Below, one piece after another: positions 1 through 60,153 of a stretch of DNA of 60,153 nt. How positions within the stretch are numbered: position 1 is the stretch's first letter; each line of letters starts with the position of its first letter. A model generated the notes under the pieces. The model did no database searches, was not told the DNA's origin, and saw only the letters and a list, made by a program, of their open reading frames with translations. A program made the position numbers and the translations under genes. The stretch comes from Pelotomaculum sp. PtaU1.Bin035 (GTDB lineage: Bacteria > Bacillota > Desulfotomaculia > Desulfotomaculales > Pelotomaculaceae): positions 24,001 to 84,153 of the forward strand of contig MVRN01000038.1 of the NCBI GenBank assembly GCA_002067965.1, read 5' to 3'.

Positions 1-1
1 T

Positions 2-463
2 AGTATTACCGGCAAACCGGCGCTAGATAAAGTCGACATAGTGAAACTCAAGAACGGCAGGGAACTGATGTACTTCCAGGACGATCTGATTTCCTTTAAT
101 AAAACGGAGAATTTTGAAGATGTATGTCAAATAGCTGAGTTTATTTCCTACATTAACACACAGCTCAAGGCGAAAGGTATAACATTAATTTTCCTTGCCG
201 TTCCTGACAAGTACAACGCTTACTACGGCGAAATTGTTGAAGAACAAAAAATAAAAAACGATCCCCGCTTTATTGAACGCCTGACAAGCGAACTCCAGAA
301 CCGCAATGTAATCGCTGTAAACCTGATTGACCCATTCAGAAATGAAATCAATGAAGGCCGGGATGTATATCATTTCGACGATACTCACTGGAATAATAAC
401 GGCGCGGAAATAGCGGCCGAACTGGTTGCGCGGGAAATTAAAAAACGTGGGTTATTGGATTAA
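2..463 (+). CDS. SGNH-hydrolase-like (AlgX/AlgJ, DHHW-type) protein, C-terminal part
   Basis: The frame is open from the first complete codon of the window, so this is the 3' end of a gene cut by the window edge; the GTG at 41 is probably internal. The last third contains DDTHWNNNG, the D-x-HW signature of AlgX/AlgJ-like SGNH hydrolases, and an upstream LIFLAVPDKYNAYY strand fits the same fold. Family members O-acetylate, or help to O-acetylate, exported polysaccharides at the cell surface, which suits the polysaccharide genes downstream. The N-terminal serine block and any signal anchor lie outside the window, so activity cannot be judged. The family call is fairly secure; the substrate is unknown. 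Confidence 0.7.
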   Translation, partial: SITGKPALDKVDIVKLKNGRELMYFQDDLISFNKTENFEDVCQIAEFISYINTQLKAKGITLIFLAVPDKYNAYYGEIVEEQKIKNDPRFIERLTSELQNRNVIAVNLIDPFRNEINEGRDVYHFDDTHWNNNGAEIAAELVAREIKKRGLLD

Positions 464-479
464 TAATTAATTGTTTACT

Positions 480-1355
480 TCAATCCAGCATTTGAACAAT
501 AAGCTTAATAATATACGCGCCGGGCAGAAACAGCGCCTGGGCAAAAACAGTTCCCAAAAGGCGGGTTAACGCCAGGTAGAAAGCCAGTTGCCTGACGTCC
601 GACTCATCCCTGTCTCCACGAAACGCCTCGTCGGTGATGGATGACGCCGCCGGCTCCACCACCATTGCCCCCAGAACAGTGGCAAAGCCGTTTATAACCA
701 TTGAAAGCGTAGTGGCCGTTGTCCGGAAATCAGGAAACATGGCGCCGGCGTAAAGTGCTGAGAGTACACCTGTCAAATAAAACCCGCTTACAAAAATATT
801 CGCCAGCAATAACTTTTTGGGTATTTTTATCCTCTGTTTGGTTATCTGCCTGATCATAGGCCAACAGGCGGAAAATCGAAACCGGCACGGACGCAAACGC
901 CAGGGCGGGCAGTAAAAAATGATGCTTGAAAACGCGCGGATTGCCGAGCCCGTCCTTTCAAAAAGCTGAATCGCTTTTACAAATATGCTTATGAAAGGTG
1001 GAATTAATAACGCCCCCGCGGCCGTACCCACTGTTGCCGCAACCATAACCAGCCGGATTTGCTCCGCCAGCAAGGCCAACTGCCCCTTGTATGCTTCATG
1101 GAAAACCAGTTGTTCCACCGGGACGCCAACCCCGGCTTGCATGGCGCCCGCGTTAATCCCGTGCTCCACAATGGAAGTTAACAGGGGGGCCTGGATGTTG
1201 TTAGAAAAACTGGCCATAAGATAGATTATGTTATAAAGGGAAAACGCGGTGAGCAGCCGCCGCGTGCGCACCCCGGCCAAGCGGACTGAATAGGCCAGGG
1301 TGCTAATCAAATGGATTACCACTGTCAGCGTGATTACAGCCACGAACCGTTCCAT
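480..1355 (-). CDS. amj: Amj-family lipid II flippase, copy 1
   Basis: This is a multi-pass membrane protein of 291 residues. Its N-terminus (TVVIHLISTLAYSVRLAGVRT) and C-terminal blocks (FYLTGVLSALYAGA; VINGFATVLGA; SITDEAF) match the Amj (alternate MurJ, formerly DUF2837) family, which flips the undecaprenyl-linked peptidoglycan precursor. AGGAGA lies 4 bases before the ATG. The protein is a clear paralogue of the one at 5884-6747. The segment around residues 145-170 (FYCPPWRLRPCRFRF) is Cys/Arg-rich for a membrane protein. Another frame there reads a hydrophobic stretch, so two compensating frameshifts are possible but unproven. It is convergent with the gene fragment before it and divergent from the GT2 gene after it. 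Confidence 0.85.
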   Translation of the reverse strand: MERFVAVITLTVVIHLISTLAYSVRLAGVRTRRLLTAFSLYNIIYLMASFSNNIQAPLLTSIVEHGINAGAMQAGVGVPVEQLVFHEAYKGQLALLAEQIRLVMVAATVGTAAGALLIPPFISIFVKAIQLFERTGSAIRAFSSIIFYCPPWRLRPCRFRFSACWPMIRQITKQRIKIPKKLLLANIFVSGFYLTGVLSALYAGAMFPDFRTTATTLSMVINGFATVLGAMVVEPAASSITDEAFRGDRDESDVRQLAFYLALTRLLGTVFAQALFLPGAYIIKLIVQMLD

Positions 1356-1482
1356 ATTTTCTCCTGTTTAAACAAAAATATATTTTAATATATTAGTAAA
1401 AACTCAAATTGGCGCCAGAACTATTTAATCAAAATATCCTTACATTATGAACTGGGAAGCCATTGATGGAAGGTTGGGAATT

Positions 1483-2502
1483 ATGCCAATACCGGAAACA
1501 TCTGTTGTAATACCGAACTGGAATGGCAGCGACCTGCTAAAAACCTGCTTGTCATCCCTGAAGCGCCAAATATACCAGGACTTTGAAATAATCGTGGTAG
1601 ATAACGGATCATCCGATGATTCCATCCAGTATATTGAATCAGTCCACCCGGAAGTCAGGATCATTAAATTGCCGGTTAATAAAGGATTTTGCGCGGCCGT
1701 AAACTCTGGGATAAAATCTGCCCGCGGCAAATACGTCGCGTTGCTGAACAACGATACGGAAGCCGGCCCGGCATGGCTGGGAGAGCTTGTAAAGGCTCTT
1801 AACGAAAATATCGATGTCGGCCTTTGCGCCTCGAAAATGATGAATTATTTCAATAGAAACTTAATTGACAACGCCGGCGATATGCTGTGCTACTACGGAC
1901 ATACCGTCGGCAGAAATGAGATTGACGCCGGGCAATATGACCGGCCCAGATATATATTTTCGGCATGCGCGGGAGCGGCGATTTACCGCAAAGAATTGTT
2001 TGCCGACGTGGGGTTTTTTGATGAGGATTTTTTTGCCTATTATGAAGACATAGACATAGGTATGCGCGCTCAGCTAAAAGGCTACAAATGCCTATACGTC
2101 CCCGCGGCGGTGGTCTATCACATGATTCAGGCTACCTCAGGCCAGATCCCCGCTAAACGCTTCATCTGGATGCAAAGAAACATAATCTGCGTCCACTTGA
2201 AAAACATGCCTGTGAAATTACTGGGGCAAATTGCCGCAACATTTTTTATCCTGCACTCTTATTCCACACTTTTATATATTATTAAAACCAAAGATATTAA
2301 AACGATCATAAAATTGTACTGCAATATTATAAAAATTCTTCCCCGCACAATAAAAAAGCGCAGCGATATTCAAAAGCAAATAACAGTACCGGCTTCATAT
2401 ATAAAGTCAATCGCAGGTCCATTTCCCACCTTATTTGATTATTTTAAAAAGCACATTTCAAGAATCAAAGATTTTTTTAAAACATCACTACTTGATAAGT
2501 AA
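1483..2502 (+). CDS. Glycosyltransferase family 2 (rhamnosyltransferase-like)
   Basis: The N-terminal GT-A fold begins with SVVIPNWNG, followed by IIVVDNGSSDDS (nucleotide-sugar binding), a LLNNDTEAG segment in the DxD position and a FAYYEDIDIGMRAQLKGYK acceptor-side block. This arrangement is typical of WbbL-like GT2 enzymes that add a sugar to a lipid-linked or cell-wall glycan. A hydrophobic stretch near residue 240 suggests membrane association. The ATG at 1447 has no ribosome site, whereas GGAAGG lies 9 bases before the in-frame ATG at 1483, which is preferred (339 residues). It is the only plus-strand gene of the polysaccharide block and converges on the FkbM gene. Family assignment is strong; the sugar is unknown. 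Confidence 0.85.
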   Translation: MPIPETSVVIPNWNGSDLLKTCLSSLKRQIYQDFEIIVVDNGSSDDSIQYIESVHPEVRIIKLPVNKGFCAAVNSGIKSARGKYVALLNNDTEAGPAWLGELVKALNENIDVGLCASKMMNYFNRNLIDNAGDMLCYYGHTVGRNEIDAGQYDRPRYIFSACAGAAIYRKELFADVGFFDEDFFAYYEDIDIGMRAQLKGYKCLYVPAAVVYHMIQATSGQIPAKRFIWMQRNIICVHLKNMPVKLLGQIAATFFILHSYSTLLYIIKTKDIKTIIKLYCNIIKILPRTIKKRSDIQKQITVPASYIKSIAGPFPTLFDYFKKHISRIKDFFKTSLLDK

Positions 2503-2520
2503 ATGGAATTTCATTTATTT
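2500..2520. terminator. AT-rich palindrome between convergent genes
   Basis: TAAATG and CATTTA arms form a compact palindrome exactly between the ends of the GT2 and FkbM genes. It could act as a weak two-way terminator; it has no GC-rich stem. Confidence 0.3.
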
Positions 2521-2526
2521 AGGGAA

Positions 2527-3369
2527 TTAGAAGACAACAACTCCCTGTTCCTGAATAAATCCCCTCTCGTTAAAAGCCAACCCTGTATGCTCGAACCTGT
2601 AATCTGGCCGCATTTTCTTCACGATATCTGTTATCGCCCGGGGATCGTCAGGCAGGTGATAAGTGCAAATAAACATTTTCGGTTTGTCCTTGTCAATAAC
2701 TCTTTTTGCCCCGATGAGAGCCTGCCGCTCAGCCCCCTCAATATCCATTTTAATGAAGTTAATTCTATCATTACTTTGAACAACAGAGTCTATCTCAACG
2801 ACTTCCACAGAGGCGGAACCAACAGCCTCTATTCCATTTAATAATGAATGGCCCACACCACTTTCAGTAAGGCTCAAGTCCATAGTTCCATAATTGCTCC
2901 ATACTCCTTTTTCTACAAGGACAACCTTGCCAGATTCAACGTAAGGTGAAAGATTACGCTTTAAACATATGCAATTCTTTTTTTCCGGCTCAAACACAAT
3001 AACTTTTTTGGCGCCTTTACGCAGACACCATAAAGTAAATAAGCCTATATACCCGCCGCAATCGATAACGGTATCTCCCCCGGATACCAAGTCTCCTATA
3101 TATGTGGAATGATATAAATCATATTTAAACAAATATTGGTCAATATCGCATCCGGGATCATTTTGCAGCGGTATCCATAGGTCTGGCAGATCACCGCTTT
3201 TGTATAAGCCAATACCGGCATTTGCGTCCATGGCTGTCATCGAAAAATTAACCGGTTTAACGATAGGCAAATTCAACAAAATCTTAAGTACATGTATCCA
3301 ACCAAGCCTTTTAAGTTTTCCATTAATTTTTGCCATAATAAGGTTGATGCGCCACATTATTTTTCGCAT
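2527..3369 (-). CDS. FkbM-family SAM-dependent methyltransferase
   Basis: DTVIDCGGYIGLFT is the SAM-binding motif I, VFEPEKKN the following acidic loop, and INFIKMDIEGAERQAL the KxDIEGxE block characteristic of FkbM methyltransferases. These enzymes O-methylate sugars or polyketides. Here, beside glycosyltransferases, the substrate is probably a surface glycan. The longer reading starts with TTG at 3390, but AAAGAGGA lies 9 bases before the ATG at 3369, so I start there (280 residues). A basic, partly hydrophobic N-terminus precedes the catalytic domain. It is downstream of and co-directional with the SDR gene, with a short repeat in the gap. Confidence 0.85.
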   Translation of the reverse strand: MRKIMWRINLIMAKINGKLKRLGWIHVLKILLNLPIVKPVNFSMTAMDANAGIGLYKSGDLPDLWIPLQNDPGCDIDQYLFKYDLYHSTYIGDLVSGGDTVIDCGGYIGLFTLWCLRKGAKKVIVFEPEKKNCICLKRNLSPYVESGKVVLVEKGVWSNYGTMDLSLTESGVGHSLLNGIEAVGSASVEVVEIDSVVQSNDRINFIKMDIEGAERQALIGAKRVIDKDKPKMFICTYHLPDDPRAITDIVKKMRPDYRFEHTGLAFNERGFIQEQGVVVF

Positions 3370-3390
3370 TAAAAACCGTCCTCTTTTCAA

Positions 3391-3414
3391 GTAGTCAGGA
3401 GTCAGTGGCCAGAA
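3391..3414. repeat. Dispersed CTGACTCCTGACT-type repeat, copy R1
   Basis: Read on the minus strand the copy runs CCACTGACTCCTGACTAC. Its TGA is the stop codon of the SDR gene at 3402. Related copies are at 5801, 5869 and 10796. Confidence 0.6.
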
Positions 3415-4376
3415 ATTTGGAATTTTTCAAGATGAATATTCGCGTGTTTGTAAAATTTCATGTACTTATAAGTCAGCGTTATTCCTTTCTCAATATTCAC
3501 CACCGGAAACCAGTTTAAATGCTCTCTGGCCCTGTTTATATCCAGAGCGATATAAGGAACATCGCAATCCCTCGGGCCTTGGTAATTCACAGTTAATTTT
3601 TTACCTTCGCAGCCTTCCAGTATATTAATTAATTGATTGACGCTTAACCCAACACCGGAGCCAATATTAAATAATCTTGCTTCTCCTTGATAACTTATTG
3701 ACTTAATAAAAGCGGAAATTACATCATCGATGTATATATAGTCCCTGACTACTTCACCATTCCCCCAAATATTCAAGGGTACTCCATCCAATATACATTT
3801 AATAAAGCTGGGAATCACTCCTTGTGAGAAACCGGTAAATTTAGGGCCATAAGGATTTGCCAACCTGAGCACCATATATTTAAGCCCATATTTTTTTTCA
3901 AAAATGTGAAGGTACTTTTCAATAGCAATTTTGGTTGCTCCATAAGAAGAGATCGGTTGAGTGGCAAAATCCTCCCTTATCGCCACGTCGGCAGGATGGA
4001 TTCCATATACCGCGCCACCGGAGGAAGGAAATATTATTTTCGTTACTTTATGCTTTACACACATGATTAATATTTTTATGGCGCCGATTAAATTTGAGGT
4101 GATATCATAGATAATGTCAGCGTCAGATGTGGCCGGCGTGGTCGTACAGGCCAGGTGAAAAAGGATATCGGTATTGCGTATAACCTCTTCCAGTAAGAAA
4201 TCGTTTGCAATATCACCCGGGTAGAAATGTATTTTGCCTTCTAATTCATTTAATAATTTATTATCAAAAACCCGGTCGAAAGCATTAACATGATCAGCCA
4301 ATTTAACTAATTCCCTGCAGAGATAGCCGCCGATGAAGCCGTTCGCGCCTAAAACCGTGCATCTAAGCGCTTTCAA
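3402..4376 (-). CDS. NAD-dependent epimerase/dehydratase (extended SDR)
   Basis: The Rossmann motif GANGFIGGYL lies at residues 10-19 and the catalytic SSGGAVYG / SYGATK pair places Tyr145 and Lys149 as in UDP-glucose 4-epimerase-like enzymes. LANPYGPKF and RDYIYIDDV are further family blocks. It probably makes a nucleotide sugar for the surrounding glycosyltransferases. The best start is TTG at 4376, although its nearest ribosome sites (AGAGGT touching it, GGAGG 14 bases away) are poorly spaced. The stop codon lies inside repeat R1, so the last few residues are encoded by repeat sequence. The exact reaction (epimerase or dehydratase) cannot be decided from sequence. Confidence 0.85.
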   Translation of the reverse strand: MKALRCTVLGANGFIGGYLCRELVKLADHVNAFDRVFDNKLLNELEGKIHFYPGDIANDFLLEEVIRNTDILFHLACTTTPATSDADIIYDITSNLIGAIKILIMCVKHKVTKIIFPSSGGAVYGIHPADVAIREDFATQPISSYGATKIAIEKYLHIFEKKYGLKYMVLRLANPYGPKFTGFSQGVIPSFIKCILDGVPLNIWGNGEVVRDYIYIDDVISAFIKSISYQGEARLFNIGSGVGLSVNQLINILEGCEGKKLTVNYQGPRDCDVPYIALDINRAREHLNWFPVVNIEKGITLTYKYMKFYKHANIHLEKFQISGH

Positions 4377-4404
4377 ACCTCTAATGGCACCTCCTCACAA
4401 TTAT

Positions 4405-5769
4405 TCATACCATCCGCCATGGAACCATATCCAAAGCTTTTTCCGCTAACAGCTCACTATACAATTCTTCCAACTCATCTACATAAGCGGGAATCGATTT
4501 TGCTTTCACCGCATTTGCCGAAAGAGTTGAAAGAAGATTGCGGTCCTGGCACAAACGCATTATTAAATGAGCTAATTGTGCCGTATCCCCTTTTTCAAAC
4601 AAAAGCCCGTTTATTTCATGCCGGATTACTTCCGACATGCCCCCGAGGTTTGTCGCGATAACCGGCGTGTTTGCCGCTTGCGCGGAATAAATTACCAAAG
4701 GCGTATTTTCATACCAAACAGAAGGCACTACTAAACAATCCAATTGAGAAAAAACAAAACCAATTTCTTGACCGGGAAATGTGCCGCGGAAATGTATCCG
4801 GCCGTCACCGCCGGCAATTTCTTTTATACGCGCCGTGTATTCCGGCACTTCTTCAAGTTTCCCATATACTGATATTTCCACTGGGACATCCTTTGGCAAT
4901 AAACGGACCGCCTCTAATAAAATATGGACTCCCTTATGTTCGGCAATTGTTCCGATAAAACCCAAGCGGACCTTATTACCGGCGGATTTCAACGGGGGTT
5001 TTTCAATATTATTTAAATTTATTCCATAAGGCACGTAACATATTTTATCAGGATCCAAACCATATTCCAGCAAGACCTTTTTCATTAAATGAGTCGGCGC
5101 CAGAACTCTGTCCAGGCGATTTATCATTTCCTTAAGAAAACCCGTCCTTGACACCACAGCGCGCAATAATGGCAAATACCGTTTTTCCGGAAACCAGCTT
5201 TGTTCCGCTAGCCATATCAATGACTTAAACAGCCAACACGGCATTAGATTTAAATAATCTCTATTTAACATGTGAGCAAAGCAATTTATGCTATACGCGC
5301 CGGGTCCGCCGCATATGGAATTATCCGCTAAGAGCAGTTGACATTTGGGACAAATAAACCAGAAGTCTGTAGCAGTAAAAACTGTGGGAATATTAAGCTT
5401 CACACATTCAGCTATAAGTGAAGCGGATAAGTTGCCCAAATGGAAAGAATGCACAAGGTCAGGGCGTTTATTCTTTAATAATTCAATGAAGTATTTACTA
5501 AAGATTTCATTGTTATATTCATACTCCCATAATTTGTCAAGAGATGTTGACCGCTTATAATAATGGTAAAACCGTTGTACGAAAATCCCATCAAAAAGAT
5601 AATTATCAATGTCCTTATTCTCACTTATTTCCCGGTTGAGGGGAAACCCGGTCCACACTTCGACCTGATGGCCGCGTTTCTGCAGCTCTTTAGCCGTATC
5701 ATAGGTCAATATTTCCGTACCCGTAAAAAAATCCGGGAGGAATTGGTGAACTGTAAGAATAATTTTCAA
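4405..5769 (-). CDS. Glycosyltransferase family 4 (GT-B)
   Basis: The protein starts LKIILTVHQFLPDFFTGTE, the usual N-terminus of GT4 enzymes with a glycine-rich donor loop. LGFIGTIAEHKGVHILLEA opens the C-terminal Rossmann half and the ENTPLVIYSAQA block contains the EX7E-type catalytic region. Length is about 455 residues. A longer ATG start at 5847 would add 26 residues partly encoded by repeat R2; TTG at 5769 is preferred because GGGGGTGAG lies 6 bases upstream and homology begins there. It probably adds a sugar to the growing lipid-linked surface glycan. Donor and acceptor are unknown. Confidence 0.85.
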   Translation of the reverse strand: MKIILTVHQFLPDFFTGTEILTYDTAKELQKRGHQVEVWTGFPLNREISENKDIDNYLFDGIFVQRFYHYYKRSTSLDKLWEYEYNNEIFSKYFIELLKNKRPDLVHSFHLGNLSASLIAECVKLNIPTVFTATDFWFICPKCQLLLADNSICGGPGAYSINCFAHMLNRDYLNLMPCWLFKSLIWLAEQSWFPEKRYLPLLRAVVSRTGFLKEMINRLDRVLAPTHLMKKVLLEYGLDPDKICYVPYGINLNNIEKPPLKSAGNKVRLGFIGTIAEHKGVHILLEAVRLLPKDVPVEISVYGKLEEVPEYTARIKEIAGGDGRIHFRGTFPGQEIGFVFSQLDCLVVPSVWYENTPLVIYSAQAANTPVIATNLGGMSEVIRHEINGLLFEKGDTAQLAHLIMRLCQDRNLLSTLSANAVKAKSIPAYVDELEELYSELLAEKALDMVPWRMV

Positions 5770-5800
5770 GAACCGCTCACCCCCGAAAACAAGCAGCCGG

Positions 5801-5822
5801 CAGCCAGTAGTCAGTAGAGAAA
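5801..5822. repeat. Dispersed repeat, copy R2 (inverted relative to R3)
   Basis: CCAGTAGTCAGTAGAG here is inverted relative to TTCCTGCTGACTACTA at 5871. The pair brackets the 60-bp gap between the GT4 gene and the second amj gene and could form a hairpin. Confidence 0.6.
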
Positions 5823-5868
5823 AGAAAGGAGACACAACTTCTGCCAATTTGATGGTAAACCATTCTCT

Positions 5869-5888
5869 TATTCCTGCTGACTACTAAA
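5869..5888. repeat. Dispersed repeat, copy R3
   Basis: CTGCTGACTACTAAA contains, on the minus strand, the TAG stop codon of the second amj gene (5884-5886). It is the inverted partner of R2. Confidence 0.6.
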
Positions 5889-6747
5889 CCAGAAATTGCG
5901 CAAAATATTTGATGAGGTAAGCGCAAGGCAAAATGATCGCCTGGGCAAAGAGTGTGCCCAATATGCGGGTCAACGCCATGCAAGCAGTCATTTGTTTGAT
6001 ATCCGCCTCACTCCTGGCCCCGCATAGCGCCTGGTCGGTAATGGACGATAAAGTAGGCTCCAACACCACCGCCCCTGTTAAAATTGCCGCTCCGTTTATT
6101 ATTACTGATAGCGCCGTAGCCGTAGAACGAAAATCGGGGAGCATTACACCGGCATAAAGAGCGGAAAGAACCCCGGTGGTATAAAAACCGGTCATAATCA
6201 CATTCGCCAGCAAAAGATTTTTAGAAATTGTCAATTTTTGTTTAAATAGATATACAAGCGTACTATATCGCGGCCAGGCCGTACCGGCCCGCCGCCACGG
6301 CAAAGAAAAAAAAAGCTTGATCAATGTCATGGGCGCCGAGCCCACCTCTTCAAAAATCCGGACCGCCCTGATAAAAACCCGTACCACGGCTGGAATCATA
6401 AATGCTCCAATCACAGATCCCGCAGTTGACGCTAAAATGACCAGCCGCATTTTGCGCTCCAGTAAAACCAGTTGCTCTTTATAAGCATCCTGGAAGATCA
6501 GTTGGCCCGCGGGAACATCCGCCCCCGCCCGGAGTATACCTGACTTGATGGAATGCTCCACAATCGACGTCATCAGGGGGGCCTGAATAACATTGGATAC
6601 GCTGGCAAAGAGATAGATCACATTGAAAATGGAAATTGCGGTAAGCAACCGCCTCGTCCGCAACCCGGCTAACCGGATTGAGTAGTTCAAGGTGATGATT
6701 AGGTGTATAAATACCGTTATTACCATTACCACCAAGAGACGGCCCAT
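5884..6747 (-). CDS. amj: Amj-family lipid II flippase, copy 2
   Basis: This paralogue of the protein at 480-1355 shares NYSIRLAGLRTRRLLTA, a UDP-sugar-free membrane topology and the FYTTGVLSALYAG and SITDQAL blocks. Amj proteins flip lipid-linked muropeptide in the cytoplasmic membrane and replace MurJ in some Firmicutes. An upstream ATG at 6786 exists, but GGAGGG lies 6 bases before the ATG at 6747, giving 287 residues. It sits between the O-acetyltransferase and GT4 genes. Two copies bracketing polysaccharide genes raise the possibility that one moves a different undecaprenyl-linked substrate; that is inference only. A run of nine T on the coding strand near residue 150 is a slippage-prone site. 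Confidence 0.85.
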   Translation of the reverse strand: MGRLLVVMVITVFIHLIITLNYSIRLAGLRTRRLLTAISIFNVIYLFASVSNVIQAPLMTSIVEHSIKSGILRAGADVPAGQLIFQDAYKEQLVLLERKMRLVILASTAGSVIGAFMIPAVVRVFIRAVRIFEEVGSAPMTLIKLFFSLPWRRAGTAWPRYSTLVYLFKQKLTISKNLLLANVIMTGFYTTGVLSALYAGVMLPDFRSTATALSVIINGAAILTGAVVLEPTLSSITDQALCGARSEADIKQMTACMALTRILGTLFAQAIILPCAYLIKYFAQFLV

Positions 6748-6810
6748 ATCTTTCCCTCCGCCTTGCCCAAGGGGACACCCTTGCAATTAACCGCGTCAAT
6801 GGGGGGACAT

Positions 6811-7440
6811 TCATCCTTGATTTGAATAAAGCCCGCAAAACCTCTCTATGTCACCACTGCAGAGAATACCCGCATTGGCCGCAATCATTTCGGGAGGCCA
6901 ATCCCACCAGCTTATTTCCAGAAGCCGTTCAATCTGACTTTCCGAAAACCTCTTTTTAACAACTCTCCCGGGGTTCCCCACGACAATCGCATATGGGGGA
7001 ACCGACTTTGAAACGACCGCCCGCGCCCCGATCACCGCTCCGGATCCTATTTCCACACCGGATAAGATCGTGGCCCCGTTTCCAATCCAAACGTCGGAAC
7101 CGATGATCACGTCGCCCTTTGACGCCACCACGCCTTCATCCGGCTCTTTTACCAGCTCAAACATGAGCCGGATGGGAAAAGTCGTTATCCAGTCCACCCG
7201 GTGGTTGCCTCCGACAAAAATTGTAACGCCGTCCGCTATGGAGCAATATGAACCTATTGTCACCTCGTTTTTATCGCCGGGAAAGCTGATGATAGACGGG
7301 GTTCCGTAGGTGTATCCGCCCACCTTCACCAGGCCGCGCAGCTTCGCGCTTTCAAACTGTTTTCTTTTCTCTATCTCTAGAAATTTTTCATAGGTTTCGT
7401 GCAATCTCCGGTAAAGCCATTTTCTAAAAAATCTCAACAT
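6811..7440 (-). CDS. CatB-related O-acetyltransferase (left-handed beta-helix)
   Basis: Hexapeptide repeats (VTIGSYCSIADGVTIFVGG; DVWIGNGATILSGVEIGSGAVIGARAVV) build a left-handed parallel beta-helix, and GGNHRVDWITTFP is the signature of the xenobiotic/CatB acetyltransferase branch. Members use acetyl-CoA to O-acetylate sugars, antibiotics or polysaccharide. In this locus glycan decoration is more likely than drug resistance. GGAGGT lies 6 bases before the ATG. A charged helical N-terminus of about 45 residues precedes the helix domain, whose length of 209 residues is normal for the family. Confidence 0.88.
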   Translation of the reverse strand: MLRFFRKWLYRRLHETYEKFLEIEKRKQFESAKLRGLVKVGGYTYGTPSIISFPGDKNEVTIGSYCSIADGVTIFVGGNHRVDWITTFPIRLMFELVKEPDEGVVASKGDVIIGSDVWIGNGATILSGVEIGSGAVIGARAVVSKSVPPYAIVVGNPGRVVKKRFSESQIERLLEISWWDWPPEMIAANAGILCSGDIERFCGLYSNQG

Positions 7441-7492
7441 AACCGGACCTCCACATCCAAACGCAAATAAACCCGGATAATTAAGGCATTAG

Positions 7493-8596
7493 TCAATTCT
7501 CTTCAACACAACCTTTGTTTAAAGTTATTACCCGTATTAACCCGGGCAGATTAGCCTGTATGGAAAAGCGCCGCTCAACGGTGTCTCTACCCCGCCGCCC
7601 CATCTCCAGCCGCAGTTGGGCGGAATTGACCAAGGCGCAAAGTTTTTCTTTCCACTCTTCCGGAGAAGCGGCCAGATAGCCGTTTTCTCCATCTGCTATA
7701 ATCTCATTATTGGCGCTGACGGGCGAGGCTACAGCGGGAATCCCCGCGGCCATGTACTGGAGGAGCTTCAGCCCGCACTTTCCCTTTGCTTCTTCACTTT
7801 CGGTAAGGGGCATTACTCCAATGTCAAAAGTGAGAATCCGGCTGACTTCATCTTGCAAAGACCAGGGCAGGCGCTCCACCCGGACCCCCGGGCACTCGTA
7901 ATTTTGCCCGCCGATAATCCGGACCAGGATTTTATATTTAGCGCCGATTTCCTGGAAAACAGGTTTCAACACATTAAGATAAGGCAATGAGCCGGGCATC
8001 CCAATCCACCCGATTACGAAAGGTCCGTCCGGTCCTTTGTCTGTTATTTGTTTCACCGGGTATTTGGCCAGATCAATAGAAGTGGGGATGATCACAACAT
8101 TAACGTTATAAGCACGGGCATAGGCGGCAAGATATGCGTTCCCGGCAATTACCGCGTCGCACCTGGCCAATATCCTGGCTACTCTGTCGCTGTCGGTGAA
8201 TTTTTCCGCCAGAGTATGTTTACGGTGAGGCGATGTGGCAAAAATAGCGTCGTCAAAATCAAAAATTATTCTTTTGCCTAGCAGGCCGGCAACTATGCAG
8301 ATTAGCATTTCAGGAAAAGGATAGATATGCGGCAGTACCAGCCGCTGGATGAATATCACGTTGTAACGCCAGATCATGAAGCAGGCCAGAACGCGGGAAA
8401 GCAACGAAAGCCCGAAAAAGACTGCTTTGGCAAGATTTCCTTTATAAGGGGCAAATTTGGTATATATATAATCAGACACACCTGCTTTACAATCAGCGGC
8501 GATCCCCCGCCCTCTCAGGTAATCCAGGTACTGGTATATTCTGTATCTGCTGGGCGGGTCATTCCAAGACGCTGCCGGTAAAAATAAGACTTTCAA
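7493..8596 (-). CDS. Glycosyltransferase (GT4-like, GT-B)
   Basis: MKVLFLPAASWNDPPSRYRI opens a GT-B N-terminal domain; VIGWIGMPGSLPYL and GLKLLQYMAAGIPAVASPV are the donor-site blocks of the GT4 C-terminal domain. Length is 367 residues. The start is TTG at 8596 with GGGGTG 8 bases upstream. Two hydrophobic helices near residues 60-110 suggest peripheral membrane attachment. It lies between the acetyltransferase and the deacetylase genes, apparently in one transcription unit. Sugar specificity cannot be told from the sequence. Confidence 0.82.
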   Translation of the reverse strand: MKVLFLPAASWNDPPSRYRIYQYLDYLRGRGIAADCKAGVSDYIYTKFAPYKGNLAKAVFFGLSLLSRVLACFMIWRYNVIFIQRLVLPHIYPFPEMLICIVAGLLGKRIIFDFDDAIFATSPHRKHTLAEKFTDSDRVARILARCDAVIAGNAYLAAYARAYNVNVVIIPTSIDLAKYPVKQITDKGPDGPFVIGWIGMPGSLPYLNVLKPVFQEIGAKYKILVRIIGGQNYECPGVRVERLPWSLQDEVSRILTFDIGVMPLTESEEAKGKCGLKLLQYMAAGIPAVASPVSANNEIIADGENGYLAASPEEWKEKLCALVNSAQLRLEMGRRGRDTVERRFSIQANLPGLIRVITLNKGCVEEN

Positions 8597-8631
8597 TTTT
8601 GACGCACCCCGAAAGTATTTATAGTGAGCGG

Positions 8632-9408
8632 TTATGGCTGCAAAATCGCCCGCGGTATGTAATTCTTTAACCGATAGAGCAATCCGGAATCTCTAAACGC
8701 GGCAAAATAAGGAGATGTTTTTAAACGAAAACGCCAGCGAGTATCGTTGGAATAAATCCCGATTCTTTTTAAACTGTATATGTCTTCACCGACCTGTCTA
8801 TGGCTCGGGGTCACCACGGCTGCCAGGTAACCGGCTTTATATACTGCTTCTTTTACTTTCTGGTTAAAGCGCCCCGACGGATAACAAAAACTCGTCACTT
8901 TTGATTGAAGCATTTTCTCCAAGCGGCGTTTTGAATCAACCAACTCTTTAGTCAATTCTTCTTCCGGCAATTCGTCCAAGTGCCAGTGGGCACAGGTATG
9001 GGAACCAAATTCCACCCCGTATTTCTTCATCTCAAAGACTTGTTCCCAGGTTAGAGGCAAATCTTCATCCGCTACTTTATCCCATTTATTTTTATCCATG
9101 GAAAAAGTATTATCTGTTCCTATATAATTCACAGTCAAGAATATTGTCGCGCTGAAACCATACTGTTTCAGGATGGGAAAGGCAAAAAGGTAATTATCAC
9201 GGTAGCCGTCGTCAAAGGTAACAATCAAACTTTTCCGGGGCAAATCACTTTGGCCCATCCTGATGGAATAGTCCTCCAGAGTAATTGATGTGTACCCTTT
9301 ATCGTAGAAATATCTCATCTGAGACCGGAAATTTTCAACTGACACGGCCATGGGGTCCTTCCCGCTGGAATTTACCCTGTGATAGGCAATTATTAATCCT
9401 TTTCTCAT
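8632..9408 (-). CDS. Polysaccharide deacetylase (carbohydrate esterase 4)
   Basis: LIVTFDDGYRDN carries the catalytic and metal-binding aspartates of NodB/CE4 domains, SHTCAHWHL the zinc-binding histidines and FCYPSGRFN the third motif. No secretion signal is visible, so it may act on a lipid-linked intermediate inside the cell or be anchored by its hydrophobic start. The GTG at 9417 almost touches its ribosome site, whereas ATG at 9408 is 10 bases from AGAGG and is preferred (258 residues). It probably removes N-acetyl groups from the surface glycan made by this locus. Confidence 0.88.
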   Translation of the reverse strand: MRKGLIIAYHRVNSSGKDPMAVSVENFRSQMRYFYDKGYTSITLEDYSIRMGQSDLPRKSLIVTFDDGYRDNYLFAFPILKQYGFSATIFLTVNYIGTDNTFSMDKNKWDKVADEDLPLTWEQVFEMKKYGVEFGSHTCAHWHLDELPEEELTKELVDSKRRLEKMLQSKVTSFCYPSGRFNQKVKEAVYKAGYLAAVVTPSHRQVGEDIYSLKRIGIYSNDTRWRFRLKTSPYFAAFRDSGLLYRLKNYIPRAILQP

Positions 9409-9428
9409 GTAAAACACGCCTCTTCAGT

Positions 9429-10775
9429 CTATTTTAAAAGATACTTCTTCCCGGCCAGACGTCCGAATATCCTTGCCAATATCCAACTGTTTTGCAAACC
9501 CTCGCTGATTGCAATGAAAGCAATCATAATTACTTGCAGGCGAATACGGTAAAGTCCTCCGATGTTTGAAGAACCAAGGCTGTAAATCAAACCGAAGCAT
9601 ATGACTATAACAAGCAAAAACAAACAAGCGCCTCGCTGATATCGCCAGAGATGTTTCGTCCCGGCTATAAAATAAATATATAAATAGTACAAGAATATCA
9701 TCTCCGGCAAAGTGATAATACGGATCGCCCCAACGGACTGCCAGGGCAAGGGGCCGAAAAGAAAATAAAATATACCCGTGGGTAAATATTTTAACGCGGC
9801 GGAGTAAGAATCAAAACTGACGTCTCCGGCAAAGGCGCCCTGGCCGTAAGCTCCTTTTTCGTGTTGCTCTCCGATTGTTTCAATACTCTGGCTGAAAACA
9901 TAATCTTTTCCCATAAAACCGTATCCCATTTGTTGCAGGGCTAATCCGGCGATTAAAAAAATGGCCAGGGTATAGGCAGCTCTCTGCCACCAGAGGAATT
10001 TTGTAGCGGTAAGAATATAGGAAAGGCTAATGCATATGGCAAGCAATATCCCCACATAAAACCGCAGCGAGACTAACGCCATCAGCAGCAGGGACATAAA
10101 AAGCACCTTTCCAAGCTGAAATTTTTCCATCAACTCAATGTTTTTCTTAACGATCAATGTTATAAGAAAAATAATCAAACTATCTTTTAGATTTAACGAT
10201 GACCACAGAACAGCCGAAGGGAAATAAGCAGCAAGCGCGAAGCTTATTCTTGCCGCCTTTGGCCCGCTAAGTTTCAGCGATATAAAATACAAGTTCAACC
10301 CTATACAAACAGATGCAATGCTGTTTAACACACGGAGCAAGTCCGGCTTAAAACCCGCGAGGTAATAAATCAGGCCGTTCCAGTAGAAGTAACCGTAATT
10401 TCCCGTGGGTACCGCGATGGTCCCGCCGCCGTGCCAGGCGTCCGCGATCTGCCTGCCCATATATTCATAATATTGAGCGTCTGAAGAATTAACGTAATTG
10501 ATAAAAGCTGTGTCAAAACTGTGGGTGGCCACAATGAAAAGAAACCTGATTAGAACCGCCCCCAGCCCCAGCCTGAATAAAAATATTCTGTCCTTCACCG
10601 GAACCTCAAATATACCGGCGGCATACAAAACAATTGCGCTGAATACAATCGCAACCGGCACTGCGATAACATAATCATTTGTGAAAACGCCCGCTACAAT
10701 CCCAATCAGGGTCAAGGATAAAACTGAAACTTTGATAATCTCAACTCCCCCGGAACCAAGTTTATGACTATTCAA
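9429..10775 (-). CDS. Polytopic membrane protein, GT-C/GT39-like glycosyltransferase
   Basis: This protein of about 448 residues has roughly ten hydrophobic segments. An early extracytoplasmic loop contains NSSDAQYYEYMGRQ, an acidic motif after the first helices as in GT39/ArnT-like (GT-C) enzymes that use polyprenyl-phosphate sugars. A Wzy-type polymerase is an alternative. The neighbourhood of GTs, deacetylase and UDP-sugar dehydrogenase supports a role in glycan assembly outside the membrane. The only visible start is TTG at 10775; the start is uncertain because GGGGGAG lies a few codons downstream without a good start codon after it. Confidence 0.6.
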   Translation of the reverse strand: MNSHKLGSGGVEIIKVSVLSLTLIGIVAGVFTNDYVIAVPVAIVFSAIVLYAAGIFEVPVKDRIFLFRLGLGAVLIRFLFIVATHSFDTAFINYVNSSDAQYYEYMGRQIADAWHGGGTIAVPTGNYGYFYWNGLIYYLAGFKPDLLRVLNSIASVCIGLNLYFISLKLSGPKAARISFALAAYFPSAVLWSSLNLKDSLIIFLITLIVKKNIELMEKFQLGKVLFMSLLLMALVSLRFYVGILLAICISLSYILTATKFLWWQRAAYTLAIFLIAGLALQQMGYGFMGKDYVFSQSIETIGEQHEKGAYGQGAFAGDVSFDSYSAALKYLPTGIFYFLFGPLPWQSVGAIRIITLPEMIFLYYLYIYFIAGTKHLWRYQRGACLFLLVIVICFGLIYSLGSSNIGGLYRIRLQVIMIAFIAISEGLQNSWILARIFGRLAGKKYLLK

Positions 10776-10795
10776 GCAGTCAGTATCTAAAAATT

Positions 10796-10841
10796 ATTCT
10801 GACTTCTGACTCCTGATTACTAATTACTGGCTACTGACTAA
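10796..10841. repeat. Dispersed repeat, copy R4 (longest, compound)
   Basis: TTCTGACTTCTGACTCCTGA followed by TTACTGGCTACTGACTA is a compound of the repeat family. The final CTA is the complement of the TAG stop of the UDP-sugar dehydrogenase (10838-10840). Confidence 0.65.
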
Positions 10842-12184
10842 ATCCTTACAATTTTCTCCTTACCTGTTATCACGTCCTTTGCCGCGTTGCGGGCGTCCAG
10901 AACAAGCCTGGCGTGGTCCGCCACCCACTGGTAATTAATATTTGAGTGGTCGGTTAATATTAACACACAGTCCGCCCCGGCCACTTCTTCAACTGTAAGC
11001 TTTATACTTTGCATATACCTTTCATTTTTTCCCGGGAGTCGAAACACCGGCACATAAGGGTCGTGATAGACGACCTCAGCCTGATTTTTTTGCATTAAAT
11101 CAATCACTTTCAAAGCGGGGGACTCCCTAACGTCGTCAATGTCTTTTTTATAAGCGACACCGAGGACCAGGATCCTCGCTCCATTTAAACATTTCTTATG
11201 CTTATTCAATAAGGCGGCCAGTTTTTGAACAACAAACTCTGACGCCTGTGCGTTGATCTCTCCGGCAAGGTCGATAAAGCGGGTGTAAAAGCCGTAGTCT
11301 TTAGCTTTCCAGGCCAGATAAACCGGGTCAACGGGTATACAATGCCCCCCCACCCCGGGGCCGGGGTAAAAGGTTTGAATGCCAAAAGGCTTGGTGGCGG
11401 CGGCATCCACGATTTCCCATATATCAATGCCCATCCGGTCACAAAGGATCATAAACTCGTTAACCAGGGCAATGTTGACCGACCGGTAGGTATTCTCAAA
11501 GATTTTGGTCATTTCCGCGGCGGCGGGAGAAGATACCGGCACCACCTGCTTCAGGCTCTGGCTGTAAAAAGTGCATGCGACGTCCCGGCACAAGTGAGTG
11601 ACCCCGCCGACCACTTTTGAGATATCCCTGGTGATGTAACGCTTGTTGCCGGGGTCGACCCTTTCCGGAGAAAAAGCCAAAAAGAAGTCCTTCCCAACAG
11701 CAAGACCGGCAGACTCCAGTATGGGCAGGATCACTTCCCTGGTTGTTCCGGGGAAAGTGGTGCTCTCAAGGCTGATCAGCTGACCTTCTTTAATATGACT
11801 GGCCACTTCTCCGGCTGCCGCTATAACATGGGAAAGGTCCGGCTGTCTCATTGACTTCAAAGGAGTGGGAACACAAATTATGATAATGTCTGCTTCCCTG
11901 AGCAAATCAAAATGAGGGTACGCGGCCAGGTTTCCCTTTTTTACAAGAGCGCCCAGGACATCTTCCGGAACGTCCCGGACGTAGCTCCTCCCGCTGTTTA
12001 TCTGTTCCACTTTTTTTAAATCCTTGTCAACCCCCATAACGGAAAACCCTATTTTAGCCTGTTCAACCGCCAGCGGCAGGCCGACATAGCCGAGGCCGAT
12101 CACCGCCACTTTCGCGGACCTGTTAATAATCTTTTCTATCAAAATCTTTCCCTGATGTTTTTCTCGCTCTATCAGCATCGTCAT
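10838..12184 (-). CDS. UDP-N-acetylglucosamine/mannosamine-type 6-dehydrogenase
   Basis: VAVIGLGYVGLPLAVEQA is the N-terminal NAD-binding motif. GPGVGGHCIPVDPVYLAWKA contains the catalytic cysteine and matches the WbpA/WecC branch, which oxidises UDP-HexNAc to the uronic acid, rather than UDP-glucose dehydrogenases. RILVLGVAYKKDIDDVRESPA opens the C-terminal UDP-binding domain. Length is 448 residues, normal for the family. It is probably co-transcribed with the dehydratase gene upstream and would supply an acidic amino sugar to the surface glycan. Two ATG codons (12184, 12178) are possible; neither has an ideal ribosome site. Confidence 0.88.
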   Translation of the reverse strand: MTMLIEREKHQGKILIEKIINRSAKVAVIGLGYVGLPLAVEQAKIGFSVMGVDKDLKKVEQINSGRSYVRDVPEDVLGALVKKGNLAAYPHFDLLREADIIIICVPTPLKSMRQPDLSHVIAAAGEVASHIKEGQLISLESTTFPGTTREVILPILESAGLAVGKDFFLAFSPERVDPGNKRYITRDISKVVGGVTHLCRDVACTFYSQSLKQVVPVSSPAAAEMTKIFENTYRSVNIALVNEFMILCDRMGIDIWEIVDAAATKPFGIQTFYPGPGVGGHCIPVDPVYLAWKAKDYGFYTRFIDLAGEINAQASEFVVQKLAALLNKHKKCLNGARILVLGVAYKKDIDDVRESPALKVIDLMQKNQAEVVYHDPYVPVFRLPGKNERYMQSIKLTVEEVAGADCVLILTDHSNINYQWVADHARLVLDARNAAKDVITGKEKIVRI

Positions 12185-12231
12185 CCGGAAAACACCATCC
12201 TGACCAGTTTTTTCTGTAATATCCTAAATAA

Positions 12232-13653
12232 TTATTTTCTGAAATCAGGTATTAATTTTTGCAATAAAACAATAGTATCCTGTTCCTGGAAAGAGAAATC
12301 CGGGCTTTCCAGTATATTGAGAGAAGCTTCCAATAGGCTGATATCCAGGCCGCGTCCGGATACAGCGGAAATGCGTCCGTGCCCGGTGGCTATGATCCCC
12401 TCGTCCTCATCAACCAACTGCTCAACTAATTTCTCACCTGAACGGATTCCGGTGAACTGCACCGGTATATCTGCTTCAGGCTCAAAACCTGAAAGCCTGA
12501 TCAGTTTATGGGATAATTCAAGGATCTTCACCGGCTGTCCCATATCTAATATAAATATCTCTCCGCCCCCGGCCTGGGCTCCCGCCTGGATAACCAGCTG
12601 CGCCGCCTCAATGGTCGTCATAAAATAACGCTCCATATCAGGGTGGGTTATCGTTACGGGGCCGCCCCGGGCGATTTGCCTCTTAAACAATGGAATTACA
12701 CTGCCGCGGCTGCCTAAGACATTGCCGAAACGGACGGCGGCAAAACGCGTTCCTCCCTTTTCGTCCATGTTCTGAATGACCATTTCCGCCACACGCTTTG
12801 TGGCCCCCATGATACTGGCGGGGTTTACCGCCTTATCGGACGAGATCAGGATAAAAGTGCCGACACCCGCCCGCCAGGCTGCTTCAGCGACATTCTTGGT
12901 CCCCAGTATATTGTTTTTTACTGCCTCGTCCGGGCATAGTTCCATAAAAGGGACATGCTTGTGGGCGGCGGCGTGAAAAACAACATCAGGCCTGTATCTG
13001 CCAAATATCCGGTCCATACGCGCCCGGTCTTTGATATCACCGATTTCCGGGATGAGTTGCAGATCGGGGAAATTATCCCTTAACTCAAGCTCAATTTCAT
13101 AAATACTGTTTTCTCCCCGTCCCAATATTATCAATTGTTCAGGGAAAAACCTCGCAACCTGGCGGCTCAATTCGGAGCCGATGGATCCTCCCGCGCCGGT
13201 CACCAGCACATTACGTCCCGTCAGGTACCCGGCTATTTGCTCCACATTCAGGGAAACAGGCTCCCGGCCCAGCAGGTCGCCCACCTCAACATCCCTTATG
13301 TCCGTGGTTTTCACTCTGCCAGCAATCAGGTCGTAAAAGCCTGGAAGGATTTTTAAGCGCGCCCCGGTCTGATGACATAATTCAATTATCCGGCTGATAG
13401 CCTGCCCGGAAGCGGAAGGCATAGCAATGATAATCTTTTTAATATCATAGCGGTCCACAAGCTCAGGAACATTTTCACTTTTTCCTAAAACCGGCAAGCC
13501 ATTCAGGATTAGTTTTTGTTTTTTGGGATCATCGTCAACAAAACCAATTGGTTTCAGCCACTTATTTTTTCGACTATCGCCAAGGACATTGGCCACGACT
13601 CCGCCCGCTACCCCGGCGCCAACTATTAAAACCGGCTCAACCTTGCTTATCAC
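12232..13653 (-). CDS. NDP-sugar 4,6-dehydratase, WbpM/CapD-like, lacking the membrane domain
   Basis: The protein starts VLIVGAGVAGG, the CoA-binding-like first Rossmann domain, then VLVTGAGGSIGSELSRQVA starts the SDR dehydratase domain with SSDKAVNPASIMGATKR. The usual catalytic Tyr is Met (MGATK), as in long WbpM-type enzymes. These convert UDP-GlcNAc to the 4-keto-6-deoxy sugar. Family members normally carry about four N-terminal membrane helices and reach 600 or more residues; this one has 473 and none. GTG at 13653 follows GAGGT with 6-base spacing. A short hydrophobic frame just upstream (13668-13772) may be a remnant of the lost helices. Confidence 0.85.
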   Translation of the reverse strand: MISKVEPVLIVGAGVAGGVVANVLGDSRKNKWLKPIGFVDDDPKKQKLILNGLPVLGKSENVPELVDRYDIKKIIIAMPSASGQAISRIIELCHQTGARLKILPGFYDLIAGRVKTTDIRDVEVGDLLGREPVSLNVEQIAGYLTGRNVLVTGAGGSIGSELSRQVARFFPEQLIILGRGENSIYEIELELRDNFPDLQLIPEIGDIKDRARMDRIFGRYRPDVVFHAAAHKHVPFMELCPDEAVKNNILGTKNVAEAAWRAGVGTFILISSDKAVNPASIMGATKRVAEMVIQNMDEKGGTRFAAVRFGNVLGSRGSVIPLFKRQIARGGPVTITHPDMERYFMTTIEAAQLVIQAGAQAGGGEIFILDMGQPVKILELSHKLIRLSGFEPEADIPVQFTGIRSGEKLVEQLVDEDEGIIATGHGRISAVSGRGLDISLLEASLNILESPDFSFQEQDTIVLLQKLIPDFRK

Positions 13654-13806
13654 AGCATTACCTCTTTTCAGCCGAAGCCCAAATACCCGGCCACCAGCAG
13701 GGCATTTATAGCATCATATGGAACAATGAGGGAAAAGGTTACTAGCGTATAATTACCTCTTTCGGAGGAAATCTAGTAAAAAATAAAACTACAGGAGGAA
13801 ATGCGA

Positions 13807-14043
13807 ATGGCACGGGACGTAACAGTTTACACAACATCCACCTGTCCGCACTGCAGCCATGTGAAGGAGTTTCTTTCACAAAAAGGTGTCCGCTTCAAAG
13901 AATTCAACGTGGCGGACGACGAGCGCGCCAGGGATGAAATGGTCAGAAAAACCGGGCGGATGGCGGTGCCGACAATAATTGTGGACGGCCATGTCGTGGT
14001 CGGGTTCAACCGGAGCGAGCTTGAGAAGCTTCTTATGCAATAG
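13807..14043 (+). CDS. Glutaredoxin-like protein (NrdH/YruB type)
   Basis: TSTCPHCSHVKEFLS holds the CPHC redox motif close to the N-terminus; MAVPTIIVDGHVVVGF has the cis-proline and the glutaredoxin C-terminal strand. The size (78 residues) fits small NrdH/YruB-like thiol oxidoreductases that reduce disulfides using thioredoxin reductase or low-molecular-weight thiols. The ATG at 13801 is too close to AGGAGG (2 bases), whereas ATG at 13807 has 8-base spacing and is chosen. It stands alone on the plus strand, divergent from the polysaccharide dehydratase gene and convergent with the PBP gene. Confidence 0.88.
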   Translation: MARDVTVYTTSTCPHCSHVKEFLSQKGVRFKEFNVADDERARDEMVRKTGRMAVPTIIVDGHVVVGFNRSELEKLLMQ

Positions 14044-14089
14044 ATAGGACACTTACCGGACTCTGACAAATTCTTAATAACCATTGTGA

Positions 14090-15790
14090 TTAGTCTATAC
14101 GTAAAATTTTTTCCATAATATCCCGAAAAACCGGCGCGGCGGACTCACCGCCGCTGACGCCTTCTTCAACCAAAACCGTTACAATATAGCGCGGGTCCGC
14201 CAGAGGAGCGTAGCCGGTAAACCAGGCGTTCACCGAATGCTCGCCGTTGCCGAGCTGCGCCGACCCGGTCTTGCCGGCGCTGCCGAAGACCGGTATTTGG
14301 GCTTCACTCCCGGCGCCCTCTTGGGTCACCAGTTCCATAAGCGAGCGCAGCTTCCCGGCGGTTTCAGGTGAAATTGCCCTCCTGCCCTGATCCGGAGATA
14401 ATTCCCTGGCAGCTCCCCCGCCTTCCTGGCGTATCTCCCTGACCAAACGCGGTTCCCGGTAGACGCCGCCGGAAACAACCGCGTTCAACATGGAGGTTAT
14501 TTGCACCGGAGTAACCAGGACAGGTCCCTGGCCGACGCTGCTGTTCACCAGATTGTAGGGCGCTCCAATCAGATCCAGGTCCTGGCGCGGGTCGGGCGGC
14601 ACCGGATAGCCGATGACAGACTGGTTCCCCAGGCCCAGCCTGCCGGCGTACTCAATCAGTTTCGGCGCGCCTATTTTTAAGCCCAGCCCGGCGAAAACGG
14701 GGTTGCATGACACGGCGAAGGCACGCGCGAAATTTATGTCGCCATGGCCGGCGTCGCTCCAACAGCGGATCAGACTCTCTTTTTCCCCACGGCAGGTAAA
14801 CTGGCTTTCAAGGCTTGCAACACCCTCCTCCAGGGCGGCCGCGGCAACTACAATCTTAAAAATAGAGCCGGGCTGGTAGAGCGCGGTACTGTGGTCAAAA
14901 AACCGCTCGCCGCCGCCGTCTTTCAGATATTCTTCCACCCGCGCCGGGTGAAAAGCCGGGCGTCCCGCCATGGCGAGCAGGTCTCCCGTACCCGCCTCCA
15001 TCACGACCACCGCGCCTTTCGCCACTTTGCTGTCCATCACGTCTTCCACTGCCTGCTGGATACGGGCGTCAATAGTAAGCACCAGGTCCTGCCGGTTTCC
15101 GTCCCTGATATCCTCATCCAACTGAAAAGCAGAGCCGTTTAACAGCATGCCCCGCGCATCGTGAAATACCCTGACCGCCCGTTCAGGCCTGCCGCCCTTC
15201 AGCTCGGGCTCATAAAACGCCTCCAGGCCGGCTTTCCCCACCATATCGCCATAATGGTAGACCTTATCGCTTCCCTTGCCGAGTGAAGTCAGCTCCTCCC
15301 AAGAGGAGATTTTCCCCAGGTGGCCCACCACCTGCGCCGCCAGGGGCCTGCCGCCATAGCGTAAACGGACCGGCAGGACCGCCACGCCCCGCCAGTCCCG
15401 CTGTTTTACGGCCTCCGCCTGCTCCGGCGACAGCCGGAACGGCAGGCGGCACGGCGGGCCGCCCAGCCGGCCCGCCAAAGTCTCACACGTGACATTGAGG
15501 ATCCCTGAAAGCTCCAATATAAAAGCTTCTTTATCTTCCAGCATATCGGGGAAAACAACTATCCTGTCCTCCTCCTGTTCACCGGTTAAGGGCGCCAGGT
15601 TCCTGTCCAGGATCTTCCCCCTGATCACATCTTCCAGGGAAACGTAACGGCTTTCCTGCTCCAGGGCCATGACAGCATATTTTTCTCCGTCCCTGACTTG
15701 AATAATCCAAAGGTTTACAGCCAGGAGACCAAAAATTGCGGCAAAAATATAAAAAGCCGCGACCTGTCTTCTTTGCCTTTGAAAATCCAC
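14090..15790 (-). CDS. Class B penicillin-binding protein (FtsI/PBP2/SpoVD-like transpeptidase)
   Basis: One N-terminal membrane helix (residues 11-31) is followed by a dimerisation domain containing RGKILDRN, then a transpeptidase domain with SxxK (SIFK, Ser309), SxN (SCN, 361-363) and KTG (507-509). It cross-links peptidoglycan outside the membrane during division, elongation or sporulation; which of these is not decided. No PASTA domains are visible and the 566-residue length is on the short side. The start is GTG at 15790 with GGAAAAC close upstream. It is a single gene next to the flagellar block, so its regulation is not evident. Confidence 0.85.
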   Translation of the reverse strand: MDFQRQRRQVAAFYIFAAIFGLLAVNLWIIQVRDGEKYAVMALEQESRYVSLEDVIRGKILDRNLAPLTGEQEEDRIVVFPDMLEDKEAFILELSGILNVTCETLAGRLGGPPCRLPFRLSPEQAEAVKQRDWRGVAVLPVRLRYGGRPLAAQVVGHLGKISSWEELTSLGKGSDKVYHYGDMVGKAGLEAFYEPELKGGRPERAVRVFHDARGMLLNGSAFQLDEDIRDGNRQDLVLTIDARIQQAVEDVMDSKVAKGAVVVMEAGTGDLLAMAGRPAFHPARVEEYLKDGGGERFFDHSTALYQPGSIFKIVVAAAALEEGVASLESQFTCRGEKESLIRCWSDAGHGDINFARAFAVSCNPVFAGLGLKIGAPKLIEYAGRLGLGNQSVIGYPVPPDPRQDLDLIGAPYNLVNSSVGQGPVLVTPVQITSMLNAVVSGGVYREPRLVREIRQEGGGAARELSPDQGRRAISPETAGKLRSLMELVTQEGAGSEAQIPVFGSAGKTGSAQLGNGEHSVNAWFTGYAPLADPRYIVTVLVEEGVSGGESAAPVFRDIMEKILRID

Positions 15791-15859
15791 CGTTTTCCGA
15801 CCTTTCCAGTAAAAGGCATATACATAAGCATGGCCGGAAATGTTCTATAAAATACATAA

Positions 15860-15880
15860 AGCCCACACTTAATGCGGGCT
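15860..15880 (-). terminator. Terminator after flaG
   Basis: On the minus strand AGCCCGCA-TTAAG-TGTGGGCT forms an 8-bp stem followed by a short T-rich tail. It sits just past flaG. Confidence 0.6.
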
Positions 15881-15903
15881 CTCAGAGTAACTACTAGATG
15901 GAT

Positions 15904-16275
15904 TTATATAAACTTATCTATTATTATACCCAGCATTTTTTTTACGTAGGCTACCATATCAAGAACACGTTCGGGAGGAATTTCCCTGATAACGGAATTG
16001 TCCTTGGTGTTGATAACCTTGACCATCACTTCCTCGCTAGCCTTATGGATACTAAAACGCAATTCGGTGTTGTAGGTCTCCATGGTCTTATTAGCCTGCT
16101 CAACGGCTTCTTCTAACTTGTGCTGCTCAACATCATCTTTTACCTTTTTCTCAGCCTGCCCCACAGACCGGGCATCTACTTCAAGTAAAGCTGCGCCCGG
16201 CCTCTCCGGAAAAACTTTGACTTTCGCTTCTTGCTGTAAGGGAATATAGCTGTTATCAACACCCTGAATTTTCAT
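15904..16275 (-). CDS. flaG: FlaG-family flagellar protein
   Basis: The C-terminal two thirds (ELRFSIHKASEEVMVKVINT, VIREIPPERVLDMVAYVKKM) is a typical FlaG domain. FlaG is a small cytoplasmic protein that influences filament length; its exact activity is unclear. GGGGTGGG precedes the ATG. It is the last gene of the fliD-fliS-fliT-like-flaG unit, followed by a terminator. A charged helical N-terminus rich in Lys and Glu precedes the domain. A second FlaG-like protein is encoded at 35973-36320. Confidence 0.88.
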   Translation of the reverse strand: MKIQGVDNSYIPLQQEAKVKVFPERPGAALLEVDARSVGQAEKKVKDDVEQHKLEEAVEQANKTMETYNTELRFSIHKASEEVMVKVINTKDNSVIREIPPERVLDMVAYVKKMLGIIIDKFI

Positions 16276-16295
16276 TGATTACCCACCCCGGAAGC

Positions 16296-16784
16296 TTAAT
16301 TCTTTTTATCAATGAAATAGCCCTGTTTTTGTGCGGCAGACGTTTGATAAGCTTTGACAGTTCCTTTTCTGGCGTGCAGGGATTCCATATCACTCTTTAA
16401 TCTACAATATTCTTCATCGATCTTACGTCTGTTTTGTTCGTCCAGTCTTTGGGTTTCCTGTAAAATTAACGTGGTATCATACCGCATTTTTTCAATTTCT
16501 TGCCATTTGTCATAGAAGATTTTTTTTATTTCGTCCTGGGACGATATCCCGGCGGCATTTATAATCTTTTCCTCCAACCGCGGAACTTCGGCATCAACCT
16601 TGTTGATTTCATTTATACAATTCTGCTTCTTTCCAATAAGTGATAAAAGTTGTTCTGTTTTATCCGTCGCCAGCACATCGGACTGACCGGAAGTTAATAG
16701 TTGTATCTCTTCTATTAACGCCTTTTTTCGAGCTGTAAGCTCAACCGCCCGGCACAGCAAATTGTTTAAAGTATCTCCAGTCAT
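16296..16784 (-). CDS. Putative FliT/FlgN-like flagellar export chaperone
   Basis: The 162-residue protein is almost entirely helical and charged, with heptad-like leucine spacing (VELTARKKALIEEIQLLTSG; LLSLIGKKQNCINEINKVDA). Sequence alone gives no strong family match. Its place directly after fliS and before flaG is that usually taken by FliT/FlgN-like chaperones, which hold filament cap or hook-filament proteins before export. It starts 4 bases after the fliS stop, so translation may be coupled. The functional call is inferred from context and coiled-coil character. Confidence 0.55.
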   Translation of the reverse strand: MTGDTLNNLLCRAVELTARKKALIEEIQLLTSGQSDVLATDKTEQLLSLIGKKQNCINEINKVDAEVPRLEEKIINAAGISSQDEIKKIFYDKWQEIEKMRYDTTLILQETQRLDEQNRRKIDEEYCRLKSDMESLHARKGTVKAYQTSAAQKQGYFIDKKN

Positions 16785-16788
16785 ATCA

Positions 16789-17181
16789 CTAAAGGTTTAC
16801 CGCGGAAGCCGGAACGGCCAGTTTGAGCGCTTCCGCCCAAGTGTCCCTTAATTCTTCGACCAGGCTCAATACCTCTCCAAGAATCTGCTTGTCCTTTTTT
16901 GCATTAGCCACTGCCAAGCGCCGGTTTATGTAGTCGTAGAGCAGGGCCAGGTTGTTCGATAATTCGTATTCCATATTCAGAGTATCGTTAAGATGCGAGA
17001 TGATTTCCTGCACCCGTATGATAGTATTGTTCGCACCTTCAATATTTTTTTCTTCAACTAATTTCATGCCCAGCTTTATGAATTTGACAGCGCCGGTGTA
17101 TAGCATCAAAGTTAATTCTCCTTTGTTCGCGCTGGTCACGGCGTTCTGCTGGTACCGTTGATACGGATTACTATTAATCAC
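16789..17181 (-). CDS. fliS: Flagellin export chaperone FliS
   Basis: NPYQRYQQNAVTSANKGELT, LMLYTGAVKFIKLG and NNLALLYDYINRRL are the conserved FliS blocks. FliS binds the C-terminal helices of flagellin in the cytoplasm and prevents early polymerisation; in FliW systems it also competes for flagellin. A longer frame begins at 17223 inside fliD, but the GTG at 17181 with GGGGGTGG about 4 bases upstream gives the usual 130 residues. The gene follows fliD closely. Confidence 0.92.
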   Translation of the reverse strand: MINSNPYQRYQQNAVTSANKGELTLMLYTGAVKFIKLGMKLVEEKNIEGANNTIIRVQEIISHLNDTLNMEYELSNNLALLYDYINRRLAVANAKKDKQILGEVLSLVEELRDTWAEALKLAVPASAVNL

Positions 17182-17203
17182 TACACCACCCCCAATTAAA
17201 TTT

Positions 17204-19078
17204 TTACTTCGACGACCCGCCAAGTTGCTGGGTCAGCCAGGCGCTTTGCTGGTTCATTTTACTTAAAGCTGTTTCCATAGCGGAATACTGCGTGTAATAA
17301 CGATTTTCCATATCCTGTAATCTTGAGTCCCAGTCCAGTATTTGTTTATTGTAATCAGTAATTTTCTGGCCCAGTACGCTGTTATCAACCATGCTGTAGG
17401 AATTTTCGCTACCGGCTTTGTTAATAATCTGGTTAATACCGCCAGTCAAATCGTCATATAGTCTAACAGCCAATCCCTTTTCGCCAGTAACACTAGAACT
17501 CTTGGAAAACAGATCCATTACCGATTGAGGGTTAGCAGCAATAGCATCCTTAAGCTTTTGTTCGTTAATATACAGTTTACCCTTTTCAGAGTAGTCACCG
17601 GTGGTAATACCTATATCTGACAGACTATTATAGTTTGTATCCACACCGCCCACAATTGAATAGAGGGTAGAGCGCATATTATTAACTATACCGCTCAAGA
17701 GACTGTCGTTGCGCAGCAGGCCGCTTTTGGCTTTGTCCTCCCATTGTTTTTGTTGATCCGTTGTCAGCTGAGCCCGCTGGTCGTCGGTAAGAGGCAAGTA
17801 ATCCTTATACCTTTCCTCGGAAATTTTACTGTTCACCTTATCGATGGTGGTGTTGTAAAGGTCCACGAAAGATTTAATGGAATTATAGACGGCATCAGTA
17901 TCGTTGGCTACGCTAACATTTACTGTCTGACTGCTTGATGTGCCGGTAAGGGTATAATTAACTCCAGATATCGTAAACTGGTTGCCGGCTTCGGTTAAGG
18001 ACACCCCGTTTAATATGATTTTGGCGTCTACGCCTTTGGCTACTAATGTTGAGGCATCCGGCACAACACTGGCCGTGCTCAAGTTAAAGCCGGGATTCGA
18101 ACTTAACTTTAAGGCGGCAAATAAGCCCTGGGGGTCCGTACCAGCGACATCCGTAGCAATATCGATGTTGCCGCTCACACCATTACCGTTCGTAATAAAT
18201 AACTTATTTTGGACTGTGTCAAAGTTGGCTGTAACACCGGCGCCTGAAGTATTAATAGCATTAACCAAGTCATTCATAGTGTTAGTGCCGCTGTCCAAGG
18301 CGATGGCTTTGCCGTTTATAGTAAAGTTAATGGCGCCTGAAGTGATCCCAAGTTGGGCCGCCAGATTCGCGCCGCCGGAATTAAAGCTGACCGCGTCAGT
18401 ACTGTTAAGACTGGAGCCAAGTTTCAGCGCGGAAAATAAATTGACCGGGTCCGTCGTAGCGGGAACCGTGGCAAAGTTTACTTGCGCGCTCGATCCGGTA
18501 GCTGTAGAAGAAATAAACATGCGCTTTAAAGTTTTATCGAATGAGGCGCTGACTCCGGCACTGGTCCCGTTCGCCATTTTAGCGCTGTTTATTTTACTGA
18601 CCAGTGTGTCAATACTGTCCACGCTGGTATCGATAGTGATACTCTGGCTGCCGTTTACCGTAAAAGTCACCGTGCCGGCGGCTAGGCCCAACTGGTCTTT
18701 TAATGTAGACTTGGTAGCGTCAAAGGTAACACCGGCAACGCTGTTCAACCTGGCATTGTTGGCAAGCTGGGTCACTTGAACGTTATTAACCCCGGCTACG
18801 GCAGAAATGTTTGCAGTGGCCTTAACAATCCCTTCGTTAGAGGAAGTAGCATTCTTGGTTAGAAAAGTACCCTGCAATTTCATATTAAACACATTATCCC
18901 GTAATGCGCGCAGGGAATTATTCATATCCCGGTAATCGCTTCTTTGCCACTCGGCTATGGTTTGGTTTTGCTTGATTTTATCTTGTTTCACCCGCTGTAC
19001 TTTCATCAAACCAGAAACTATTGAGTCTATATCCAAACCGGAGCCGGACAGTCCAAAAACTCGCGTCGGGCTAATCAC
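17204..19078 (-). CDS. fliD: Filament cap protein FliD (HAP2)
   Basis: The N-terminus RVFGLSGSGLDIDSIVSGLM and the C-terminal coil ending in MNQQSAWLTQQLGG define FliD, the pentameric cap under which flagellin polymerises. The longest frame starts at 19216, but homology begins at SPTRVFG. GTG at 19078, with GGTGGG 5 bases upstream, gives 624 residues. A SigD-like promoter lies 35-60 bases further upstream. Residues about 113-221 and 224-327 are two diverged copies of one module (DQLGLAAGTVTFTVNG versus AQLGITSGAINFTING; NLFSALKLGSS versus GLFAALKLSSN), so the cap has an internal domain duplication. Confidence 0.92.
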   Translation of the reverse strand: MISPTRVFGLSGSGLDIDSIVSGLMKVQRVKQDKIKQNQTIAEWQRSDYRDMNNSLRALRDNVFNMKLQGTFLTKNATSSNEGIVKATANISAVAGVNNVQVTQLANNARLNSVAGVTFDATKSTLKDQLGLAAGTVTFTVNGSQSITIDTSVDSIDTLVSKINSAKMANGTSAGVSASFDKTLKRMFISSTATGSSAQVNFATVPATTDPVNLFSALKLGSSLNSTDAVSFNSGGANLAAQLGITSGAINFTINGKAIALDSGTNTMNDLVNAINTSGAGVTANFDTVQNKLFITNGNGVSGNIDIATDVAGTDPQGLFAALKLSSNPGFNLSTASVVPDASTLVAKGVDAKIILNGVSLTEAGNQFTISGVNYTLTGTSSSQTVNVSVANDTDAVYNSIKSFVDLYNTTIDKVNSKISEERYKDYLPLTDDQRAQLTTDQQKQWEDKAKSGLLRNDSLLSGIVNNMRSTLYSIVGGVDTNYNSLSDIGITTGDYSEKGKLYINEQKLKDAIAANPQSVMDLFSKSSSVTGEKGLAVRLYDDLTGGINQIINKAGSENSYSMVDNSVLGQKITDYNKQILDWDSRLQDMENRYYTQYSAMETALSKMNQQSAWLTQQLGGSSK

Positions 19079-19112
19079 ACTGGATCCCACCTTTTCACAG
19101 CTTTTATTTACG

Positions 19113-19140
19113 TATTCGGATAAAACCTGCTCTTTCTTTA
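19113..19140 (-). promoter_or_regulatory. SigD (sigma-28)-like promoter of fliD
   Basis: Minus strand: TAAA, 16 bases, TCCGAATA, compared with the consensus TAAA-N15-GCCGATAA. The -10 ends about 35 bases before the chosen fliD start. Confidence 0.55.
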
Positions 19141-19287
19141 GAGAAAAATATAAAAAACGGGACTTTTTTAACTTCCCCTCCCGGAAGTCTCTGTCTTGAG
19201 CCTTTCTCACTTGCAAAGCAACATTTTACAGGACAAGGACCAAGGGTATCAAAAGGACTAATAACCCTAAAGAAAGGGGCGGTTGAG

Positions 19288-19457
19288 CTAAAAGATGGTA
19301 ATAAATTCTGCCGGCGAAATAATGGCAATCCCTTGGAATTCTTAATTGCGAGAAGATGATCGTCACCTGAGATGATATATTGGACTTCGCCTTCCACCAT
19401 ACACTGCAATATGCGGTTGTCATCCGGGTCATCCTTAGTGACAATTACCGTAAGAGA
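19288..19457 (-). pseudogene. Decayed PIN-domain (VapC/COG1569-like) toxin gene, C-terminal remnant
   Basis: The minus strand reads TKDDPDDNRILQCMVEG then VQYIISGDDHLLAIKNSKG, the C-terminal core of PIN-domain nucleases (DDPDDN and SGDxHLL motifs). After SKG the frame must shift by one base to continue IAIISPAEFITIF and stop, which is the normal family ending. A one-base deletion therefore separates the two parts. An in-frame TAG lies just upstream at 19458-19460, and the N-terminal half with its first catalytic Asp is missing. No antitoxin gene is seen nearby. It is best read as a dead toxin gene. Confidence 0.75.
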
Positions 19458-19498
19458 CTATAATGCAGCAGCCAGACAAGGATTCTACCACTGGATGG

Positions 19499-19522
19499 CG
19501 CTGAATTAATCCAGCGGTTTTT
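19499..19522 (+). terminator. Terminator-like stem-loop
   Basis: CGCTG-AATTAATC-CAGCG is followed by GTTTTT. No upstream plus-strand gene is visible. Confidence 0.4.
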
Positions 19523-19537
19523 GATGCATTTTTACAA

Positions 19538-19577
19538 GGCTCAACAAGCAGCAAATATCCGCCAGTTGAGCCTTTTT
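19538..19577 (+). terminator. Terminator-like stem-loop
   Basis: GGCTCAAC and GTTGAGCC arms, about 20 bases apart, are followed by TTTTT. It is the second of two in tandem. Confidence 0.45.
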
Positions 19578-19944
19578 CACGCGCAAAACTTCCGATTGAC
19601 CCCTTCGAGAACCGTCACCGATATTTTTATACGTTCTCGCGGCAAGCAGTATTTGCAATTCTCCTATGTTTGTAATAAACATATTTGCTAAATAAAATAT
19701 TTCCTGGCCATTTATTGATGTAAATCTCTTTTTATTTGCGGTGGTTTTAATACAGTCTGACAGCCCCTGGTTTACTAAAAAAGCAGTTCTTTCTTAACAA
19801 TTATTTCAAGCTCACCCTGCTGCAGAAATTTGTACCGTTAAACAGGCAAACATGGTAAACTGTTCTAAAAGAACCTGTCCGCTAAAAATATCACTGTCTC
19901 AACAACCGAAACTCAACTGTCCTGAAACCCAACGGAGGTAGCTC

Positions 19945-20367
19945 ATGTCCGATGGACAAAACATCTTAACCTTTCCGGCAAGCCTGCCGGGCCTACCCAG
20001 GGAATTAACGAGATTCTCTCTTACTGCCCTGCCAGAAGACTCGCCCTTTTTCTTCTTACAATCACTACAGGAAGACAACACCGGCTTTATTCTAATTAAC
20101 CCCTTTGCACTATATCCGGATTACGAATTTGACTTACCTGACGAGGAAGCAGAGGCATTAGCTTTAACGACGCCTGAATATTTAGCGGTATTTTGCATCG
20201 TCAATGCCAGCCGGGGTTTAAAAAGCGCTACTGTCAATCTTCTGGCCCCAGTGGTACTCAACACCGCTACCGGTGTAGCCCGACAGATTGTTTTGAACGA
20301 TAAGCGGTACACCATCCGCCACCCGCTGCCCGGTACAACAGGAAGAACCGCAGGGGAGGATACATAA
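19945..20367 (+). CDS. fliW: Flagellar assembly factor FliW
   Basis: FPASLPGLPRELTRFSLTAL, PFFFLQSLQ and FILINPFALYPDYEF are conserved FliW blocks; ATVNLLAPVVLN lies near the end. FliW binds either flagellin or CsrA. When flagellin is exported, freed FliW antagonises CsrA and flagellin translation resumes. Length is 140 residues. CGGAGGT precedes the ATG with 6-base spacing. Its stop codon (20365-20367) directly abuts the csrA ATG, so the two partners are probably translated in a fixed ratio. Confidence 0.92.
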   Translation: MSDGQNILTFPASLPGLPRELTRFSLTALPEDSPFFFLQSLQEDNTGFILINPFALYPDYEFDLPDEEAEALALTTPEYLAVFCIVNASRGLKSATVNLLAPVVLNTATGVARQIVLNDKRYTIRHPLPGTTGRTAGEDT

Positions 20368-20631
20368 ATGCTGGTGCTCACAAGAAAAAAGGGGCAGTCC
20401 CTGAACATCGGCCACAATGTCCGCGTCGTGGTACTGGAAGTCACCGGGGACTCCATCCGTATCGGAATCGAAGCCCCTCCCGAGGTAGCCATCTACCGAA
20501 GTGAGATTTACCAAACCCTCCGGCAGGAAAACAAGGAGGCTGTGGCTTCCAAGGATATTGTGTCGCAGATTAAATCCCTACTAAAACCTGCAGAGGACAA
20601 AAATGGGACAAAATTTTATAAACGGCCCTAA
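20368..20631 (+). CDS. csrA: Carbon storage/translational regulator CsrA
   Basis: MLVLTRKKGQSLNIGHNVRVVV and SIRIGIEAPPEVAIYRSEI are the hallmark of CsrA, a dimeric RNA-binding protein that recognises GGA in hairpin loops and blocks ribosome access. In Firmicutes its main target is the flagellin leader. At 87 residues it carries a C-terminal extension beyond residue 70, as in FliW-regulated CsrA. The stop codon at 20629-20631 overlaps the -35 element of the flagellin SigD promoter. Confidence 0.95.
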   Translation: MLVLTRKKGQSLNIGHNVRVVVLEVTGDSIRIGIEAPPEVAIYRSEIYQTLRQENKEAVASKDIVSQIKSLLKPAEDKNGTKFYKRP

Positions 20632-20752
20632 ATCTTATAAAAAGACTGCCGATATATACAATAGCAGTCATTCCGGGCGGCCGACCGGGAAGTGCCCACA
20701 CTGCAAGGAAGCGGTGAAAAAAACTAAAAATTCATGGAGGAATAAAGAATGA
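20603..20752 (+). CDS. Small CPHC-containing ORF overlapping csrA and flagellin (unconfirmed)
   Basis: An ATG at 20603 follows GAGGA with 5-base spacing and opens a 49-codon frame, shifted relative to csrA, which ends in TGA overlapping the flagellin ATG (ATGA). The predicted peptide is basic and contains GKCPHCKEAV, half of a zinc ribbon. I recognise no family. It overlaps the last 29 bases of csrA, the SigD promoter and the whole flagellin leader, so only read-through transcripts from fliW-csrA would contain its start. It could be chance, or a coupling leader for flagellin translation. Confidence 0.3.
   Translation: MGQNFINGPKSYKKTADIYNSSHSGRPTGKCPHCKEAVKKTKNSWRNKE
20629..20655 (+). promoter_or_regulatory. 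SigD (sigma-28) promoter of flagellin
   Basis: TAAA (20629-20632), 15 bases, GCCGATAT (20648-20655), compared with consensus TAAA-N15-GCCGATAA. The -35 element includes the csrA stop codon. Transcription should start near 20662, giving a leader of about 87 bases. Confidence 0.88.
20662..20748 (+). promoter_or_regulatory. Flagellin mRNA leader with candidate CsrA-binding GGA motifs
   Basis: GGA occurs at 20688, 20707 and in the Shine-Dalgarno GGAGGA at 20736-20741, 7 bases before the flagellin ATG. TTCCGG/CCGGGAA arms around 20671-20692 could present the first site in a hairpin. This matches the known design in which CsrA occupies the flagellin ribosome site until FliW removes it. Confidence 0.6.
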
Positions 20753-21981
20753 GAATTAATCACAACATCTCAGCTCTAAATACGTATCGTCAGTTGAGCA
20801 TCAATACAACAGCTGGCTCAAAATCCCTTGAAAAACTATCTTCCGGTCTGCGCGTCAACCGCGCCGGCGACGACGCGGCAGGTCTTGCCATCTCAGAAAA
20901 AATGAGAGGCCAAATTAGAGGCCTGAGCCAAGCATCCCGCAACTCACAAGATACGATCTCTCTACTTCAAACGGCTGAAGGTGCGTTAAACGAAACCCAC
21001 TCCATCTTGCAACGAATGCGTGAACTTGCTGTTCAAGCGGCTGGCGACACGAATACTTCAGTAGATCGAAAAGCTATTCAGGACGAAGTTACTCAGTTAA
21101 CAAAAGAGATTGACAGAATTGCCACCACGACTGAATTCAACACCAAAAAGCTAATAAATGGGGATTTGGTAGGTGTACAAGGAGCTATTGCGGGTGTAAT
21201 AGATAAGGAAGGTTCGTTTGCTAATGGAACTGTTGCACTTGGCAAAATCTCTTATGCAAGTTTAGCTGTTAAGACCGATGTAATTCGCATTAATATTGTT
21301 CGTGACACATTTACGAATGGAAGTAGTATTTCTACCACAGGTGCTTTCTGTCGGAATATGTTTTCTGTCACAACAGTTCTTGGGAACATTTCTGCTGCTA
21401 AAGTTATCTTTTCGACTGCTGGTGGTGTTTACATTTCCGGAGCGGCGAGTACTGGTGCGGCTACTGTGACTATGAGAGTTAGCCTTTCACTTGCTCAAAT
21501 GAAGGCGCTGAAATCCGGAGACACAATTACCATATCAGTTACCAAGAAAGCTGCCGCTCAAACCGATAGCTCAAAACAGATCCGGGCGCAAATCGGTGCA
21601 AATGCCGGGCAAGAACTTGGTATTGGTATTAATGACATGGGTTCTAATGCTCTTGGTGTCCGTAAAACGGATGGCACGGCACTAGATATTACCACTCAAG
21701 TAAAAGCTTCAGGAGCAATTAAACTAATTAATAATGCACTTGAAAAAGTTTCAACGGAACGATCCAAACTTGGGGCCTTCCAAAACCGCTTAGAACACAC
21801 CATTAATAACCTGGATACCTCTGCTGAAAACTTACAGGCATCTGAATCCCGTATTCGTGATGTAGACATGGCAAAAGAGATGATGGAATATACCAAGAAC
21901 AACATTTTAACACAAGCGGCTCAAGCGATGTTGGCACAGGCGAACCAAGCACCACAAGGTGTATTACAGTTGCTGCGTTAA
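20749..21981 (+). CDS. hag: Flagellin
   Basis: MRINHNISALNTYRQLS and the following D0/D1 helices (KLSSGLRVNRAGDDAAGLAI; ISLLQTAEGALNETHSIL) are classical flagellin, as is the C-terminal region ending in AQANQAPQGVLQLLR. The middle, about residues 140-300, is a Ser/Thr/Ala-rich variable domain of the sort exposed on the filament and O-glycosylated by nonulosonic acids in Maf systems. Length is 410 residues. Expression is probably by SigD and held by CsrA. A stem-loop follows at 21999-22034 and the maf glycosylation gene comes next. Confidence 0.95.
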   Translation: MRINHNISALNTYRQLSINTTAGSKSLEKLSSGLRVNRAGDDAAGLAISEKMRGQIRGLSQASRNSQDTISLLQTAEGALNETHSILQRMRELAVQAAGDTNTSVDRKAIQDEVTQLTKEIDRIATTTEFNTKKLINGDLVGVQGAIAGVIDKEGSFANGTVALGKISYASLAVKTDVIRINIVRDTFTNGSSISTTGAFCRNMFSVTTVLGNISAAKVIFSTAGGVYISGAASTGAATVTMRVSLSLAQMKALKSGDTITISVTKKAAAQTDSSKQIRAQIGANAGQELGIGINDMGSNALGVRKTDGTALDITTQVKASGAIKLINNALEKVSTERSKLGAFQNRLEHTINNLDTSAENLQASESRIRDVDMAKEMMEYTKNNILTQAAQAMLAQANQAPQGVLQLLR

Positions 21982-21998
21982 GCTGGTGTCGGAATTAT

Positions 21999-22034
21999 AT
22001 CAAAGGGCTGATCAGAGATGGTCAGCCCTTTGAT
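21999..22034 (+). terminator. Stem-loop after flagellin
   Basis: ATCAAAGGGCTGA and TCAGCCCTTTGAT arms form a long perfect stem. There is little T tail (AATATCT), so it may attenuate rather than fully stop transcription into maf. Confidence 0.7.
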
Positions 22035-22072
22035 AATATCTCACCCAACTCACATCAAGAGGGGAATCACCT

Positions 22073-23959
22073 ATGGATTATAATATCTTAAAAACTAACA
22101 TTACTTCACTTCAAAAATTTAATTTTTTTATTATAGAGTCGTTATTACAAAAAAGTTTTTTACAAATTGATAAGATTACTGAAGAAAAAAGCAATAATGG
22201 AATGGGTACCCTTTATTTTCATAAAGATGCAAAAAAATATTTGTTGCATAGCAAATATAACCCGGTTGCAGAAGCGGAACGGATAGTTCAAAGTATTAAT
22301 TTTAATAAAGATAGTTTGATCATCGTTTTTGGTCTTGGATTAGGTTATCATTTATTTGAATTAAAAGATAAAATATCCGAAGATACACGTGTGTTCATTA
22401 TTGAACATAACATGGATGTATTAAAGTATACCCTAACCCATGTAGATTTATCGCCGCTTTTTGATACTTCACAGTTTTTTCTTATCTTTGGTGATGAAAA
22501 ACAGATGGGAGAGATTATCGTAAATCTTTTAAGCTTCAATTTTTACAATATGTCTCAGAATATTCAAACTATTACTTTGCCGAATTATCACGTTTATGCT
22601 GATAAAAATCAATGGGTGATGAAACAAATTGCCCAGCGCTTGAGGAATACGGTTTATGCTATGGGGAATTCACTGGATGATATGTTTGTCGGTTTTCGAA
22701 ACAATTACCTCAATATTGAAGCATTTATGAAAAGCAATGGCATCGATGAAATTAAAGATGTTTATAAGGATTTTCCTGCCATTATAGTAGCATCAGGTCC
22801 CTCGCTTGATAAAAATATACACCATTTAAAAGATGCATATGGAAAAGCGGTTATTATCTCTTGTGACGCCAGTTTACGTGCATGTGAAAAACTGGGAATT
22901 AAACCTGATGCGGTAGCCAGTATTGAACGGGATGAACCAACCTATACTTATTATTACAAAGATCGTAAAATTGATAAAGATATTGTTTTGGTCGGACCCG
23001 GAGTTCTATGGCCTAAGATATTTGAAGAATATATGGGGAAAACTATTATTATTCCCAAAACCTATGAAGGCAATGAAGAGTGGTGGTATAGTTTTTTTAA
23101 GAATCTTTCATATATCAACCAGGGACAATCTTCAGCTACTGTTGCCTTCGCTGTTGCTAAGGCAGCGGGATGCAATCCGATTATTTTAATTGGCCAAGAC
23201 CTTGCTTTTACCGATGGGAAAATTCATAGCGATCAAGCGCATACCGAATATGAAGGTGAAAATAATGATTCCAGAGCTGATGATATTTATCTCGAAGATT
23301 ATCAGGGTAACCTGCTTCGTTCTAATAGGGTTTATCGCCTTTTTAGAGATTGGTATGAATATCAAATAACAATGCATCCTGATTTAGAAGTGATTGATGC
23401 CACTGAAGGAGGTGCCTACATTCATGGAAGTGTTATTATGACATTAGAAGAGGCGATCGAGAAATACTGCACAAAACCGCTGGAACGGCGCCTTGTTACT
23501 TATTTGGCTGATATGGTTGTCACTGATGAAGATAAATTAAAGACATATGAAGCAATCATACAAAGTATTGATGAAGAGATTAAGAAACTAAAAAACATCA
23601 AAAAGAAATCAATTCATCACTATAAAAGGCTACTTGAGATAGAAAAAAAATTATTAAAACAATGTAACAGCGAACAACTTGAACGCATTGTACTTAAAAT
23701 GCAAGCTGGAGATAAGATTATTCAGGATATCTTATATGAGAAAAAAGCGATAGGTGTTTTTTATCACCAGATCATTGTCCAGACTATTATTTACGTTAAA
23801 AAAATAGGTAATATGCTAACACTAGAAAATGTGAGAAGCAATCATCAGTTACAAATGAATTTGATGTATATTATTGAGAAAAGTACAGATTTTATTGTGA
23901 AGGAATATGAAAAGGCTCGATTATTCATTGAAGAAAAAAAACACCTTAAACAATTCTAA
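22073..23959 (+). CDS. Motility accessory factor (Maf) flagellin glycosyltransferase
   Basis: IIVFGLGLGYHLFELKDKI, then the central block IIVASGPSLDKNIHHLKDAY, VIISCDASLRACEKLGIKPD and IILIGQDLAFTDGK, are typical of the MAF_flag10/DUF115 family. Maf proteins transfer CMP-activated pseudaminic or legionaminic acid to Ser/Thr of flagellin in the cytoplasm. The C-terminal 150 residues are helical and charged. Length is 628 residues, usual for the family. GAGGGG precedes the ATG. The gene is strikingly AT-rich compared with csrA and fliW. It is the only Maf here, so one transferase would serve all sugar products of the island. Confidence 0.9.
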   Translation: MDYNILKTNITSLQKFNFFIIESLLQKSFLQIDKITEEKSNNGMGTLYFHKDAKKYLLHSKYNPVAEAERIVQSINFNKDSLIIVFGLGLGYHLFELKDKISEDTRVFIIEHNMDVLKYTLTHVDLSPLFDTSQFFLIFGDEKQMGEIIVNLLSFNFYNMSQNIQTITLPNYHVYADKNQWVMKQIAQRLRNTVYAMGNSLDDMFVGFRNNYLNIEAFMKSNGIDEIKDVYKDFPAIIVASGPSLDKNIHHLKDAYGKAVIISCDASLRACEKLGIKPDAVASIERDEPTYTYYYKDRKIDKDIVLVGPGVLWPKIFEEYMGKTIIIPKTYEGNEEWWYSFFKNLSYINQGQSSATVAFAVAKAAGCNPIILIGQDLAFTDGKIHSDQAHTEYEGENNDSRADDIYLEDYQGNLLRSNRVYRLFRDWYEYQITMHPDLEVIDATEGGAYIHGSVIMTLEEAIEKYCTKPLERRLVTYLADMVVTDEDKLKTYEAIIQSIDEEIKKLKNIKKKSIHHYKRLLEIEKKLLKQCNSEQLERIVLKMQAGDKIIQDILYEKKAIGVFYHQIIVQTIIYVKKIGNMLTLENVRSNHQLQMNLMYIIEKSTDFIVKEYEKARLFIEEKKHLKQF

Positions 23960-24009
23960 ATTATTAAAATTTTGTAAACCACTATAAATAATTAGGGAGA
24001 ACTAATAAA

Positions 24010-24555
24010 TTGCGTGAAAGAATTTTTATTGAAGGGCAAAATATATTTTTGAGAGCATTAGAAAAAGACGATATTTACAATAATTATATACATTGGTTTG
24101 ACAATTCAGAAGTATGCAAAATGAATTCTCACCATCGATTTCCTAAAAGCAGAGAATCTATGCTTAAGTACATTGAGAATAGTTACAATTCAGTTAATCA
24201 GTTGATTTTAGCAATTATTCACACGAAAGAGAAAACACATATAGGCAATATATCTTTACAAAATATTAACTACATTAATAGAAGTTCTGAACTTGCTATT
24301 ATTATTGGAGAGAAAGAATATTGGGGTAAAGGATATGGAAAAGAAGCAGCGACACTTATAATTAACCATGGTTTTTTACATTTAAATATGAATAGAATAT
24401 ATTGTGGCACATTCGTGGAGAATAGTGGAATGATAAAACTTGCAGAAGCTTTAGGCTTTAGAAAAGAGGGCATTAGGCGTGAAGCGGAATTTAAGAATGG
24501 AAAATATACTGATATTATAGAATTTGGATTATTGAAAAGTGAGTGGTTAAAATAG
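24010..24555 (+). CDS. GNAT-family N-acetyltransferase (RimJ/RimL-like), glycosylation island
   Basis: NIFLRALEKDDIYNNYIHWF and GEKEYWGKGYGKEAATLII (acetyl-CoA loop) plus AEALGFRKEGIRREAEFKNG mark a RimJ/RimL-type GNAT. The start is TTG at 24010 with GGGAGA upstream. In this island it probably N-acetylates an amino sugar, in parallel with the PseH homologue at 31482. It may belong to a second sugar branch with the Gfo/Idh and DegT genes that follow. Its stop overlaps the earliest possible start of the next gene. It is very AT-rich. Confidence 0.82.
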   Translation: MRERIFIEGQNIFLRALEKDDIYNNYIHWFDNSEVCKMNSHHRFPKSRESMLKYIENSYNSVNQLILAIIHTKEKTHIGNISLQNINYINRSSELAIIIGEKEYWGKGYGKEAATLIINHGFLHLNMNRIYCGTFVENSGMIKLAEALGFRKEGIRREAEFKNGKYTDIIEFGLLKSEWLK

Positions 24556-24566
24556 ATTTGTTTAAA

Positions 24567-25592
24567 ATGGGTCAATATAAATCAGCTATCATTGGTCTTG
24601 GACAAGTAGGTCTGATGTATGATTTTGATCTGAAGCGGAAAACACCTTCTTCTCATACGTTGGCGTATCAAATTCATCCGCGTATCGAGTTGGTTGCTGC
24701 CACGGATAACCGTATTGAGCAAGTGAAATATTTGCAGCAGATCGCGCCCCGTGTAGAGTTTTATCAAAATATATATGATATGTTAAAACAGCATCACGTC
24801 GATATCGTGAGTATCTGTACGCCGCCAAATCATCACTTGGCTGCTATAGAGGCAATACTACGCTTTTCATCACCGCGCCTTATTTTTTGTGAAAAGCCCG
24901 TTGTTAGCCACCTTGATGAAGTGCCACAGTTATATTCCTTAATTAAAAACAAACCTATTATTTTTCTACCTAATCTTTCGCGACGTTGGAGCACCGGAAT
25001 GCGGCGGGTGCGTGAATGCATTATGCAAGATACATATGGGGCTTTACAAAAGATACATGCGCGCTATACGCGTGGTATTTTCAACACGGGTTCACATTTA
25101 TTTGACATCATACGTTGGTTTGCCGGTTCCATTGAGCAGGTGCAAGTCGTCGAGAAAGTTCCGACATCTTCAGATCAAGAAGGAGAACCTTCTTATACAT
25201 TTGTTTTTACAACAGAGCACAAAAAAGTTTCCGGCTTTGCCGAAGCATTCAAAGATGAGCAATATTATCTTTTTGAATTGGATTTATATTTTGAACGCGG
25301 AAAAATTGACATTCGTTTAAGCGGAGACAGTGTAATCTATTACGGTATTGATGAGCACCCTTTATTTTCCGGATTTAATAATTTGAAGCTTCAAAAGAAT
25401 GAGACCGGTTTACTTGCCGAGTCTACTCTACAACAAGCAGTGGATCATATTATCCGTGTATTAGATGGCATAGAGCAACCGGCCTGCACTCTTGAAGACG
25501 GCATTTATCCTTTACTGGTTGCCAATGCGCTGGTATGTTCTTATCAAAATAACGGATCGAAAGAAAAAGTGGAAGGAATAAACAATGAGTAA
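24567..25592 (+). CDS. Gfo/Idh/MocA-family sugar oxidoreductase
   Basis: SAIIGLGQVGLMYDFD is the N-terminal NAD(P)-binding motif and RLIFCEKPVVSHLDEV carries the EKP signature with the catalytic lysine. The C-terminal domain has the substrate-side sheet. Enzymes of this family oxidise or reduce sugars, often preparing a keto group for a DegT-type aminotransferase; the next gene is exactly such an enzyme. A GTG start at 24543 overlaps the GNAT gene; the ATG at 24567 gives a normal N-terminus (341 residues) and is preferred, though neither has a good ribosome site. The 3' end overlaps the DegT gene by 8 bases. Confidence 0.85.
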   Translation: MGQYKSAIIGLGQVGLMYDFDLKRKTPSSHTLAYQIHPRIELVAATDNRIEQVKYLQQIAPRVEFYQNIYDMLKQHHVDIVSICTPPNHHLAAIEAILRFSSPRLIFCEKPVVSHLDEVPQLYSLIKNKPIIFLPNLSRRWSTGMRRVRECIMQDTYGALQKIHARYTRGIFNTGSHLFDIIRWFAGSIEQVQVVEKVPTSSDQEGEPSYTFVFTTEHKKVSGFAEAFKDEQYYLFELDLYFERGKIDIRLSGDSVIYYGIDEHPLFSGFNNLKLQKNETGLLAESTLQQAVDHIIRVLDGIEQPACTLEDGIYPLLVANALVCSYQNNGSKEKVEGINNE

Positions 25593-26883
25593 ACTTGCTT
25601 TATTAGGTGGGCCACCTGTTCGTGAGCATCCGATACCCTGGGTTAATACGATGGGTGAAGAGGAAACGTCCGCCGTACTGGCGGTGATGGAATCAGGCTG
25701 TCTCTCTGCTTTTTACGGTCGTGCAGGTGATAATTTTCTTGGTGGACCCAAAGTAAGAGAAATCGAGCAAGCTTTTGCCGAAAAATTTCATGTAAACTAT
25801 GCCATATCCGTTAATTCAGCAACGACTGCTTTGCACACGGCCATTGCAGCCTGTGAGATCGGACCGGGCGGTGAGGTGCTGGTTACCCCTTACACCATGA
25901 CAGCGACCGCCAGCGCCATATTGATGAACAACGCCATTCCGGTCTTTGTTGATATTTGCCCCGATACTTATAATTTGAACCCCGCTGAAATAGAAAAATG
26001 GATCACGCCGCAGACGAAGGGCATCGTTGTGACCAACCTTTTTGGCTTGCCGGCCAACTTACCGGAAATACTTAACATCGCTCGCAGGCATGGATTATAC
26101 TTAATTGAAGATAATGCGCAAGCGCCAGGTGCAACGATTCAGGGAAAACAGGCAGGCACTTTCGGCGATCTTGGTATTTATAGTTTGAATTACCATAAGG
26201 TGATCCACAGTGGTGAAGGTGGGATTATTGTTACGGATAATGAGCAACTGGCATATCGCTGTCAGTTAATCCGCAATCACGGTGAAATGGTCGTGGACGA
26301 CCTCGACGACCATGAAACGGTAGTTCTGGGTTCTAATTATCGTATGACAGAGTTACATGCAGCAGTCGGAATAGAGCAACTGAAAAAGCTGGAGCATTTT
26401 TTAGTATCCCGCCGTCTTTTGGCAAAGTTGTTAACGGAAGGTTTAACATGCTTTGACGGGTTGAAGGGGGTAACTGTGCCGGACGCATATGAACACTCGT
26501 ATTATGTCTATCCGATACAATTTGATCCTCACGTTTGGGGAATAACGCGCGCTACCTTTGCGTCAGCTATGAAGTCTGAAGGATTCCCATTAGGGGTAGG
26601 TTATCAGAAACCCATTTATCTGTTGCCTATGTATCAACATAAAAAAGTTTATAACCAAACGAACTATCCTTTTTCACTGATTACAGAACCAGTTCAGCCT
26701 TATGAGAGGGGGATCTGTCCAATAACAGAAGAAATGTACGACGAAAAATTGTTAATCGCAGATGTATGTCGTGTTCCTTATACTAAACAAGATATTCATG
26801 ATTTTTTAACAGCAACCGAAAAAATTTGGCATGAAAGAGATCGACTTTATGAGTACGAAAAAGATTGTTTTTCTCGCACATGA
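25585..26883 (+). CDS. DegT/DnrJ/EryC1/StrS-family sugar aminotransferase, copy 1
   Basis: LALLGGPPVREHPIPWVNTMG is the N-terminus of the StrS/AHBA-synthase-like branch. VNSATTALHTAIAACEIGPG and IEDNAQAPGATIQGKQAGTFGD contain the PLP pocket, and SLNYHKVIHSGEGG holds the internal-aldimine lysine. It should transfer an amino group from glutamate or glutamine to a keto sugar. Length is 432 residues, longer than PseC (34762-35922), from which it clearly differs. It overlaps the oxidoreductase gene upstream, suggesting a two-step oxidation and transamination pair. The sugar is unknown. Confidence 0.88.
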   Translation: MSKLALLGGPPVREHPIPWVNTMGEEETSAVLAVMESGCLSAFYGRAGDNFLGGPKVREIEQAFAEKFHVNYAISVNSATTALHTAIAACEIGPGGEVLVTPYTMTATASAILMNNAIPVFVDICPDTYNLNPAEIEKWITPQTKGIVVTNLFGLPANLPEILNIARRHGLYLIEDNAQAPGATIQGKQAGTFGDLGIYSLNYHKVIHSGEGGIIVTDNEQLAYRCQLIRNHGEMVVDDLDDHETVVLGSNYRMTELHAAVGIEQLKKLEHFLVSRRLLAKLLTEGLTCFDGLKGVTVPDAYEHSYYVYPIQFDPHVWGITRATFASAMKSEGFPLGVGYQKPIYLLPMYQHKKVYNQTNYPFSLITEPVQPYERGICPITEEMYDEKLLIADVCRVPYTKQDIHDFLTATEKIWHERDRLYEYEKDCFSRT

Positions 26884-27877
26884 TCCCGGTGGTTACGATG
26901 TTGTTTATCTTGTCTTTGAAGCGATTCAACAGACTTCCATACCACTTGAATTTTATTGTATCGGCCCTGCGGCAAAACTAAACGATGCTTATGCGACCCC
27001 AAAAGAGGAGGCTCTGGAAAAAATAGAAAACATTATTGCAAATCAACAACTACTTGGCCTTGTCACGGGGCGAAGTTGGGGAACGGACATTGAGTTACAT
27101 GCAATATCACGATGTAAAAAAGCCAACATCCCTACAATTTTAATTTTAGACTATTGGTCCAATTATGCACTAGAATTTAACAATTCACCTAATATATGTG
27201 CCTATCCGGATTATTATATTGTTATGGATGAACTGGCAAAAAAGGAAGCAATAAGCGAAGGCGTACCCTCTAACATTTTATATGCTCTTGGTCATCCTGG
27301 TCTTGATCGCTTTGTCAATTATAAACGGATAAAACACCAGAAAAGTAATAGCAAACGGAAGGCTCTATTTCTTTCCCAACCATTGTCGCAATTGTATGGT
27401 CAAAGTTTAGGCTATACTGAACGAAGTGTTTTGGAAGATTATATTCTCGCCCTGCAGTCCAAAAAGAACTGGTCTTTATATGTTAAGTTTCATCCGAAAG
27501 ATGATATGTCTTTCAAACAACGTTATATTGACAGGTCAGTACAAGGAAATTTAATTGAGATTTTACCCGAGTTTGATTTAATAATCGGAATGAATACAAT
27601 AGGGTTATTGCATGCTGTATTAATGGATCTTCCTACGGTTAGTTACCAGCCTAACTTACGGCAGGCTGACATGTGCATTACAAATAAGCTTGGGTTAACA
27701 AAGTTGCTGACTTCCTATGAAGAACTACTAGTCTATTTTAATGGTCTGTGTAAAGAACAGAACAAAGAACAGAACAATGTAATAAAAAACTTGCAGCAAA
27801 AATTTATCTGGTTTGACGGGCACTCGACAGAACGTGTATCTAGATTTATCCGGGAGGTGTTTTTACATGAAAATTAA
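26849..27877 (+). CDS. Putative GT-B-fold protein of the glycosylation island
   Basis: MSTKKIVFLAHDPGGYDVVY opens a Rossmann-like N-terminal half. LYVKFHPKDD, LPEFDLIIGMNTIGLLHAVL and LPTVSYQPNLRQ in the C-terminal half resemble the donor side of UDP-GlcNAc 2-epimerase or CDP-glycerol glycerophosphotransferase-like GT-B proteins. I cannot assign a reaction; a glycosyltransferase or a PseG/LegG-like UDP-releasing enzyme are both possible. The ATG at 26849 lies within the 3' end of the DegT gene (35-base overlap); an ATG at 26831 is less likely. Length is 342 residues. Confidence 0.5.
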   Translation: MSTKKIVFLAHDPGGYDVVYLVFEAIQQTSIPLEFYCIGPAAKLNDAYATPKEEALEKIENIIANQQLLGLVTGRSWGTDIELHAISRCKKANIPTILILDYWSNYALEFNNSPNICAYPDYYIVMDELAKKEAISEGVPSNILYALGHPGLDRFVNYKRIKHQKSNSKRKALFLSQPLSQLYGQSLGYTERSVLEDYILALQSKKNWSLYVKFHPKDDMSFKQRYIDRSVQGNLIEILPEFDLIIGMNTIGLLHAVLMDLPTVSYQPNLRQADMCITNKLGLTKLLTSYEELLVYFNGLCKEQNKEQNNVIKNLQQKFIWFDGHSTERVSRFIREVFLHEN

Positions 27878-28604
27878 TGCGATTGTGGCTACACGAATGA
27901 CATCTTCCCGATTACCGGGGAAAGTGTTGATGGATCTGGCAGGAAAGCCGGCCCTGGCCCGGTTGATTGAGCGCTTGCGGCGTTCAAAATATATTCATAA
28001 CATCGTTATTGCTACAACAACCAACCACACGGACGATGTCGTTGTTGCAGCGGCGCAGTCTGAGGGTGTTTTATATTACCGCGGAAGTGAAGAAGATGTA
28101 CTGTTGCGAACGGTCGAAGCCGCCGAGGCCACTGACACAGATTATATTGTACAGATTACGAGCGATTGCCCGCTTATCGATGCCGAAACAGCCGATCGTG
28201 TAATAGAACAAATGCTTTCCCACCCTTATCTCGACTATGTTGCCAACCAATTAGTCCGCACATATCCACTTGGTTTCAGCGTGGAAATCTTTAAAACTGT
28301 TGATTTACATGAAGTAGAGCAAACCGTACATGATCCCGCCGTGCGTGAGCATGTTTCGTTATATTTTTATGAACATCCTGAACGATACCACCTGTCTAAC
28401 ATTGAAGCTCCTCCATTCCTGCGCCACCCCGGATACAGGTTAACCCTTGATACATATGAGGACTATCACTTAATTAAAACCATTTATGAGGCGCTGTATC
28501 CAATCAAGCCTGATTTTGATTTATATGATATTACCCGTTACCTCAAACAAAATCCCGAAACGCTTTCCCTGAATCAATATATTCAACAAAAAAAAGCTAG
28601 ATAA
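27867..28604 (+). CDS. Cytidylyltransferase, SpsF/PseF-type, copy 1
   Basis: INAIVATRMTSSRLPGKVLMD is the nucleotide-binding start of CMP-sugar and spore-coat SpsF-type cytidylyltransferases; YRGSEEDVLLR and VQITSDCPLID are further family blocks. These enzymes activate nonulosonic acids to the CMP form used by Maf. The first possible ATG (27813) lies inside the upstream gene; ATG at 27867 with GGGAGGTG upstream is right, overlapping the previous gene by 11 bases. Length is 245 residues. The island has a second such enzyme at 29664, so either two different acids are activated or the copies differ in specificity. Confidence 0.85.
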   Translation: MKINAIVATRMTSSRLPGKVLMDLAGKPALARLIERLRRSKYIHNIVIATTTNHTDDVVVAAAQSEGVLYYRGSEEDVLLRTVEAAEATDTDYIVQITSDCPLIDAETADRVIEQMLSHPYLDYVANQLVRTYPLGFSVEIFKTVDLHEVEQTVHDPAVREHVSLYFYEHPERYHLSNIEAPPFLRHPGYRLTLDTYEDYHLIKTIYEALYPIKPDFDLYDITRYLKQNPETLSLNQYIQQKKAR

Positions 28605-28615
28605 CGGAGGTCAAC

Positions 28616-29635
28616 ATGTCTGTTGACAGATTTTTTTATGGTAAAAAAATATTGATTATCGGTGGAACAGGCACGATTGGACAGGGTTTGCTCAAAGCGA
28701 TACTTCCTTCACAGCCTGAAGTGATTCGTATTTTCAGCCGTGATGAGGACAAACAATTTGAACTACGGCAACAGATGACGGAACATCGCAATATTCGCTA
28801 TCTAATTGGCGACGTACGCGATCCTGATCGTGTTCGCCGGTCAATGCAGGATATCGATTATGTATTTCATCTCGCGGCGATGAAGCATGTTCCCGCCTGT
28901 GAGTACGATCCCTACGAGGCGGTTAAAACTAATATTATTGGTACACAAAATGTTATACAAGCCTCCCTTAACGCAGGCGTGAAAAAAACTATATTTACAA
29001 GTACGGATAAGGCGATTGCCCCTACCAATACATATGGAGCCACAAAACTGATGGCAGAGCGCTTAATTGCTTCTGCCCAATATAACAGCGGCACACATAA
29101 AACGGTCTTTGCGGCGGTTCGCTTCGGCAACGTAATGGGGTCACGGGGTTCTGTAATTCCTTTGTTTAAATCTCAGATTAAACGTCAACGGAGAATAACT
29201 GTTACGGATTTGACCATGAGCCGCTTTATGATGACACTGAAACAGGCAACGGATTTGACAATTAAGGCCATGAAAATCGCCCGGGGGGGAGAAGTGTTTA
29301 TTTTGAAAATGCCTGTCGTTCAGCTTAAGGATCTGGTAGATACTATGATTGAGGAGATGGCAGGGCGTTTAAATATTGATCCGGATACAATCGTCATGGA
29401 AGAGATTGGCTTGCGACCTGGCGAAAAAATGTATGAAGAATTGATGACCTGCGACGAATCAAAGCTAGCTTATGAGTTACCGGACATGTTTGTCATTCCT
29501 AATATTTTTTTAGGAAAAACCTTTGATTATCCGGAAGCGAAAAGGGCAGAGCAAAGAAGCTATAGTTCCAATGACGCCCCCCCGGTATTGCGTCAGGAAG
29601 TCTTACAGATGTTACGACAAAACGGACTCGTGTAA
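28616..29635 (+). CDS. pseB: UDP-N-acetylglucosamine 4,6-dehydratase (inverting), PseB-like
   Basis: ILIIGGTGTIGQGLLKAIL (NADP site), FSRDEDKQFELRQQM, STDKAIAPTNTYGATKLMAE (catalytic Asp-Lys and Tyr-xxx-Lys) and GNVMGSRGSVIPLFKSQI are those of PseB/FlaA1. PseB converts UDP-GlcNAc to the 4-keto-6-deoxy-L-sugar, the first step of pseudaminic-acid synthesis. Unlike the WbpM-like protein at 12232 it keeps the catalytic Tyr and is a short, soluble form (339 residues). CGGAGG lies 7 bases before the ATG. It is flanked by the two cytidylyltransferase genes rather than by pseC, an unusual order. Confidence 0.88.
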   Translation: MSVDRFFYGKKILIIGGTGTIGQGLLKAILPSQPEVIRIFSRDEDKQFELRQQMTEHRNIRYLIGDVRDPDRVRRSMQDIDYVFHLAAMKHVPACEYDPYEAVKTNIIGTQNVIQASLNAGVKKTIFTSTDKAIAPTNTYGATKLMAERLIASAQYNSGTHKTVFAAVRFGNVMGSRGSVIPLFKSQIKRQRRITVTDLTMSRFMMTLKQATDLTIKAMKIARGGEVFILKMPVVQLKDLVDTMIEEMAGRLNIDPDTIVMEEIGLRPGEKMYEELMTCDESKLAYELPDMFVIPNIFLGKTFDYPEAKRAEQRSYSSNDAPPVLRQEVLQMLRQNGLV

Positions 29636-29663
29636 TTTTCGGTGAGTTAGGAGAAAATAAGTA

Positions 29664-30401
29664 ATGAGGACAGTGGCAATTATACAAGCACGCATAAGCT
29701 CAACCCGTCTTCCAGGAAAAGTTTTATTGATGTTAGCTGACAAAACGGTGCTTGCCCATGTTATCGAACGTTGTCAAGGAGCGCATTTGATTGATGAAGT
29801 CATCGTCGCCACAACAACAAAAACAGCAGATGATCCGATTGAACACGAAGCGAAGAAATACCATATTCCCTGTTATAGGGGCAGTGAGGATGATGTCCTC
29901 CGGCGGTACTATGAGGCGGCAAAAACCCACCATGCCGATAAAGTCGTGCGGATCACTTCCGACTGTCCGGTGCTTGATCCTGTGGTAATGAACCAGGTGG
30001 TCAGCCGGTTCATGGATGAGCCGGTAGTTGATTACTGCAGCAACACACTGGAGCGCAGTTTCCCGCGCGGTCTGGATACGGAAGTCTTCTCTTTTGATGC
30101 TCTGGAAAAAGCGTTTATTCAGGCAAATAAAAGTGAGGAACGTGAGCATGTCACACCCTATATTTATAAAAACCCCCGGCAATTTAAGCTAAGATCCTAT
30201 GAGAATGACGTAGACTTTTCTAATTACCGTTGGACACTTGATACGGAAGCAGACTGGCAACTTATAACCGAAATCTTTCGTTTCTTATATACACCCGGAC
30301 AATTATTCTATTGGCAAAAAGTTATTCAATTGATGCAGCAGCATCCTGAATTGGCTCTTATCAACGCTCATGTTGAACAGAAGAAACTGGGAGAATTATG
30401 A
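29664..30401 (+). CDS. pseF: Cytidylyltransferase, SpsF/PseF-type, copy 2
   Basis: VAIIQARISSTRLPGKVLLML, YRGSEDDVLRRYYEAA and VRITSDCPVLDPVV match SpsF-like cytidylyltransferases. In Firmicute pseudaminic-acid clusters this form takes the role of PseF, making CMP-pseudaminate for Maf. It is directly followed by pseG (1-base gap) in the pseG-pseH-pseI run, so it is the better candidate for the PseF role of the two copies. Length is 245 residues. It shares the same architecture as the product at 27867 but is clearly diverged. Confidence 0.85.
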   Translation: MRTVAIIQARISSTRLPGKVLLMLADKTVLAHVIERCQGAHLIDEVIVATTTKTADDPIEHEAKKYHIPCYRGSEDDVLRRYYEAAKTHHADKVVRITSDCPVLDPVVMNQVVSRFMDEPVVDYCSNTLERSFPRGLDTEVFSFDALEKAFIQANKSEEREHVTPYIYKNPRQFKLRSYENDVDFSNYRWTLDTEADWQLITEIFRFLYTPGQLFYWQKVIQLMQQHPELALINAHVEQKKLGEL

Positions 30402-30402
30402 T

Positions 30403-31479
30403 ATGAAGGCAGTATTTCGTGCTGACGCTTCCATTCAAATAGGAACGGGGCATATAATGCGTTGCCTGACGCTTGCTGATGAACTTAAGGAGAATGGTGC
30501 TGAAGTATTATTTATTTCCCGCGAACTGCCCGGTAATTTAATTGAACTGATTGAGAAAAAGGGATTTACCGTCTACCGCCTGGCCTATTCACCAATGAAT
30601 GAAACTAAAGATACACAGGCGATTTCCTGGCAAATTGATGCGGATGAAACTAAAATGATTTTGCAGTTAATCGGCTTCCCTATCTCCTGGCTGATCATCG
30701 ATCATTATTCTTTGGATGTTCGCTGGGAAAATCAACTGCGACCTTTTGTCAACAAAATCATTGTTATTGACGACCTGGCTAACCGGCCCCATGACTGTGA
30801 TGTTTTGCTTGATCAGAATTTATACGAAAGCATGGACTTACGCTACGATGGTTTAGTTCCAGACCACTGTCAGAAATTGCTCGGACCTGGCTATGGGCTA
30901 TTAAGGCCTGAGTTTAAGGAAACGAGAAAACGTTTAAGAAAACGTAATGGACAGGTAAGGCGTATGCTTATTTTTTTTGGTGGCAGTGATCCGACCAACG
31001 AAACGGTAAAAGCATTGGAGGCAGTACGAGAACTGAACAGGCCTGATATTGCTGTCGACGTCATAGTTGGAGGCAGTAATCCATACCGAAAAGAGGTTAA
31101 AGAACTCTGTGAGCAAATGCCTTATGTGACGTATTACAGTCAAGTCGAGAATATGGCGGAATTTGTGCTAAATGCTGATTTGGCTATCGGAGCAGGAGGT
31201 GTTACGATGCTAGAGCGTTATTATTTGGGGTTGCCAACCATTGTAAGCATTATTGCACTTAATCAATCAGAGACGGTGCATGCTGCCGCAAGTAATGGAG
31301 TAGTATGGAACTTAGGATGGCATGAAGATGTAAACAGTCAAATGATTTTAGATAAACTTCGGGAGCTATTGCAAAATAGTCTTTTATTAAAAGAAGCAGA
31401 AGAAAAAGCAGTCCATCTGATGAAGTGTTTACAAACAGAAAAGAATCATCCTGCAATACGAATAATGATGGGGAATTAA
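30403..31479 (+). CDS. pseG: PseG-like UDP-sugar hydrolase
   Basis: AVFRADASIQIGTGHIMRCLTL carries the catalytic His of PseG; VIDDLANRPHDCDVLLDQN and NADLAIGAGGVTMLERYYLG are conserved GT-B blocks. PseG releases UDP from UDP-2,4-diacetamido-2,4,6-trideoxy-altropyranose to give the free sugar used by PseI. An upstream ATG at 30370 falls within the previous gene; ATG at 30403 with GGGAGA upstream is preferred (358 residues). The stop lies 2 bases before the pseH GTG. Confidence 0.9.
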   Translation: MKAVFRADASIQIGTGHIMRCLTLADELKENGAEVLFISRELPGNLIELIEKKGFTVYRLAYSPMNETKDTQAISWQIDADETKMILQLIGFPISWLIIDHYSLDVRWENQLRPFVNKIIVIDDLANRPHDCDVLLDQNLYESMDLRYDGLVPDHCQKLLGPGYGLLRPEFKETRKRLRKRNGQVRRMLIFFGGSDPTNETVKALEAVRELNRPDIAVDVIVGGSNPYRKEVKELCEQMPYVTYYSQVENMAEFVLNADLAIGAGGVTMLERYYLGLPTIVSIIALNQSETVHAAASNGVVWNLGWHEDVNSQMILDKLRELLQNSLLLKEAEEKAVHLMKCLQTEKNHPAIRIMMGN

Positions 31480-31481
31480 AA

Positions 31482-32051
31482 GTGAATTACAAAGATTTTG
31501 GTCTTCGATCTATAGAAGAAAAAGATTTGGAAATTATACTAGGTTGGCGGAACTCTGATCGTATTCGCGCTAATATGTTTACTGATCATATCATTACAAT
31601 GGAAGAACACCGATCTTGGTTTGAAAGACTGCAAAAGAGACAAAAAGACATATACCTTGTGTTCGAATATAATGATTATCCCGTTGGTATTGTAAATTTT
31701 ATTGAAATGGATAGTCAAATTTATACTTATAAATGGGGATTTTATATAGGAGAGGAAGATGTTCCAAAAGGCCTTGGTTCTATAATGGGTTTCATGGGAT
31801 TAAAATACATCTTTAAGAAATGTAATAAATGCAAAGTAAAAGGTGAAGCCTTTGTTTTTAATGAAGCAAGCATTAATTTTCATAAAAAGCTTGGATTTAA
31901 TGAAGAGGGGTATTTCCCAAAATATGTATTGAAAAATGGGGAATACAAGGATGTTATCTTATTTTCTTTATCAAGGGAGGACTGGATAAAAAATAAACCT
32001 TTCATAAGAGACAGAGTTTTTCAAAACAAGGAGATATTTAAAGATGCTTGA
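31482..32051 (+). CDS. pseH: PseH-like UDP-amino-sugar N-acetyltransferase
   Basis: LRSIEEKDLEIILGWRNSDRI is the characteristic PseH start, followed by PVGIVNFIEMDSQIYTYKWG and NEASINFHKKLGFNEEGYF. PseH N-acetylates the C4 amine of UDP-4-amino-4,6-dideoxy-beta-L-AltNAc, between PseC and PseG. The true start is GTG at 31482, not the ATG at 31425 inside pseG. Length is 189 residues. It overlaps pseI by 8 bases. The gene is AT-rich compared with pseC. Confidence 0.88.
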   Translation: MNYKDFGLRSIEEKDLEIILGWRNSDRIRANMFTDHIITMEEHRSWFERLQKRQKDIYLVFEYNDYPVGIVNFIEMDSQIYTYKWGFYIGEEDVPKGLGSIMGFMGLKYIFKKCNKCKVKGEAFVFNEASINFHKKLGFNEEGYFPKYVLKNGEYKDVILFSLSREDWIKNKPFIRDRVFQNKEIFKDA

Positions 32052-33093
32052 AATAATCATAGGTAACAGAAAAATATGTTCGAATTACCCCCCTTTCATC
32101 GTTGCTGAAATGTCGGGCAATCACAATCAATCATTGGACAGGGCTTTGGATATTGTTAAAGCAGCCTCCGAAGCCGGTGCCCATGCTATTAAGTTACAGA
32201 CTTATACGGCAGACACGATCACGCTGGATGTTGACGAAAACGAGTTTTATATTAACGACCCGAATAGTTTATGGAAAGGAGCTTCACTGCACAAACTTTA
32301 TCAACAGGCTTATACCCCGTGGGAATGGCACGAGCCGATTATGAAGCGTTGTTTTGAGCTTGGGCTGGTTTGTTTCAGCACGCCCTTTGACGAAACAGCC
32401 GTTGACTTTTTAGAATCTCTTAATGTTCCCTGTTATAAAATCGCATCCTTCGAAAATGCTGATCTTCCTCTGATCCGTAAAGTTGCCGCAACTGGCAGGC
32501 CACTGATTATTTCAACAGGGATGGCAACTCTGGCGGAATTGGATGAAACAGTGAGTACGGCCAGAAAAGAAGGATGCAAAGATCTGATACTATTGAAGTG
32601 TACTAGCTCGTATCCGGCCACGCCAGAAAACAGTAATTTATATACAATCCCCCACATGCGCGAGTTGTTCGACTGTCAGGTCGGTTTATCAGACCACACG
32701 ATGGGAATTGGTGTATCTGTGGCTAGTATTGCTTTTGGCGCAACGATCATCGAAAAGCATTTTACATTGCGCCGCGCCGACGGTGGGGTGGATGCCGCTT
32801 TCTCCATGGAGCCGGAGGAAATGAAAAGCCTTGTGGAGGAAACCAAACGGGCGTGGCAGGCAATGGGCAGAGTGACTTACGGGGCAACAGCCGGGGAAAT
32901 GAATTCAATGAAGTTCCGCCGTTCCCTCTATGTCGCGCAGGATATGAAAGCCGGTGATGTTTTCACAATTGACAATTTACGAAGTATTCGCCCGGGTTAT
33001 GGACTGCCGCCTAAATATTTTGATCATCTGTTGGGCAAGTCAATAAAGAAGGATGCAAAAAAGGGGACTCCAGTAACGTGGGATTTGATATAG
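32044..33093 (+). CDS. pseI: Pseudaminic acid synthase PseI (NeuB family, with SAF domain)
   Basis: FIVAEMSGNHNQSLDRALDI, HAIKLQTYTADTITLD, CFSTPFDETAVDFLE and YKIASFENADLPLIRKVAAT define the NeuB-type TIM barrel that condenses the 6-carbon sugar with phosphoenolpyruvate. The C-terminus from about residue 290 (SLYVAQDMKAGDVFT) is the antifreeze-like SAF domain. SGNHNQ and the full motif set favour PseI over NeuB. AAGGAGAT precedes the ATG. The barrel and SAF domain are complete at 349 residues. Confidence 0.92.
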   Translation: MLEIIIGNRKICSNYPPFIVAEMSGNHNQSLDRALDIVKAASEAGAHAIKLQTYTADTITLDVDENEFYINDPNSLWKGASLHKLYQQAYTPWEWHEPIMKRCFELGLVCFSTPFDETAVDFLESLNVPCYKIASFENADLPLIRKVAATGRPLIISTGMATLAELDETVSTARKEGCKDLILLKCTSSYPATPENSNLYTIPHMRELFDCQVGLSDHTMGIGVSVASIAFGATIIEKHFTLRRADGGVDAAFSMEPEEMKSLVEETKRAWQAMGRVTYGATAGEMNSMKFRRSLYVAQDMKAGDVFTIDNLRSIRPGYGLPPKYFDHLLGKSIKKDAKKGTPVTWDLI

Positions 33094-33167
33094 AAAATGT
33101 TTCCGAACTTTTTTAACCAAACTTCAGAACAGCAAATGGGAATAATTAGTTTTATGGGGGTAAGAAT

Positions 33168-33776
33168 ATGAAGATAATGATCTTAGATGAAGTTTTAGAA
33201 TGTACCAATGAAGTGTCAGCCGTTGAAAGCATGTTTCAGCACGTGAACCAATTAATTGCCGAATCAAATCTCGCTTTAAGTCATATGGATATAGATAGTG
33301 TCGAAGTTTATGAAAATTATTATCAGTATGTGCTTGACCATCTCCACACCATCCAGGTAATAGATATTATAATGAAAACAATGAATGATTTAATTCTTGA
33401 TGCGTTGCTCTCGACGGAATCTTACCTGGCCCGCTCCCTCCCTGAAATAAGATTGTTGGTCGACGAATTTTACCAGGGACCCGGTAAAATTTCTTGGGTA
33501 AAATTTGAACAGTTACTCGAGGGCTTACAGTGGATGTTAAATATGCTTGCCACTATTGGCGAAAACAAAGAATGGTACCATAATAAGGAACAATATCGCT
33601 CGATTGCCGGGCAATTGTCAAATCAGATCGGTTTATTACAGGAGGCTTTCGAAAACAAAGATATGACGCTTCTAAGTGATCTCCTGGGTTATGAAATTGT
33701 TCCTTCTCTAGAAAATCTTGAAATTAAAATAAAAGAAACCCTGGACCATATAAGAAATGGGGTTAATCTAAACTGA
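33168..33776 (+). CDS. Unrecognised helical protein of the pseudaminic-acid island
   Basis: I do not recognise this 202-residue protein. It is acidic, predicted almost wholly helical, with no signal peptide, membrane segment or cysteine motif. Leucine-rich segments (VYENYYQYVLDHLHTIQVID; LLEGLQWMLNMLATIGE) look like helical-bundle packing surfaces. GGGGGT lies 7 bases before the ATG. It lies inside the Pse operon between pseI and the SDR gene, so a role in flagellar glycosylation, for example as adaptor or chaperone, is likely only by association. Confidence 0.7.
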   Translation: MKIMILDEVLECTNEVSAVESMFQHVNQLIAESNLALSHMDIDSVEVYENYYQYVLDHLHTIQVIDIIMKTMNDLILDALLSTESYLARSLPEIRLLVDEFYQGPGKISWVKFEQLLEGLQWMLNMLATIGENKEWYHNKEQYRSIAGQLSNQIGLLQEAFENKDMTLLSDLLGYEIVPSLENLEIKIKETLDHIRNGVNLN

Positions 33777-33802
33777 TCATGAGAAACAGAGGGTGAAATT
33801 TC

Positions 33803-34750
33803 ATGAATGCTTTATTGACGGGTGGCGCTGGTTTCATCGGGCGCTGGGTGGCCAAGCGTTTACTTGAGGACGGGCACTCTCTTTGGATTGTTGATAATTT
33901 AAGCAACGGGCGCAAAGAGAATTTAGATGAATTTGAGGGGCGCCACGGTCTCAGACGATTTGTAATTGGTGATATTACAGATGAAAAGTTGCTTAATAAA
34001 TTGTTTTCTTCTGTAAAATTTGATATTTGTTATCACCTGGGCGCTTCCATCAATGTTCAGGACTCCATTGATAACCCCCGTAAAACATTTTACAATGATA
34101 CGGTCGGCACTTTTTATATCATGGAGCTTTGCCTTCAACATGGAACAAAGGTCATATTTATGAGCACTTGCATGGTCTACGATCGTTGCTTTGATGAGCG
34201 AGGGATTACCGAGTCCCATCCGACGAAGCCTGCATCCCCCTATGCCGGCGCGAAAATAGCGGCCGAAAACATGGTGCTGTCCTACTATTATGCGTACGGG
34301 TTACCCGTTGTTATAGTCCGTCCCTTTAATACATATGGACCATTCCAGAAGTCAAGCGGTGAAGGTGGAGTCGTTGCCATATTCATAAAACGCAAATTGA
34401 GCGGGGAAGTATTGAATATATATGGGGACGGTACCCAGACGCGCGACCTGTTATATGTTGAAGATTGCGCTCGCTTCGTCGTCGAGGCAGGATATTCGAG
34501 CAAACTTAACGGAGAAATTGTTAATGCGGGTTTGGGGCATGATATCACGATCAATGATTTGGCCATGCTTATCGTAGGAGACGAGTCAAAGATTAATCAT
34601 GTCCCGCATATTCACCCGCAAAGTGAAATTCAAAAGCTGTTGTGTAATTATGATAAGGCAAATCGTCTGCTTGGATGGGCTCCAAAAGTGCCATTAGAAG
34701 AGGGAATCAAAAAAACAGAAGCCTGGATTAAGGCGAATTACCTTACTTAA
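33803..34750 (+). CDS. NAD-dependent epimerase/dehydratase (extended SDR) of the island
   Basis: ALLTGGAGFIGRWVAKRLLED is the glycine-rich start; STCMVYDR and SPYAGAKIAAENMVLSYY hold the Ser/Thr and Tyr-xxx-Lys catalytic residues, and RPFNTYGPFQ, YGDGTQTRDLLYVED are typical of UDP-sugar epimerases and dehydratases. It differs from PseB and resembles GalE/dTDP-glucose-dehydratase-like enzymes. It lies directly before pseC, where pseB would be expected, so it may feed a second sugar into the pathway. Length is 315 residues. The reaction is unassigned. Confidence 0.85.
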   Translation: MNALLTGGAGFIGRWVAKRLLEDGHSLWIVDNLSNGRKENLDEFEGRHGLRRFVIGDITDEKLLNKLFSSVKFDICYHLGASINVQDSIDNPRKTFYNDTVGTFYIMELCLQHGTKVIFMSTCMVYDRCFDERGITESHPTKPASPYAGAKIAAENMVLSYYYAYGLPVVIVRPFNTYGPFQKSSGEGGVVAIFIKRKLSGEVLNIYGDGTQTRDLLYVEDCARFVVEAGYSSKLNGEIVNAGLGHDITINDLAMLIVGDESKINHVPHIHPQSEIQKLLCNYDKANRLLGWAPKVPLEEGIKKTEAWIKANYLT

Positions 34751-34761
34751 GTGGAAAGTAG

Positions 34762-35922
34762 ATGTTTATAATGGGATTTTTACCCTATGGAAAGCAGACA
34801 CTGGGCGAAGACGATATCCAGGCTGTGTTGGAAGTACTCCGTTCCGATTGGCTGACCACCGGTCCAAAGGTGAAGGAATTTGAAGAATCCCTGGCTCAAA
34901 GAACCGGAGCCAGATATGCCGTCGTTTTAAATTCCGGCACCGCCGCCCTGCACGCCGCCTATTTTGCTGCCGGAGTGGAGCCGGGAGACGAGGTTATCAC
35001 TTCTCCCATTACATTTGCGGCTACCGCCAATACGGCTTTATTTTTGGAGGCAAAGCCTGTCTTTGCCGATGTCAGGCGGGATACGGTGAACATAGACCCG
35101 GAGGAACTGGAGCGTCACATCACCCCCCGAACCAAAGTACTGGCCCCGGTGGATTTTGCCGGACACCCGGCGGATCTCAATGATGTAATGGATATTGCCC
35201 GCAGGAATAACCTGGTGGTGGTGGAAGATGCGGCCCATTCCCTGGGGGCCACGTATCACGGAAGATCTATAGGCTCCCTGGCTGACCTTACTACTTTTAG
35301 TTTTCACCCGGTAAAGCATATCACCACCGGTGAAGGAGGTGCTGTGGTTACTAATAACAAGGATTATTACGAAAAGCTATTAGCTTTTCGCTCCCATGGC
35401 ATTATCCGGGAGAAAGAAAAACTTATAGAATACCACGGTTCCTGGTACCACGAAATGCATTATCTTGGTTATAACTACCGTATTACCGACATCCAGTGTG
35501 CACTTGGTATCAGCCAATTGAAAAAATTAGATTCTTTCCTGGAAAAGCGGCAGGCACTGGTGGACTTTTATAACAGGGAGTTAAGTGGTCTGGAAAAAAT
35601 AGAACTCCCCGTAACTTTGGGAGGAGCTTCTCCAGCTTGGCATCTTTATGTAATCCGCTTAAAAGGAGATCGGCCACAACGCCGGGAACTTTATGAGGCG
35701 CTACACCAAGCAGGAATCGGCGTCCAAGTACATTATTTGCCTGTCTACTGGCATCCCCATTATCAAGAGTTAGGTTACAAAAAAGGGTTGTGCCCGATTG
35801 CGGAGGATTACTATTGGCGGGCACTAAGCCTACCTCTTTTCCCTGCAATGAGCAAGGATGACGCCAATCGTGTGGTTTCAGAAATCAAGCGTATACTAGA
35901 AAGCTTGAGGAACGCCTTCTGA
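34762..35922 (+). CDS. pseC: UDP-4-keto-sugar aminotransferase PseC
   Basis: FLPYGKQTLGEDDIQAVLEVL and SDWLTTGPKVKEFEE are the PseC N-terminus; VVEDAAHSLGATYHG and FSFHPVKHITTGEGG (PLP lysine) complete the active site. PseC aminates the PseB product at C4 using glutamate and PLP. It ends the island and runs towards flgL, with a two-way terminator after it. Base composition looks closer to the flagellar genes than to the AT-rich pse genes upstream. An ATG at 34771 is an alternative start. Confidence 0.92.
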   Translation: MFIMGFLPYGKQTLGEDDIQAVLEVLRSDWLTTGPKVKEFEESLAQRTGARYAVVLNSGTAALHAAYFAAGVEPGDEVITSPITFAATANTALFLEAKPVFADVRRDTVNIDPEELERHITPRTKVLAPVDFAGHPADLNDVMDIARRNNLVVVEDAAHSLGATYHGRSIGSLADLTTFSFHPVKHITTGEGGAVVTNNKDYYEKLLAFRSHGIIREKEKLIEYHGSWYHEMHYLGYNYRITDIQCALGISQLKKLDSFLEKRQALVDFYNRELSGLEKIELPVTLGGASPAWHLYVIRLKGDRPQRRELYEALHQAGIGVQVHYLPVYWHPHYQELGYKKGLCPIAEDYYWRALSLPLFPAMSKDDANRVVSEIKRILESLRNAF

Positions 35923-35947
35923 TATTAAATTTATATACTAATAGTAA

Positions 35948-35969
35948 AAAGTGACTCAACGGTCACTTT
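35948..35969. terminator. Bidirectional terminator between pseC and the flgL operon
   Basis: AAAGTGAC-TCAACG-GTCACTTT; on the minus strand the stem is followed by TTTTTAC, on the plus strand by TTTCCC. Confidence 0.8.
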
Positions 35970-35972
35970 CCC

Positions 35973-36320
35973 TTATGCATACCCATTAAGATTCCTGCCT
36001 TTGTTTTCGTTTAACTCCTCCAGCCAGGCTTCGGCCTCTTCCAGGGTAAATTCTCTTTCAGCCCCTGTACGTCTGTCCCGGGCTTTTATTTTAGGCTTAT
36101 CTCCTCGTTTCACCAAAAACTCCAGAGGCTGGTTAAACATTTCCGCTGCCCGGCGCATCTGCTCCACCGCTTTATTCAACTCGTACTTTAACCTGCGCAG
36201 AGCCAGATCTTCACCCTGCAATAAAGCCTCTTCGGCAGGGGGTTTCAAGCGGCTGGCGTCCAGACTCCGGGCCGCGTCCTGGGCAATCATTGCCTGCAGC
36301 CCACCGGCACCTATCTTCAT
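35973..36320 (-). CDS. FlaG-like hypothetical flagellar protein
   Basis: The last gene of the flgM-flgN-flgK-flgL run encodes 115 residues. The region MFNQPLEFLVKRG, then KIKARDRRTGAE and a closing helix, resembles the FlaG pattern of an amphipathic helix followed by a beta-hairpin, but the match is weak and the conserved IREIPPE block is replaced by EREFTLEE. A helical Ala/Lys-rich N-terminus precedes it. Function is unknown; late flagellar assembly is inferred from position just after flgL. Confidence 0.6.
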   Translation of the reverse strand: MKIGAGGLQAMIAQDAARSLDASRLKPPAEEALLQGEDLALRRLKYELNKAVEQMRRAAEMFNQPLEFLVKRGDKPKIKARDRRTGAEREFTLEEAEAWLEELNENKGRNLNGYA

Positions 36321-36361
36321 GGTACCCCTTCTTCCAAAACAATCACTTAGTTTAGGTTAAT

Positions 36362-37507
36362 CTATCGTAAGAAATCTAATAGGGATTGTTGAACAATCCT
36401 GGCGCCGGTATTTAGGGCAGACTGGTAAACAGTTTCCTGCATATTAAAATCCGTATAAATTTTAGCCATATCCACGTCATTTAACTTTGAAAGCAGCTGC
36501 TCGTAATCTATTGATTCACTGGAAGACTGGTTCTGAGCCATTTCCAGCCGGTTGCTTTTGGCTCCTAAAGCGGCACGGAGATTTAAGGTATTATCAATAG
36601 CGTTGTCAAGCTTAGACAGCATTGTGTTGGACAAATTATCTGTATTACCGGCAGTCAGATTGCTCTGGATGTCATTTAAGATATTGAAAACATCGGAGTT
36701 GACAAAGGCGTTAATACCTCCAATATTTACGGTCATTTGTACTCCCTGGCTGACCTCCCAGTCCAGTTTGCCTTCCGTGGAACTGTCATAGTAACTGTAG
36801 TTTGCAACAATAGGCTGACCGGCTGCCGGAGCCACCCCAAAGGTGATTTTTCCTGTATTGTAATCGATACTGTACTGGCTGTCTGACGGCATAGTGCTGG
36901 GTGGGCTGGGAACCAGGGTATAAGCTGCACCACCGACAGTTAAGGAAGGTGGAGGTGAAGAAGTTACTGGCTTTTGTGCCAAATTAAATACGGTAGTTGT
37001 ACCGTCTCCGGTTCCCACCGGCTCATTTACAACTGGTACAGTGGAGCAGCCTTTGTAGTTTCCATTAGCGTCAAAGGGAGACGTGGTAGTTTTTGTCCCG
37101 GCAAAAACGTACCGGTTGGCATAACTGGTATTGGCAATTTGTACTACATTACCAGTCAACTGCTCAACTTCCTTAGCCAGGGCTTCCCGGTCCGTTTGAG
37201 ACAGGGTGCCGTTTGCTCCATATACGGTTAGTTCCCTGACCCGCTGCAAGGCGTCGGTGAGGTTGCCCAGTGCCGTTTCTGAGGTCTGCATCCATCCAAG
37301 GGCGTCGTCCATATTCTTATCGTACTGGTCATGTTGCTTCAATACAGAATCTAACGTCATTACCCGGGCGCCGATAACCGGATCGTCCGAAGGCTTTGAC
37401 ACTACATGCCCCGTGGACATCTGGTCCTGCTGCTTTTGCAGCCTTTTCAGGTCCGCGTTCAGGTTAGTCAGCACTGTATTGGCAATCATTTTATTGGTTA
37501 CACGCAT
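36362..37507 (-). CDS. flgL: Flagellar hook-filament junction protein FlgL (HAP3)
   Basis: RVTNKMIANTVLTNLNADLKRL and LQKQQDQMSTGHVVSKPSDD are the FlgL/flagellin-like N-terminus; the end QETVYQSALNTGARIVQQSLL is the typical C-terminal helix. The middle (about 140-240) is Pro/Thr-rich and variable. FlgL links FlgK to the filament. Length is 381 residues, slightly above the usual 300. GGAGGTGGG precedes the ATG, which lies 11 bases after the flgK stop. Confidence 0.93.
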   Translation of the reverse strand: MRVTNKMIANTVLTNLNADLKRLQKQQDQMSTGHVVSKPSDDPVIGARVMTLDSVLKQHDQYDKNMDDALGWMQTSETALGNLTDALQRVRELTVYGANGTLSQTDREALAKEVEQLTGNVVQIANTSYANRYVFAGTKTTTSPFDANGNYKGCSTVPVVNEPVGTGDGTTTVFNLAQKPVTSSPPPSLTVGGAAYTLVPSPPSTMPSDSQYSIDYNTGKITFGVAPAAGQPIVANYSYYDSSTEGKLDWEVSQGVQMTVNIGGINAFVNSDVFNILNDIQSNLTAGNTDNLSNTMLSKLDNAIDNTLNLRAALGAKSNRLEMAQNQSSSESIDYEQLLSKLNDVDMAKIYTDFNMQETVYQSALNTGARIVQQSLLDFLR

Positions 37508-37518
37508 GGTCCCACCTC

Positions 37519-38934
37519 CTAAACGGCCATCCGGTTAATCAGGGTATCCAGCATGGAATCCAGGGTGGTTACAACCCGTGCTGCTCCCTGGTAGGCATAT
37601 TGATACTGAATAAGGTTGGTCATCTCCTCGTCCATGGATACACCGGATATGGATTCCTTTCTGTTGGAGAGTTGATCCACCAGGGCCTGTTGGTTATCCA
37701 CCATCCGGGAGCTTTCCTGGGATTCCACCCCCAGCCTGGCGATCATGTTCTTATAATAACTGTCGAATGTAGAGCCTCCCAACCCGTTTGGAGCAACCCC
37801 GTTCGTTCCATCAATCGACGTGTTTTGCAAACCGGCTATTTTCAAGGCATTTGAACCATCACCAGGGTTTTGGTTCCCCACACCCGTCGTGCCGGTGGTT
37901 GCGGCAGCAATAAGGCTTACATTACTTTGGATATCCGGATTGACAGCAATATTACTGGCATTAGTACTTGGAGTAGTTGCATTTGAGCCAAAAAATATTT
38001 CACCGGTATTTCCGTTTAAATCGATACCACCCGTATGAGCATTATTTACCATTTTAATTAAGTTAGCCGCCAGGGTGTTCAGATCATCCTCGTAACTTTG
38101 CAGCTTTGTCAGCGCCTGGTTGATCCCGTTCAGCGCCCCATCGGTGACATCGGTCCAATTGGGGGGGGTTGTAAGAGGTGTCACTGCCTGGGTAATGCCA
38201 TCTACCAAATTAACCGTACCGATATCTATACTGATCGAACCGTTGCCCAAGTCGGTAATCGAGTAGTTGGTCAACTTAGCCAGTTCGTCCAGCAACAGAT
38301 CTCGCTTATCCAACAGATCGTTGGGCTGGTCACCGGCAACTTTTATATTGATAATCTGAGTATTTAAGTTAGCAATTTGCCTGGCCTTGGAATTAATATC
38401 ACTGATATCTATTTGCATTAACTGATTTAAATCGCCCTTCACCGTTTCCAACTGGCTATAGGTATGATTAAATCCATTCGCCAGGGAAACGGCGTTCTCC
38501 ATCACGGTAGTTCGAACCGGGGTGCTTTCGGCGTTTTTGCTCAACTCCTGCCAGTTTGACCAGAAATTGGCTAAAAGAGTATTAAGGCCGTTGTCCGAAG
38601 GCTCCATAAAAACGGTTTCAACTTCGCTCAGGGCGTCGCTTTGCGCCTTCCAGTTGCTGAGTTTATTGGTTTCCACCCGGATCTGGCCGTCCAGAAAATT
38701 GTCCCGGATGCGCTCGATCTGCTCCACGGTAACCCCTGTGCCCAACTGCAGGGCCATCACTGGTTTTCCCATGGAAGGCATGGTGTAGGGGTCACTGGCC
38801 ACCTGGTCGGCCCGCTGCCGGGTGTAGCCGGTTGTATTGGCATTGGCCACGTTGTGACCGCTGACGTCCATCCCAGTGCGCGCGGCGGCCAGACCCCGGC
38901 GGGCGGTCTCAAGACCAAAAAAAGTAGAATACAT
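37519..38934 (-). CDS. flgK: Flagellar hook-associated protein FlgK (HAP1)
   Basis: FFGLETARRGLAAARTGMDV and HNVANANTTGYTRQR are the axial-protein N-terminus of FlgK; the end MTNLIQYQYAYQGAARVVTT and MLDTLINRMAV closes it. Length is 471 residues. FlgK forms the first junction between hook and filament and is exported by the flagellar secretion system, so it lacks a signal peptide. AAAGAGGTGG precedes the ATG. It is transcribed after flgM and flgN. Confidence 0.94.
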   Translation of the reverse strand: MYSTFFGLETARRGLAAARTGMDVSGHNVANANTTGYTRQRADQVASDPYTMPSMGKPVMALQLGTGVTVEQIERIRDNFLDGQIRVETNKLSNWKAQSDALSEVETVFMEPSDNGLNTLLANFWSNWQELSKNAESTPVRTTVMENAVSLANGFNHTYSQLETVKGDLNQLMQIDISDINSKARQIANLNTQIINIKVAGDQPNDLLDKRDLLLDELAKLTNYSITDLGNGSISIDIGTVNLVDGITQAVTPLTTPPNWTDVTDGALNGINQALTKLQSYEDDLNTLAANLIKMVNNAHTGGIDLNGNTGEIFFGSNATTPSTNASNIAVNPDIQSNVSLIAAATTGTTGVGNQNPGDGSNALKIAGLQNTSIDGTNGVAPNGLGGSTFDSYYKNMIARLGVESQESSRMVDNQQALVDQLSNRKESISGVSMDEEMTNLIQYQYAYQGAARVVTTLDSMLDTLINRMAV

Positions 38935-39060
38935 ATTTCCACCTCTTTACGGTGCGGATATCGTTGCAGAAAATTAAACAGGATAAAATTAAGCCGCCCC
39001 TGTTTCCATCGTCATTTTATCGTACTATGCAAACCAGGGCGGGTTTATAGCTACCGCTTA

Positions 39061-39570
39061 TTAAACACTTTTATTCAACACAGACCTTGGCTGCGATTTG
39101 TTTTCGATTTCACCTTTTATCCCGTAAGTTGTTGATAGACCTGAATGTAAAAAATATAAAATCCGAATCAGCCTGCCGTTTACCAGCAACGCCTTCTTAA
39201 TCAGGGCGGCGTTCAGTGCGTTGATCTCTCCAAGACTGGCCAGCTTTTTTGGTAAATCTTTAAGTAATTGCTGTAAAGAGATCCTTATTGCTTCGGGGGC
39301 AAAGGGCAATAGCTTGCTTAATGTTACACATTTATCTATTTTCAATGCTTCCTCCAGGGATGCCTGAAGCAAAAGGCGCTGCTGTTCGGTTCTTTCCATT
39401 TCCGCAGCACAGGATTCCTGTTCCCTCATAGCCTTATTCAAGTCATCGAGGTTATTTTCTTTTAACGCTCTAAGCTGCTCTTCCCCGGCTGTAATGAGCC
39501 GGTCAATGATTTCCTCCTGACTTTTTAAACAGTTGTAAAGCTTTTCAAACAAGCCCGCTGTATTGCTCAT
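39061..39570 (-). CDS. flgN: Flagellar export chaperone FlgN
   Basis: The protein is an all-helical, charged 169-residue FlgN with the typical start FEKLYNCLKSQEEIIDRLIT and AGEEQLRALKENNLDDLNKA. FlgN holds FlgK and FlgL monomers in the cytoplasm before export; both are encoded directly downstream. Its start overlaps the flgM stop by 4 bases (39567-39570), so translation is probably coupled. Confidence 0.88.
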   Translation of the reverse strand: MSNTAGLFEKLYNCLKSQEEIIDRLITAGEEQLRALKENNLDDLNKAMREQESCAAEMERTEQQRLLLQASLEEALKIDKCVTLSKLLPFAPEAIRISLQQLLKDLPKKLASLGEINALNAALIKKALLVNGRLIRILYFLHSGLSTTYGIKGEIENKSQPRSVLNKSV

Positions 39571-39872
39571 AAACCTTTGTGCCCCGCTTTATCAACCAGT
39601 CTTTCCTGCAGGATGCCGGAGGCTATTCTCTTACTGTCGGGACGGTACGTTCCTTCCTCTATCTGCTTTTTAAGCGAAGCCACGAGATCGTCCCTCACCT
39701 CGGGAGATTTCTCCAACCTTGTAAGGTAAGACTGTATTTTCTTTGCCTCGGGTGAGATTTCAAACGTATCTCCCCAGGCCTGGTCGCTTGCTTTTTTGTT
39801 TGCCTCGGCCTTTTTCAACTGTGCCGAATAGACTTTGATGGTATCAATTCCACCGGTCCCGTTGATTTTCAC
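39567..39872 (-). CDS. flgM: Anti-sigma-28 factor FlgM
   Basis: MKINGTGGIDTIKVYSAQL and FEISPEAKKIQSYLTRLEK, then VRDDLVASLKKQIEEGTYRP are the conserved FlgM pattern, with the sigma-binding C-terminal half. FlgM holds SigD inactive until it is secreted through the finished hook. Two GTG starts are possible (39881 and 39872); the second, with AAGGTGGG upstream, gives the usual MKI start and 101 residues. The gene has its own SigD-like promoter overlapping the cheB stop, forming a feedback loop. Confidence 0.9.
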   Translation of the reverse strand: MKINGTGGIDTIKVYSAQLKKAEANKKASDQAWGDTFEISPEAKKIQSYLTRLEKSPEVRDDLVASLKKQIEEGTYRPDSKRIASGILQERLVDKAGHKGL

Positions 39873-39914
39873 CGGGCCCACCTTCTTTCCGGCTGCTCCT
39901 TATCTCCAATAAGA

Positions 39915-39942
39915 ATGTCGGCATCAGGCGCAAAAAACTTTA
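39915..39942 (-). promoter_or_regulatory. SigD-like promoter of flgM-flgN-flgK-flgL
   Basis: Minus strand: TAAA, 16 bases, GCCGACAT, compared with consensus TAAA-N15-GCCGATAA. The TAAA includes the TAA stop codon of cheB (39940-39942). Confidence 0.75.
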
Positions 39943-41073
39943 TACCATGTTAACAATTTCCTGAGCGATTTGCGGGAGGGGAGCAACGCGGTCGGCCGCG
40001 CCGGCCTCCACCGCCGCGCGGGGCATGCCGTAAACCACGCAGGTGCTCTCAGCCTCGGCGATGGTCCGGCCGTTATATTTTTTGATTTCCTTCATCCCCT
40101 GCGCGCCGTCCCTGCCCATACCGGTCATCAAGACCCCTATGGCCGCGTCGCCGAACACGCGCGCCGCCGACGTCATCACCACATCTACCGACGGCCGGAA
40201 CCCGCCGGGCGGCACAGGCGCGCTGCCCTTGTCCAGTATTATGGAAGCATGTCCGGCCCCGGAGCGGAATGTCAGGTCAAACCCCGCCGGCGTCACCAGG
40301 GCGCGGCCGGGGACCAACTGATCGCCGCTTTCCGCGTGGCGCACTTCCAGGTGGCTCTTGCGGTCGAGGTGCTCCGCCAGCGGCCTGGAAAAACCCGCCG
40401 GGATATGCTGGACAATTACCAGCGGCACGGGAAAGTCACTTGGCAGGGCCGGCACCACCTGCTGCAGAGCGGCAGGGCCGCCGGTGGAGCAGCCGATCAC
40501 CACAACGCGGGCGTGGCTTGCCGGTTGTTTGGCCGGAGCAACAGCCGTTTGTTTCTCTGAAGCCGGCGCAATTACGGGCCCGGGGCGGCCGGGTACGGCC
40601 GCGGGGCGTTTTCCGGGCCCGGCGCCCGGCCGGCCCGGCCGCGGCGTGACCAGCGGCCGCCGGGCAAAACGGGAATGAGGCACGGCGGCAGCCACCCGGA
40701 TTTTTCCGGCCAGTTCTTCGATCATGGGATTAAGCTGTGCCGGGCTGGACGGCTTGGTTACAAAGTCCACCGCGCCGGCCGACAGCGCTTCAATCGTCGC
40801 CCTGGTGCCTAGGGCTGTGAGTGTGCTGAACATGATTACCGGCAACGGGCATTCCCGCATGATCCTGCGCAACGCGGCCAGGCCGTCGAGCACCGGCATC
40901 TCGACATCCATAGTTACGACGTCAGGCTCAAGCGCCGGTATTTTAGCCAGCGCGTCCTTGCCGTGCACAGCCGTCCCGATCACCTGGATGTCCCGGTAAC
41001 TGCCAAGCATTTTAGTGGTCAACTGGCGTATTAAAGCGGAGTCATCCACCATCAAGACCTTAACCGGCGGCAT
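39940..41073 (-). CDS. cheB: Chemotaxis response regulator methylesterase CheB
   Basis: The receiver domain VLMVDDSALIRQLTTKML has the phospho-acceptor Asp in VVTMDVEMPVLDGLAA. A Pro/Ala/Gly/Arg-rich linker (about residues 150-185) follows. The methylesterase domain has GCSTGGPAALQQV, VQHIPAGFSRPLAEHLD and MTGMGRDGAQG supplying Ser, His and Asp. CheB removes methyl groups from chemoreceptors, or amidates/deamidates them. Length is 377 residues. It overlaps cheA by 14 bases. The linker is very GC-rich and creates several long antisense frames that are not genes. Confidence 0.94.
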   Translation of the reverse strand: MPPVKVLMVDDSALIRQLTTKMLGSYRDIQVIGTAVHGKDALAKIPALEPDVVTMDVEMPVLDGLAALRRIMRECPLPVIMFSTLTALGTRATIEALSAGAVDFVTKPSSPAQLNPMIEELAGKIRVAAAVPHSRFARRPLVTPRPGRPGAGPGKRPAAVPGRPGPVIAPASEKQTAVAPAKQPASHARVVVIGCSTGGPAALQQVVPALPSDFPVPLVIVQHIPAGFSRPLAEHLDRKSHLEVRHAESGDQLVPGRALVTPAGFDLTFRSGAGHASIILDKGSAPVPPGGFRPSVDVVMTSAARVFGDAAIGVLMTGMGRDGAQGMKEIKKYNGRTIAEAESTCVVYGMPRAAVEAGAADRVAPLPQIAQEIVNMV

Positions 41074-43132
41074 AAACTGCCTCCTCGACTCCGATTTCCT
41101 TTACCAGGCTCCTGACATCCACGATTAAGGCGACCTGGCCGTCCCCAAGGATGGTCGCTCCGGAAAGACAAGGCACCTTGCCCAGGTAATCACCCAGGGA
41201 TTTTATCACTATTTCAAGATCGCCCAGCAACTTGTCGACAATCACCCCGACCCTTTTATCCCCTATTCCCAGCACGACAACGAATAGGCGTTCCTTTTCT
41301 TCGCCGGAATCTTCCCGCTCGAAAATGTCGGCAAGCCGGACCAGAGGCAGAATGCGGCCTCTAACCAGAATAACCTCGTTATGCTTAACTTTCTTTATTT
41401 CTCCGGCCTTGACGCTGATCGTTTCCAAAACGTTGGTCAGCGGGAAGGCGAACTGCTCATTCGCCAGTTCCACCATCATCGCCCTGATAATGGCAAGCGT
41501 AAGAGGAAGCTTGATCGTGAAGGTGGTCCCGGCTCCCAAGGTGCTGAACACTTCAACGATCCCGTTAATTTGTTCAATATGGTTGCGGACAATATCCATG
41601 CCCACCCCTCGCCCGGAAAGGTCGCTGACTACCGTAACAGTTGAAAAACCAGGCAAAAAGATCAAGTTCACGGCTTCCGCGTCTGACATCCGCTCGGCCG
41701 CTTCACGTTCAACAAGGCCTTTTTCCACAGCTTTGGCGCGGAGCCGGGCCGGGTCCATACCCTTACCGTCATCCTGAACGGTGATAATAATATGGTTTTC
41801 CATATATGAAGCTTTCAGCCTCAAAACGCCGGACCTCGCCTTTCCAAGCCTGACCCTTTCCTCCGGTTCCTCTATCCCGTGGTCGAGGGCGTTCCTGATC
41901 AGGTGGATAAGGGGGTCGCCGATAACTTCAATTACATTCCGGTCCAGTTCGGTCTCATGTCCCTCCACAATAAAGTTTACTTCCTTGCCCAGCTTTTGGG
42001 CCAGATCGCGGACCATCCTGGGAAAACGGTTAAATACCTGCGCCACCGGGAGCATCCTGGCTTTCATGATCTGCTCCTGGAGGTCGCCTGTGACCTGACC
42101 CAGGTGGCCGGAAATTTCATTCATCTTTTCAACCAGGTCGCTTGAACCGGTGCCGAAGCGCCCCTCAAAAATCTCCGCGAACCGGTTCAGCCTGGTGCGA
42201 TCTATGACCAGTTCCCCTACCAGGTTCATCAGGGTATCCAGATTTTGGACGTCCACCCGCACAGTCTGGACGGTTTTTACCTCGGCATGCTCCGCCTTGG
42301 CCGTTTGCTCCGCGTTTTTCTCCCGGGATCCCGGCTCTGCGCGTCTCAGCGCGCCGCCCGGCCCTTCGGCCAGCTTAATGCGGCTAATGTCCGCTCTCGT
42401 TACTTCCGAGACAGTCATTATCAGGTTCCTAATCCGGTCCGCGTCCTCACTGGTCAGCAAAACGACCCGGAATCCAACGTCAAAACGTCCCTCTTGAATA
42501 TCTTCGGCGGAGGGCTCGCACTTAATCACTTCACCCACCTGCTGGATAGTTTCGAAAACCAGAAATGCCCTGACCGATTTCATCTGGCAGGCGGGATCCA
42601 CCTCTACATTCACCCAGTAGGCCTGGTTCCCTCTAAAACCGGCTTCCCGGATTACTTCTTCGTCGACATCTTCCAACACACCAGTGACGCCGCCGTCCGG
42701 CGGGCTATATTGCCCCTGCCCGGCTTCAGGCGCTTCGCCTGCCGCAGGGGCGGATTGGGGTCCCTGGCACTGTCTCAGCCTCGCCACCACTTGCTCAATA
42801 TCTACGGAAACGTCTTTCCCGATGATCTCGTCCCTCAGGACGTGCAGGGTGTCCAAGGCCAGGAACAACGTGTCCACCAACGGCCCGGACACGGGAAGAA
42901 GGCCCTTCCGCATCTGGTCGAAAAGGTTTTCTATCTCATGGGTGAGAGTGGCCATTTTATCGTAGCCCATTACAGCGGACGATCCTTTAATAGTATGGGC
43001 CGCGCGGAAAATCTCCTGGAGCGCCTCCTGGTTCTCGCCTTCACGCTCCAGCACTAAGATATTCTCGTTAAGGACCTGTATTTTTTCTTCCAGTTCGTCC
43101 AGAAAAACACTGATCTCCTCGTCCGAAAACAT
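41060..43132 (-). CDS. cheA: Chemotaxis histidine kinase CheA
   Basis: The domains in order are an Hpt domain with the phosphorylated His in IFRAAHTIKGSSAVMGY (near residue 47), a P2-like response-regulator-binding region (about 170-260), a dimerisation helix pair (about 295-355), a HATPase (HLIRNALDHGIEEPEERV, VQDDGKGMDPARL, GRGVGMDIVRNHIEQ) and a C-terminal CheW-like domain. It autophosphorylates in response to receptor state and passes phosphate to CheY and CheB. No cheY is present in this window. Length is 690 residues, usual for the family. Confidence 0.95.
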   Translation of the reverse strand: MFSDEEISVFLDELEEKIQVLNENILVLEREGENQEALQEIFRAAHTIKGSSAVMGYDKMATLTHEIENLFDQMRKGLLPVSGPLVDTLFLALDTLHVLRDEIIGKDVSVDIEQVVARLRQCQGPQSAPAAGEAPEAGQGQYSPPDGGVTGVLEDVDEEVIREAGFRGNQAYWVNVEVDPACQMKSVRAFLVFETIQQVGEVIKCEPSAEDIQEGRFDVGFRVVLLTSEDADRIRNLIMTVSEVTRADISRIKLAEGPGGALRRAEPGSREKNAEQTAKAEHAEVKTVQTVRVDVQNLDTLMNLVGELVIDRTRLNRFAEIFEGRFGTGSSDLVEKMNEISGHLGQVTGDLQEQIMKARMLPVAQVFNRFPRMVRDLAQKLGKEVNFIVEGHETELDRNVIEVIGDPLIHLIRNALDHGIEEPEERVRLGKARSGVLRLKASYMENHIIITVQDDGKGMDPARLRAKAVEKGLVEREAAERMSDAEAVNLIFLPGFSTVTVVSDLSGRGVGMDIVRNHIEQINGIVEVFSTLGAGTTFTIKLPLTLAIIRAMMVELANEQFAFPLTNVLETISVKAGEIKKVKHNEVILVRGRILPLVRLADIFEREDSGEEKERLFVVVLGIGDKRVGVIVDKLLGDLEIVIKSLGDYLGKVPCLSGATILGDGQVALIVDVRSLVKEIGVEEAVYAAG

Positions 43133-43144
43133 TTGTTTCCACCC

Positions 43145-43636
43145 CTATGCTGTTTCTAATCCGAACCCTTGAAGTTCATTAGTTTCATGCTCATACAGTA
43201 TCTTTTCCAGATTCAGCAGGATCACCAACCGGCTGTCCAGGATTGCGATTCCTTTCAGGTAGGCCGCGTCGATCCCGTGGATCATCGGCGGAGGAGGCTC
43301 AATGCTGTCAAGCGGCACACGGAGCACTTCGGATACCGCGTCCACAATCATGCCTATGGTGTTTCCGGCCACGTTCACAATGATAATCCTGCTTGAACCG
43401 GTCCTTTCTGTCAGCTGCAGGTTAAACCTCTTGCACAAGTCAATCACCGGGATAATCTTGCCGCGCAGGTTAATGACACCCTCGACGAAACCCGGAGTGC
43501 GGGGCACCCTGGTGATAGCCTCCATCCTGATAATTTCATAAACTGAAGCGATGTCTATCCCGTAAGTTTGTTCCGTGAGTTGGAAAACCACCATCTGATC
43601 TTCTCCGCCGCCGGCCCCGTTTTCCCTTATAGCCAC
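43145..43636 (-). CDS. cheW: Chemotaxis adaptor CheW
   Basis: MVVFQLTEQTYGIDIASVYEI, RTPGFVEGVINLRGKIIPVID and VGMIVDAVSEVLR-type blocks are the SH3-like CheW fold that couples receptors to CheA. The start is GTG at 43636 with AGGAGGGG 9 bases upstream. Length is 163 residues. It sits between motB and cheA on the same strand. Confidence 0.94.
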   Translation of the reverse strand: MAIRENGAGGGEDQMVVFQLTEQTYGIDIASVYEIIRMEAITRVPRTPGFVEGVINLRGKIIPVIDLCKRFNLQLTERTGSSRIIIVNVAGNTIGMIVDAVSEVLRVPLDSIEPPPPMIHGIDAAYLKGIAILDSRLVILLNLEKILYEHETNELQGFGLETA

Positions 43637-43674
43637 GATTTTTTGCCCCTCCTTTATTAAGGATATTCTTTACT

Positions 43675-44427
43675 TTACTGCAATTTATTGATATCCGGCG
43701 GTTTAATCGACATCGGTTCCGCCGTTTCATACTTGCTTCTTAATACCACAATATCAACCCGGCGGTTTTGCTGCCGATTGTCAACAGAATCGTTCGGCGC
43801 CCGGGGGCGGAATTCCCCGTATCCGCTTGCGGAAAGCCGCCAGGGAGGAAAGTTCAGTTCGCGGATCAACTCCTGCACCACGCTTGTGGACCTTGCCACT
43901 GACAGCTCCCAATTTGAAGGAAACTCCCTGGTGTTAATGGGAAGGTTATCGGTATGTCCTTCCACCCTGATATATTGTGTCGACCTTAACAAGATCTGTC
44001 CGACCTTGACTATCAGGTTCCTGGCGCTGGGCGCGAGCTGAGCCGAGCCCAGGGGAAAAAGAGCCACATCCTGAAAGCTTAATACCACCCCTCGATCTTC
44101 AATGTTTACAGACACTTTCCCAGCCAACCCGTTTTGATCAATATACTCTTGCAGTTCTGTTTTAATTCGCTCCAGCTCATTTGCCTCAGCTATGTCCGCC
44201 TCGCCGGAGACACCGGGGGCCAGGGAAGCGCCGGGGTTGGTCAACACCGACTGGCCGCCTCCCATCGCCTTGGCCATTGAAATCGCCATCGCCTGAAATT
44301 TTCTGGAGTTTATACTGCTCAACGCATACATAACAACAAAAAAGATCATGAGCAGGGTAATCAGGTCTGAATATGTAAGCAGCCACCTCTCGTGATTACC
44401 GGCGCTTTCCTGCTGCTTCTTTCTCAT
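43675..44427 (-). CDS. motB: Flagellar motor stator protein MotB
   Basis: ERWLLTYSDLITLLMIFFVVM contains the single membrane helix with the proton- or ion-binding Asp21. The C-terminal OmpA-like domain (LFPLGSAQLAPSARNLI; RVEGHTDNLPINT) anchors the stator to peptidoglycan. Length is 250 residues. It starts 6 bases after the motA stop, so the pair is coupled. The plug/linker region is Gly/Ala-rich. Confidence 0.93.
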   Translation of the reverse strand: MRKKQQESAGNHERWLLTYSDLITLLMIFFVVMYALSSINSRKFQAMAISMAKAMGGGQSVLTNPGASLAPGVSGEADIAEANELERIKTELQEYIDQNGLAGKVSVNIEDRGVVLSFQDVALFPLGSAQLAPSARNLIVKVGQILLRSTQYIRVEGHTDNLPINTREFPSNWELSVARSTSVVQELIRELNFPPWRLSASGYGEFRPRAPNDSVDNRQQNRRVDIVVLRSKYETAEPMSIKPPDINKLQ

Positions 44428-44433
44428 TGGGCG

Positions 44434-45219
44434 CTACTCTTCCTCTCCGGATGCTACCCTTTCTTTGCCGCCGCTCTTAGGCCTCAAAAAAGCGGTCAAC
44501 CTTTCCCGGATCAGCACCGGGTTATAGCCGGCCTGGATCGACATGATCCCCTCCACCATCATCTCGCGCAACATGGCTTCTTTTTTACTGAGGTTCTTCA
44601 ACTTTGCAGCTATGGGAAGCCATAAAAGGTTCGCCGACCCGACACCGTAAAGGGTGGCGATAAAAGCAAGGGCGATAGCGGGCCCCAGGGTCTCCGGCGA
44701 TTCAAGGTTGCTGAGGACGTGCACCAGCCCCATTACCGTCCCGATGATGCCCATGGTCGGAGCATATCCCCCGGCAGCTTCGAAGATGCTCGCGCCGATA
44801 TGGTGGCGCTCCTGAATAGCATACATCTCAGTCTCCATAATCTGCCGGACCAGCTCCGGGTCGGTGCCGTCCACCACCAACTGGATCCCTTTGCGCATGA
44901 AGTTGTCTTCCACATTGGGTAGTTCGTTTTCCAGATACAAAAGACCTTCCCGGCGCACCTTGTCTGCCAGGGAAACCAACTGTTCAATCAAGGATACTTC
45001 GTCAGGCAGCTTGCTGAATAAGATTATTTTTATCAACTTGGGGATAGTCGATATTTCACTCAATGAAAATGCGATGACCGTCGCGCCAAGGGTCCCCCCA
45101 AAAACGATCATGGCCGCGGTAGGCTTGAGCAATGACAAAATATGCCCGCCGTCCAGCACAAAAGCCATCACCAGGGAAAGCACGCCCACTGCTATCCCTG
45201 CGACTGTGGTAATCTCCAC
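44434..45219 (-). CDS. motA: Flagellar motor stator protein MotA
   Basis: Four membrane segments (TVAGIAVGVLSLVMAFVLDG; AAMIVFGGTLGATVIAFSLS; PTMGIIGTVMGLVHVLSNL; LGPAIALAFIATLYGVGSAN) with the cytoplasmic loop between the second and third are typical of MotA, which with MotB forms the ion channel that drives rotation. The start is GTG at 45219, with GGGAGAG 10 bases upstream. Length is 261 residues. It is the first gene of the mot-che unit; I see no convincing SigD promoter in front of it. Confidence 0.92.
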   Translation of the reverse strand: MEITTVAGIAVGVLSLVMAFVLDGGHILSLLKPTAAMIVFGGTLGATVIAFSLSEISTIPKLIKIILFSKLPDEVSLIEQLVSLADKVRREGLLYLENELPNVEDNFMRKGIQLVVDGTDPELVRQIMETEMYAIQERHHIGASIFEAAGGYAPTMGIIGTVMGLVHVLSNLESPETLGPAIALAFIATLYGVGSANLLWLPIAAKLKNLSKKEAMLREMMVEGIMSIQAGYNPVLIRERLTAFLRPKSGGKERVASGEEE

Positions 45220-45357
45220 GTTACAACATCTCTCCCTGTGAATAAATTACATTTTTTGGAGCATTTACGCCTATGTATTGCCTAGCAGTTTATTCTATGG
45301 ATCCCTTTATTTCTCTCTACCGGCAATTTTACATTTTACTTCGACGCAAATTTTATT

Positions 45358-45379
45358 ATTCCTCTAACATTGGAGGAAT
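45358..45379 (-). terminator. Possible terminator after butyrate kinase
   Basis: ATTCCTC and GAGGAAT arms around an 8-base loop, with an A/T-rich but T-poor tail on the minus strand. Confidence 0.45.
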
Positions 45380-45387
45380 TATCTTAT

Positions 45388-46458
45388 TTAATATATCTTC
45401 GCTGCCTCAAGCCCCGCCAGCACTCTAAGACCGCTGGCGGCAAGGGCTTCCATTTCGTTCTCCCCGGGATATATCCTGACGGGGGCGATAAAACGCACTC
45501 TTTCTTCTATCCACCCAACCAGCATGCCGCTGTGGGCAATACCGCCCGTAATGACGACAGCGTCGACATCGCCCTTCAATACAGCGCCGCAGGCGCCAAT
45601 TTCTTTAGCCACCTGGTAGGCCATGGCCTCATATATCAAACTCGCCCGGCCGTCGCCTTCTTCAACACGTCTTTCCACCTCCAGCGCGTCGCTGGTCCCC
45701 AGATAAGCCATAAGCCCGCCTTTCCCCACCAGTTTCTTCATCATATCTTCCCTGGTGAAACGCCCGCTGAAGCACATTTCCACCAGTTTTCCCACGGGCA
45801 GGCCCCCGCTTCTCTCCGGCGCAAACGGACCTTCACCCGCAAGCGCGTTATTTACATCGATAACCCGGCCCTTTGAGTGAGCGCCGACCGATATCCCGCC
45901 GCCCAGATGAGCGACAATGAGGTTTGATTCATTATAATCCTTCCCAATGTCCGCCGCCGCCCGCCTGGCCACAGCTTTCTGGTTGAGGGCGTGAAACAAG
46001 CTTTCCCTGGGGTTTTCCGGCATTCCGGAAATACGTGACAAGGGTTCTTTTTCATCAATGCACACAGGGTCGACGATATACGCCGGGATCCCCAATTCAC
46101 CGGCAATGGAATGAGCGATCAGCCCACCGAGGTTCGACGCGTGTGACCCGCGTTTTTCCGCTTCCAGATCCCGGACCATCGCTTCGTTTACCAGATAGGT
46201 GCCCCCCGGTAAGGGTTCCAGCAACCCGCCCCTGCCGACAACGGCATCCAGATCACCAGGCTTAACGCCTGACTTCAACATAGCGCCGGTGACAAGCTTT
46301 CGCCTGTATTCAAACTGATCAATAATCCCTTTAAACTTTCCCAGGTCTTCGCCGCCATGCCTCAGCGTTTCCGAGTATACAGGCTCCCGGTCCCTAAAGA
46401 CCGCGAGCTTGGTCGAAGTTGATCCGGGGTTAATGATAAGCAGCAAAAAACTTTTCAT
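45388..46458 (-). CDS. buk: Butyrate kinase
   Basis: LLIINPGSTSTKLAVF (phosphate-binding loop), VGRGGLLEPLPGGTYLVNEA, VAHLGGGISVGAHSKGRVID and NNALAGEGPFAPERSGGLP are diagnostic of Buk within the acetokinase superfamily. It interconverts butyryl phosphate and ADP with butyrate and ATP; branched-acid kinases of the same family are an alternative. Longer starts reach 46554, inside clpB, but ATG at 46458 with GAGAG upstream gives the usual 356 residues. It lies 31 bases after clpB with no phosphotransbutyrylase gene in the window, an unusual neighbour for a heat-shock operon. Confidence 0.88.
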   Translation of the reverse strand: MKSFLLLIINPGSTSTKLAVFRDREPVYSETLRHGGEDLGKFKGIIDQFEYRRKLVTGAMLKSGVKPGDLDAVVGRGGLLEPLPGGTYLVNEAMVRDLEAEKRGSHASNLGGLIAHSIAGELGIPAYIVDPVCIDEKEPLSRISGMPENPRESLFHALNQKAVARRAAADIGKDYNESNLIVAHLGGGISVGAHSKGRVIDVNNALAGEGPFAPERSGGLPVGKLVEMCFSGRFTREDMMKKLVGKGGLMAYLGTSDALEVERRVEEGDGRASLIYEAMAYQVAKEIGACGAVLKGDVDAVVITGGIAHSGMLVGWIEERVRFIAPVRIYPGENEMEALAASGLRVLAGLEAAKIY

Positions 46459-46489
46459 TTCAGCATAACTCTCTTTCATGTAGTTGCAT

Positions 46490-49096
46490 TTATTTACATT
46501 CAGACACAAGCCGGCTTTCAAAAACCAGCCCGCCGCCGGCAGGGTCCGCGTCAACCAGGATTTGATCGCCCTGAGCGATATTTCCTTCTAAAATATATAC
46601 AGAAAGCGGGTTTTCCAAGCGCTTCTGAATCGCGCGTTTGAGCGGCCGCGCGCCGTAAACCGGGTCAAAGCCTTCTTTAGCCAGAATTACCCCGGCCTCC
46701 GCTGTCACTTCCAGGGAAATCCCCAGTTTAGCCAGCCGCTGTTTTAACAAAGCCAGTTGAATATCAACTATTTTAGCAATTTCATCCTTACCAAGGTTAT
46801 TGAAAATAACCACCTCGTCAACCCGGTTCAAAAATTCGGGGCGGAAGCTGGACTTGAGTTCTTCCATTACGCGCGCTTCCAGTTCAGCCCGGTTGCCCCC
46901 GTTTAATTCTCTGAACCAGTGGCCGCCCAGGTTGGATGTCATAATCACCACGGTGTTCCGGAAATCAACAGTCCGCCCGTGACCGTCGGTCAGCCTGCCG
47001 TCGTCCAGCAGTTGCAGCAGGATATTGAATACGTCCGGGTGCGCCTTTTCAATTTCATCGAAAAGGACCACCGCGTAGGGACGCCGCCGCACGGCTTCCG
47101 TCAGCTGGCCGCCCTCGTCATAGCCGACGTATCCCGGGGGCGCCCCGATCAGGCGGGACACGGCATGCTTCTCCATATACTCGCTCATATCGTAGCGCAG
47201 CATAGCCCGTTCGTCGTTAAATAAAAGGTATGCCAGAGACCTGGCCAGTTCTGTCTTGCCTACTCCCGTAGGCCCGAGGAAGATAAACGAGCCCACCGGC
47301 CGGTTCGGGTCGGAAACCCCGGCCCTGGCCCGGCGAATGGCGTCGGACACCGCCTGCACCGCCCGGTCCTGGCCTACCACCCGCTCCCGGATATGTTCCT
47401 CCATCTGCAAAAGTTTCTGCAATTCGCCTTCCAGCATACGGGAAACCGGGATGCCGGTCCACTTGGCCACCACCTGGGCGATGTCTTCTTCGTCCACTTC
47501 TTCTTTCAGCATTTTATGCGCTTTCTGCAAATCCGCGAGCTGCTCGTTATTCCGCTGCAGGCGCTTTTCGAGGCCGGGCATCACCCCGTAACGCAGTTCG
47601 GCCACCTTGCCCAGGTTGCCGTCCCGCTCGGAGGCCTGCTCGGCCAGCCTGGTCTCCTCGATTTTGCCCTTAATCTCCCTGATGCCCTGGATCAGCTCTT
47701 TCTCCTTGCGCCAGTGATCCTTTAATTCTTCCATCTTGTCCTTTAGTCCCCGGAGTTCATCCTCCATCCTGGCCAGCCGTTCCAGGCTTCCTTTATCCTG
47801 TTCTTTTGATAAAGCCTGCTTTTCTATTTCCAGCTGCCTTGACCGGCGGTCGATCTCGTCAATCTCAGTCGGCATGCTGTCTATCTCAATGCGCAGCCGG
47901 GAAGCCGCCTCATCGATCAGGTCGATGGCCTTGTCAGGCAAAAAACGCTCGGTAATGTAGCGGTGGGATAACGCCGCGGCGGCAACCAGGGCGGCGTCCT
48001 TCACCCTCACCCCGTGGTGCACCTCGTATTTTTCTTTCAAGCCGCGCAAAATTGCGATTGTGTCCTCCACCCCGGGCTCTCCCACATAGACCTGCTGGAA
48101 CCGGCGCTCCAGAGCGGCGTCTTTCTCAATATGCTTGCGGTACTCATCCAGCGTAGTGGCGCCCACGCACCGCAATTCACCCCTGGCCAGCGCCGGCTTC
48201 AGCATATTGGCGGCGTCAACGGCCCCCTCGGCGGCGCCGGCCCCCACCAGGGTATGCAATTCGTCGATAAACAGGACTATTTCACCATTGGCCTCGTTAA
48301 TTTCTTTTAACACTGCCTTCAGCCGGTCTTCAAATTCACCCCGGTATTTCGACCCGGCCACCATGGCCCCGATATCCAGGGCAAGCAGCCGCTTGTCTTT
48401 CAGGCCTTCCGGGACGTCCCCGCTGAGAATTCGCTGGGCCAGCCCTTCCACGATGGCTGTCTTGCCAACCCCCGGCTCGCCGATTAATACCGGGTTGTTT
48501 TTTGTGCGCCGGGAGAGCACCTGGACCACCCTGCGGATTTCCTCATCCCTGCCGATTACCGGGTCCAGTTTCCCCTTGCGCGCCATGTCGGTTAGGTCAC
48601 GGGTAAAACGGGAAAGCGACTGGTATTTATCCTCCGGATTCCGGTCAGTAACCCGCTGGGTGCCGCGGATCTCCACCAATATTTTGTAAACCCGGTCAGG
48701 GGTCACTCCGGCCTGGCGCAGGATCTTTCCGGCTTCGCCATTCCGCCGGGCAACCATCCCCAATAGGACGTGTTCTGTGCTCAGGTACTCGTCCTTAAGG
48801 CGCTCGGCCTCCTTCCAGGCCAATTCCACCATCTCCGAAAGCCCTTGGGAAATATACACGCCCCCGGCGCCACGCACCTTGGGCAGGCGTTCGACAGCAG
48901 CCTGAATCTGTAATCTCAGCTTCGCCACATCAATTTCCATCTTCTGTAATATTTGCCGGACAACACCTTCTTCCTGCTCAAGCATGCCCAAGAGAAGGTG
49001 CTCTTCCTCCATCTGCTGGTGGCTGTGCCTTATCATTATGCTCTGGGCAGCTTCAAAAGCTTCCTGGGTTTTTAAAGTAAGTTTATCCATACGCAT
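46490..49096 (-). CDS. clpB: ClpB disaggregase (Hsp104 family)
   Basis: The N-terminal double Clp repeat (about residues 5-140) is followed by AAA domain 1 with GEPGVGKT and LFIDELH, a long coiled-coil middle domain (about 400-530), AAA domain 2 with GPTGVGKT and [14 protein letters not shown], and a C-terminal D2-small domain. With DnaK/DnaJ, ClpB pulls proteins out of aggregates; it lacks a ClpP-binding loop. Length is 868 residues, standard. Ribosome site GGAGGAGGGG precedes the ATG. It follows the hsp20 and dnaJ-like genes and probably shares their CtsR-type control. Confidence 0.95.
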
Positions 49097-49099
49097 TTT

Positions 49100-50080
49100 T
49101 TAACCCCTCCTCCCGGGTTTTTTAATCACTTTAGCTAATTGAGCGCGTGGATTTTCCTTATTTAACTCCGCGAGCTTCTCATACAGCTCTTCCTCACGCC
49201 GGGTAACGGTCTCAGGGATCACGACTTTTACTTTTACCATCAAGTTTCCCGGACTGCCCCCGCCCGGTTCCGGCATTCCCATGCCCCGCAGGCGGAAAAC
49301 CCTGCCCGCCTGGGTCCGCGGCGGTATTTTCAGAGTAACCGTCCCTTTTAAAGTAGGAATGTCCACTTCTCCGCCCAAGACTGCCTCTGTTGCCGTAACC
49401 GGTATTTCACATTCCAGGTCTTTGCCATTCAAATTATACAGTTGGTGGGGCTGCAGGCCGATGGACAGGTAGAGGTCGCCGGCCGGGCCGCCCTTCTTGC
49501 CGTTCCCACCCTGCCGCGGCACCCGCACCTTGAAGCCTTCCCTCACACCAGCCGGAATTTTTACCTTTAAATGGCGGCCGCCGGCCATAAATTCCTTTTC
49601 CACACCGTTATAGGCCTCCTCCAGGCTGAGTTCTAGCAGCGCCTCCGTATCCGATTGACCCCTGCCCTTATTCCGGCTCTCCCAATAAAGGTCTGAGTCG
49701 GTAAACGGGTCCATATCGCCGAAAAAGGTCCTGAAAAAGTCACTGAAGCCTCCATAGCCCGGGCTTTCATAGTGGAACCGGATACCGCCGGGCCCGGCCT
49801 CCCGCCACTGGTCATTGCCCCGCTGGTACTTGCTCCAGTCAAAATTCTGCCAGTCCGCGCCCACATCCGACCCTATTTCATCGTATTTCTTCTTTTTCTC
49901 CGGGTCGCTCAAAACTTCATAAGCCTCACCGATCTCTTTAAAACGCTCTTCCGCCTTTTTATCACCCGGGTTGGCGTCCGGGTGATAACGGCGCGCCAGT
50001 TCCCGGTAGGCCTTTTTTATGGCCTTGGTACCGGCTGACTTCTCCACTCCGAGAATTTTATAGTAGTCTTTATACTGCAT
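49100..50080 (-). CDS. DnaJ-like co-chaperone (CbpA type, no zinc finger)
   Basis: The J-domain [20 protein letters not shown] with the HPD motif ([10 protein letters not shown]) occupies residues 4-70. A Gly/Phe/Trp-rich linker follows (about 75-140), then the two C-terminal beta-sandwich domains. No CxxCxGxG repeats are present, so it is CbpA/DnaJ2-like rather than full DnaJ. It stimulates DnaK ATPase. The longest frame starts at 50173, but ATG at 50080 with AAAGGGG upstream starts the J-domain (326 residues). Only 3 bases separate it from clpB. Confidence 0.9.
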
Positions 50081-50193
50081 ACCGGCACACCCCTTTCCAC
50101 GGTCCCGGTCCGTCCCATTTGCGCGTGCTTGCAAAAAGGCGAGGGCAATTCCCTCGTCTATAAAAAGTATCAACCAACCGGGAGACTTAAAAT

Positions 50194-50643
50194 TTATCCT
50201 TCAATCTTAATGTTTACTTCTTTTTTCTTGGACACTTCTTCCTTGGGCAAGGTAATTTCCAGGATACCGTCCTGATAACGGGCTTTTACCATGTCCTGTT
50301 TTACGGGTACATCCACCGTGAAGGACCGGCTAAAGGAGCCGTAGCTGCGTTCGACCCTGATGAAGTTTGCCCCTTCCTCTTTTTCTTCTTTCTTGCGCTC
50401 GCCCCGGATTGTGAGAATATTGTCCGCAAAACTAATTTTTATGTCTTCCTTGTTGATCCCCGGCAATTCAGCCTTGATCTGGACAGTGTCAGGAGTATCT
50501 TTAATATCGACCGGGAATGCTCCGCCCTGGGCAAGTGTTGCCTCAGGCGCCTTCAAGAAGCGAAAGTTGTCGTCAAAAAGCTTGTTGATTGAGGACTGCA
50601 AACCCACCAAATCACGAAACGGATCCCATTTGACTATTGCCAC
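50194..50643 (-). CDS. Small heat-shock protein Hsp20 (alpha-crystallin)
   Basis: [21 protein letters not shown] is the usual N-terminal arm; [36 protein letters not shown] and [18 protein letters not shown] form the alpha-crystallin beta-sandwich, ending in a short basic tail with IKI. It binds unfolding proteins without ATP and hands them to DnaK/ClpB, both partners of the genes downstream. The GTG at 50652 almost touches its ribosome site; GTG at 50643 with GAGGTG 6 bases upstream is preferred (149 residues). Confidence 0.93.
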
Positions 50644-50712
50644 AACAGACACCTCCCATTTTATTATCCTTATTGATTAATACGGCTCCCGGCGGTTGAA
50701 TTGTCAGATAAG

Positions 50713-50747
50713 TTGACCTTCACTGATATACTGACCTTAATTGACCT
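50713..50747 (-). promoter_or_regulatory. CtsR-like operator of the hsp20-dnaJ-clpB operon
   Basis: On the minus strand AGGTCAA (50741-50747), a 3-base spacer, then AGGTCAG (50731-50737) form the tandem heptad of the CtsR box (RGTCAAA-NAN-RGTCAAA). A third AGGTCAA lies at 50713-50719. The sites begin directly after the -10 element, so bound repressor would block transcription. Confidence 0.75.
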
Positions 50748-50748
50748 T

Positions 50749-50777
50749 AGTATAAACTATGTATTAAATCCTGTCAA
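50749..50777 (-). promoter_or_regulatory. Sigma-A promoter of the heat-shock operon
   Basis: Minus strand: TTGACA (50772-50777), 17 bases, TATACT (50749-50754), nearly a perfect housekeeping promoter. Confidence 0.88.
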
Positions 50778-50885
50778 GCTTAATCTTGTAAGATAATCCA
50801 AAAATTATTTTTTACATCTTTAACGGATTTTAGCCCTTGCACCCTCTAATTAAGCAGCCCTAACCTTTCATCCTTCCATATTATG

Positions 50886-50894
50886 TGATATAAT
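50886..50894 (+). promoter_or_regulatory. Extended -10 promoter
   Basis: TGATATAAT, a consensus TATAAT with an upstream TG; the -35 (TTTCAT) is poor. It lies about 30 bases before the small membrane ORF at 50927. Confidence 0.5.
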
Positions 50895-50926
50895 ATAAAA
50901 AATATCTCCGAAAGGGCGGGAATGAT

Positions 50927-51028
50927 TTGCTTTTGATTCTCGGATCGATCTTAATTCTAGGTTTTCTTATCGGCGCTACTACGGTAATCTATTTTCAAAA
51001 CAGGCCCCCACACGGGAGAAAACCTTAA
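50927..51028 (+). CDS. Small single-pass membrane protein (33 residues, putative)
   Basis: A TTG start after GGGCGGGA encodes one hydrophobic helix (LLILGSILILGFLIGATTVI) followed by a short basic tail (RPPHGRKP). An extended -10 promoter lies just upstream and a T-rich stretch (near 51060) just downstream, so it may be an independent unit. I recognise no family. Size and topology are like those of many small stress or sporulation membrane peptides. It could be non-coding, and the start codon is not secure. Confidence 0.4.
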   Translation: MLLILGSILILGFLIGATTVIYFQNRPPHGRKP

Positions 51029-51174
51029 TTTCCAAGCTGACACCGGGTCTCTCAAGGAGGCCTTTTCTTTTTTTCCCGGCTGCCGTGAAATGCCCGGCAG
51101 GATCTTCATTTTCTGCGAAACTCATATTTAATGGTATACAAGCATACATATATAAAAAAGAAAGGAGGCTTGTC

Positions 51175-51591
51175 ATGAGGATTATTTCGGCTGCTATCGC
51201 AGGCTTAATCACCGGGCTTCTCCTGTATCTGCTCGTCTTCCTCGCCGTTCCGAAGGCTGCTTTCACTGCGTTTCTGGCCGGCTGGGCGGCATCTGGCCTG
51301 TTGTTTTACCGCAAGGCGGAATCTGCCGGGATAATATGGTCAAGGGCATGCCTGACCGCGGCGGCATTATGCCTGATCATCCCGGCAACATCATGGTTTT
51401 TGCCATTTTTCTACGGGCAGCAGGCCGTCCAAACTACGAAACAAAGTGTTTACCACGCGGGCCAGGCTTTCGGGTCAGCGCTCGGCGGCGGCCTGGTAAA
51501 TCTGCTGGCAGGCTCAGCCGGCATCTTGATCGGTTTCTTGCTCCTCTTCACCGCCTACTTCTCCTTAAAGCCCGCAAGGCGAAAAAGATAG
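51175..51591 (+). CDS. Unrecognised four-helix membrane protein
   Basis: The protein has 138 residues with about four hydrophobic segments (IISAAIAGLITGLLLYLLVF; AFLAGWAASGLLFY; LTAAALCLIIPATSWFLPFF; LLAGSAGILIGFLLLFTAYF) and a basic C-terminus. No family is recognised. AAAGGAGG lies 6 bases before the ATG, stronger than any support for the 51085 start. A Gln/Lys/Tyr-containing loop between helices three and four is the only polar part. It stands alone and is followed by a terminator. Confidence 0.75.
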   Translation: MRIISAAIAGLITGLLLYLLVFLAVPKAAFTAFLAGWAASGLLFYRKAESAGIIWSRACLTAAALCLIIPATSWFLPFFYGQQAVQTTKQSVYHAGQAFGSALGGGLVNLLAGSAGILIGFLLLFTAYFSLKPARRKR

Positions 51592-51610
51592 CGCTCCGCC
51601 CTTGGCCATT

Positions 51611-51633
51611 AAGCACCCCAGAGGTGCTTTTTT
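51611..51633 (+). terminator. Rho-independent terminator
   Basis: AAGCACC-CCAGA-GGTGCTT followed by TTTT. Confidence 0.85.
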
Positions 51634-51736
51634 GTTTGATGCCATATTTAATGAGAGGATTTTTAATAACAGCGGAGAATAATTTCTTATTACATTATGT
51701 GCATTTATTTCCACGGGAGGATAGTTATTTATAACA

Positions 51737-53320
51737 ATGAAGCCAAGAAACCTGTTAGCCGCTATTGCTTTATTTGTAGCCGCTTTTTCCCTGGCCGGCA
51801 GTGAATGCGCGGGGGACAACTATACGCAGGTAACTGCGAAAAATGTATCCGACCCGCTGCCCGGACAAGTGTACTATATTAACAGCAAAAACAGCCAGGA
51901 AAGCACATCGTCAAGCAATACAAATGAAAACAAGCCCTTAAGTAAAATCACCGCGTTCAATAAGTTTATTGAAATAGACTACACCAGGGATAACCCGGGC
52001 AACAGCAACCCCGGCAACCATTACTTGTATTACGACACCGGTGAAGATTCTGTCACCTATGCTTCACCTGTGATAGGCATTTTCGTCAGGGACACAATTA
52101 ACAACCCTAGCCTGTTGCCCAGCAATAACAGCGAATTTTCCCAACTGCCTTCCGGTTCGGATCCCGGGGAGTACAACTGGATTGTGAAGCCGCTGTCTTT
52201 TGTTTACACAATCATTCCGTTGGACGATGATGATATTGATATAGAGGATGATGAATATTATTATGATATCGACGATGAAAACGGCACCGGCAGCCGGGTC
52301 CGCAGATATAACCTTTACTGGCCGGCGACACTTAAGCTTAAATATAATAAATTTATGTCTGATCCCAATGGAGCGGTCAGCGTGCTGTACCGCAGAAATG
52401 ACTCGGCCGCATGGGAAATATTGCCTGGCTCAGTAATTAAAACAACCAGCCAGTTAAGTAAAAACCTGGGTGAGGTAGAGGTTACTTTTGCGAAAGACGG
52501 TTTCGGCACCTACTGCGTCGCCAATATTGACGCCGATTTTCTTGATTTTCATATCGCCGGCAGCCCGGTGAAATGGTCGCAGCAATATGTGATGGCGCTG
52601 TGGGCGAAAGGAATCATGAGCCAAACCGGAAGCAACGGTTACTTTGGACTGCTTAAAGCTTTCGGTGACAACAGCGAGTACCGGATTACCCGCGGTGAAT
52701 TCGCGTGGATGCTGGTAAAAGGCATGAGGCTGCCTATAGAGAACAGCGTACAAAGCACTATTTTTTCCGGCGATGAGGATATTTATGACACTTTCGCGGA
52801 TATAGACGGTTCCGACAGTTCTTTTGAACAACTGACCGCTGAATCTGTAGATTACTATGATTACTACCCCAAATGGCCGCTATACACGGTTACCGCCGCC
52901 AAATACGGCTTATTCAACGGAATAAGACATGCCGACAGCGACTTATACTTTGAACCTTCCGCGCTGATCACCCGCGAGCAGGCCGCAGCTCTTATCGCGC
53001 GCGCCGCCAAGCTGAAAGTGGATAAGTTAGAGGAAGCGGACGCAAACTACGACCTGAAGAACGGCAAAATATACGCCGCATTAACCAAACTATACGCTGA
53101 CGCGGATAAAATCAGCCCATGGGCGATGCCCTATGTCCTTGCCGTATCTAAAGCAAAATATATGGAGGGGATCCCCGATTCCGCAAGCGCCCTCGGAGCC
53201 CCTAAAGCTTCCTCTAAGACAAAATATAATTTTGGCACCAGCGGCGATGAACAGTACATTACCCGCGCCCAAGCATCCAAAATCACCTATAAATTACTGG
53301 AAGATTTAAAACTTATTTAA
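51737..53320 (+). CDS. Secreted S-layer-homology (SLH) domain protein
   Basis: A signal peptide (NLLAAIALFVAAFSLAGSECA) is followed by a unique region of about 240 residues with an Asp/Glu/Tyr-rich stretch (LDDDDIDIEDDEYYYDIDD), perhaps Ca2+-binding. Three SLH-like repeats follow: YRITRGEFAWMLVKGM, then the repeat ending in LITREQAAALIARAA, then YITRAQASKITYKLL. SLH domains bind pyruvylated cell-wall polymers, so the protein is probably anchored at the surface, though SLH number one is weak. The ATG has only a distant GGGAGGA (15 bases). A terminator follows. The function of the N-terminal part is unknown. Confidence 0.85.
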   Translation: MKPRNLLAAIALFVAAFSLAGSECAGDNYTQVTAKNVSDPLPGQVYYINSKNSQESTSSSNTNENKPLSKITAFNKFIEIDYTRDNPGNSNPGNHYLYYDTGEDSVTYASPVIGIFVRDTINNPSLLPSNNSEFSQLPSGSDPGEYNWIVKPLSFVYTIIPLDDDDIDIEDDEYYYDIDDENGTGSRVRRYNLYWPATLKLKYNKFMSDPNGAVSVLYRRNDSAAWEILPGSVIKTTSQLSKNLGEVEVTFAKDGFGTYCVANIDADFLDFHIAGSPVKWSQQYVMALWAKGIMSQTGSNGYFGLLKAFGDNSEYRITRGEFAWMLVKGMRLPIENSVQSTIFSGDEDIYDTFADIDGSDSSFEQLTAESVDYYDYYPKWPLYTVTAAKYGLFNGIRHADSDLYFEPSALITREQAAALIARAAKLKVDKLEEADANYDLKNGKIYAALTKLYADADKISPWAMPYVLAVSKAKYMEGIPDSASALGAPKASSKTKYNFGTSGDEQYITRAQASKITYKLLEDLKLI

Positions 53321-53382
53321 AAAGGCCTGCTCGCCCGGAAGTCCGCCAAGGTTATGTTAAACCTGACATATACAAAAAAGGG

Positions 53383-53411
53383 CCGGTCAGATACGGAATC
53401 TGGCCGGTTTT
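53383..53411 (+). terminator. Rho-independent terminator
   Basis: CCGGTCAGAT-ACGGA-ATCTGGCCGG followed by TTTTCT. Confidence 0.85.
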
Positions 53412-53492
53412 CTATTCCAATTATCAAGATATTTTGCATTATTTTCATTCATACTGGCCAAACTATATTTAACACAAAGGAGGTGGATATCG

Positions 53493-53708
53493 TTGACACA
53501 GATGACTGAAATGGAGCTTTTCCATATCGAAGAGCAGTTAAGGTCGGAAGCCGTGGCTATAGCGAAAAACGCGACCTGCGCCCAGCAGTCTACCGACCCG
53601 AAACTCCAGCAAATGTATTCTACAATTGCAGACAGGCACCGTAGCCACTATGAAACTATTTTAAGGAATGTACAAAATTTTGTAGGAGGCGCATATCATG
53701 CTCGATGA
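53493..53708 (+). CDS. Small CotF-like spore coat protein
   Basis: The protein has 71 residues, helical, with MTEMELFHIEEQLRSEAVAI and QMYSTIADRHRSHYETILRN, the half of the ferritin-like CotF bundle that often occurs as a separate gene before a full cotF. The start is TTG at 53493 with AGGAGGTG 7 bases upstream. It overlaps the next gene by 11 bases. It is a putative component of the spore coat; expression in the mother cell is expected but no sigma-E or sigma-K promoter was identified. Confidence 0.78.
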   Translation: MTQMTEMELFHIEEQLRSEAVAIAKNATCAQQSTDPKLQQMYSTIADRHRSHYETILRNVQNFVGGAYHAR

Positions 53709-54111
53709 AAAGGACAGGCTAACCGATTCCCTGATTACTCAAAAGCACATTGCCAGCGGTTATAATCTGGCTGCCGCAGAGGCTTCAAACACACAGCTCA
53801 AAGACACATTTCTCAATATATTAAAGGACGAGCACTTGATCCAGCATGAAATTTTCAACGAAATGAGCAACCATGGCTGGTATCAGCCCAAACCCGCAAA
53901 CATCAATGACATTAATCAGAATATGAACAAATGGAGCCAGGAACTGCAGCGGGTGCAGAGCACCGCTTACAGCCGGCCGGGAACACAGCAAGGCAACTAC
54001 CAGGCCTCTTTCCCGCAATACGGTTTTCAAACCGGCGCCGGCATGCAGCAAATGGGCAGCGAAGTCCAACATCAAACCATGTACCGTCCTCCTCAAAACC
54101 CCATGGTTTAA
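53698..54111 (+). CDS. CotF-family spore coat protein
   Basis: DRLTDSLITQKHIASGYNLAA and TFLNILKDEHLIQHEIFNEM, then GWYQPKPANINDI are typical of CotF-family proteins. The C-terminal 50 residues are Gln/Tyr/Gly/Pro-rich (PGTQQGNYQASFPQYGFQTG), a low-complexity tail common in coat proteins. Length is 137 residues. It is translationally coupled to the small CotF-like gene in front, and followed by a terminator. It indicates that the organism can form endospores. Confidence 0.88.
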   Translation: MLDEKDRLTDSLITQKHIASGYNLAAAEASNTQLKDTFLNILKDEHLIQHEIFNEMSNHGWYQPKPANINDINQNMNKWSQELQRVQSTAYSRPGTQQGNYQASFPQYGFQTGAGMQQMGSEVQHQTMYRPPQNPMV

Positions 54112-54124
54112 CTATTAGTGCGCG

Positions 54125-54151
54125 CCCCCTTTTTAAGGGGGTTATTTTTTT
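54125..54151 (+). terminator. Rho-independent terminator
   Basis: CCCCCTT-TTT-AAGGGGG followed by TTATTTTTTT. Confidence 0.85.
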
Positions 54152-54401
54152 AGAATAATAATCCTGGAACTTACTTTCACACCTTCATAACGACCGTTCA
54201 CGGCAGGCGGCACGGGCGCCCCAAATCTTGCCTGACCATTCGACTGCCTATAATGCATTTAACCGGCCTATTGTGCTAACTAAAAGCAGTTTTCTTAAAT
54301 ATTCAAAATAAATAGTGTAATATAAGAGAGGTCGAAATGTGCGAAAGAGTTGATAAAGCATCTATAAATCAATATCCAAATAAAATAATGGAGGGGAAAA
54401 C

Positions 54402-56363
54402 ATGGCGGAAATGCAATCGATGATGGTTGAGAACCGGGTTTTTGATCCACCGGCGGACTTTGTCGCGAAAGCCAGGATTAAAAGTTCGGCAGAGTATGAG
54501 GAAATGTACCGCAGGTCCATTGAAAGCCCGAACGAGTTTTGGGCGGAAATGGCCGAAGAAAACCTGACTTGGTTCAAAAAATGGGAAAGTGTGGAAGAAT
54601 ACAGCTTTACGGACGATGTGTTTGTCCGCTATTTCGCAGGCGGCAAGATTAACGTATCGTACAACTGCCTGGACCGCCACTTGGATAGCTGGCGGAGGAA
54701 CAAGGCCGCGCTCATCTGGCAGGGTGAGCCTCTAGGGGATACCAAGACCTTCACTTATCAGCAACTGCACAATGAAGTCTGCAAATTCGCCAATGTCCTG
54801 AAAAGCCAGGGCGTTAAAAGAGGAGACCGGGTGGGCATTTATCTGCCAATGATACCTGAATTGGCTATCGCCATGCTGGCCTGCACCAGGATCGGCGCCA
54901 TCCACTGCATCGTTTTCGGCGGATTCAGCGCAGAAGCAATACGGGACAGGATGCTGGACGCCGAAGCAAAAATACTGATCACCAACAACTATGGATACCG
55001 CTCCGGCAAGTTGCTGGGTTCCAAAGATGTGGCAGACAATGCCATGAACCAATGTCCTGATATCAAGAAGTGCATCGTTGTCAAAAGAATCGACAAGGAA
55101 TGCAATATGGTTGAAGGAAGAGACGTATACTGGGACGACTTAATGGCGGAAGCTTCGAACAAATGCGAAGCAGAAGCAATGGACGCGGAAGATCCGCTTT
55201 TTATTCTATATACAAGCGGCAGCACGGGCAAACCCAAGGGCGTCATGCATACCACCGGCGGCTATCTGCTCTATGCGCTTACGACTTGCAAGTATTATTT
55301 TGACTTACGAGACGAGGACGTTTATTTCTGCACAGCGGATATTGGCTGGGTAACCGGACACAGCTATGTTGTATACGGCCCGCTGGCATTAGGGGTAACT
55401 TCCCTGATGTTTGAAGGAGTGCCGAACTATCCCAAGCCGGACAGGTTCTGGGAAGTTGTAGAGAAGTTTGGGGTAAATGTTTTCTATACGGCGCCCACCG
55501 CCATCCGGGCAATGATGAAAGACGGCGAGGAGTGGCCCAATGGCAGAGACATCAGTTCCCTGCGCCTGTTGGGTTCAGTCGGCGAGCCTATTAACCCGGA
55601 AGCCTGGATGTGGTACCATACAGTGATTGGCAAAGAAAAATGTCCGATTGTTGATACATGGTGGCAGACTGAAACCGGCGGGCACTTAATCGCCCCGATG
55701 CCGGGCGCGCACCCGTTAAAGCCCGGTTCGGCCGTAAAACCGTTCTTTGGCGTGGCTCCAGTGCTGCTAACAACTGAAAACGAAGAAGCCGGAGTGAATG
55801 TAGGCGGACACCTGTGCTTGAAGAAGCCCTGGCCCGGCATCATGCGCGGTGTGTATGGAGATCCCGGCAGATTTAAGGAAACTTACTTTGTGCAACATCC
55901 CGGTTACTATTTCAGCGGCGACGGCGCCCGCAAAGATGAAGACGGTTATTACTGGTTAATGGGCCGTGTAGACGATGTAATTAACGTTTCCGGCCACAGG
56001 ATGGGCACCGCGGAAGTTGAAAGCGCGCTGGTAGCGCACGCTCTAGTAGCCGAAGCGGCAGTGGTAGGTTATCCACATGATATCAAAGGAGAAGGTATTT
56101 ACGCATATGTAACGCTAAACGCGGGCGTTGAGGCAAGCGACGCGCTGAAAAAAGAACTGGTGGCGCACGTCCGCAAGGAGATTGGCCCGATTGCTTCGCC
56201 GGACAAGATCCAATTTACGCCTGGCATGCCCAAGACCAGGAGCGGCAAGATCATGAGGCGTATTTTGAGGAAAATTGCCGCGGGAGCTATCGACGAACTG
56301 GGTGATACCTCGACATTGGCCGATTCCACGGTGGTCGACGACTTAGTGGCCAACAGGCAGTAA
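54402..56363 (+). CDS. acs: Acetyl-coenzyme A synthetase (AMP-forming)
   Basis: [20 protein letters not shown] is the ATP/AMP-binding loop, [16 protein letters not shown] the adenylation motif, and [15 protein letters not shown] contains the catalytic lysine that acetylation silences. Acs makes acetyl-CoA from acetate, ATP and CoA. Length is 653 residues, as usual. GGAGGGG lies 5 bases before the ATG. The gene stands alone between two terminators. In a syntrophic or acetate-using anaerobe it could run in either direction of acetate metabolism, which the sequence does not decide. Confidence 0.95.
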
Positions 56364-56378
56364 GAATTAAGCATATTA

Positions 56379-56410
56379 AAGCGGGCTTGAGAAATTCAAG
56401 CCCGCTTTTT
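56379..56410 (+). terminator. Rho-independent terminator after acs
   Basis: AAGCGGGCTTGA-GAAAT-TCAAGCCCGC followed by TTTTT. Confidence 0.9.
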
Positions 56411-56541
56411 CATTGCCCTAATTTTATTTATTCCTCCTCGTCGTTAATGGAACAATGTTGCATATTTTTTCGTCTTAGATAATGACTGTATAGAAAATTC
56501 GTCTTTCCAGGCGAAAGACATTAAAAGGCGGGGGAATTATT

Positions 56542-57099
56542 ATGAAGAGGCGTTCGATTAAGGCGTTGGTAGTGGGGCTTGTTGTCATGTTTACTTTTAC
56601 TGCCGGAGTATTCGCGGATACAAAAGGGGTAAATGTGATTATTAACGGGCAAAAGCTGGAAGGCGCCGGGGTTGATTTGAACGGCCAGGTGATGGTCCCT
56701 CTTGAAACGCTGACCCGCGCTCTGGGAGGCAGTTTCACATGGTCTCCCGAGGACGGAACGGCAAACGTAAACCTGCCTGCTTTAAGTGAAACTAGCGGCA
56801 ATGATCTAAAAGACAACTATTCAATTAAAGTTAATAAAATTACGGAAGGACTCACTATCCTGACCGTATCGGGAGAAGTAACCAACACGAGCAATCAAAA
56901 ACTTACAACGTTGACTGTATACGGCAAATTATTAGACGCCTACGGGCAGGAGCTTACCAAAACACCTACCAACAGCCTCAAACCAACTGAACTGAATCCT
57001 GGTGAAACAGGCACATTTGAAGTTATCTTCATGGATTACTACAAATTTAAAGACAGTAACGCCAAATACGGCATCTACGTCCAAGGTTTCATGCTTTAA
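56542..57099 (+). CDS. Secreted copper-amine-oxidase N-domain/FxLYD-like protein
   Basis: A signal peptide (SIKALVVGLVVMFTFTAGVF) is followed by the stalk-like copper amine oxidase N-terminal fold (VNVIINGQKLEGAGVDLNG; VMVPLETLTRALGGSFTW) and then a beta-sandwich of the FxLYD type (LTILTVSGEVTNTSNQKLTT). No catalytic domain is present, so it is a small secreted or wall-associated protein of unknown role; such proteins are numerous in Peptococcaceae. Length is 185 residues. A strong two-way terminator follows. Confidence 0.82.
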   Translation: MKRRSIKALVVGLVVMFTFTAGVFADTKGVNVIINGQKLEGAGVDLNGQVMVPLETLTRALGGSFTWSPEDGTANVNLPALSETSGNDLKDNYSIKVNKITEGLTILTVSGEVTNTSNQKLTTLTVYGKLLDAYGQELTKTPTNSLKPTELNPGETGTFEVIFMDYYKFKDSNAKYGIYVQGFML

Positions 57100-57147
57100 A
57101 CGGATCTATGGCGCCGGACCTGTGACATGCTGCAATTAAAAAAAGAG

Positions 57148-57191
57148 CCGTATAGAAAAACCCTCTTAAATAGAGGGGTTTTTTTATACGG
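57148..57191. terminator. Strong bidirectional terminator
   Basis: CCGTATA and AAAAACCCTC pair with GAGGGGTTTTT and TATACGG around TTAAATA. It serves the gene at 56542 and the NifU-like gene, whose stop codon lies inside it. Confidence 0.88.
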
Positions 57192-57405
57192 ATATCACTT
57201 CTTTTACTTCTGGAATCTCCTGCTTGAGCATCCGCTCAATACCCTGCTTGAGGGTTATTGTGGCGCCCGCTCACCCGCCGCAAGCCCCTTTCAGCCGCAC
57301 CTTAACCAGCCCGTCAGGATCCACCTCCACAAGTTCAACATCACCGCCGTCTCTCTGGAGAAACGGCCGCACTTTATTGATTACTTCTTGAACTCTCTCC
57401 TTCAC
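57184..57405 (-). CDS. NifU C-terminal-domain (YutI-like) Fe-S protein with in-frame TGA at a conserved Cys
   Basis: From GTG at 57405 the frame reads [20 protein letters not shown], then [23 protein letters not shown], a TGA (57271-57273), then [28 protein letters not shown] and TAA. This is the whole NifU C-terminal domain, normally a Fe-S scaffold using CxxC (GACxxCPxxxxTL). The TGA replaces the second cysteine, giving C-G-G-Sec if decoded. Nothing else interrupts the gene. A 9-bp hairpin with one bulged base begins 10 bases after the TGA. A TTG at 57435 could extend the N-terminus by 10 residues. The alternative is a nonsense allele or a sequencing error. Confidence 0.72.
57237..57260 (-). 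promoter_or_regulatory. Hairpin downstream of the TGA, candidate bacterial SECIS
   Basis: Minus-strand RNA: CAAU-(A)-ACCCU, loop CAAGC, AGGGU-AUUG, nine base pairs with one bulged A. The loop starts 20 bases after the UGA, inside the window usual for bacterial SECIS elements. The common rule of a G in the first two loop bases is not met (loop CAAGC). Confidence 0.4.
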
Positions 57406-57480
57406 ACCATAATCCGGTTTCTGAAAGCTAAACAAATCTTTTTAGGATAATCCAGATTTATTAACTTTCTCTCCTGCCGA

Positions 57481-57732
57481 CTAAACAGGACGCAGTATCA
57501 CAGGATTCAACATCTGACCTCCGCGCCTGACTTTTATAGCTTGTCCTTGCGACGCATCATCGGATGTGACTGCTAAGAAAACCTTTTCCTTTCCTAATTT
57601 ATTTTTACTTAATTCTCATATGCCGCTTTCAACTCTTGATCTACCTTATAATAGAACGGGTGTTTGTGCCAATAAGTTCGACAATAACGGCATACCTTTA
57701 TTTAGATTTTTATTGCTGCTTCAAACCTCCCT
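57481..57732 (-). pseudogene. Unidentified decayed gene with CRYC motif
   Basis: Minus strand, first frame: EGRFEAAIKI, a TAA (57702-57704), then IKVCRYCRTYWHKHP and FYYKVDQELKAAYE. A one-base shift there continues ELSKNKLGKEKVFLAV, TSDDASQGQAIKVRRGG and QMLNPVILRPV before TAG at 57481-57483. Both parts look protein-like and join smoothly at the shift, so this is probably one gene broken by a nonsense codon and a one-base deletion. I do not recognise the family; CxxC may be a zinc or Fe-S ligand pair. GGGAGG upstream may be the old ribosome site. Confidence 0.5.
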
Positions 57733-57819
57733 TCTTATATATTTCTTAGCAAAACCATATGCTTATCATTAACCAATAAATCTATTTCACCTATTATACC
57801 CGTTAATGACAAGAAAATA

Positions 57820-57843
57820 AACCGCCTGATAAACTAGGCGGTT
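57820..57843 (-). terminator. Terminator of the sigma/anti-sigma operon
   Basis: AACCGCCT and AGGCGGTT arms around an 8-base loop, followed on the minus strand by TTATTTTC; 6 bases after the anti-sigma stop codon. Confidence 0.85.
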
Positions 57844-57848
57844 GTGTT

Positions 57849-58991
57849 TTACTCCAGATTCACTTTTATGGTGGCAAGCTGCACTTCGTCCAGAAGTTTG
57901 CTATGCTGCTTCTTCTTGCTTTCCATTTCTTTCCGTACTTGCGCCAGCCGGTCCTTCGCCGCTTTCAATTCAGCCGGTGAACCGGCGGCTTTATCTACCG
58001 CCACCAGAAGTTCCTGTTCCTCATTCGCCAGGTCTCTTAGGTTATCTTCATAATTGTATAATTTTTCACTGACATCTTTACCTGCAATCTGGCGCAGGTT
58101 GGAGTTCCCCATTTCCCGGATGCCACTCAGCGCCTGTTTGAACCGGTCGTTGGGTACTTTCATAGCGATTGTCCCCCGGTCATTAGCTCCAGGCAGCATA
58201 TAGCCCCCGTTATCCCCGGCCAACTCGGCAATCTTTTCCGGTACGGATGAATCCTCCGCCGCCAGTACTATGGAAGCGCTACGCACCACATTACTGGAAT
58301 CCTTATTTGTTGCCGGAATATTACCATAAGCTGCCTTTTGGTAAATGTTCCCTTCTTTCAGAACCATACTTTGAGTAACACCAGATGATATATCACCCGT
58401 TTTGTCCGTAAGGCTATTCCCGTCCGGCCCGTTCCCTGTCTGATCTGTTTTCCCTGAATTATCCGCAACAATCAGGGGGGTAATCACTTCCAAATGTCCG
58501 GGTTGTCCCAAGCCCCCGCCGGCATCCGTACCCGCATACCCGCCGCCCCCACCACTGCCGGGGTTGCTTTTATCCGGAATTACCGACTCTTCATTCCGTT
58601 CTACCACCACTGGCAACCTATTTCCCCACTGGCCGGGCATTCCATACATTAACGCAGTAATGCCAAATGTCAGCATCATGGTAGCCGCCAAAGCAACAGC
58701 ACGGGACAAGTATCCCTTGTTAAATCCGTTAAAGAACGCTGCTATACCGGATTTTTGCGGAACAGGATTCAGCGCCGCCGCAATTATATCCATTACTTGG
58801 GCGCTAAACTCAGGAGGCGGTATTATTTCCGGCAGGTTTTTCATTGCATTGACAATTTCTTGGAGGGCGCGGTATTCTACCCGGCAGTTCGCGCAGACAG
58901 CCAGGTGGGCGGCAACATCATCCCCAACCGGCGGGCTAAGCACCCCGTCCAGATAGGGAGAAAGCAGTTCCTTGATTTTCAGGCACTGCAT
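57849..58991 (-). CDS. Zinc-finger anti-sigma factor with DUF4349 sensor domain
   Basis: The N-terminus CLKIKELLSPYLDGVLSP and HLAVCANCRVEYRALQEI is the HxxxCxxC zinc-binding anti-sigma fold (zf-HC2). One membrane helix (AVALAATMMLTFGITALMYG, about residues 95-115) follows, then a Gly/Asn-rich extracytoplasmic linker and a DUF4349 domain with a long C-terminal coiled coil (ANEEQELLVAVDKAAGSPAE). It should hold the ECF sigma factor encoded 13 bases upstream at the membrane until an envelope signal arrives. AGGAGG lies 8 bases before ATG 58991, giving 380 residues. Confidence 0.88.
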   Translation of the reverse strand: MQCLKIKELLSPYLDGVLSPPVGDDVAAHLAVCANCRVEYRALQEIVNAMKNLPEIIPPPEFSAQVMDIIAAALNPVPQKSGIAAFFNGFNKGYLSRAVALAATMMLTFGITALMYGMPGQWGNRLPVVVERNEESVIPDKSNPGSGGGGGYAGTDAGGGLGQPGHLEVITPLIVADNSGKTDQTGNGPDGNSLTDKTGDISSGVTQSMVLKEGNIYQKAAYGNIPATNKDSSNVVRSASIVLAAEDSSVPEKIAELAGDNGGYMLPGANDRGTIAMKVPNDRFKQALSGIREMGNSNLRQIAGKDVSEKLYNYEDNLRDLANEEQELLVAVDKAAGSPAELKAAKDRLAQVRKEMESKKKQHSKLLDEVQLATIKVNLE

Positions 58992-59004
58992 CACTCATCC
59001 CTCC

Positions 59005-59607
59005 TTATCTAGCTAGACGTGAGTCCCTACCAAAAAGTTCCCTCCGGTGATCAAATTTTTCTTTAAACGCCTGCCGGGCACGGCTTAAGCGGGATTTTAC
59101 CGTCCCGAGGGAACATTTCATCACTTCAGCAATTTCTTCGTAAGAGAGACCCTGCACTTCCCTCATTACCAAGATAAGGCGATGTTCTTCCGAAAGGCTG
59201 CTAATACATTGCTGGATTGTGTTATTAAACTCAATCCTCTCTACTTCTTCCTCCGGTGAAAGAATCGAGCCGGATATCCGTGAAATAACGTGGTTGCCAT
59301 TTTTCACAGTCTCATTGTCCAAAGATACAACATGGCACCGCTGCTGGCGGCGTATTTCATCGCGGCAGGCATTGGCAGTAATCCGGTAAAGCCAGGTCAT
59401 AAAGCTGGATTCGCCGCGAAAGCCCGGCAACGCCTGGTAAAGCCTCAAGAAAGTATCCTGGGCTAAATCAGAAGCGTCAGCGTGGTTGCCAAGAAAACGG
59501 TATGCCACAGTATAGACTTTATTCTCATATCGGCGGACAAGTTGCTCGAAGGCTTCCATATCCCCGTTTTTACTCTTTTCAATAAGGACTTCATCGGACG
59601 GCTGCAT
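59005..59607 (-). CDS. ECF (group 4) RNA polymerase sigma factor
   Basis: Region 2 is seen in DMEAFEQLVRRYENKVYTVA and NHADASDLAQDTFLRLYQAL; region 4 in LSEEHRLILVMREVQGLSYE and EIAEVMKCSLGTVKSRLSRA. It binds core RNA polymerase and probably responds to envelope stress through the membrane anti-sigma factor downstream. Length is 200 residues. GGAGGAG lies 6 bases before the ATG. An expected autoregulatory ECF promoter (AAC ... CGTC with 16-17 spacing) was not found; CGTC near 59687 has no partner at the right distance. Confidence 0.92.
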   Translation of the reverse strand: MQPSDEVLIEKSKNGDMEAFEQLVRRYENKVYTVAYRFLGNHADASDLAQDTFLRLYQALPGFRGESSFMTWLYRITANACRDEIRRQQRCHVVSLDNETVKNGNHVISRISGSILSPEEEVERIEFNNTIQQCISSLSEEHRLILVMREVQGLSYEEIAEVMKCSLGTVKSRLSRARQAFKEKFDHRRELFGRDSRLAR

Positions 59608-59817
59608 TTCAACACTCCTCCGCGAAAGGCCCGCCCATCACCGGGGTCGCCGGATATTATAAATCCAGATATACATTAAAAGCGTGACGTATCCCATATC
59701 ATAATTTTATATGTTTTCGACACCGTCCACATTAAATCCTTTATTTAGTTAAGTATCTTGCAGGAATTGCTAATGTAAAATAATCCACGAAGCCATTTTG
59801 CCATATCGCCTTTTATA

Positions 59818-59846
59818 TTGACTGAAGACTTATTTTCTGTTAGAAT
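59818..59846 (+). promoter_or_regulatory. Sigma-A promoter of tRNA-Leu
   Basis: TTGACT (59818-59823), 17 bases, TAGAAT (59841-59846); transcription would start about 15 bases before the tRNA. Confidence 0.85.
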
Positions 59847-59867
59847 AAGTTTTGCAAAAAAATAAAC

Positions 59868-59953
59868 GCCGATGTGGCGGAATTGGCAGACGCGGCGGTC
59901 TCAAAAACCGTTGGATAACCTCCATGCCGGTTCGACTCCGGCCATCGGCACCA
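59868..59953 (+). tRNA. tRNA-Leu (anticodon CAA)
   Basis: GCCGATG pairs with CATCGGC in the acceptor stem, followed by discriminator A and encoded CCA. The anticodon loop CTCAAAA carries CAA, decoding UUG; a long variable arm and TTCGACT T-loop fit a class II leucine tRNA. Confidence 0.95.
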
Positions 59954-59963
59954 GAAGTCAATC

Positions 59964-60002
59964 GCTCTTGAACCGCGATATAAGCGGATTTGAGGGCTTT
60001 TT
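59964..60002 (+). terminator. Terminator after tRNA-Leu
   Basis: GCTCTTGAA-CCGC pairs with GCGG-ATTTGAGGGC (one bulge, several G-U pairs), followed by TTTTT. Confidence 0.7.
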
Positions 60003-60120
60003 CTTTTCTTGCGGCACTTTTCTGTTTGCCGCCCGGCATACCGTCACCTGATACATTTTAGCGCATATTTGCAGTGCTCTCATCTCCCTATTTACCTGGC
60101 ATTCCGCCCGCTTTGGAGGG

Positions 60121-60153
60121 ATGTCAGGAGGGATATACGCCGATGATGGCGTT
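60121..60153 (+). other. Possible gene start at the right edge
   Basis: AGGAGG (60126-60131) lies 11 bases before ATG at 60143; a second ATG at 60121 directly abuts GGAGGG. Too little sequence remains to decide whether a gene begins here; the minus strand also reads an open frame ending in VYPS. Confidence 0.25.

Follow-up and report, generated by a model that had tools for sequence, protein, structure and literature searches.

In the 60,153-nucleotide stretch of the Pelotomaculum sp. PtaU1.Bin035 genome analysed here (the window), a small heat-shock gene, hsp20, heads a row of four genes lying on one strand, hsp20, dnaJ, clpB and buk. The locus raises the questions of which regulator acts at the hsp20 promoter, how far its control extends into the genes downstream, and whether the hsp20 message carries signals of its own.

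Promoter and CtsR box of hsp20

The promoter is on the minus strand, with the -35 hexamer TTGACA at 50772..50777 and, after a 17-base spacer, the -10 hexamer TATACT at 50749..50754. In a scan of window positions 45000-51500, TTGACA-N17-TATACT is the top sigma-70-like match (11/12), which agrees with its initial description as near-consensus. Two bases past the -10 hexamer starts the box GGTCAAT-TAA-GGTCAGT (50730..50746, minus strand). In terms of heptads, AGGTCAA (50747-50741) is followed after 3 bases by AGGTCAG (50737-50731), and a lone third half-site, AGGTCAA (50713..50719, minus strand), is found 11 bases beyond the second heptad. The letters, coordinates and spacings that the initial annotation gave are all exact. 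The CtsR consensus consists of two direct heptads, RGTCAAA, with a spacing of 3. The window box matches it at 6/7 and 5/7 heptad bases and satisfies the NAN spacer. As the box lies 2 bases after the -10 hexamer, the hsp20 transcript must begin within or adjoining it.

The window's genome (G000) is a 98%-complete draft of 2.54 Mb in 128 contigs. The initial annotation had named the lack of a ctsR gene as a refutation of its reading, and this refutation does not hold. The single ctsR (PF05848, 117.8 bits, both CtsR domains) is found in the order ctsR-mcsA-mcsB-clpC; mcsB was matched as protein arginine kinase, and mcsA was named by its position and cysteine pairs, without a Pfam match. The promoter of this operon is TTGAAA-N17-TATAAT, followed 7 bases on by AAGGTCAATTAAGGTCA and then AA, and the 17-mer AAGGTCAATTAAGGTCA is identical at the hsp20 site and at ctsR's own promoter. 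When <=3 mismatches are allowed, AAGGTCAATTAAGGTCAAA occurs at three places in G000: the ctsR promoter (0 mismatches), the hsp20 site (2) and one other (3). The loose pattern RGTCA-N5-RGTCA shows no enrichment in G000, with 12 matches vs 14 for the reversed control.

In 25 same-family genomes AGGTCARNNANRGTCA has 48 matches, compared with 4 for the reversed control pattern. The hsp20 site is not a chance match. By our own classing from downstream ORFs, 28 of the 48 precede hsp20 (16, one a remnant), ctsR (8), dnaJ (2) or clpB (2); the remaining 20 were not placed before any of these genes, and several are inside ORFs. The gene ctsR is present in 60/60 relatives. A strict box stands behind a -10-like hexamer in 16/17 same-family hsp20 orthologues, the exception being G013, with one mismatch (CGTCA in the second heptad). 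Same-family hsp20 paralogues G000p, G001p, G015p and G016 are box-less. Where hsp20 has been lost, the box stands before clpB (G024, G007) or dnaJ (G015, G008). At locus L114 (G022) an hsp20 remnant is found between the CtsR box and clpB, a gene being lost with its promoter staying.

Because ctsR is present in the genome, the same 17-mer occurs at the ctsR promoter and the box is conserved before hsp20, the site is, as judged from sequence, a CtsR operator, as the initial annotation had proposed. That the box serves a different regulator with a similar repeat is scarcely credible: the second heptad GGTCAGT does depart from the consensus at two places, but the same 17-mer precedes ctsR itself and G000 has few other close sites. 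The third half-site is present at the 11-base spacing first described, but it is private to the window's genome and is not kept in the same-family hsp20 promoters compared, which rules out a conserved second operator. In G011 a third copy of its own is found at a different spacing; in G014, G019, G024 and G008 the third heptad is degenerate and has a period of 10 instead.

The site resembles the CtsR operators of Bacillota (clpC operon, clpE, clpP, hsp18) in its direct heptad repeat with 3-base spacing at a promoter, in the ctsR autoregulatory site and in having a small heat-shock gene as target. It differs in that the window hsp20 heads an hsp20-(dnaJ)-clpB unit, in the lone third half-site, and in the addition of buk, in G000 only. 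A distinctive regulon, as had been suggested for hsp20, is not upheld, since CtsR control of hsp18/hsp20 has been reported: the accessible text of one paper gives hsp18 under CtsR in Clostridium acetobutylicum (PMC3828012), and that of another gives CtsR at hsp18, shown by test, in Oenococcus oeni (PMC6305308). A literature search, with subscription papers outside its scope, found no report on CtsR boxes in this family. The CtsR part of the finding is an ordinary, already known kind of control. It should also be noted that a ClpP search of G000, a draft 98% complete, brought up no canonical ClpP; its sole match to the ClpP family was weak (90 bits, G000:C1:543-1061, L272).

The gene unit and its terminator

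The hsp20 gene (50194..50643, minus strand) encodes a small heat-shock protein of 149 aa (PF00011, 2.5e-24) with a GTG start, set by spacing from the Shine-Dalgarno sequence GGGAGG (50652..50657, minus strand). Downstream on the minus strand are dnaJ, encoding a cbpA-type co-chaperone (49100..50080; PF00226 and PF01556), clpB (46490..49096; TIGR03346, 1348 bits, cut-off 1232) and, 31 bases past clpB, buk (45388..46458; TIGR02707, 535 bits, cut-off 289). The profile matches bear out all four gene identities of the initial annotation (hsp20, CbpA-type DnaJ, ClpB, butyrate kinase), but a terminator between hsp20 and dnaJ had been missed. This is an intrinsic-terminator-like hairpin, CGAGGGAATTGCCCTCG, followed by CCTTTTT (50133..50156, minus strand), detected by scan and in relatives. 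Relatives have a hairpin of the same type, ACGAGGG..CCCTCG-T-run, behind hsp20 whether or not dnaJ is there, and so do other families. By the search rule it is absent after hsp20 in G032 and G089, where GCGAGG-type arms are visible by eye, and it is unconvincing in G065 and G067. The hairpin sequence itself (GCGAGGG..CCCTCGC) is conserved beyond the need of termination alone. Given a terminator between hsp20 and dnaJ, full-length co-transcription would occur, probably as partial read-through.

No promoter-like match was found between clpB and buk at the scan's threshold. Among 17 clpB-bearing same-family long loci (the window and L123-L138), buk is behind clpB in 3 and directly adjoins it in the window only. 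In L123 and L127 the phosphate butyryltransferase gene, ptb, precedes buk, both behind clpB, with ~0.4 kb between clpB and ptb in L123. The window has no ptb between clpB and buk (45388-46490; compare L123 3819-4736, and L127). With ptb missing from this slot, the position of buk looks like a deletion scar of ptb loss. A reading of buk as a designed member of the regulon is ruled out by the adjacency to clpB, which is not conserved, together with the ptb-buk order in two relatives.

Complementary elements at the two ends of the hsp20 message

An unexpected feature, missed by the initial annotation, is complementarity between the 5′- and 3′-UTRs of hsp20, here termed the clasp. The 5′-UTR element, CAACC-G-CCGGGAG (50686..50698, minus strand; core GCCGGGAG, 50693-50686), is complementary to 50184-50171, the site of the 3′-UTR element CTCCCGG-TT-GGTTG (50171..50184, minus strand). 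Positions 50693-50686 pair with 50184-50177, the last pair being G.U, and CAACC/GGTTG extends the core helix over a small internal loop (50698-50694 with 50175-50171). In nearly all aligned same-family leaders, GCCGGGAG is found between the box and the Shine-Dalgarno sequence. Its reverse complement, CTCCCGG(T/C), is found in the trailers directly past the hsp20 stop, ahead of the conserved terminator. In G000 no matching clasp was found for the ctsR leader with the ctsR or clpC trailers, nor for the hsp20 leader with the dnaJ, clpB or buk trailers. Rfam covariance models applied to the hsp20 leaders and trailers of 17 loci yielded 3 weak matches, none of which reached its gathering score.

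The complementarity was scored at 78 loci (31 + 47) as the best ungapped helix that 110 bases of leader can form with 60 bases of trailer; this score replaced unrestricted RNAduplex runs on complete leaders and trailers, which were uninformative (z near 0). For the window alone the ungapped helix is weak (k=14/200, and 21/500, in shuffles), and with internal loops allowed k=1/200. Across loci, complementarity exceeds chance: 21 of 28 core-sharing loci are at k<=1/200 shuffles. These 28 were picked from the 78 because they share a CGGG/TGGG core, and anchoring them on the best helix biases the result towards pairing. These loci represent six families (f1, 17 loci; f7, 5; f16, 3; f5, f13 and f9, 1 each). 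Weak loci, with k per 200, are G072 (62), G089 (22), G017 (9), G011 (5), G032 (2) and G065 (2); G089 has 10 bp once its trailer is extended 10 bases further. The 17 f1 hsp20 loci have a mean of -25.0 kcal/mol, with 14 at <=-20 and 13 at <=-22. The corresponding values are -12.8, 1 and 0 for 150 other ORFs, these controls being ORFs with a Shine-Dalgarno sequence in the window and L123-L139, called mechanically and with spurious ones included.

The complementarity is GC-rich and 8-17 bp long (17 bp in G044), with a distance of 35-87 nt from its 5′ side to the start codon downstream. Pairs such as CGCCGGGGCAT/ATGCCCCGGCG in G014, CTGCCGGGAGCC/GGCTCCCGGCAG in G005 and TGTTGGGGGAGAC/GTCTCCCCCGACA in G054 are examples. 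The clasp element is absent from the three same-family hsp20 paralogues tested (G000p, G001p, G015p). At the hsp20-less loci L112 (G024), L149 (G007), L099 (G015) and L122 (G008), one clasp element or decayed relics remain.

An ungapped alignment (A1) of the 28 pairs, 13 base pairs in length, was assayed for covariation; relatedness among loci inflates the counts that follow and can inflate the scores. Standard pairs occupy 86% of cells vs 74.6% in shuffled alignments, and the covariation score is 0.377 vs 0.188, a value reached in 0/500 shuffles. Cells changed on both sides number 54 vs 24.6 shuffled. Double changes occur in 9/13 pairs vs 7.1 shuffled, only a modest excess since 27/500 shuffles reach 9. 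Sliding the partner by 1-3 columns lowers pairing to 33-55%. The CGGG/CCCG core is invariant or nearly so, and by our count the 8 core pairs depart from Watson-Crick pairing 14 times, 10 of them as G.U. Compensatory change is thus found in the hsp20 leader-trailer pair. The matching ends of the hsp20 mRNA have evolved in concert, and they probably hold the message in a loop.

Among the 50 other hsp20 loci, 5 display sequence-unrelated complementarity in the same places at k<=1/200 (G055, G103b, G107, G108a, G110a), of which G103b is doubtful, as its 3′ side is also part of a local hairpin. Leader-trailer complementarity of 17 and 13 bp, also of unrelated sequence, was seen around other hsp20 genes at L175 (G108) and L174 (G110). 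A phylum-wide set of 30 loci, two of them already included, added 2/28 at k<=1/200, L249 and L255, both from one genus. These two, outside the order, have a common 10-bp leader-trailer complementarity, ATAGCGGACC/GGTCCGCTAT. With 2/28 phylum-wide loci in one genus, a general property of hsp20 genes is ruled out, and the element belongs to the order.

The leaders of families f1, f16 and f5 have CtsR-like boxes, exact or near. In f7 and f13 a MerR-type regulator gene is found directly upstream of hsp20; two of these regulators, scanned with the HspR model, scored 94.0 and 102.8 bits, just under the cut-off of 105. In f9 the upstream coding end is similar, by eye. The clasp thus occurs downstream of CtsR boxes as well as of HspR-like genes and is independent of CtsR.

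Possible roles of the clasp

When the complete hsp20 mRNA was folded by partition function, the leader-trailer helix formed with P>=0.85 in 21/28 loci at 37 C and in 21/28 at 55 C, compared with 2/68 similar-sized control ORFs that reach P 0.85. In 7/28 mRNAs P is <0.85, and in G017 it is near zero. Some loci offer the 3′ element another partner, the LPK codons that close the hsp20 reading frame.

The main rival to pairing within one message is that the 3′ element is freed as a terminator-ended 3′-UTR small RNA that base-pairs in trans, either with the hsp20 leader, as an autoregulation, or with other leaders. The same complementarity would serve, a conserved hairpin terminator follows the 3′ element in most loci, and conservation is fairly high also in the outer bases of the element (GGCAGGTTG), outside the paired core. 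However, no internal promoter or processing site is known, and the whole-mRNA folds favour intramolecular pairing. We consider a role in trans unlikely.

A helix that blocks translation until heat, as an RNA thermometer or an icaR-type anti-Shine-Dalgarno sequence, should also be considered. Small heat-shock genes often carry RNA thermometers, and CTCCC resembles an anti-Shine-Dalgarno sequence. But the helix is equally likely at 55 C and 37 C, and it does not include the Shine-Dalgarno sequence, since its 5′ side, the best partner of the 3′ element, precedes the start codon by 35-87 nt. As the helix does not melt, a thermometer is ruled out, and as the 5′ side is clear of the ribosome so is an icaR-type 3′UTR; little credence is left for blocked translation, and closure of the message remains.

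A similarly improbable reading takes the two elements for half-sites in the DNA at which some regulator would loop the hsp20 gene. The invariant or nearly invariant core would fit a protein site, but ~500 bp and a gene separate the elements, and both sides change together with G.U tolerated. The sequence-unrelated complementarity at 5/50 other loci (G103b again doubtful) likewise speaks for pairing over a protein site. Several loci have a T-run behind the 3′ element, which raised the possibility that the long-range helix is the terminator itself; this was not supported. G065 and G067 are without a good separate hairpin, but have a local hairpin formed with the CDS end.

Closure of the message has counterparts in other bacteria. 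According to the accessible text of a review (PMC7821165), the 14-nt interaction in hbs protects from RNase Y, the hbs 3′UTR is not conserved among close relatives, and the generality of the mechanism is called open. The hsp20 clasp resembles B. subtilis hbs as described there in being a leader-trailer pairing of one short mRNA in a Gram-positive organism with RNase Y, and its 8-17 bp compare with the 14 nt of hbs. It differs in being kept by covariation across six families, around a heat-shock gene, and in that for hsp20 only the presence of an RNase Y gene in the genome (789 bits) is seen. With S. aureus icaR and RNAIII it shares 5′UTR-3′UTR pairing within one mRNA and a C-rich 3′ side (PMC7821165 and PMC3868564, accessible text); the icaR 3′UTR pairs with the ribosome-binding site (PMC7821165, same text), whereas the hsp20 partner is well upstream of it. 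A literature search with subscription papers outside its scope found no report of 5′/3′-UTR pairing for hsp20. By analogy with hbs, protection from decay is the likeliest function, and the hsp20 clasp is probably a heat-stable 5′/3′-UTR pair akin to that of hbs, affecting mRNA decay.

Two layers of control are, in our estimation, likely: a CtsR-blocked hsp20 promoter, and a leader-trailer clasp that closes the hsp20 mRNA and guards it against decay. Active CtsR on the box, which overlaps the transcription start just past the -10 hexamer, would block the promoter; heat or protein stress would inactivate CtsR, and hsp20 would be transcribed. The conserved terminator past hsp20 would stop most transcripts, and a minority would continue into dnaJ and clpB, in G000 also reaching buk, left behind clpB after the presumed ptb loss. 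The leader-trailer helix would close the hsp20 mRNA with the ribosome-binding site and the entire reading frame in the loop. Formed in cells, it may guard the leader against decay by RNase Y or a 5′ exonuclease, as for B. subtilis hbs, so that the message for the small heat-shock protein would last through heat stress. More tentatively, and with somewhat less than even confidence, the clasp may keep the hsp20 message intact and translated in heat, and may sway the choice between a stop at the terminator and read-through into clpB.

Few bacterial 5′/3′-UTR pairings have been described, those in the accessible text of the review being RNAIII, icaR and hbs (PMC7821165). If the present reading is true, a covariation-backed clasp across six families would represent mRNA closing under lasting selection. 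The message it closes would be a short one induced by heat, whichever regulator acts at the promoter, and the two sites lend themselves to simple mutants for decay, translation and read-through.
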